A stretch of 23,242 nucleotides of DNA from a virus. The DNA lies in IMG/VR virus record IMGVR_UViG_3300027996_000174, positions 1 through 23,242 of that record; one strand, written 5' to 3'. Shown piece after piece: positions 1-23,242 of the stretch; position 1 is the first letter of the stretch, and each line of letters starts with the position of its first letter. The notes under the pieces are model-generated. The model searched no databases and had not been told where the DNA came from. It saw only the letters and a list, made by a program, of their open reading frames with translations. The position numbers and the translations under genes are program-made.

Positions 1-604
1 TAATATCTTCTATCTCTTGCTTGTACTCTTCATCTATGAAGCTATTATCCAAATAGGTGGTTTTATAGATAGATGCTTTTGATTCGGGGTTATCAAACAA
101 TCTTGCCTTTAACCAATGTAGATGACTAATAGGGTTGAACGTGATTATTATTTGCTTATAGTAAGACGTTATGCCTCTTAACCGTCTATTAAGCTCTGCA
201 AGGTCGTTTTCGTCCATTTCACTAGCTTCTTCTAGCCAAATGCCTGTTATCCCTTGAATAGACTTTAGTTTTTCTATGTCATCAAGCCCGAAGAATAAAA
301 GCATTGAACCATTCTTGTAGGTGATTGTCATATCTGATTTATTTATCTTAAAATCTTCACTAAGGTCTATCCAAGAGATAACGTCTTTGAATAGCTGGAA
401 TACTGATACTCTTAGAGTCTTTGCTACTTTACGTGTTATTAGAAACTTATGATTCTCTTCACTCATCATGCGAATTAATATCTTTTGTGCTGTAGTTACG
501 CTCTTTCCGCTACCTGCTCCACCATAGCTTACCAAGATACGCGTTTCATCGAAAAAGAAGTCTCTATGAGCCTTATTGACCCTTAGGTCGGGGATACTAC
601 TCAA
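1..604 (-). CDS. terL: Terminase large subunit, N-terminal part (runs off window)
   Basis: This is the ATPase/nuclease motor subunit that translocates phage DNA into the prohead and cuts it. Only the first 201 codons lie in the window, covering most of the ATPase domain. A Walker A motif GGAGSGKS is at residues 28-35, a Walker B-like IWLEEAS with the acidic pair is at about 122-128, and the coupling motif ITFNP is at 154-158, as in Terminase_3/PBSX-type large subunits. The frame opens after a TGA inside the terS end, so the only plausible start is TTG at 604-602, which overlaps the terS stop. The N-terminus from this start (MSSIPDLRVNKAHRDFF) has the usual length before Walker A. The nuclease domain is outside the window. 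Identity is firm; the start codon is inferred. Confidence 0.93.
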   Translation of the reverse strand, partial: MSSIPDLRVNKAHRDFFFDETRILVSYGGAGSGKSVTTAQKILIRMMSEENHKFLITRKVAKTLRVSVFQLFKDVISWIDLSEDFKINKSDMTITYKNGSMLLFFGLDDIEKLKSIQGITGIWLEEASEMDENDLAELNRRLRGITSYYKQIIITFNPISHLHWLKARLFDNPESKASIYKTTYLDNSFIDEEYKQEIEDI

Positions 605-1085
605 AAGTAACTTTCATGCTATTATCTGTATTGTTCTGCTGTGCGTTAGTGTTATTGATATCAATCTTATGAGAAGCTTGGGGATTTGCTATCGACTCTA
701 TATCCTTTATAGCTCCTGTTAGGTTTTTAATATTATTATGGTCGAAATTATCCTTGCTTTTAACGATAATCCCCTGCGCTAATTTCAATAGTTTCCTATT
801 GCCTTTTATTAAGTCATTATCCTCCATAGATGTGTCTATTTTTTCTATTATTATGCTCTCTAACTCAGGGTGTTTTGTGCCGACCTCATTAAGTGACCCT
901 AAACTGGCACTAATCCCCTCTATATCGGATTTGATGTATCCTTTTATTACCCACCCTTTCAAAGCTGCTTTATTTGTTAATTGCTTCTTTGTTATGCCAA
1001 ACTTTTTTGTTATTGAATTGCTATCAAGCCCGCCCTCATAAGCTACTTCGATTGCTTCCCAATTATACTTACTTGGTCTAGCCAT
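597..1085 (-). CDS. terS: Terminase small subunit
   Basis: This is a 162-residue protein directly upstream of the large terminase, overlapping it by a few bases. The N-terminus (MARPSKYNWEAIEVAYEGG, then SITKKFGITKKQLTNKAALKGW at about 24-45) is a helix-turn-helix typical of small terminase subunits that recognise the packaging site. The middle is helical and would form the oligomer. The C-terminus (about 135-160) is Asn/Gln-rich and probably disordered, and such tails often contact the large subunit. The role is assigned from the HTH, the length and the position next to terL; I see no residue signature that alone proves it. Confidence 0.82.
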   Translation of the reverse strand: MARPSKYNWEAIEVAYEGGLDSNSITKKFGITKKQLTNKAALKGWVIKGYIKSDIEGISASLGSLNEVGTKHPELESIIIEKIDTSMEDNDLIKGNRKLLKLAQGIIVKSKDNFDHNNIKNLTGAIKDIESIANPQASHKIDINNTNAQQNNTDNSMKVTFE

Positions 1086-1137
1086 GAGTCATTACCCATG
1101 ATGCTAAATGATGTGGGTTAAAGTATTTGCTACACAT
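1078..1137 (-). CDS. Possible 19-residue coupled peptide
   Basis: A 20-codon frame (MCSKYFNPHHLASWVMTHG) exactly fills the gap between the methyltransferase gene and terS. Its ATG overlaps the methyltransferase stop as TAATG, and its TAG lies inside the first codons of terS. It may be a true micro-ORF or simply a device that carries ribosomes from one gene to the next. No homology can be claimed and chance is possible at this length. Confidence 0.25.
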   Translation of the reverse strand: MCSKYFNPHHLASWVMTHG

Positions 1138-2354
1138 TAAGAGTTCTCTTCTTTGTAGGTATTCCATGATACTTCCTTGCCGTTTATTTTAATTGTGTCT
1201 ATTGAGGTGTAGTCGCAGTATCTTTGGATTATTACTTGAGCGTATTTTTCGTCTAGCTCCATGCCATAACATTTTCGAGTAAGGTTCTCGCTTGCAATAA
1301 GTGTACTTCCACTCCCTAAAAACAAGTCCATAACAATCTGTTTTGTTGTGCTACAGTTAAAAATACCTCTTTCCATAAGTTCCACAGGCTTCTGCGTTGG
1401 GTGAACATAAGTTGCGCCACCATCTTTACTTATGCTCCACACACTCCCTATTCTTTTATCTTTTAGAGTCTCTTTTCTATTCCATACTAAAGCAAGCTCA
1501 TAATCAGTTGCAAATGCTCCTTTTAAATCTCCAAGACCTCCACCACCTTTAGCCCAGACAACCATATTGGATAGTTTTCCAAATGGTTCTGTTATCTGTA
1601 GCCACTTTCCTAATACCTGATAAGAAGTCCACATAAAAATAAAACCTTTAGAATACTTTTGTACTAACGGTATCCACCCATCAAGAAACACATCATCATT
1701 TTTTATTACATCGTGATTGTCATTCATATTATTTGAGTAACTTACTCCGTATGGAGGATCAGTAAAAACCATGTCAGCCTTTTTCCCATCCATTAGCTTT
1801 ACAACATCATCTTCGCTAGTACTATCGCCACAAAGAACTCTATGCTGGAAGTTCATACCTAACTCTATTAAATCACCTCTCTTAATACATGGTTCATCGA
1901 CCAACTCAGGCACTTCATCTGCTTTACTATCATCTAAATCAACACCTAATCCATCTAAGTCTATATCTAACTCTTTAAGTTCTTCTAAATCAAACCCCAG
2001 TAAATCAATATCAAAGTTCATCTCTTGTAGTGCTTCGATTTCTACTTTTAAAAGTTCTTCATCCCATCCTGCATTTAAAGCCAGTTTGTTATCTGCAATA
2101 ATATAAGCTTTGGTTTGAGCCTCTGAAAGCCCTTTTAATATTATTGTGGGTACTTCTTCGAGTTGAAGCAGTTTCGCGCCCATAAGGCGACCATGGCCTG
2201 CTATTATCCCGTTATTTTCATCTATTAGTACGGGATTTGTAAAGCCGAACTCTTTTATGCTTGACGCTATCTGTTGCACTTGCTCGTCTGAATGGGTGCG
2301 CGTGTTGTTTATATATGGTATTAACTCGTTTATTTTACGTTGCTTTATTTCCAT
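1137..2354 (-). CDS. ParB-like domain fused to beta-class DNA methyltransferase
   Basis: This 405-residue protein transfers a methyl group from S-adenosylmethionine to an amino group of a DNA base (N6-adenine or N4-cytosine), probably to protect phage DNA from restriction. Residues 1-110 are a ParB/Srx-type domain (the segment IIAGHGRLMGAKLL is typical). An acidic Leu/Asp-rich linker follows at about 115-155. The methyltransferase domain has the catalytic DPPY motif at about 199-202, HPTQKP at about 318-323 and the SAM-binding FLGSGST at about 345-351. This motif IV before motif I order defines the beta class. The start could be GTG at 2357, but ATG at 2354 is better spaced from the AAAGG ribosome binding site. 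No restriction endonuclease gene is adjacent. The target sequence cannot be read from the protein. Confidence 0.93.
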   Translation of the reverse strand: MEIKQRKINELIPYINNTRTHSDEQVQQIASSIKEFGFTNPVLIDENNGIIAGHGRLMGAKLLQLEEVPTIILKGLSEAQTKAYIIADNKLALNAGWDEELLKVEIEALQEMNFDIDLLGFDLEELKELDIDLDGLGVDLDDSKADEVPELVDEPCIKRGDLIELGMNFQHRVLCGDSTSEDDVVKLMDGKKADMVFTDPPYGVSYSNNMNDNHDVIKNDDVFLDGWIPLVQKYSKGFIFMWTSYQVLGKWLQITEPFGKLSNMVVWAKGGGGLGDLKGAFATDYELALVWNRKETLKDKRIGSVWSISKDGGATYVHPTQKPVELMERGIFNCSTTKQIVMDLFLGSGSTLIASENLTRKCYGMELDEKYAQVIIQRYCDYTSIDTIKINGKEVSWNTYKEENS

Positions 2355-2400
2355 CACTCTGGCCTTTTATATTGTTGATACGTGTGCTTAATGCCATTAC

Positions 2401-2616
2401 TTATCCCATAAGAGGAAGTAATAGAGAACGATGCTCTACGCTTAACTCTTCTATTATACCCATAACAATTTCTTCAATCTTTAGTAATCTATCTGATTGA
2501 TATTCTTCTCTTGATAGTATGTATGGTATTCCAACAAAAGAAGCGTTAGAACGGTTTTTAAATGCTTCCAATTGCTCAGTTGTTAGTTCTTTGTCTGTAA
2601 TTAGTACTATTTCCAT
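2401..2616 (-). CDS. Small hypothetical protein, 71 aa
   Basis: I do not recognise this family. The protein begins with a beta-strand-like MEIVLITDKELT and then a helix (EQLEAFKNRS), and ends with a long amphipathic helix (about 40-70, KIEEIVMGIIEELSVEHRS). No Cys, no membrane segment and no catalytic motif are visible. It starts four bases after the stop of the upstream 62-residue gene and so is probably translated from the same message. The beta-helix order would fit a small phage regulator or inhibitor, but this is only a guess. Confidence 0.7.
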   Translation of the reverse strand: MEIVLITDKELTTEQLEAFKNRSNASFVGIPYILSREEYQSDRLLKIEEIVMGIIEELSVEHRSLLLPLMG

Positions 2617-2619
2617 AAT

Positions 2620-2808
2620 TTAGCCTTCTTCTTTTTCTCTTTCGTCTAATTGTTTATTTGTCATATATACCAATTCGTTTAAAGTTACTTCCTTGCCTAT
2701 GTCTTCTGTAAGTGCTGTGAGCAAATGTCTTGTTAATAAACTCCATTCTTCTGCTGCTTTCATTGTTGTACCGGTTATATTTACTTTTTCGTCTTCACAT
2801 TTTATCAT
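2620..2808 (-). CDS. Small hypothetical protein, 62 aa
   Basis: This is an acidic, helical protein of unknown function (MIKCEDEKVNITGTTMKAAE..., then LLTRHLLTALTEDIGKEVTL). The open frame extends to a TTG at 2844, but that codon has no ribosome binding site. The ATG at 2808 sits about ten bases after AAAGGA, so I choose it. The C-terminus is highly charged (KQLDEREKEEG). It is followed within four bases by the 71-residue gene. Confidence 0.65.
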   Translation of the reverse strand: MIKCEDEKVNITGTTMKAAEEWSLLTRHLLTALTEDIGKEVTLNELVYMTNKQLDEREKEEG

Positions 2809-2862
2809 CTTATTGATTCCTTTTTTTGCAACTTGTATTGACAAGTTTTTGTTTATTGTGTT

Positions 2863-2931
2863 CTACGTAAACACTCTAGCAATAAACGCTAAAATTACTA
2901 TTGTTATAGCTATGTATATCATTTTAATCAT
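2863..2931 (-). CDS. Possible 22-residue membrane peptide
   Basis: A 23-codon frame encodes one hydrophobic helix flanked by Lys and Arg (MIKMIYIAITIVILAFIAR...). It overlaps by ATGA the stop of an even shorter 10-codon frame (MKLEFEKVEL) that lies between it and the upstream 71-residue gene. Small coupled membrane peptides recur in this genome, which raises the chance that this one is expressed. Confidence 0.4.
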   Translation of the reverse strand: MIKMIYIAITIVILAFIARVFT

Positions 2932-2956
2932 AACTCAACCTTTTCAAATTCTAATT

Positions 2957-3172
2957 TCATAACGAGCCTTTTTCCATAAGCCAATTTGCCACTTCTTCAC
3001 ACCCTATCTCTTCTAGTAGGTCTTTGTTTTCTATGTATTGTACTATGTCGCTAGGCTCAAGGTCTGCTATAAAGCTTGACCTTGCATTACCTATTGTTAG
3101 AGTGACCTCTCTATCCATGTAATTTGTATCTATATCAACGTTTTCGCATTCTATTGTTAATTGTTCTATCAT
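2957..3172 (-). CDS. Small acidic hypothetical protein, 71 aa, with structured leader
   Basis: This unknown protein is very acidic, with a predicted beta-strand N-terminal half (MIEQLTIECENVDIDTN, REVTLTIGNARSSFIADL) and a helical C-terminal half that ends VANWLMEKGSL. It is the first gene after a clear promoter and a structured leader. Its strong Shine-Dalgarno AGGAGG (3188-3183) lies ten bases before the ATG and is fully inside one arm of a 10-bp inverted repeat, so translation is probably regulated. An acidic beta/alpha protein placed early after a promoter is compatible with a host-interacting or DNA-mimic role, but no such function is shown. Confidence 0.72.
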   Translation of the reverse strand: MIEQLTIECENVDIDTNYMDREVTLTIGNARSSFIADLEPSDIVQYIENKDLLEEIGCEEVANWLMEKGSL

Positions 3173-3182
3173 TGTGGGGTGT

Positions 3183-3262
3183 CCTCCTACAGACTGTGTA
3201 TCTTTAAAAAACGACTGCTCTTTAGCCTGTAGGAGGTATTAAGAGAAGCAGTCTTTTAAAGA
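3183..3262 (-). promoter_or_regulatory. Structured 5' leader with interleaved inverted repeats
   Basis: Two inverted repeats interlock in the order A-B-A'-B' along the minus-strand transcript. A is 3262-3247 and A' is 3219-3201: GACTGCT pairs with AGCAGTC, extended by TCTTTAAAA with TTTTAAAGA across a 3-base bulge. B (3236-3227, CCTCCTACAG) is a perfect complement of B' (3192-3183, CTGTAGGAGG), which contains the Shine-Dalgarno of the downstream 71-residue gene. The A stem is followed by a T-run, as in an intrinsic terminator. The two pairings could form a pseudoknot or alternate with each other. Both arms are seen directly; the regulatory role is inferred. Confidence 0.7.
3201..3262 (-). terminator. 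Probable bidirectional intrinsic terminator within the leader
   Basis: The stem GACTGCT/AGCAGTC (3247-3253 with 3213-3219) is bordered by an A-run on one side and a T-run on the other, so it reads as a U-tract terminator on either strand. The loop is long (27 bases) and holds the anti-Shine-Dalgarno sequence. The long loop makes it weaker than a standard terminator, which fits an attenuator. Confidence 0.45.
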
Positions 3263-3297
3263 TTCTTGTTAGCTAACCAAGTGATTAGCACTTTGAT

Positions 3298-3328
3298 ATT
3301 ATACCCTATTTTGTGACGTTTGCGTCAA
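3298..3328 (-). promoter_or_regulatory. Promoter with overlapping palindromic operator
   Basis: On the minus strand TTGACG (3328-3323) is followed by a 19-base spacer and a perfect TATAAT (3303-3298). The spacer is two bases longer than the sigma-70 optimum. A palindrome TGACG-N4-CGTCA (3314-3327) overlaps the -35 element and would be a natural repressor site. The promoter lies over the last codons of the 48-residue gene and would drive the structured leader and the genes below it. Confidence 0.6.
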
Positions 3329-3452
3329 CTATTGAGGTATTTTTATCAATATTTATACTATTTAATTTCTTTTGATTTTCTATAATTGTAGGTATAAATG
3401 ACAACGCAAATATAACTAAAACAAGAACAATACTTATCTCGCCTCTTCTCAT
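3306..3452 (-). CDS. Small membrane-anchored protein, 48 aa
   Basis: The 48-residue frame starts at an ATG with a good ribosome binding site (AAAGG, nine bases upstream). The N-terminus is two Arg residues, then a hydrophobic segment (about 6-24, ISIVLVLVIFALSFIPTII), then a polar tail of about 24 residues rich in Asn and Lys. It looks like a single-pass inner membrane protein with the tail outside the membrane, or a signal-anchor. The function is unknown. Its 3' end carries the promoter for the next transcript. Confidence 0.62.
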   Translation of the reverse strand: MRRGEISIVLVLVIFALSFIPTIIENQKKLNSINIDKNTSIVDANVTK

Positions 3453-3472
3453 AACAATAACCTTTCGTTTAG

Positions 3473-3489
3473 CTAGGTGTTACCCTAGC
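3473..3489. repeat. Imperfect palindrome CTAGGTGTTACCCTAGC (copy 1)
   Basis: This hairpin-forming dyad (GCTAGG at 3472-3477 with CCTAGC at 3484-3489) spans the stop codon of the Cys-rich 81-residue gene. Fourteen of its 17 bases match a second dyad at 10108-10124. It may be a protein binding site or an RNA processing signal. Confidence 0.4.
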
Positions 3490-3725
3490 GTGTTAAGTGA
3501 ATGGTAGCTACATGAAAAGCTTCCATTTACATCTTGCTCGCCTCTTTTGATAGCTAGCGCATTGACAAACATTATAACGCTACATCTTGGCTGATATTTA
3601 CAGTTATTGCAGTTATCAGCCTTATTGTCTAAGAAAAATAGGTTTTCTTGTTCTTGTGGTGGTGCATCTGTGATATTTTCGTCTATCTCTTCATATCCTA
3701 TTTCGTCTAACTCTTCTTTAGTCAT
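3480..3725 (-). CDS. Small Cys-rich probable zinc-binding protein, 81 aa
   Basis: The N-terminal half is acidic (MTKEELDEIGYEEIDENI). The C-terminal half holds four Cys in the pattern DNCNNCKYQPRC...FSCSYH (about 38-74), which resembles a small metal or Fe-S site. The function is unknown. A ribosome binding site AAAAGGA precedes the ATG, which overlaps the upstream stop by ATGA. The 67-residue gene at 4381-4584 carries a similar scatter of Cys pairs, so both may belong to a class of small phage zinc proteins. Confidence 0.72.
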   Translation of the reverse strand: MTKEELDEIGYEEIDENITDAPPQEQENLFFLDNKADNCNNCKYQPRCSVIMFVNALAIKRGEQDVNGSFSCSYHSLNTLG

Positions 3726-3982
3726 TTTGTTTCCTTTTCATAAGTTAAATCAAATATATCAGGCTTACACGGGTAACACTCTCCTTGTATGCCTTTGATA
3801 ATATAGTCACCATTGATAGCTAGATGAATACCTTCTAGTGTATGTATCTTAAATCCCTCGTGATCCCACAGGGCTGTTCTTCCTTCTGATGTTGCAAATT
3901 CAATACATTCTCTTAAATTTATGTATTCAAAATACTGTATCGCTTCTATAATAACTGGTTTTTTTCTGTATTTGTATATCAT
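3722..3982 (-). CDS. Conserved phage protein, 86 aa (YKYRKKPV...KPDIF type)
   Basis: The protein begins MIYKYRKKPVIIEAIQY and ends with GDYIIKGIQGECYPCKPDIF, the hallmark of a very common small phage protein found in many tailed phages, whose biochemical role is not established. The open frame extends 26 codons further upstream, but that part lies inside the HNH gene. The ATG at 3982 overlaps the HNH stop by ATGA and has AAGGGA just upstream, so I choose it. The expected beta-rich fold is short and compact. Confidence 0.8.
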   Translation of the reverse strand: MIYKYRKKPVIIEAIQYFEYINLRECIEFATSEGRTALWDHEGFKIHTLEGIHLAINGDYIIKGIQGECYPCKPDIFDLTYEKETK

Positions 3983-4326
3983 TTTATTTCCCTTAAATAA
4001 TCTTGATATATGCTGTCCGCATAGCCGTTTTGTAAGTCCATGGAAAAGGTTTCTCTCCAAAGACTAGGGTTTCCATGAGGGCTTAACTTTCCATTTCGGT
4101 GGTGTTCATTTCCACACAATGGTATTAGCCTCTTATGATCCTTCTTGTCCGTACTGTCTCGCTTTACATGATGCCACTCTATACCATTCTGCTTTCCACA
4201 TACGAAGCATGGGTACTGCTGATAGTGTAGCCAAGTTAAATACTCACCATCATTACTAATAAAAGATACTGGTGTATCATCTCTTATTCTACCGTGTCTT
4301 TTGGTTTGTGATTTTTTAGTTAGCAT
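3979..4326 (-). CDS. HNH nuclease-like protein, DUF968/Ref type
   Basis: This 115-residue protein has a zinc/His motif arrangement: CFVC at 40-43, EWHH at 50-53, then LCGNEHHRNGKLSPHG at about 70-85. This is the layout of DUF968 and the RecA-dependent nuclease Ref, in which the His-Cys cluster binds metal and the two central His act in DNA cleavage. The C-terminus (SLWRETFSMDLQNGYADSI) also fits, as Ref-like proteins end in a short helical segment after the HNH core. A role in recombination or DNA processing is expected. It overlaps the 86-residue gene by ATGA. HNH membership is strong; the Ref-like assignment is moderate. Confidence 0.75.
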   Translation of the reverse strand: MLTKKSQTKRHGRIRDDTPVSFISNDGEYLTWLHYQQYPCFVCGKQNGIEWHHVKRDSTDKKDHKRLIPLCGNEHHRNGKLSPHGNPSLWRETFSMDLQNGYADSIYQDYLREIK

Positions 4327-4327
4327 G

Positions 4328-4381
4328 TTATCTACCTTTAAAAATTAGTGCTGCTTTTTCTGCGTACTCTTTAATTGTCAT
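4328..4381 (-). CDS. Possible 17-residue coupled peptide
   Basis: An 18-codon frame (MTIKEYAEKAALIFKGR) starts with TAATG at the stop of the 67-residue Cys-rich gene and ends just before the HNH gene. It would form a single basic amphipathic helix. It may only serve translational coupling. Confidence is low because of its length. Confidence 0.25.
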   Translation of the reverse strand: MTIKEYAEKAALIFKGR

Positions 4382-4581
4382 TATTCCTCTTCCCAGTTTG
4401 AAAAAATGTAGCATCCTCTACATGGGTCTTTGTTTATATCTATATCACCATGCAAACAATTCAAGCACTCTTTCACATCACAACCATCATCTATATGATG
4501 TATTGTATTATTTGTCATACACACTCCGTCAACTACTATTTCTAGTGGCTTGAAATGCTCACAATCTCTACATGTTTTCAT
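4381..4581 (-). CDS. Small Cys-rich protein, 66 aa
   Basis: Eight Cys fall mostly in pairs (CRDC near the N-terminus; VCMTN; CDVKECLNC; CRGC near the C-terminus) in a 66-residue chain, which points to one or two zinc or Fe-S sites. His residues (EHF, IHHIDD) could share in metal binding. GTG at 4584 or ATG at 4581 could start it; ATG is better spaced from AGAGGG. The function is not known. The gene start overlaps the end of a 34-residue membrane peptide gene. Confidence 0.72.
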   Translation of the reverse strand: MKTCRDCEHFKPLEIVVDGVCMTNNTIHHIDDGCDVKECLNCLHGDIDINKDPCRGCYIFSNWEEE

Positions 4582-4672
4582 CACTAGACCCTCTTGTCAT
4601 TCTGTATGTTATGTACATAAAAGATATAACGCCCATAATGGCCATTGCTGCATCTTTATCGCTCCAATACAT
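4568..4672 (-). CDS. Small membrane protein, 34 aa
   Basis: The frame begins with TAATG exactly at the stop of the 68-residue gene upstream and ends overlapping the start of the Cys-rich gene. The product has a short polar N-terminus (MYWSDKDAA), one hydrophobic helix (about 9-23, MAIMGVISFMYITY) and a polar tail (RMTRGSSDENM). The coupling at both ends and the charge distribution (acidic before, basic after the helix) support a real single-pass membrane peptide. The function is unknown. Confidence 0.6.
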   Translation of the reverse strand: MYWSDKDAAMAIMGVISFMYITYRMTRGSSDENM

Positions 4673-4878
4673 TAATCTATCTTTATAGAGCTACTTACTG
4701 CCATAGCGTCCACCGTATCTCTTAGTTCAAGCTGTCTGTTTTCAACTGCTCTTAGTATATATTCTTTTGCTTTTCCTGCTATCTCTGATAAAGATAGTTT
4801 CTGCATAAATAACGTGAGTTCATTTATGTTCATTACACCTATCTTTTCATACTGTGCATTTAGTTGTTTTTGGTTCAT
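4672..4878 (-). CDS. Small hypothetical protein, 68 aa
   Basis: This is an all-helical protein of unknown function (MNQKQLNAQYEKIGV, then MNINELTLFMQKLSL, then AGKAKEYILRAVENRQLEL). The ATG overlaps the stop of the 144-residue gene by ATGA, and GAGGG lies upstream. No known motif is seen. Its helix-turn-helix-like spacing is not strong enough to call DNA binding. Confidence 0.68.
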   Translation of the reverse strand: MNQKQLNAQYEKIGVMNINELTLFMQKLSLSEIAGKAKEYILRAVENRQLELRDTVDAMAVSSSIKID

Positions 4879-5309
4879 TTTTTTCCCTCGTCATATAAAT
4901 ATTTATTCATTACTTCTACGTATTTGTCCGCTACTTTATATGCATTTTTAGTAAGCTCTTGGCTGCTATCATGCTTAGAGGATAGTGAAACTATCCATCT
5001 TTCGAGTTCGCCTTTTTTACCTACAAATACATCTAACTTCTCTTTTCTTGAATAATAAAACGTTTCTATCATCGCAGGCAATCCAACGTCTACTACCGCT
5101 TCTGTAAAAAATTCTGCCGTTTTGTCCCATATTTTATTTTTTGATGTCTGGATGCATATTTGTCTAGATGGACTCATTTTATTAAACTGAATAGCTGTCA
5201 ACCTAGCAATCTCTGTTACTGATTGTGGCTTATCTAGTGTCTTTTGGAGTTCTGTTGACATAGCCCATAGCATTGAGCTAATAACTGCCGTTTGTGCGTC
5301 TATCTTCAC
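4875..5309 (-). CDS. Hypothetical protein, 144 aa
   Basis: This is a mostly helical protein of unknown function. It starts at GTG (5309), which overlaps the upstream stop as GTGA and has AGGGA upstream. The middle (TEAVVDVGLPAMIETFYYSRKEKL, about 69-92) is hydrophobic but not a clear membrane segment. The C-terminus is Lys/Tyr-rich (YKVADKYVEVMNKYLYDEGKK). I see no catalytic or metal-binding pattern. It belongs to the tight cluster of small accessory genes at 2401-5645. Confidence 0.7.
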   Translation of the reverse strand: MKIDAQTAVISSMLWAMSTELQKTLDKPQSVTEIARLTAIQFNKMSPSRQICIQTSKNKIWDKTAEFFTEAVVDVGLPAMIETFYYSRKEKLDVFVGKKGELERWIVSLSSKHDSSQELTKNAYKVADKYVEVMNKYLYDEGKK

Positions 5310-5512
5310 AATGATTCCCTAACAAACTCTATGAAGTCATAATCTAAACCATGCCTTTTTGTTATAGAATCAAATAGAGCCTTAACGTCTTCAATGTCCC
5401 CAAGGAGTACGTCTTCCAATTCTTCCATCATGTTTTCAAAAGCCTCTGATTTCTTTTCTTCCTCTTTTAAATGAGCATCTAACGACTCAGTATTTGCGCA
5501 TATTTCATCCAT
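5306..5512 (-). CDS. Small acidic hypothetical protein, 68 aa
   Basis: This is a strongly acidic helical protein (HLKEEEKKSEAFENMMEEL and VLLGDIEDVKALFDS). The function is unknown. Its ATG lies inside the last codons of the 46-residue gene upstream, and its stop overlaps the GTG start of the next gene, so all three are probably co-translated. The acidity and size are compatible with a protein-binding inhibitor or DNA mimic, but nothing in the sequence proves this. Confidence 0.68.
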   Translation of the reverse strand: MDEICANTESLDAHLKEEEKKSEAFENMMEELEDVLLGDIEDVKALFDSITKRHGLDYDFIEFVRESL

Positions 5513-5645
5513 CTAGTTCAGCCTTTCCAAGGTCTGCTAAATGCTGTGTATATGCTCTAATGCTCATCTTTTTTGCTTTGGCTTGTTTAAGTATTTGCTT
5601 TTTGGTATCCAAGAATACTTGAATTGATTTTAGTTGTTTTTCCAT
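5505..5645 (-). CDS. Small basic helical protein, 46 aa
   Basis: The 46-residue frame starts at an ATG about nine bases after AAAGGG and ends inside the start of the acidic 68-residue gene. The product is Lys-rich and helical (EKQLKSIQVFLDTKKQILK, then AKKMSIRAYTQHLADLGKAE). A basic protein directly coupled to an acidic one may form a complex (inference). No family is recognised. Confidence 0.6.
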   Translation of the reverse strand: MEKQLKSIQVFLDTKKQILKQAKAKKMSIRAYTQHLADLGKAELDG

Positions 5646-5688
5646 GTTCTTACCCTTTATAAAACATAGTTTACAATAAGCTACATTA

Positions 5689-5710
5689 GTTTAACCTTAA
5701 ACGTTTAACG
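5689..5710. promoter_or_regulatory. Palindromic GTTTAAC repeat cluster
   Basis: The segment contains GTTTAAC twice as a direct repeat (5689-5695 and 5703-5709) with the inverted TTAAAC between them. The perfect 12-bp palindrome TTAAACGTTTAA (5697-5708) overlaps the stop of the VRR-NUC gene. It may be a repressor or activator site for the small gene cluster that follows. AT-rich sequence makes such palindromes more likely by chance. Confidence 0.35.
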
Positions 5711-6097
5711 TTCTACTATTTCTTTTTCTATAAATTCCATTGCTTCGTTAAATCCGTAAGCTATTATCCCATGTGCGTAATCAAATCCATTTACTTTTTT
5801 TAGAAATGATTTTTGCTCGTCCGATACGCTTATTGAAGTAGATGACATCTTGCCTGTCGTTAGTTTTTTCTTTTGTCTCTTCATTTCGATGAATAATATC
5901 TTATTGGGAAGCATAACTATTACGTCACTAACGCCATTAACTAAGCCCTCTTTTTTTAGTTTACTCATCTGCTTTACTCTTTGAAGTTTACTCCCCTTTA
6001 ATACTGCGCCATTTGGGGTAGCCCAGTACATTAGTTTTTTTATTCTTAGCCATTGGATTAACTTTTGTTGTTCTTCGGTTTCAAGTGGTGTTTTCAT
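5705..6097 (-). CDS. VRR-NUC domain nuclease
   Basis: This is a 130-residue nuclease of the PD-(D/E)xK superfamily, VRR-NUC family, which in phages often acts on branched or structured DNA. The sequence shows an N-terminal Glu/Gln helix (ETEEQQKLIQWL), PNG at 28-30, KLKKEGLVNGVSDVIV at about 46-61 with the catalytic Asp58, then FIEMKR at 69-74 providing Glu71 and Lys73, and SDEQKSFLKK at 92-101. These are all the expected elements in the expected order. Its ATG directly abuts the stop of the cytosine methyltransferase, so the two are co-translated. It could resolve recombination or replication intermediates, or act together with the methyltransferase. Confidence 0.9.
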   Translation of the reverse strand: MKTPLETEEQQKLIQWLRIKKLMYWATPNGAVLKGSKLQRVKQMSKLKKEGLVNGVSDVIVMLPNKILFIEMKRQKKKLTTGKMSSTSISVSDEQKSFLKKVNGFDYAHGIIAYGFNEAMEFIEKEIVER

Positions 6098-7279
6098 TTA
6101 AAATTCAAACAAAGAAGTTTTTGCAATTTCTTTCCTTTCAAAACTAGGATTGAGTGGCTCAGTAAATTCAACTCTTTCACTATGTTTCATCATCTGAGTT
6201 ATTAGGTTTTTAGTAGTATTTATATCCATTGCATTGCCGATGAACTCGTATAGTTTTGAGTCGCTGAATCCATCTAGTTTGAACATGTCTTGAAAATCAC
6301 CTTGAACCCTTGCATATTCTCTGGGAGTTAGCTTTTTTATTCTATCTTTTAATAAAACTCCTTGACTGCTAGACGTATCAAGTGTTTGAGAAACTTGCTT
6401 ACCCACTCGACCTCTTCGTGTTGTAGAGCTTGGTCTTGATAAGCTGATACCATCACCATTTTCAGCAACTTCATACCCACTTTTTGTATTTGATTTTATT
6501 AAAACTTTAACGTGCTGATTTCCGCCTGTTGATGCAGTAGTTAGGGCTGGGGACACCCCATTAACTGAATAAATTCTATTTGTGATACTGTTGTGTTTTT
6601 TTGAGTTGATATTTCCTATTTTTCCTATTTGGTTTTTCCCGTCTACATATTCAAAACTTTTTATTGATTTTTCTTTCAAAAAGTACTTTTCTTTCATTTT
6701 TTCTTCTAGCAAGTCTAAAAGTTTACATGTAAGAGAAACTCTTTGAGGAAAAGGCATCTGTGTTGTATATGCTCTAAACCCCACAATAAAAACCCTCTCA
6801 CGATTCTGAGGGGTACCTTGCTCTTTTGCGTTCATAATCCCCCATGAAATCGTGTACCCTTTGAGTGATTTGAAATCTTTAAGAATGCTTTTCCAATCCT
6901 CACCACCATTTGAGCTAAGCAAACCTCTCACATTCTCAACACTGAACATTTTTGGTTGTACTTCATCAATTGATTTGATAGCTTCAAACATCAAGCCGCC
7001 TCGTTCATCTGCTGCACCGCCACGACTTCCAGCCATTGAGTAGCTTTGACATGGTGGTGAAAGGTGGTAGTAGTCGATTTCACCTTTATACTTTTTCCCG
7101 TCCATTTCTCTAATATCTTCATAAAAGTTCGATGTAGGTACTTCGTGATTTTGTAAGTACGATTCTCTTTGTGGCTTTTTCCACTCACAGGCAAAGACTA
7201 CTTCATGATTAATACCCAAATATTTTAAGGCAAATTCAACCGATCCGAATCCACCGCTAAATGCTGTTGCTACTCTCAT
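6098..7279 (-). CDS. C5-cytosine DNA methyltransferase
   Basis: This 393-residue enzyme transfers a methyl group from S-adenosylmethionine to carbon 5 of cytosine in DNA. It shows motif I FSGGFGSVEFAL at 7-18, the catalytic Cys77 in SPPCQSYS, the ENV motif at 115-117, and QNRERVF at 158-164. The variable target recognition region lies at about 170-310, and the C-terminal motif IX/X part has LTPREYARVQGF-like sequence and GNAMDINTTKNLI. Motif I is somewhat altered from the usual FSGIGG. The length is normal and all catalytic residues are intact. It probably protects the phage genome from host restriction. Its ATG overlaps the stop of a 41-residue gene by ATGA. Confidence 0.95.
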   Translation of the reverse strand: MRVATAFSGGFGSVEFALKYLGINHEVVFACEWKKPQRESYLQNHEVPTSNFYEDIREMDGKKYKGEIDYYHLSPPCQSYSMAGSRGGAADERGGLMFEAIKSIDEVQPKMFSVENVRGLLSSNGGEDWKSILKDFKSLKGYTISWGIMNAKEQGTPQNRERVFIVGFRAYTTQMPFPQRVSLTCKLLDLLEEKMKEKYFLKEKSIKSFEYVDGKNQIGKIGNINSKKHNSITNRIYSVNGVSPALTTASTGGNQHVKVLIKSNTKSGYEVAENGDGISLSRPSSTTRRGRVGKQVSQTLDTSSSQGVLLKDRIKKLTPREYARVQGDFQDMFKLDGFSDSKLYEFIGNAMDINTTKNLITQMMKHSERVEFTEPLNPSFERKEIAKTSLFEF

Positions 7280-7401
7280 TTTTTTAATGCCTCTTTGGAT
7301 ATCTTTCTAAGTTTATCTTCTTTCTGTTGATGCTCTATGATGATATTTGCTAGCTTTTCTCTTGAAAACTTCATTAGCTCAATGCGCGTATATCCTTTCA
7401 C
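7276..7401 (-). CDS. Small basic protein, 41 aa, GTG start
   Basis: The frame starts with GTG overlapping the upstream stop (GTGA) and stops overlapping the methyltransferase start (ATGA). The product is helical and Lys-rich (MKGYTRIELMKFSREKLANI, then EHQQKEDKLRKISKEALKK). An internal ATG at codon 10 is an alternative start. It is coupled at both ends, which supports expression. The function is unknown; it could be a partner of the methyltransferase or a small DNA-binding protein. Confidence 0.55.
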   Translation of the reverse strand: MKGYTRIELMKFSREKLANIIIEHQQKEDKLRKISKEALKK

Positions 7402-7598
7402 AGAACACCCCTGTCAATTTTACTTACGCTTCCTTTTCTGTCCGCTACATAAAAATCGTCTTGCACTTTATCTTCCATAATCCAAATACTGTGTAATGCG
7501 TCCTCTTGGCATGTGAAACCATGAGACTTTAGTGTTTTGTCTTTGTATACTGCTATTCTGTTGTTTAAGTCTTGTAGTTTGTAGTCTGTTTTAGTCAT
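7398..7598 (-). CDS. Small hypothetical protein, 66 aa
   Basis: This is an unknown mixed alpha/beta protein (MTKTDYKLQDLNNRIAVYKD, then FTCQEDALHSIWIMEDKVQDDFYVADRKG). One Cys is present and there is no membrane segment. It begins one base before the stop region of the AP2 gene upstream and ends with a GTGA overlap to the 41-residue gene. It is likely part of the same transcript as the AP2 gene and the methyltransferase. Confidence 0.65.
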   Translation of the reverse strand: MTKTDYKLQDLNNRIAVYKDKTLKSHGFTCQEDALHSIWIMEDKVQDDFYVADRKGSVSKIDRGVL

Positions 7599-7599
7599 T

Positions 7600-8322
7600 T
7601 TAATACCTTATTAAATTTGGATGATATGCTTTTCTTAGCATTGCGTCTTGAATTGAATACATAGATTGACTATATATCTCCGTATCTGTTTTTGGTTGTG
7701 GTGCCTGTGGCTCATCTCTAAAAGCTTTTCTTGATTGCCTCTTTGCTTTTATAGTTGATGCTTTTTTTCTTACTTGCTCTTTCGGTCTTCTCTTATGCTT
7801 TAGCCCTATAGTGTCGTTATATGGCTTCAAGCACTTCATGTGTATAGCTTGTCTATATGTCTCCCCTTCGACCTTTTTAGCTACATTAAACGCATTAGCC
7901 GTTACGCTTCTGTCTTCTAAGCAATAAGGACACTTTAAAATATATTTAGTCTGTCTTGGTTTGTCTTTGTATTTTTCTACCGTTGCGTCCTTTCTATCTT
8001 TGCTTTGACACGCCCTACATCTTCCTACTCGATAGTTTTTATGCTCAATATGATCATATAAATAATAATGGCTCTTGCTTACTCCTCTATATTCATCACA
8101 CCTAGTACAATGAAGCATGTACTTAAAGCTTTTTGTTTGGTTTACAGGTGGCATCCATCCGTGTTTTTGTTCTGCATCAAGTCTCATTTTAATTGCGGTT
8201 TGTTCATCTTTGCTTACCCCTACGTATGTATTTTTTCCATTTAGATATATTTGTACTTTCCATCTTTGATGGTGTGAGTCCCACGATACGCCCGTGACTT
8301 CACTTGCTATTAACGTAGTCAT
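7600..8322 (-). CDS. AP2-like DNA-binding protein with zinc knuckles, 240 aa
   Basis: Residues about 9-55 (VTGVSWDSHHQRWKVQIYL, YVGVSKDEQTAIKMRLDAE) match an AP2/ERF DNA-binding domain: three strands and one helix, with the typical GVSWD...WKVQI and AI/KMRLDAE segments. This domain is usually found in phages fused to an HNH nuclease. Here no HNH is present. Instead three CxxC pairs follow (72/75, 102/105, 131/134) plus Cys164, suggesting zinc ribbons. A basic tail at about 175-200 (KRRPKEQVRKK, KAKRQSRK) adds further DNA affinity. It is probably a DNA-binding regulator or an accessory DNA-processing factor. The AP2 call is good; the purpose of the Cys repeats is inferred. Confidence 0.75.
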   Translation of the reverse strand: MTTLIASEVTGVSWDSHHQRWKVQIYLNGKNTYVGVSKDEQTAIKMRLDAEQKHGWMPPVNQTKSFKYMLHCTRCDEYRGVSKSHYYLYDHIEHKNYRVGRCRACQSKDRKDATVEKYKDKPRQTKYILKCPYCLEDRSVTANAFNVAKKVEGETYRQAIHMKCLKPYNDTIGLKHKRRPKEQVRKKASTIKAKRQSRKAFRDEPQAPQPKTDTEIYSQSMYSIQDAMLRKAYHPNLIRY

Positions 8323-8877
8323 TTAATGCCCTATCCTTTTCATATTTGCTAACTTTCCTATCTTTGAGCCACTTAATGCTAAATCTTTTTTATGTGTTCC
8401 GTATGATTCCAATCTTCTTATAATCTTAGTCTCTAAATCGTTTGGCTCTGTTTGGTTCACGATTAGTATAAATTCTCTACCTCCTAACTCTTCCATTATT
8501 TCAGCTTGCTTGTCTGATAAATGAAAAGTTGCTCTAATATTCAAATGAGCTATAGTTGCTCGACAATCGTTTTTATTGTCGTATGATACCTTTGATACTG
8601 TTCTATTGATTTCGTGCATTTTAGATGCAATAGCTTTAGCCTCAGCGGTATAGTCTATCTTTTCGATAGAAACAAATCTCTCAATTGCTATCGGAATCCT
8701 ATCCATGCCTTTTTTATAGTCGAAATTATCACCGCTAAGTGATTTAAAAAATTCTTTGTATTGTTGAGGTTCTAGCATCATCACATAATCAGCTATCTCG
8801 CCGTCTATGAAACTGCCTCCATGAATATTCAATTTAGCTTTTATGTCTTTTACAAATTTATTTATTAAATCGCTCAT
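8323..8877 (-). CDS. Hypothetical protein downstream of replication gene, 184 aa
   Basis: I do not recognise this protein. It is mostly helical: an N-terminal part (MSDLINKFVKDIKAKLNIHGG), a loop region with DYKKGMDRIP at about 53-62, a helix (AEAKAIASKMHEINRTV, about 78-94), and a C-terminal Lys/Arg-rich end (SGSKIGKLANMKRIGH). No Walker motif is present, so it is not a DnaC-type helicase loader with ATPase activity. It overlaps the replication gene by ATGA. Its position suggests a replication accessory protein (inference from place only). Confidence 0.72.
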   Translation of the reverse strand: MSDLINKFVKDIKAKLNIHGGSFIDGEIADYVMMLEPQQYKEFFKSLSGDNFDYKKGMDRIPIAIERFVSIEKIDYTAEAKAIASKMHEINRTVSKVSYDNKNDCRATIAHLNIRATFHLSDKQAEIMEELGGREFILIVNQTEPNDLETKIIRRLESYGTHKKDLALSGSKIGKLANMKRIGH

Positions 8878-9608
8878 AGCTTAACCTCTCCATCAATTGT
8901 CAGACCTAATTCTAAATTTAGCATTTGGGAAGGATTTAAATTCATCTTGCTTTGTATCACTTGCGACTTTTGATAATCCGTAACTTTCTCGTTTAAGTAT
9001 CCCTCGAATTTATTAGAGTAGAGTGTTTCAGGTCTAAGAAATTTACTCATCTTCTCATCACTTCCCCAGTTAGAAAACTTAGTTATATGCACTTGATGGA
9101 AGTCATCAAAGAGGAAGCCTTCGTTAAGCCTAGCCTTTATAGCGTCTCTAGTTTTCTTTCCATTGAGCTTATACCTGCTGTTGGTTACTGCGTTTAAGTC
9201 AAGTACGATTGAATCAATCAAGTCTTTGTTGTGTTCTACAACTTGGGTCTTGCACCCCCCTTCTTCTTTACCTTCTTCTTCCCCTTTAACTTGTACTTCC
9301 CCTTTAACTTGCTGGTGACCCCCCTCGTAGGGTGTAAAATTAGCGCAATAAATTCCTAAATAAGGCTCTTTAATGCCGTCTCTTTTTTGACCGTCTATAT
9401 AACCTTTTATACTCTTTTCTATACTATATTTTTGAGACTTCCATATAATATTTACAAGTGGATCACTGAAGGACACATCTTCTGTTTTTATTCTAAGAAA
9501 TTGTACATCTAACATGGTTTTGATATATTGCGCTATTTGAGAGTCTGTTAATTCTCCTATAACATCATCAAAGCTTTTGTAAAATGTGAATTGACTTCTA
9601 CATTCCAT
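8874..9608 (-). CDS. Phage replication protein (DUF6291-like N-terminus, Phg_2220_C-like C-terminus)
   Basis: The 244-residue protein has two parts. Residues 5-80 (FTFYKSFDDVIGELTDSQIA ... KYSIEKSIKGYIDGQKR) resemble the DUF6291 domain found in phage replication proteins. Residues about 130-210 (LDLNAVTNSRYK, KARLNEGFLFDDF, WGSDEKMSKFLRPETLY, KFEGYLNE) match the conserved phage C-terminal domain Phg_2220_C, common in initiator or DnaD-like proteins. Between them is a Lys/Glu/Gly-rich linker with a tandem VKGE repeat (about 100-117) encoded by an 18-bp DNA repeat at 9278-9311. It probably starts phage DNA replication with host enzymes. The ATG has only a weak ribosome binding site (GAAAG). A structured non-coding segment lies upstream. 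Confidence 0.8.
   Translation of the reverse strand: MECRSQFTFYKSFDDVIGELTDSQIAQYIKTMLDVQFLRIKTEDVSFSDPLVNIIWKSQKYSIEKSIKGYIDGQKRDGIKEPYLGIYCANFTPYEGGHQQVKGEVQVKGEEEGKEEGGCKTQVVEHNKDLIDSIVLDLNAVTNSRYKLNGKKTRDAIKARLNEGFLFDDFHQVHITKFSNWGSDEKMSKFLRPETLYSNKFEGYLNEKVTDYQKSQVIQSKMNLNPSQMLNLELGLTIDGEVKL
9278..9311 (-). repeat. Tandem 18-bp repeat in replication gene linker
   Basis: CTTCCCCTTTAACTTG occurs twice (9278-9293 and 9296-9311) with a period of 18 bases, giving QVKGE twice in the protein linker. It could be an initiator-binding iteron, since origins often lie within initiator genes, or just slippage in a flexible linker. Confidence 0.5.
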
Positions 9609-9649
9609 GGGTAACTTTCAAACAATATTAATTTATAAGTGCTAATGAG

Positions 9650-9739
9650 AGGTGTTCAAGTTCTCAAACTATATAGTCACTTTTAGCTATTCAATGAGAA
9701 ACTCAACCGAGCGGCTGAGTCCATAAGGCTTGAACACCT
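9650..9739. other. Structured element: three-way junction RNA or DNA
   Basis: An 11-bp perfect inverted repeat, AGGTGTTCAAG (9650-9660) with CTTGAACACCT (9729-9739), encloses two further stems. The first is TTCTCA/TGAGAA (9661-9666 with 9695-9700), containing ATAG/CTAT (9673-9676 with 9687-9690). The second is ACTCA/TGAGT (9701-9705 with 9716-9720), which continues past one mismatch as CC/GG. The stems abut with no spare bases on two sides, leaving CCATAAGG at the third. It does not fit a tRNA: the arms have the wrong lengths and there is no T-loop sequence. It lies 42 bases upstream of the replication gene and could be an origin structure, a leader RNA or a small RNA. Confidence 0.6.
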
Positions 9740-9778
9740 AAAAAAACTATAAAGAGGGAACCCCGACGGCAACCTCTT
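9740..9778 (-). terminator. Possible weak terminator
   Basis: On the minus strand the stem AAGAGG/CCTCTT (9752-9757 with 9773-9778, 15-base loop) is followed by TATAG and then seven T. This could end transcription coming from the recombination genes, or attenuate entry into the replication gene. The T-run starts five bases after the stem, which weakens the call. Confidence 0.4.
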
Positions 9779-9812
9779 GTTTGTATTGTATCTAAATGAT
9801 AGTTAAATTTCT

Positions 9813-9818
9813 ATTATA
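9813..9818 (-). promoter_or_regulatory. Possible -10 element TATAAT
   Basis: A perfect TATAAT lies just after the 24-residue microprotein gene and upstream of the structured element and replication gene. I see no matching -35 hexamer at 16-18 bases. It may be a -10-only promoter or chance in AT-rich DNA. Confidence 0.25.
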
Positions 9819-9822
9819 TCTT

Positions 9823-9897
9823 TCATTTATCATTCTGCGCTTTAATAACTTTTTTACCCTTCATTGCTCTGTTTCTTCTTGCTCTATGTCCTGCCAT
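9823..9897 (-). CDS. Very basic microprotein, 24 aa
   Basis: A 25-codon frame starts with TAATG at the stop of the 52-residue gene. The product has many Arg and Lys (MAGHRARRNRAMKGKKVIK...), so it would bind nucleic acid or acidic proteins. Its coupling to the upstream gene supports expression. The 214 bases downstream of it up to the replication gene contain no convincing coding sequence. Confidence 0.45.
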   Translation of the reverse strand: MAGHRARRNRAMKGKKVIKAQNDK

Positions 9898-10055
9898 TAT
9901 AGTATCCCTCTGTGTTCTCTAACTGCTTGTATTGCTCTTTTGTAAGCAAGTAACTTCCGTTCAAGCTTTATAGCTGCTTCACCTACCTTAATTGTAGGGT
10001 CCTCTTTTAATATTGTTGTAAGTGCGATATATTGCAATTTATTTGCTATAATCAT
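9897..10055 (-). CDS. Small hypothetical protein, 52 aa
   Basis: This 52-residue frame has AAAGGA upstream of its ATG. The protein is helical: an N-terminal helix (MIIANKLQYIALTTILKED), then VGEAAIKLERKLLAYKRAI and a basic end (VREHRGIL). The function is not known. It overlaps the 24-residue gene by TAATG. It resembles the small helical proteins often seen between phage recombination and replication genes. Confidence 0.58.
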   Translation of the reverse strand: MIIANKLQYIALTTILKEDPTIKVGEAAIKLERKLLAYKRAIQAVREHRGIL

Positions 10056-10107
10056 GTTTCCGCTTTCCTTTACGCATTTCTATCCTTTTTTAGAATAGGT
10101 GAGTGGA

Positions 10108-10124
10108 CTAGGTGATTTCCTAGC
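10108..10124. repeat. Imperfect palindrome CTAGGTGATTTCCTAGC (copy 2)
   Basis: CTAGG/CCTAG form a 5-bp dyad around six bases. It matches the dyad at 3473-3489 in 14 of 17 bases, including both arms. It lies in the gap between the Q/N-rich gene and the 52-residue gene. A second TAGGTGA lies nearby at about 10096. Confidence 0.4.
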
Positions 10125-10150
10125 ATCGTGTGTTCTTATTTATCCATCTT

Positions 10151-10183
10151 TGTGGCGGTTACTTTGGTTTGTTGTCCGCCACA
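10151..10183. other. Strong intergenic hairpin
   Basis: TGTGGCGG (10151-10158) and CCGCCACA (10176-10183) form a perfect, GC-rich 8-bp stem with a 17-base loop, 14 bases after the Q/N-rich gene. On the minus strand no T-run follows, so it is not a classic terminator. It could protect the upstream message from 3' decay, cause a pause, or be a protein site. GC content is clearly above the surroundings. The rest of 10056-10196 shows only chance-length frames. Confidence 0.5.
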
Positions 10184-10196
10184 CCCCTTTCACTTT

Positions 10197-10544
10197 TTAA
10201 TTATTTTGTATATTTTGATGCTCTACTGGCACACCTTTATAGTACTGTTGTTGATTTCCATTATGCTGCTGATTGCCACCGTTGTTATTGTTAGCATTAT
10301 TGTTATAATTGCCATTATTTCCACCATTACCGTTTTGATTATTATTACCTTGCTCGTCTTGTAAATATAACTTAATGTCTCCATCCCAGCTACCAGTAGG
10401 AATAGAATCTAAAGATAGATGAATTGTTACTTTTCCGTCTTGACTAACTACTTCATTTGCATAACCTATTGTTTTCCAAGATGTTTTATCTTGACCCTGT
10501 TGATCTTGATATTGTTTTGGGTAACATGCTTTAAATTTTCTCAT
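10197..10544 (-). CDS. Q/N/G-rich protein, possible ssDNA-binding protein, 115 aa
   Basis: Residues 1-62 form a short beta-rich domain (MRKFKACYPKQYQDQQGQDK, WKTIGYANEVVSQDGKVTIHL, WDGDIKLYLQDEQ). Residues about 65-115 are almost only Asn, Gly and Gln with a few Tyr. Such tails are typical of single-strand-binding proteins and of phase-separating proteins. The usual acidic SSB tip is missing; the chain ends in HQNIQNN. It follows the ERF and DUF1367 genes, the place where many phages keep an SSB. The folded part is shorter than a normal OB fold, so SSB is a guess from tail composition and context. AAAGGA precedes the ATG. Confidence 0.68.
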   Translation of the reverse strand: MRKFKACYPKQYQDQQGQDKTSWKTIGYANEVVSQDGKVTIHLSLDSIPTGSWDGDIKLYLQDEQGNNNQNGNGGNNGNYNNNANNNNGGNQQHNGNQQQYYKGVPVEHQNIQNN

Positions 10545-10554
10545 CTATATTCCT

Positions 10555-10956
10555 TTAATTAAATCTTATTATTTCTTCAACTGCATTGTCTCCAACCAGT
10601 TCAACACATACATCTATTGCCACACTGTAAAACTTATCAAATTCGTTTCCATCCATGGAATGAAATGCTATTGATTTAGTTTTAACAAAAGGTTCTCCTT
10701 TTAGGGGTATCATTGTCTCGAAATATCCGGCTCTATATTTAACACTTTCGTGTAAATTTGAAGAGTTTTTATAATGTTGCTGATTATGAATTACAGCGTT
10801 AAGCAAAGCCCAATACTTTTTATGAAACTTCATATTTCGTCTAGGCTTGTATTCCATGAATACATGCTCACCTATCTCTAATTTCTTGATTGCTTTCACA
10901 TCATCATCATTGACGGGGGACAACCCCTTTTCTATTCTTACTAATTCAATTAGCAT
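10555..10956 (-). CDS. DUF1367 family phage protein
   Basis: This 133-residue protein has the DUF1367 pattern: GLSPVNDDD near the N-terminus, then KPRRNMKFHKKYWALLNAV at 37-55, and TKSIAFHSMDGNEFDKFYS at about 93-111. The family is widespread in tailed phages and sits with recombination genes, as here next to ERF. Its biochemical role is not established. It overlaps the ERF gene by 11 bases. Confidence 0.85.
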   Translation of the reverse strand: MLIELVRIEKGLSPVNDDDVKAIKKLEIGEHVFMEYKPRRNMKFHKKYWALLNAVIHNQQHYKNSSNLHESVKYRAGYFETMIPLKGEPFVKTKSIAFHSMDGNEFDKFYSVAIDVCVELVGDNAVEEIIRFN

Positions 10957-11527
10957 TTTGTTTGGTTAAAAACTCTTTGTACTCTTTAACCATTTGCTCT
11001 AACTGAGGCTTATTTAAAAGAAGTTCTTTCCCACTGCTTGCATTAATCATAAAATGTGAAGCGAAGTCTTTAGCCTTTACTTGATGTTCTTTAAGGTAAT
11101 TGCTTAGTGTTTCGCTTTTTACGTTTGGTGCTTCATCTTTAGTTGTAACATCAGGGTCTCGATTATCGTCAATGGCAAATAACCCATTCATTGCGCTTTT
11201 TCTTGAATAAGAGGAGGTAGCTACTGTTATCTGGCTCTCGTCCATGCCTTTTCGGTTAATAGGCTCTCTTGCCATTGATTTACTCTCTACTGTCTCACCA
11301 CTCTCTATATCTATTAAAGTAGCTATTGATTGATTATAGTGTCTTTCCCCTACTTGAATAATATCATCAGATAACACAACACAGCATCCATGCTTTTTCA
11401 ATAATGGCTTTAGCCCTTGCTGTATATCCTCTAGCGTTCTATAGGCGTATTTCCCAAAGTTGTTATATTGATTTTTATTAACTGTCAACTCTACTTGAAT
11501 AGAGCATAATTTTTTATAAATGCTCAT
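10946..11527 (-). CDS. erf: ERF family single-strand annealing protein
   Basis: The 193-residue protein carries the ERF signature: NFGKYAYRTLEDIQQGLKPL at 23-42 (the F/Y-K-YR-LEDI pattern), KHGCCVVLSDD at about 45-55, and the segment ATSSYSRKSAMNGLFAIDD at 103-121 that corresponds to the conserved A-S-Y-KR-L-GL-ai-dD motif. ERF proteins anneal complementary single strands in phage recombination and genome circularisation, and act in the cytoplasm on replicating DNA. The C-terminus (about 130-190) is helical and charged. The start overlaps the upstream stop as TAATG. Confidence 0.9.
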   Translation of the reverse strand: MSIYKKLCSIQVELTVNKNQYNNFGKYAYRTLEDIQQGLKPLLKKHGCCVVLSDDIIQVGERHYNQSIATLIDIESGETVESKSMAREPINRKGMDESQITVATSSYSRKSAMNGLFAIDDNRDPDVTTKDEAPNVKSETLSNYLKEHQVKAKDFASHFMINASSGKELLLNKPQLEQMVKEYKEFLTKQNAN

Positions 11528-11994
11528 TATGTTCTCTTTTTGTTGATTTTTATAGTTTGAGGAATTTCTTTTATGTCCTCTTCGTAGTGAGCATATCCAA
11601 GCTCTACTAATTCGCCATCTGATATATCTCTCTTTATCTTATTAGTAACACTTACGGAAGCGTCTTTAATAGTAATACTTGATACATTTATGCCCTTTAG
11701 TTTTTCAATACCGCTGGACTTCATCCATGACCCAACTTCTATGGAAGTCTCTTGTTTTAATTCTTTAAATGCTTTAATAGCCTCTGTTAAATCTTTTTTA
11801 TATGCTTCATATTGAGCAATTTTTTCATCAAAACTACCTATCCCCATGTTTATATAGTCAGCTAGAGAAGCCTCTACAGGCATTTTTTTTAGTTGATACT
11901 CTTCTAGTTTGTTGTCAAGTATTTGAGATATGCTATCCCCATTATCTACAGCCGACTCTAGTCTAGTGGTTATTGTTTTTGATATTTTACTCAT
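11527..11994 (-). CDS. Gp157/Gam-like coiled-coil protein, 155 aa
   Basis: Helices at about 1-35 and a long coiled-coil at about 55-85 (KIAQYEAYKKDLTEAIKAFK) are followed by a beta-rich end (INVSSITIKDASVSVTNKI, about 103-121) and a stop at IPQTIKINKKRT. The order helical bundle, then MKSSGIEKLKGI, then beta strands and a short basic tail is that of Siphovirus Gp157 and resembles Gam. Gam-type proteins block host exonuclease and Gp157 is linked to phage resistance. The match is by architecture rather than a diagnostic motif, so the call is moderate. A good AAAAAGGA lies upstream of the ATG. Confidence 0.55.
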   Translation of the reverse strand: MSKISKTITTRLESAVDNGDSISQILDNKLEEYQLKKMPVEASLADYINMGIGSFDEKIAQYEAYKKDLTEAIKAFKELKQETSIEVGSWMKSSGIEKLKGINVSSITIKDASVSVTNKIKRDISDGELVELGYAHYEEDIKEIPQTIKINKKRT

Positions 11995-12005
11995 GTTATT
12001 CCTTT

Positions 12006-12089
12006 TTATTTATCCGTTTTTAAATTCATATTACTTAATATGTAAATCATCATAAACGCCTCTATGATAATAAATATTAATTGAATCAC
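12006..12089 (-). CDS. Possible 27-residue membrane peptide
   Basis: A 28-codon frame starts with GTG overlapping the stop of the ribbon-helix-helix gene (GTGA). The product is one long hydrophobic helix (MIQLIFIIIEAFMMIYILS) with a polar end (NMNLKTDK). It ends just before the Gp157-like gene. An inner ATG pair at codons 13-14 could start a 15-residue peptide instead. Confidence 0.4.
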   Translation of the reverse strand: MIQLIFIIIEAFMMIYILSNMNLKTDK

Positions 12090-12217
12090 TTTATGCTCTT
12101 TACTTTTTTACTGATTGCATCAATTATAAAAGAGTTCATTGATCGGTTATCTTCTGTTGATGATTTTTTCATTTTCTCAAATAAATCATCTGGAACTCTT
12201 AGAGATATTGTTGTCAT
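12086..12217 (-). CDS. Ribbon-helix-helix (Arc/CopG-like) regulator, 43 aa
   Basis: The 43-residue protein starts MTTISLRVPDDLFEKMKKSS, the standard N-terminal beta strand (alternating TISLRV) and first helix of an Arc/MetJ/CopG repressor. It then has NRSMNSFIIDAISKKVKSI for the second helix. The Arg in LRVPDDL would contact DNA bases in the dimer. AAAGGA precedes the ATG. It lies right below an operator-like repeat array and above the recombination genes, so it probably controls its own promoter and the genes that follow. The length matches the family minimum. Confidence 0.85.
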   Translation of the reverse strand: MTTISLRVPDDLFEKMKKSSTEDNRSMNSFIIDAISKKVKSIK

Positions 12218-12230
12218 TCTAATCCTTTTC

Positions 12231-12271
12231 ACTTTGATACCATAATGATACCAAAGTAATACTAAAGTAAT
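12231..12271. promoter_or_regulatory. Operator-like repeat array for the RHH regulator
   Basis: An imperfect palindrome spans 12231-12257 (ACTTTGATACCAT, centre A12244, ATGATACCAAAGT; half-sites agree in 11 of 13 bases). It is extended by two adjacent 11-bp direct repeats, ACCAAAGTAAT (12250-12260) and ACTAAAGTAAT (12261-12271). An 11-bp spacing is about one helical turn, as used by ribbon-helix-helix dimers that bind side by side. It lies 13 to 54 bases upstream of the regulator ATG. A promoter must be inside, but I cannot place clean -35 and -10 boxes. Confidence 0.6.
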
Positions 12272-12273
12272 TC

Positions 12274-12816
12274 TTAAATTTGATTAAAGAAGTTCTCGAA
12301 TGATGAAATAAATGGAATTGGGTTATTTGTTAAATACTGTACATCTTGGTTTGAGCTTCCGAAAAAAGGTTCGATTAGGATAGCGGGGGCCTTTCCTAGA
12401 TGAAGGAACCCTCCGCCCCTTTCGTTCTTGGTCTTTTCTTTTATACCTCTGTTTTTAATTCCCAGTAAGTTTTGAGTGAATTGATAGTTTAGTAGTTCTG
12501 CATAGTGTTTACTTTGTTCGTATCCGCTGTGTAGTACCTCAGACCCCATAGCTTGACTTGTATGTGAGTTAAAATGGAAAGAGATAGAAAGGTCTGCCCC
12601 CCATGAATCAATGTCACTATGAAGCTCTTTCATGTTTTCAGTGTACCCCATTGAAGCATCCCCGCGCTCAAATACTTTATAGTCGTGCTGTAGTGGCGCA
12701 TTTGGTAATATAGAGAAGTGTACGAGAGTCCAATAAAATGAATACTCGCTTATGTTGTCGATGGTTTCTGCACCCTGCTTGTCAGAACTGTGGCCTATAA
12801 CTAATGCAATTTTCAT
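12274..12816 (-). CDS. N-acetylmuramoyl-L-alanine amidase endolysin (Amidase_3)
   Basis: This 180-residue enzyme cuts the amide bond between N-acetylmuramic acid and L-alanine in peptidoglycan, releasing progeny phage. The Amidase_3 zinc ligands are visible: His9 in LVIGHSSDKQGA, Glu24 in ISEYSFYWT and His81 in LSISFHFNSH. The catalytic Glu149 is in AILIEPFFGS. There is no signal peptide and no cell-wall binding domain, as expected for a single-domain endolysin of a Gram-negative host that needs a holin. The ribosome binding site AAAGGA precedes the ATG. It closes the lysis gene set (holin, two membrane proteins, amidase). Confidence 0.9.
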   Translation of the reverse strand: MKIALVIGHSSDKQGAETIDNISEYSFYWTLVHFSILPNAPLQHDYKVFERGDASMGYTENMKELHSDIDSWGADLSISFHFNSHTSQAMGSEVLHSGYEQSKHYAELLNYQFTQNLLGIKNRGIKEKTKNERGGGFLHLGKAPAILIEPFFGSSNQDVQYLTNNPIPFISSFENFFNQI

Positions 12817-12825
12817 TACTATCCT

Positions 12826-13056
12826 TTAATTTAAGTAAAAAAGTATAGCAGATATTGGAGTGTATACGATAATCATTGACATTATGGATAGTTTTAAATG
12901 TAGTTTTGCTTTGTAGTCTCGTGTTGCTTTTTTAAGTGACTCGTCATCATCTATAAAGAAGTTGGCGTTATCTTTGGATAGAAGCTCGTAGAGGTCTATA
13001 GCTTCCCATCCTTTGAACTTAGGGTGCTTACTTCGCTTTAAACCTCTGTGAGTCAT
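12826..13056 (-). CDS. Small tail-anchored membrane protein in lysis cluster, 76 aa
   Basis: The protein has a basic N-terminus (MTHRGLKRSKHPKFKGWEA), an acidic middle (SKDNANFFIDDDESLKK) and one C-terminal hydrophobic segment (about 55-75, LSIMSMIIVYTPISAILFYL). An upstream start at 13098 is open, but ATG 13056 overlaps the previous stop by ATGA and is preferred. It may be a second holin, an antiholin or a lysis accessory protein. This is inferred from place and topology only. Confidence 0.65.
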   Translation of the reverse strand: MTHRGLKRSKHPKFKGWEAIDLYELLSKDNANFFIDDDESLKKATRDYKAKLHLKLSIMSMIIVYTPISAILFYLN

Positions 13057-13496
13057 TTTGCTAACACTGGGACTAATGATTGAAGTATGTATAAACAAGC
13101 TGCTAAAACTATTCCACCGACTAGAGTTACTATAATTCCATTCTTTACTGAGCTTTTAGCATCTAGCTTTTTGTTTAATTCGTCTATTTTTTGGTTTTGT
13201 GATTTTTCTATATGGTTACTAAACTCTTTTTTAATATCATTAAAACCTTCTGATATTTGAGATTTCATGTCCTTCACCTCATCCTGTATACTGCTTACGG
13301 TTGAAAATAGCTCCTTGAATTTGTCTGATCCTTTAGCTAACTCTTTACTGTGATTTTCTAAATCATTATCTATTTTATTTGATAGCTTTTCTATAGAGGA
13401 TACGATTTCGTCTTGCCCCTCTCTTAAGCCTTTTACGGTTTTAGTGCTGTTTACTTTTAAGTCAAAAGTTATCTCTTCGACTGTTTTCTCTTCCAT
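13053..13496 (-). CDS. Coiled-coil membrane protein in lysis cluster, 147 aa
   Basis: A long charged coiled-coil (about 15-112, with heptad-like runs such as IVSSIEKLSNKIDNDLENH and KEFSNHIEKSQNQKIDELN) is followed by one strong C-terminal membrane helix (about 118-140, GIIVTLVGGIVLAACLYIL). This tail-anchored form suggests a coiled-coil domain in the cytoplasm. It resembles XhlA-type or DUF-type lysis accessory proteins in layout. The position between the DUF4376-like gene and the amidase supports a role in lysis or superinfection control. No spanin lipobox is present. Confidence 0.68.
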   Translation of the reverse strand: MEEKTVEEITFDLKVNSTKTVKGLREGQDEIVSSIEKLSNKIDNDLENHSKELAKGSDKFKELFSTVSSIQDEVKDMKSQISEGFNDIKKEFSNHIEKSQNQKIDELNKKLDAKSSVKNGIIVTLVGGIVLAACLYILQSLVPVLAK

Positions 13497-13522
13497 GATA
13501 GACCCTTTAATCTATAATTATA

Positions 13523-13798
13523 CTACCATACTGCTGTGGCTTCTGCCCCTGCTAGTCTCAATGCTTCGCGCAATTCTTCTTTTGAAACGTCTTTCTTTTT
13601 ATTATTAGATAGAGTCCACTTTATAATCCCTCCGTCATCTAGCCCAACTATTACCGATGTCATTAGAAATTGTGAAGTCAAGTCCCCATCGAACGTGTTT
13701 CCGTTTTCGGTCGTTACTTTTATATTTCTAATTATTGCGTCTCTAGCCTTTGGGGGGCTAGGCAATATAGAATACTCTTGTGTTTCTTCGTCTTTCAT
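13523..13798 (-). CDS. DUF4376-like small protein, 91 aa
   Basis: The segment TTENGNTFDGDLTSQFLMTS (about 29-48), then KWTLSNNKKKDVSKEELREAL (about 61-81) and a short end ATAVW has the DUF4376 pattern (F-G-D-S-R-M ... W-x-x-x-N ... V-T-x-x-E-L). This domain is common in phage tail fibre assembly or fibre-associated proteins. The 14563-14913 gene carries the same domain, so the two are likely paralogues placed either side of the holin and DUF1353 genes. Confidence 0.62.
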   Translation of the reverse strand: MKDEETQEYSILPSPPKARDAIIRNIKVTTENGNTFDGDLTSQFLMTSVIVGLDDGGIIKWTLSNNKKKDVSKEELREALRLAGAEATAVW

Positions 13799-13807
13799 GT
13801 GTTCCCT

Positions 13808-14164
13808 TTAGTGTTTTTTACCGCTCAAAAGTTCCATCCCTTTAGACCCAAAGAACGCACCAGTTACTACTATCATCAAAGCAGAATTAGCTTCTACCCA
13901 GTATGGGGCTAAACTTGAATTAAACCATGTCATACCTATCCAATTGGTCGTAAGCGAGATTAAAACAATACTTCTACTTGACTTATACCAAGGTATCATA
14001 GCGTCTGCTTTCCATCTTGTTGTAGTATGTTCATTATCTATCTTGTCTAACTCTAAGAGTATCTTAGGGTCTACTTCACCAGTGAATAAATGACGTATCC
14101 CACTTGTTATATTAGTTACGCCCTCACTAGCGTCTTTAACTTCTTTACCTATTCCAAACCACAT
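13808..14164 (-). CDS. Holin, 3TM type
   Basis: The 118-residue protein shows the Holin_3TMs pattern: a first half with an amphipathic part (VTNITSGIRHLFTGEVD), then TTRWKADAMIPWYKSSRSIVLI with the conserved W-x-x-D-x-x...S-R-x, and two hydrophobic segments (about 70-85 and 93-110, NSALMIVVTGAFFGSKGMEL). Holins form holes in the inner membrane at a set time and let the amidase reach the cell wall. The context (amidase and membrane proteins downstream) agrees. Confidence 0.78.
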   Translation of the reverse strand: MWFGIGKEVKDASEGVTNITSGIRHLFTGEVDPKILLELDKIDNEHTTTRWKADAMIPWYKSSRSIVLISLTTNWIGMTWFNSSLAPYWVEANSALMIVVTGAFFGSKGMELLSGKKH

Positions 14165-14179
14165 ACTACACCACCTTTT

Positions 14180-14566
14180 TTATTTTATACCACGTACTAT
14201 AGAGTTTGCTCTAACCCCTGCGTATAGAACTTTAGCTTTAAACCAGTTCACGCCGTCAACTATCATTGCTTCATAGAAAACTTTGTCTATTTGTAATCTG
14301 CTTAATTTTTCTTCTTTGCCGAGGGTTTTGTTTCTGTCAATCAGTTTATCGTGAATAACACTAGCTCGTCTATGTTTTCCTGTTGCTGGTGATCCAACAA
14401 TGTGCCATAAGTATTGAGGTATTGAAGCAAAATCAAACTCATATCCTACGTTTACCTTGATGGTTTCTCCTAATCTATCTGAGTGATAAAGAAGCTCTTG
14501 AAACACTCTCCATGTCTTGCCGTCCGCTAAAGGCTCGACTATCAAAGGGCTTATAAATTGGCTCAC
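14180..14566 (-). CDS. DUF1353 family phage protein
   Basis: This 128-residue protein has the DUF1353 signature: FISPLIVEPLADGKTWRVFQ at the N-terminus, VGYEFDFASIPQYLWHIVG at about 40-58 (the G-F-x-D-F-A-S-I-P core) and ASVIHDKLIDRNK at about 68-80 with the conserved HD. The family is common near tail and lysis genes of tailed phages, and its role is unproven. It starts with GTG (14566) overlapping the upstream stop as GTGA. Confidence 0.88.
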   Translation of the reverse strand: MSQFISPLIVEPLADGKTWRVFQELLYHSDRLGETIKVNVGYEFDFASIPQYLWHIVGSPATGKHRRASVIHDKLIDRNKTLGKEEKLSRLQIDKVFYEAMIVDGVNWFKAKVLYAGVRANSIVRGIK

Positions 14567-14913
14567 CTGTTACCCCTACTGCTCAACATGGCTTCACTTT
14601 TTTTAAGCACTGCTATAGCGTGTGCCTCTCTTAGTTCTTCCAACGTAACATCAACTATTGAATTGTCGAACATTATCCATTTGGTAGTAGTTAGGCTGAG
14701 ATATGACGCTGCGGTAATCGCTTCTACCATACTAGCTCTAGACGCATCGTTCCCATCAAACACTTTCCCAGTAGATATTTCAACGACAATACTATCTATA
14801 ATTATTTGACGCTCACCTTTTTTAAACTCTACTGTCTTTACTTCTGGTACTTCTTCATAGTAATCCGTTTGTTTAATTAGACCGTTTACTCGTCCTCTTC
14901 CAACTAAGCCCAT
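14563..14913 (-). CDS. DUF4376-like small protein after tail fibre, 116 aa
   Basis: Residues about 46-105 (EISTGKVFDGNDASRASMV, TKWIMFDNSIVDVTLEELRE, KKSEAMLSSR) match the DUF4376 pattern and pair with the 91-residue gene downstream. The N-terminus (MGLVGRGRVNGLIKQTDYYE) is unlike it and may dock to the fibre. It starts 11 bases after the tail fibre gene with AAAGGGGA as ribosome binding site, consistent with a fibre assembly or fibre-cap role (inference). Confidence 0.65.
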   Translation of the reverse strand: MGLVGRGRVNGLIKQTDYYEEVPEVKTVEFKKGERQIIIDSIVVEISTGKVFDGNDASRASMVEAITAASYLSLTTTKWIMFDNSIVDVTLEELREAHAIAVLKKSEAMLSSRGNR

Positions 14914-14923
14914 AGTATCCCCT

Positions 14924-17032
14924 TTATTCGTAAACTCTAGCGGTTAGAGTTTTAAATATACTTCCAAGCGCTTTAAGAGTTATTTTAATCTTAATAGTAG
15001 TTGCTCCTATAGCATCTAATACCGCATTGTGCTGTCTTGTTACTTTTAGATATCCCGCTTCTCTTATGTCTTGTTTTTCCTGAGTAGTAAGAAGTCTATT
15101 GAATATTTGTGCTTGGTCTATAGCTATATTTAAATTCGGTGTTACATTAGTCGATCCCGCACCAATTCTTGTACCATCTATTACGGCGAATCCGCCACTA
15201 TTCACCCAAGTTGATGGAACTGCAATGCCGTCAAGCTCTACAGCTGTCGTAGATGCAACACCATTTCTCTCTATTAATATGTGATGGAACTTATCATCAT
15301 TTGTAATTGTGGCACCGTCCGCTTCTAAATACCCAACTTCTAATCCAACCCACATCTTACTTGTGAAAGAGCCTCCTACTGCAAATGAACACACTCCACC
15401 GTCTGATATATTTCCCCAACAAAACATACCATTATTATTCACAACTGTTGTGCCAGTAAATTTAATAAAAAAAGATGCTGTTGATACTGTTGCGGGTATC
15501 ACAGCATCATTAGATGCAACGTATACGCTTGTACCTATACCGCTAAGAGCTTGGCGGAACTTACCTTTAATGTAAGATACTGCACCACCGACAGCAGACA
15601 GAGTCGATGTACCCATATTGTCCGTTAGATTTCCATTAAACTCACAACTAAATTTTAAGGAACCATCGCCGAATGGATCCGTATCGCTAGTGATTGGTGC
15701 TGTGACTACTTCACTTGCCAAGGTTGCATCTTGATAGCCGGTAGTAACAGAATCCATTTCATAAGATACTGTGTTATCCACAAAGGCTATTAAAGGAACT
15801 TCTGCAATAGTAGGGGTATAAGTATAAGGGCTTGCAGAATTAGTTATTAATACTTTCACAATGCTTTTATCCGCTTTTTGAAGATATGTAAAATCTCCAT
15901 TAGCTAAAGAGAAGGTTGTCTTCAACTGATCAACTGTGTCTGAAGTATTCGGGATATCTGCGAAACCCTGTGCAGAGGTGTGCGTTACAGTAGCTTGCCC
16001 TACGTCTACTTTTTTAAACGTTACAGCGGGTATAGCTGTCTGAGCATTACTTATTGCTGTTCCGCCGTCTGCTGTAGCCATAATAATACCACCAGTTGTA
16101 ACCGTATTAGATAATGTTACAAACTCGGTTGGTATATTTGAGCTATTTACATCTATCTCTATAGACTCTGTAAACGCTTGGAACTTGTTCTCCATAATGT
16201 GAGAACCGGTTCCACTAGGTGTAAACCCAAGCTTTGAAGAAAAAACAGTTATTTCCCAAAGCGGGTCGGTAGATGGAACGTCAGGAAGAACCCCGCTGAA
16301 AGTACCATTTGTATTATCTACAACGCTATTTAGATTAGTCCATGAATATGTTAAGTCAGGCCCATAGTTTGACATTGTTATAACGATAGGAGTACCCATA
16401 AATTCAGAAGATGGGCCAGTAATAGAGGGCGTTTCTAGTCCTCCTCCACTTTCCACCCAAGTACCATCTTTTCTGCCGTATATACTTCCGTCTATTGGTG
16501 CTTCAGGAACTCCACTTGTAGGCTGTGTGTCTGTAAATACAATCGCGTCACCTGCACTGTTGACTCTTGGGTAATACAAAGGGGTGAAGGTTGCTGGCGT
16601 GTCTGATAAGTCAAGGTACGAAGTGGCACCACCACCACCTATTACCTCGACCCAAGCACCATCTTTTCTAGCGTATGACTTAGTATCAATAGGCGCTTCT
16701 AGGACTGCTATTTTTACCCAACTCAGAACCGCTCTACCATACTGAAACCCATCGTTTGGTGCTTCTGGTACGCCTGTTTGAGCTGGATCGCTCCATATTA
16801 GCGCTTTATCTGCTCCGCTTGCCTTTGTTAATACTTGTCCAGTAGTTCCACCATTAAACTTATCTAAATCAGTCTTATTTGTGTCTGCTTTTCCATCCGC
16901 CGATGATGCAGTAGCTTGTGCAGAGTTGGCTGCATTGTCGGCTGTCTGTATTCCGCCTTCAATTTTATTTAGATTAGTTGCGTTTATTGCTGGTAGTGCG
17001 TCATTCGTCCATACGGTAGGTGTGTACGCCAT
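14924..17032 (-). CDS. Tail fibre / receptor-binding protein with LamG-like C-terminus, 702 aa
   Basis: The protein starts MAYTPTVWTNDALPAINATN, a typical fibre N-terminus, followed by an Ala/Asp/Lys-rich coiled segment (28-60). Three copies of a short repeat follow (88-107, 111-128, 175-194; the last reads EAPIDGSIYGRKDGTWVES). The middle (200-440) is beta-rich, with Ig-like parts. Residues about 455-660 (SLKFSCEFNGNLTDN, STASFFIKFTG, KFHHILIERNG, IDQAQIFNRLLTTQE) form a LamG/concanavalin-like fold that often binds sugars. It probably binds the host surface. The open frame extends 33 codons upstream, but ATG 17032 has AAAGGA and the expected N-terminus. Confidence 0.85.
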   Translation of the reverse strand: MAYTPTVWTNDALPAINATNLNKIEGGIQTADNAANSAQATASSADGKADTNKTDLDKFNGGTTGQVLTKASGADKALIWSDPAQTGVPEAPNDGFQYGRAVLSWVKIAVLEAPIDTKSYARKDGAWVEVIGGGGATSYLDLSDTPATFTPLYYPRVNSAGDAIVFTDTQPTSGVPEAPIDGSIYGRKDGTWVESGGGLETPSITGPSSEFMGTPIVITMSNYGPDLTYSWTNLNSVVDNTNGTFSGVLPDVPSTDPLWEITVFSSKLGFTPSGTGSHIMENKFQAFTESIEIDVNSSNIPTEFVTLSNTVTTGGIIMATADGGTAISNAQTAIPAVTFKKVDVGQATVTHTSAQGFADIPNTSDTVDQLKTTFSLANGDFTYLQKADKSIVKVLITNSASPYTYTPTIAEVPLIAFVDNTVSYEMDSVTTGYQDATLASEVVTAPITSDTDPFGDGSLKFSCEFNGNLTDNMGTSTLSAVGGAVSYIKGKFRQALSGIGTSVYVASNDAVIPATVSTASFFIKFTGTTVVNNNGMFCWGNISDGGVCSFAVGGSFTSKMWVGLEVGYLEADGATITNDDKFHHILIERNGVASTTAVELDGIAVPSTWVNSGGFAVIDGTRIGAGSTNVTPNLNIAIDQAQIFNRLLTTQEKQDIREAGYLKVTRQHNAVLDAIGATTIKIKITLKALGSIFKTLTARVYE

Positions 17033-17045
17033 TTTTATTTTCCTT

Positions 17046-17480
17046 TTAACATGGTAATAGTGTATCGCTTGGGAATAGTGTTTCACTTGGTGTTTTAGGG
17101 CATCCCGCTGGGGCATCGTGTCCTGCAACATAAGCAGTTAGTTCTAGTACTGCGCTTATAGAATATATATCAGTGCTTAGTTGACTTACACTATATGGCG
17201 ATTTGAATCTAAACTTTTGAGCATCTACTTGTCCCATGTATGGGAATGATGCAAAGAACTCATCTGTCCCATCGTTTATCAATACGTCATAAAAGTTTAT
17301 CCATTCGTTGACCTGTGTAATATTATCTAATATGAATGTATAACTAGCTGTTGGCAATACTCTTGATTGTAATCTAACTCTATTCGTGAAGTCAAACTCT
17401 ACCACCTGATTGATAGATGCGTAACTATTGCTATTTGATGATAAAGATGCGCACGGCAATGTAGATGGGTAAGTTATCAT
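17046..17480 (-). CDS. Small tail protein, paralogue A, 144 aa
   Basis: A beta-rich protein begins ITYPSTLPCASLSSNSNSY. It has WINFYDVLINDGTDEFFASF in the centre and KFRFKSPYSVSQLSTDIYSI further on, ending with an extra Cys-containing tail. The adjacent gene (17477-17839) has the same order of elements (YP-LPC-SNS, F-FY-L-DGT-F-A, K-FRF), so they are tandem paralogues. Such YP-LPC proteins occur near the tail tip of siphophages; their role is not established. The ATG overlaps the upstream stop by ATGA. Confidence 0.72.
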   Translation of the reverse strand: MITYPSTLPCASLSSNSNSYASINQVVEFDFTNRVRLQSRVLPTASYTFILDNITQVNEWINFYDVLINDGTDEFFASFPYMGQVDAQKFRFKSPYSVSQLSTDIYSISAVLELTAYVAGHDAPAGCPKTPSETLFPSDTLLPC

Positions 17481-17839
17481 TTTGTATTTTCCTGAAAACT
17501 TGCGGATACTTGAAATTTATCATCACCTAGAAATACTACATTTAGCGCACTCATAAATCTAAACTCTTTTTTTGTGCCTTCGTTGAATATCTTCCAGTCT
17601 GCAAGAAAAAGCTTTGTACCGTCTTTAAGTGTAGTGAAATAGAATGTTTCAAAGTCTAACATCTGCAATCTGCTCTCACATACAAATGACGCTGTAAACT
17701 GCCTATTTCTTCTATTATTTTGTCTGCGTTGAAGCTGTGAACTTAAAAAGCTTTGTCCCTCTGTTGCTGAATTACTTGCCATTCTAGGGCATGGTAAATC
17801 GGCTGGATAATCAATATCGGTTGAGGGAAAGAAAGGCAT
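17477..17839 (-). CDS. Small tail protein, paralogue B, 120 aa
   Basis: It begins DIDYPADLPCPRMASNSATE, continues with a basic stretch (QLQRRQNNRRNRQFTASFV), and then DFETFYFTTLKDGTKLFLADW and KKEFRFMSALNVVFLGDDKF. The order and key residues match paralogue A. It is likely a minor tail protein. Its ATG overlaps the stop of the upstream gene as TAATG. No enzyme motif is visible. Confidence 0.72.
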   Translation of the reverse strand: MPFFPSTDIDYPADLPCPRMASNSATEGQSFLSSQLQRRQNNRRNRQFTASFVCESRLQMLDFETFYFTTLKDGTKLFLADWKIFNEGTKKEFRFMSALNVVFLGDDKFQVSASFQENTK

Positions 17840-18396
17840 TATGTACCAGCTAGCTTTTTAATAGAGAAATATCCACGACTAAACCCTAGTCCTGAACTAC
17901 TTGAGTCTGCTCTAGCCATAAGAGATATGGAACTTCCGCCATTAACTTGCTCCATTGCTTTGCCTGTACAAGTTTCTAGCATAGTAGCTCCATTTCCTAC
18001 GATAACCGCGCTTTTATTTGTGTCAGGGGTTGATCCATTGATTGATATCCCAAAAGAAACACCTTCGCCCACATTGGCAACGCCTATAATATTCCATTCT
18101 ATCTCAAATCTACCGCCTATGGTTGGAGTCAATGTTCCAATAGTTGTGTTTACCGTGACCCCATTGGATGATGAAAAAGCGTTTATAAACGAATTAGAAA
18201 CAGTAGTCCAAACACCTGCGCTTAATGATGGTAACCCAGAAATTGTTACCATCCCCCCATGTGCCTGAAGTCCTGATATATCTTCTGTATTCCCTGATAT
18301 TACATTTGTATTTGTATTTACTTGTGTTATGGTATCGTTTATTTTTGTGCGCTGGTCTCCCATAGGGACGTTATCTAAAAGTAAGTCTATTGCCAT
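17839..18396 (-). CDS. Predicted beta-rich virion protein, 185 aa
   Basis: A short helical N-terminus (MAIDLLLDNVPMGDQRTKIN, then TQVNTNTNVISGNTEDI) could trimerise. It is followed by a Gly/Ser/Thr-rich beta domain (about 45-185, with FEIEWNIIGVANVGEGVSFG and SISLMARADSSSSGLGFSRG). The composition suggests a jelly-roll, C1q/TNF-like head as in base plate or fibre tips. It lies between the tail tip gene and paralogue B. The role in attachment is inferred; I recognise no exact family. Confidence 0.65.
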   Translation of the reverse strand: MAIDLLLDNVPMGDQRTKINDTITQVNTNTNVISGNTEDISGLQAHGGMVTISGLPSLSAGVWTTVSNSFINAFSSSNGVTVNTTIGTLTPTIGGRFEIEWNIIGVANVGEGVSFGISINGSTPDTNKSAVIVGNGATMLETCTGKAMEQVNGGSSISLMARADSSSSGLGFSRGYFSIKKLAGT

Positions 18397-21084
18397 TTAA
18401 TCACTCCATGTATTAGTATCTAGCCAAGTGTCTGTATCTCGCCATACGTTGGTTGACTGGTCGTAAATAGAATCATCATAGTTGATAGCTTTTATATCGA
18501 CTATGCCATCAGGGCTAGGGCTAACACTAGTTACAATATAATCTCTTATAATGTTATTGGACGAACCCATAGAAAAAGGTGTTTTGTCGTATTCGTAGCC
18601 CCAATATATCCATCCAAAAGTAAGAGGATTATCTAGCAATATCTGCTGGTCTCCAATTACTGTAAAAGTTAAAGGGTCGCTAACCTCTCCTGTATCTCTT
18701 ATAAATATAATTGTATCATAATTGTCCACATTTGCCGTTAAGTCGTAATTTATAACAACGTCAACCACTACCCCATTTTTAAACGCAACTTGCCCGCCTT
18801 GACCCCACTTAACCATGTTGTGAGATATTCCTATTCTGTCTAAGTAGTTTGGTATTACCCCTTGGATATCTGTTTTAAATGATAGTATTTTTTTACGTGA
18901 CTCTTTTTGCTTGTACCCATAAGTAGCTTCATTTAACGCTATGGTTTCATCCGTACAACCTATAAGCTCCATCACTTCAGGATTAACGGAATTAGTAGGG
19001 TATGTTCTAACATCTTCTTTGAAGTCGGTAGGTCGTCTGTATTTAACTCTAACACCATCGAACCCATCTTCTTGCCCAAACAAGTAATCAATCTTTAAAG
19101 ATTCTTTTACTATGTTTGTCTCATTGAATACATAGTTTCGTATAGGTTGAGCTTGATCTTTTCTTATTGCAAGTATAGCCCCATCTAAATAAGGAATGTA
19201 TCTTCCTGCTTTTGCTATCATTTTTATAGCATCGTAAACTGGCATTGATTTATCAAGTGTGCCGTTAAACTCTTCTGTCGTAGAAGGAAGCAGTAGGTCA
19301 CTTTCGCTTAACCCTGCGCCATAGTCAGTATTAGTATAAATGTCTGTTATAGAATCTTTTATAGTGCTTATATTATCTATTCTTGTAACCCATGCGTTTA
19401 TCTGGAATTGAGATATAGCACTTAGTCCGTTTGTAGCTTTTGCTTTTACCCATAGTAACGTTAAGTCTCCGAAGCTCTCGCTATTTGGTGGGACTTCTAT
19501 GTATTTTAGAGATTCCATAATAACCATATCACTAGACCTATTGCCTGAGGGTTCACCAGTTGTACGCTTTATGCTTACTTTTAGGATATCACCCTGCTGT
19601 ATTGTTAGAGGGATTAATAAAGATTCAGTAAATCTAAATGGTGAACTATCTTTTTCCGTGTATGATATTTGAGTAGCAGAAGTTGAAAAATTACTCCCAT
19701 TTCTATACGCTTTTGTTATAACTTGTAGAGACAATACTCTATCCTCAAAAACACCAGTTGATGAATTTGTATTATATAAGCCTCTCGGAAGAACTAAATC
19801 TATTTCAAGTTTTTGGGGCAATGAATTAGTAGCAGTATTTAAAGTAAACTCGCCATAAGTTGTATCAAAAGTAGCGTTACATATTGTTTTATCATTCGTC
19901 ATTGTGATAGTTCCGAACCCGAACTTTTCAAAATTTATATCAAACCCTACTTCTGAGCTATCGCTTTGTCCCTCTTCTATTCTGTATGTTGGCACACCTA
20001 TATATGTTAACCCGTTGAATTCTATTTTATATACTTTTCCTATCTCTGAGAAAAAGTAAAGCTCTGAGTTAGAATTAAACAAGTCTTCGTATATGGTGCG
20101 CCCGTATGTTCTAGCCCAATCTGTATTGGTTGCGCTTGTTACTGTTGCCGGCTCAGTAGTGAACACGTGAGACTGAACGGTTACTGTGTGATTAATTAAG
20201 TCTACTGATTGAACGGTATAAGTACCATCATTGCTATCACTGTTAGATATGATTATTTGGCTACCTAGTGCTAAAGATGATATGTCAGGGTATACGCCGC
20301 CGTTATACTGTCCAAATGTTATAGTGCTTCCACTAAAAGATAAATACATTTCACTTTTCTGTGGTGTTCCTCTTACTTCCAAAGTAGATACTTCAGGAAC
20401 CGTTCTAACTCTTTGATGATAGCTTGCGTCACCTATCGCGTTTTCAATGTTAGCAAAACTACTTTCGTATATTGTTTCATATTGGAAAGTTTCTGTGCTT
20501 ATATCGCTAGATGTAGTATCACTTACAAATATATCATTTAGTCTATATTTTCCTGCTCCTATACACATTAACTGATATAAATATTGCTCATTATCTTCAT
20601 ACCTATAATATGGGGCTTCTAATAAGCTAGGATATACTCTAACTCTTCCATAGTGTACGGGTATGGGTTGTCCTAATCTTTGTACGTTTTGCTGAGAGTT
20701 TAAATTGTATACACTCGATTGTTTATTGTTTGATCGTTGCGAACTGCCTAGCCCTATATCTGGAACATCTGGCTTGAATATTTGTCCAACTGCATAACTA
20801 ATTGCTGTAGCGACTGCAAAGTTTACTAAATATGCAGCAATACCAGTAAGTCCGAATGCTGCTGCTATTTTAGGGTGCATAATAAAAGTAAGAACATCAT
20901 CAGTAGATACTTCCGTATCAAAATCATTTACCTCTAGTTTTTTATCGTTCAAAAATATAGTGTATGGACTATTTACCCCTAATGGATACTTATCTATTAG
21001 ATAGTCAATAACTCTTTCACATTGATAGTTAAATGTATCTATATCTTTTAGGTTTGTTATATCTTTTACAAATCTTACCTGCAT
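18397..21084 (-). CDS. Tail tip / host specificity protein (TipJ, lambda J-like), 895 aa
   Basis: The 895-residue protein follows the NlpC/P60-type gene as J follows K and I in lambda-like tails. Its N-terminus has a ubiquitin-like start (MQVRFVKDITNLKDIDTF), a hydrophobic stretch (about 73-103, AAAFGLTGIAAYLVNFAVAT) and then GSSQRSNNKQSSVYNLNSQQ and RLGQPIPVHYGRVRVYPSLL, both typical of TipJ proteins. The middle holds beta-rich gp27-like hub domains (SMPVYDAIKMIAKAGRYIPY, about 615-634), and the end has short repeats (WRDTDTWLDTNTWSD). It forms the central tail tip that contacts the host and opens the tail. It overlaps the upstream gene by ten bases. Confidence 0.87.
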   Translation of the reverse strand: MQVRFVKDITNLKDIDTFNYQCERVIDYLIDKYPLGVNSPYTIFLNDKKLEVNDFDTEVSTDDVLTFIMHPKIAAAFGLTGIAAYLVNFAVATAISYAVGQIFKPDVPDIGLGSSQRSNNKQSSVYNLNSQQNVQRLGQPIPVHYGRVRVYPSLLEAPYYRYEDNEQYLYQLMCIGAGKYRLNDIFVSDTTSSDISTETFQYETIYESSFANIENAIGDASYHQRVRTVPEVSTLEVRGTPQKSEMYLSFSGSTITFGQYNGGVYPDISSLALGSQIIISNSDSNDGTYTVQSVDLINHTVTVQSHVFTTEPATVTSATNTDWARTYGRTIYEDLFNSNSELYFFSEIGKVYKIEFNGLTYIGVPTYRIEEGQSDSSEVGFDINFEKFGFGTITMTNDKTICNATFDTTYGEFTLNTATNSLPQKLEIDLVLPRGLYNTNSSTGVFEDRVLSLQVITKAYRNGSNFSTSATQISYTEKDSSPFRFTESLLIPLTIQQGDILKVSIKRTTGEPSGNRSSDMVIMESLKYIEVPPNSESFGDLTLLWVKAKATNGLSAISQFQINAWVTRIDNISTIKDSITDIYTNTDYGAGLSESDLLLPSTTEEFNGTLDKSMPVYDAIKMIAKAGRYIPYLDGAILAIRKDQAQPIRNYVFNETNIVKESLKIDYLFGQEDGFDGVRVKYRRPTDFKEDVRTYPTNSVNPEVMELIGCTDETIALNEATYGYKQKESRKKILSFKTDIQGVIPNYLDRIGISHNMVKWGQGGQVAFKNGVVVDVVINYDLTANVDNYDTIIFIRDTGEVSDPLTFTVIGDQQILLDNPLTFGWIYWGYEYDKTPFSMGSSNNIIRDYIVTSVSPSPDGIVDIKAINYDDSIYDQSTNVWRDTDTWLDTNTWSD

Positions 21085-21428
21085 ATCATATACTTTTTAA
21101 AAGGGAATTTTTCATCAATTTTATTTAATGTTTCATATCTTACACCATTTTCATCATTATGTACAATTCCGTCCGAATAAAAAACGCCTGCATGGTATAA
21201 AGTTCTTTCGCTTTTGCCTAGTAGTACTATGCATCCATTAATGGGTGATTTTATCTCTCTTAGTTTACCATCTGTAACATCATCTTTATATGACATTGCC
21301 TCTCTGATTGTCCCTATGCTTGCGTCTATCTTTGGTGCGCATGGAACTAAATCGCAAACCAAATGCCAACAATGGTAATTGTCATTATTGTGAGGCTTTC
21401 CAATAAGTGAATTTATTTTATCTTTCAT
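21075..21428 (-). CDS. NlpC/P60-type tail peptidase, 117 aa
   Basis: The protein has Cys20 in NYHCWHLVCDL, followed by a beta core (GCIVLLGKSERTLYHAGVFY) with His79 and a possible third polar residue His90 (IVHND). This is the Cys-His-polar arrangement of NlpC/P60 peptidases found in tail assembly (lambda K-like) proteins, which may cut peptidoglycan peptides during entry. It lies between the DUF1833 and TipJ genes, as in many siphophages. The start overlaps the upstream stop as TAATG. Confidence 0.82.
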   Translation of the reverse strand: MKDKINSLIGKPHNNDNYHCWHLVCDLVPCAPKIDASIGTIREAMSYKDDVTDGKLREIKSPINGCIVLLGKSERTLYHAGVFYSDGIVHNDENGVRYETLNKIDEKFPFKKYMICR

Positions 21429-21916
21429 TATTTCAACCCTAAAAATACCCAGCTATCAAAGTTACGTGTAGGCACTTTTTTAGCATATAGGTTAGTTCTT
21501 GTTGCGGTAGCTGTAATACTTATTGCCGTTGCTGAAACGCTTGTCAGTTCTAGCTCTATAGGGTCTATTTGTGACGTTATATCTCCATCAATGTACACTC
21601 TATATATCATCTTAATAGGCTCTTTCATGTTTCCACTTGCTAGTTCTATCTCTGTGATTCCTATTTGAGCTACATTGTCAAATACTAGACCTATTTCTTG
21701 CTGGTTACTTCCTTTTGTTGGAAGAGATACACTAAAAGCAAACGGTGTAAATGTTTTTGATACTCCTGCGCTTATTTCTAATATCTGAGGGACTGGATCG
21801 TTTATTAAATAATATGTTTGAGTAAATAGGGAATGCGATAATTCCACCGTATCGTATGATCTAACGTCTATAGTGTTAGAAGAGTATACCCTTTTAAGGT
21901 CATCGGATAGTGCCAT
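21428..21916 (-). CDS. DUF1833 family tail protein, 162 aa
   Basis: It begins MALSDDLKRVYSSNTIDVRS and continues with YDTVELSHSLFTQTYYLIND, FAFSVSLPTKGSNQQEIGLV, and PIKMIYRVYIDGDITSQIDP, ending FDSWVFLGLK. This matches the DUF1833 pattern (L-x-x-L-x-x-x-Y-S ... E-L-S-H ... LP ... Y-R-x-Y ... F-x-G-L). The family lies next to tape measure and NlpC genes and is likely the counterpart of lambda M or L in the tail tip. The start overlaps the tape measure stop as TAATG. Confidence 0.85.
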   Translation of the reverse strand: MALSDDLKRVYSSNTIDVRSYDTVELSHSLFTQTYYLINDPVPQILEISAGVSKTFTPFAFSVSLPTKGSNQQEIGLVFDNVAQIGITEIELASGNMKEPIKMIYRVYIDGDITSQIDPIELELTSVSATAISITATATRTNLYAKKVPTRNFDSWVFLGLK

Positions 21917-23242
21917 TATCTACTAAGCCCGAATGATGACTGTACAGCATTTCCTACAGGTGAAGTATTTCTACTTATACCGCTAGCTATAGCGTTGCTA
22001 ACTTGCTCTATAATGACGCTTATATTATCTCCATCTTGCTGTACGTCTACACTAGCATTTGAATTGTTTACCACGTTTACATTAACACTAGCTCCTAATT
22101 TATCATTAGATGTTATGCTGCCGCTTTGGGATGGCGTGAATAGTTCGGGGCCTTTTTCACCTACTAGATAACTTCTTTGTCCTATGACTGGACCACCTGA
22201 AGCCCTTGCCCCAGATGGTGAAGAAGTTCCACTGCTTCCGCCTATCGCTCCTGCTAATGCGTTAATAGCTTGCTGTACAACTAATACTTTTATCAACTGA
22301 GCTATGATATCTTTTATAATAGACTTCATTGTATCGCCCCAGTCATTAGCCCCATCAAGCATCTTTCTAAAACCGCCTGCTATGCCGTCAACCATTGTGG
22401 ATGATAGAGACTGCACTAAGTCGTTAGCTATCTTGGTGTTAGCGTTCATTTCTAAATAGTAGTCTCTAGAGGCTCTTTGTATCTCGTCCCATAGTGTGAC
22501 CTGCTTTTCAAATTCTTGTGTTACTTGCTTGGTTACGTTAATTTGTGCGTCTGCGCCCTCAGGTTCTTCAAATAGCTCTTTCATAGCATCAGAAAGTTTT
22601 CCGACTGTTTCCAATTGTGCTTGGAATGCTTCTTCTGTACCGAATATTGCATTAAATAGCAGCTTGTATCCCTCGGCTGCAAAATTTATGCTCTGCACCA
22701 TTACGGCTAAAGTTTTAGCAACTACGGCAATAATATCAGCGATACCACTTAGAGCATCTTTGAATACTTTACTTTCCGTAACTGCTACCGTAAAAGATTC
22801 CGCTATTTGCTTTAAGTCAGGCGCTAAATCAGCAGTAAACTTTTCACCAACAAAAGCTATTGCTAGACCTAGCTTTTGAAACCCGTCATTCATTTCCTCT
22901 ACGTCTTTAACTTGGCTTTGAGTTAATACGCCTAGTTTTTCCTGCTCTGTGATAAAAGCACGAATCGCGCCCGCTCCGCCCTCCATAGTGTTTTTTAGAG
23001 CTACACCCTCAGAATCGAATATCTTCATCATTAGGGCGGTTTTTTCACCTGTGTTTGTTAGCTTTGCCATAGAGTCGGCAATAGCTAAGAATGTTTCATC
23101 AGGGGATAGCTTAACTAAGTCCTCTGCTACTAGCCCCAAGTCTCTTAGCGCTTGCTTTGCCTCACCAGTTCCTCGTGAAGCCTCAAACACTCGTCTATTC
23201 ATACGTTGGATTGCTTGACCTAGCGTTTCAGTACTTACACCA
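21916..23242 (-). CDS. Tail tape measure protein, C-terminal part (runs off window)
   Basis: This frame is open to the window edge (13 further codons, GVSTETLGQAIQR, precede the first Met), so only the C-terminal 441 or so residues are present. The tape measure protein sets tail length and is ejected with the DNA. It shows helical segments with DLGLVAEDLVKLSPDETFLA, a membrane-like helical part (about 150-175 of the fragment), and the classic end ASGGPVIGQRSYLVGEKGPE with LFTPSQSG, which is typical of tape measure C-termini. The order tape measure, DUF1833, NlpC, TipJ supports it. Confidence 0.92.
   Translation of the reverse strand, partial: GVSTETLGQAIQRMNRRVFEASRGTGEAKQALRDLGLVAEDLVKLSPDETFLAIADSMAKLTNTGEKTALMMKIFDSEGVALKNTMEGGAGAIRAFITEQEKLGVLTQSQVKDVEEMNDGFQKLGLAIAFVGEKFTADLAPDLKQIAESFTVAVTESKVFKDALSGIADIIAVVAKTLAVMVQSINFAAEGYKLLFNAIFGTEEAFQAQLETVGKLSDAMKELFEEPEGADAQINVTKQVTQEFEKQVTLWDEIQRASRDYYLEMNANTKIANDLVQSLSSTMVDGIAGGFRKMLDGANDWGDTMKSIIKDIIAQLIKVLVVQQAINALAGAIGGSSGTSSPSGARASGGPVIGQRSYLVGEKGPELFTPSQSGSITSNDKLGASVNVNVVNNSNASVDVQQDGDNISVIIEQVSNAIASGISRNTSPVGNAVQSSFGLSR

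Follow-up and report, generated by a model that had tools for sequence, protein, structure and literature searches.

An undescribed family of folding leader RNAs ahead of early genes in phages of Campylobacterota-type bacteria

Genes and features at the locus

The window (the whole stretch of DNA analysed here) is an entire IMG/VR record of 23,242 bases, which encodes phage structural proteins, methyltransferases and the small subunit of the terminase. The stretch 1137-2357, upstream of the terminase small subunit, encodes a fusion of a ParB-like nuclease domain with a DNA methyltransferase, and a second methyltransferase, of the C5 type, is encoded at 6098-7279. On the minus strand, a small open reading frame is preceded by a leader with interlocking inverted repeats, whose parts are as follows.

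3298..3303, minus strand: candidate promoter -10 box, TATAAT, proposed from sequence and inference, with the RNA start at about 3291
3272..3289, minus strand: P0, a hairpin (GCTAATC/GGTTAGC) located where the transcript is presumed to have its 5' end
3264..3267, minus strand: C, the 5' arm of helix C (AAGA), weak in the window with 4 pairs
3263-3247, minus strand: A, the 5' strand of the long helix A, ATCTTTAAAAGACTGCT, from folding and covariation
3241..3244, minus strand: C', TCTT, the partner of C inside the loop of A
3236-3224, minus strand: B, the anti-Shine-Dalgarno in the loop of A; core CCTCCTACAG at 3236-3227, full arm CCTCCTACAGGCT at 3236-3224
3219-3200, minus strand: A', the 3' strand of helix A, interrupted by a bulge of 3 nt, AGCAGTCGTTTTTTAAAGAT
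3195-3183, minus strand: B', AGTCTGTAGGAGG, the partner of B, including the Shine-Dalgarno (SD) at 3188-3183
3181..3194, minus strand: D, a small hairpin (GTCT/GGAC) enclosing the SD, weak in the window with 4 pairs and having 5-10 pairs in most other members
2957..3172, minus strand: open reading frame of a 71-aa acidic protein translated from the leader, ATG at 3172-3170

The 71-aa protein is without a clear family, with a weak match to PHROG_7311 (E 9e-4) and no homologues among viral contigs or phage records. A preliminary description of the leader had reported two pairings, A and B, interleaved as A-B-A'-B' on the minus strand, with the AGGAGG of the next gene in B' and B in the loop of A. 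The sequence bears out each of these points, and the AGGAGG of the 71-aa frame indeed falls within B'. The observation was nevertheless understated: helices C and D had been missed, and the real element extends from about 3292 to 3170. We found that B and B' can be extended to 13 pairs (CCTCCTACAGGCT/AGTCTGTAGGAGG, 3236-3224 with 3195-3183). A search for the exact B..B' pattern gave a single occurrence in the window and none in 100 dinucleotide-preserving shuffles, and the leader folds with -34.1 kcal/mol (z = -3.2), a value as low as which was reached by 0 of 200 shuffles.

Members of the family and their gene context

The exact B arms were scanned across 2.9 million viral contigs, and one locus (L082) was found, in which the A-B-A'-B' layout is kept; A has another sequence there, and the gene downstream is unrelated. 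The B-arm scan of 84,980 genomes returned L110, in a Sulfurovum MAG, with the same layout, together with unrelated palindromes. A pattern built from the earlier members found L128, and a second B pattern found L143 and the first of two copies in L144 (L144a). Covariance models R1-R3, in which helix A was the sole structure, identified L133, L134, L138, L140, L141, L142, the second L144 copy (L144b), L147, L160 and L161. The family thereby comprises 15 distinct leaders, plus L144a, which is near-identical to L138. Since the B arms served as the search pattern for L082, L110, L143 and L144a, independent evidence for B is restricted to the remaining members. The C and D pairings were not modelled in any search, with the qualification that the pattern that found L128 did contain the C and C' letters.

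Most members reside in unrelated phages or prophages, and every known host is a Campylobacterota genome. The distance from A to the ATG is 21-27 nt in 13 members, and 23 nt in most. The 3-nt bulge on the 3' strand of A also recurs in most members. A P0-like hairpin is predicted at about the same distance 5' of the element in most members, with unrelated sequences; its sequence is identical in L138 and L140, both from one genome. Boxes resembling the -10 element are not enriched across the family (12 seen, 16.6 expected).

Weak model matches (L135-L137, L139, L148, L158, L159, L162) were rejected, having no convincing B, and several of them lie within genes. A search with Rep proteins gave nine related loci and no additional members. 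When relatives of the window were sought through its methyltransferase, the closest was L002 (86% identical), which lacks the leader and carries other genes upstream. Rfam release 15 gave no match above the gathering threshold in the window, and nothing relevant in L082, L110 or L128, nor in the leader at E<=10. This agrees with the earlier remark that the layout is not that of a familiar riboswitch class. We also found no description of such a family or architecture in the open-access literature.

The leader usually neighbours genes for lambda-O-like replication proteins, helix-turn-helix (HTH) proteins or single-stranded DNA-binding proteins (SSB). The first gene encodes a lambda O-type replication initiator in L082 and L133, an HTH protein followed by Rep, DnaC-like or SSB genes in L128 and L134, an HTH protein followed by a methyltransferase in L147, and a helicase-like protein in L142. 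In L144a and L140 it is a small protein ahead of SSB, and in L144b a small protein of an ERF-recombinase operon. The two copies in L144, a 33-kb phage, lie at 1357-1641 and 6949-7230 and head divergent early operons, on the SSB side and the ERF-recombinase side. Repressor-like genes were found near the leader in L082 and L134. The small acidic protein of the window had been proposed as the controlled gene; the leader does head its message, but this target is incidental, as most members lie ahead of genes for replication, HTH or SSB proteins. These results define a previously undescribed family of folding RNAs ahead of early, often DNA-replication, genes in phages of Campylobacterota-type bacteria.

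In L110 (minus strand, 2008-1752), the first open reading frame after the leader stops after six codons (MLIDKN*), and the frame continues as an HTH-like protein. Such a stop could reflect damage to the gene or a mistake in the assembly, or the six codons could be a short leader peptide made on purpose.

Covariation in four helices

Helix A has 17 modelled pairs, of which 16 show double-sided changes, and 94.6% of the cells in the alignment are standard pairs. Its covariation score was 0.884, compared with 0.26 for shuffles and at most 0.19 for slid registers; 0 of 500 shuffles came near this value, which refers to an A alignment fitted to the model. We then compared all four helices in a swap test, re-pairing each arm with the arms of other members (n=15, 100,000 permutations). 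The energies of native and swapped pairs were -19.2 and -7.1 kcal/mol for A, -18.3 and -11.1 kcal/mol for B, -6.1 and -3.3 kcal/mol for C, and -5.8 and -2.1 kcal/mol for D, with 0 of 100,000 permutations reaching the native value in each case. The test carries no correction for shared ancestry; the arms nevertheless differ strongly among members.

The B/B' arms are CCUCCUACAG/CUGUAGGAGG in the window and L082, CUCCCAUAG/CUAUGGGGG in L128, CCUCCUCAG/CUGAGGAGG in L133, CCUCCUAAAG/CUUUAGGAGG in L138, CUCCCAAGAU/GUCUUGGGAG in L141, CCUUUCAAG/CUUGAAAGG in L144b, CCUCCAGAU/AUCUGGAGG in L140 and CUCCUUAAG/CUUAAGGAG in L160. Shuffles of B in single members were not always significant (161/500 in L134, for example), and its strength lies in the whole set. 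In helix C, the arm immediately 5' of A finds its partner C' where A's loop begins; the variants are AAGAGC/GCUCUU, UAGAGC/GCUCUA, AGAAC/GUUCU, AAGUGU/ACACUU, AAAAAAC/GUUUUUU and AGGGC/GCCCU. The D hairpin, with the SD in its loop, varies likewise (AAAUCC/GGAUUU, UUGUAC/GUACAA, UAAUUC/GAAUUA, GAUUAA/UUAAUC). No conserved, aptamer-like unpaired core was seen in the family alignments, where conservation is mainly that of pairing and of the anti-SD.

The preliminary description had staked its idea on covariation in relatives, and the idea survives clearly, as A, B, C and D all show matched changes. We conclude that the element is almost certainly a genuine conserved RNA structure.

Competing folds and a proposed switch

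Helix C-C' encloses the 5' strand of A with a gap of about 0-1 nt: at the base, C joins A without a linker, and on the loop side C' lies right beside it. C-C' and full-length A are therefore mutually exclusive. B' in turn overlaps D. Comparative and computed structures thus give two mutually exclusive folds, one of which hides the SD. The order A-B-A'-B' is that of an H-type pseudoknot, and both of its helices are supported by comparison; the linkers in the members are short for a 17-bp A. It is doubtful whether full A and B could stack coaxially as a simple H-type pseudoknot, since A has about 17 bp and the A'-B' linker only a few nucleotides. A and B would coexist only with the base of A opened, or with B kissing the loop of D. 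The earlier suggestion of a pseudoknot or a switch therefore holds for an interlocked, SD-blocking structure with alternative states, and becomes sterically doubtful for the coaxial form.

The computed energies of A+D and C+B were within 2 kcal/mol of each other in three members: -19.0 and -19.8 kcal/mol in the window, -24.1 and -25.9 kcal/mol in L082, and -15.4 and -17.3 kcal/mol in L141. In the other members A+D was favoured by 3-11 kcal/mol, so that the C+B state may be transient or need help. These nearest-neighbour energies omit kissing between the loops of A and D, which could make A+D the OFF state. In the window, C alone has 4 pairs and +1.0 kcal/mol, and D also has 4 pairs; with C and D this weak, the window member may rely on A and B alone. 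When growing prefixes of the RNA were folded, an early C-C' helix was seen for L110 and L141. The window and L141 went through the C+B fold shortly before the completion of D and finished in A+D. This is compatible with a switch based on folding order and is not proof of one.

We estimate a probability of about 60% that the leader is a cis-acting bistable translational switch for the gene at the head of a phage early operon, working by exchange between C+B and A+D. In one state, C-C' and B-B' would form two hairpins and bury the SD in 8-13 pairs, presumably the OFF form. In the other, A and D would form a long hairpin and a small, weak one that leaves the SD in a loop accessible to the ribosome, presumably the ON or a low form. 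The balance would be struck as the RNA is being transcribed, because C-C' has the chance to pair ahead of the synthesis of A' and B-B' ahead of the completion of D, and a trans factor might also shift it. The placement of the SD favours control of translation, and the leader very probably governs translation of the gene downstream. Action in cis is favoured by the presence of two copies with different B sequences in a single phage (L144) and likewise in a single genome (G450). By hiding or freeing the SD, the competing folds probably serve as an on/off switch for early genes. The outcome would be the timing or gating of replication, recombination and other early phage proteins.

Alternative explanations

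One alternative is a single stable fold, in which the A and D hairpins stand together and B in A's loop kisses the SD loop of D (or forms a pseudoknot with A's base opened). It would be a translational operator, to be opened by the ribosome or by a protein of the phage or its host. It agrees with the SD-bearing D loops, complementary to B in A's loop, and with A+D as the lowest-energy nested fold in most members, and the helix lengths would let D and B-B' lie alongside A. It leaves unexplained the conserved C-C', which is incompatible with full A, and we regard it as rather unlikely. Less probable again, and on the whole unlikely, is an antisense system like the C4 RNA of phages P1 and P7 (RF01695; PMC2864571), which acts in trans and is described as binding around the ant ribosome binding site (PMC12197685). 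Here, the A hairpin would be cut out or terminated and its loop (C'+B) would pair in trans with the SDs of phage messages. As in C4, the loop of a hairpin carries an anti-SD segment and precedes the phage gene that is its target. However, no other complementary or repeated stretch beyond chance, and hence no trans target, was found in the window and five member contigs, several of them partial. The B sequences differ between two copies of one phage, no Rfam match to RF01695 was obtained, and no terminator is conserved.

The latter point also bears on A itself, which had been read as a transcription terminator or attenuator. In the window, GTTTTTT follows the G+C-rich part of A, and A-rich and U-rich flanks are present. 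But a terminator scan found none, the loops of 19-36 nt are atypical, and the U-run of the window lies within helix A, not 3' of the stem. In most members the run is absent or interrupted and located inside the helix, and hardly any member has an uninterrupted run immediately 3' of the stem. The terminator reading does not stand up to these results and is very improbable. The inverted repeats do exist in the DNA and could in principle be protein-binding sites, with no role for RNA. This we practically dismiss: the orientation is fixed, the start codon is 21-27 nt away, the SD is always within B', one-strand bulges recur and G-U pairs occur among the standard pairs.

Comparison with known systems

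SAM-II and preQ1-II are riboswitches that sequester the SD in an H-type pseudoknot. The translational switch proposed here shares their A-B-A'-B' order and an SD in B', and differs in having no conserved aptamer nucleotides outside the pairing, an A too long for the short linker, and the extra helices C and D. The put RNAs of HK022 and the nut sites of lambda act on RNA polymerase. Copies in both divergent early-operon leaders, as in L144, recall these elements; the resemblance is confined to this placement, and B', which always covers the SD, points to translation.

The working principle resembles that of two described leaders. The lambda cIII leader adopts two mutually exclusive mRNA conformations, one of which occludes the ribosome binding site (PMC4166951). 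Both cases concern alternative leader folds of a phage early gene, whereas the RNAs described here have four interlocked helices, family-wide and before replication genes, and a relation in sequence or layout is not expected. The aapA3 toxin mRNA of H. pylori forms metastable, SD-hiding hairpins during transcription (PMC6733600). It shares with the family the bacterial phylum and successive competing anti-SD pairings during transcription. In contrast, aapA3 belongs to a toxin-antitoxin system and has an antisense RNA, and its long-distance anti-SD is located 3', whereas the family described here keeps every part within the 5' leader of a phage early gene. We regard the family as a new one, with a principle like that of these two leaders.

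Regulatory RNAs of Campylobacterota phages are hardly described, and matched changes in four competing helices make an uncommonly strong case that an RNA switch lacking a ligand core has evolved. The leader is positioned where temperate phages take their developmental decision. As a tentative possibility, these leaders might form a class of protein-free and ligand-free folding switches, sometimes two per phage, that gate the early operons for replication, recombination and SSB in temperate phages of Campylobacterota, so that RNA folding besides a CI-type repressor would help to decide between lysis and lysogeny. Constructs of about 120 nt could show how an RNA encodes its folding order, and the model can be used for finding more members.

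Palindromes recovered by the B pattern

Most genome matches of the B pattern were rejected, being short palindromes before an ATG in Oscillospiraceae or a repeat in one Lysobacterales MAG. In many genomes, of Oscillospiraceae and related MAGs (L084-L122; for example L089, 7648-7693), the palindrome CCTCCTACA(A/G)..CTGTAGGAGG lies directly before the ATG, with TTGACA upstream. We take it to resemble an operator of the BlaI/MecI type, of which the SD itself would presumably be part. In the Lysobacterales MAG HKST-UBA257 (L083, L100, two copies in L111, and L114), a dispersed repeat has CCTCCTACAG..CTGTAGGAGG arms and GAATTCATTCCCGAC flanks, and is possibly a palindromic repetitive element.
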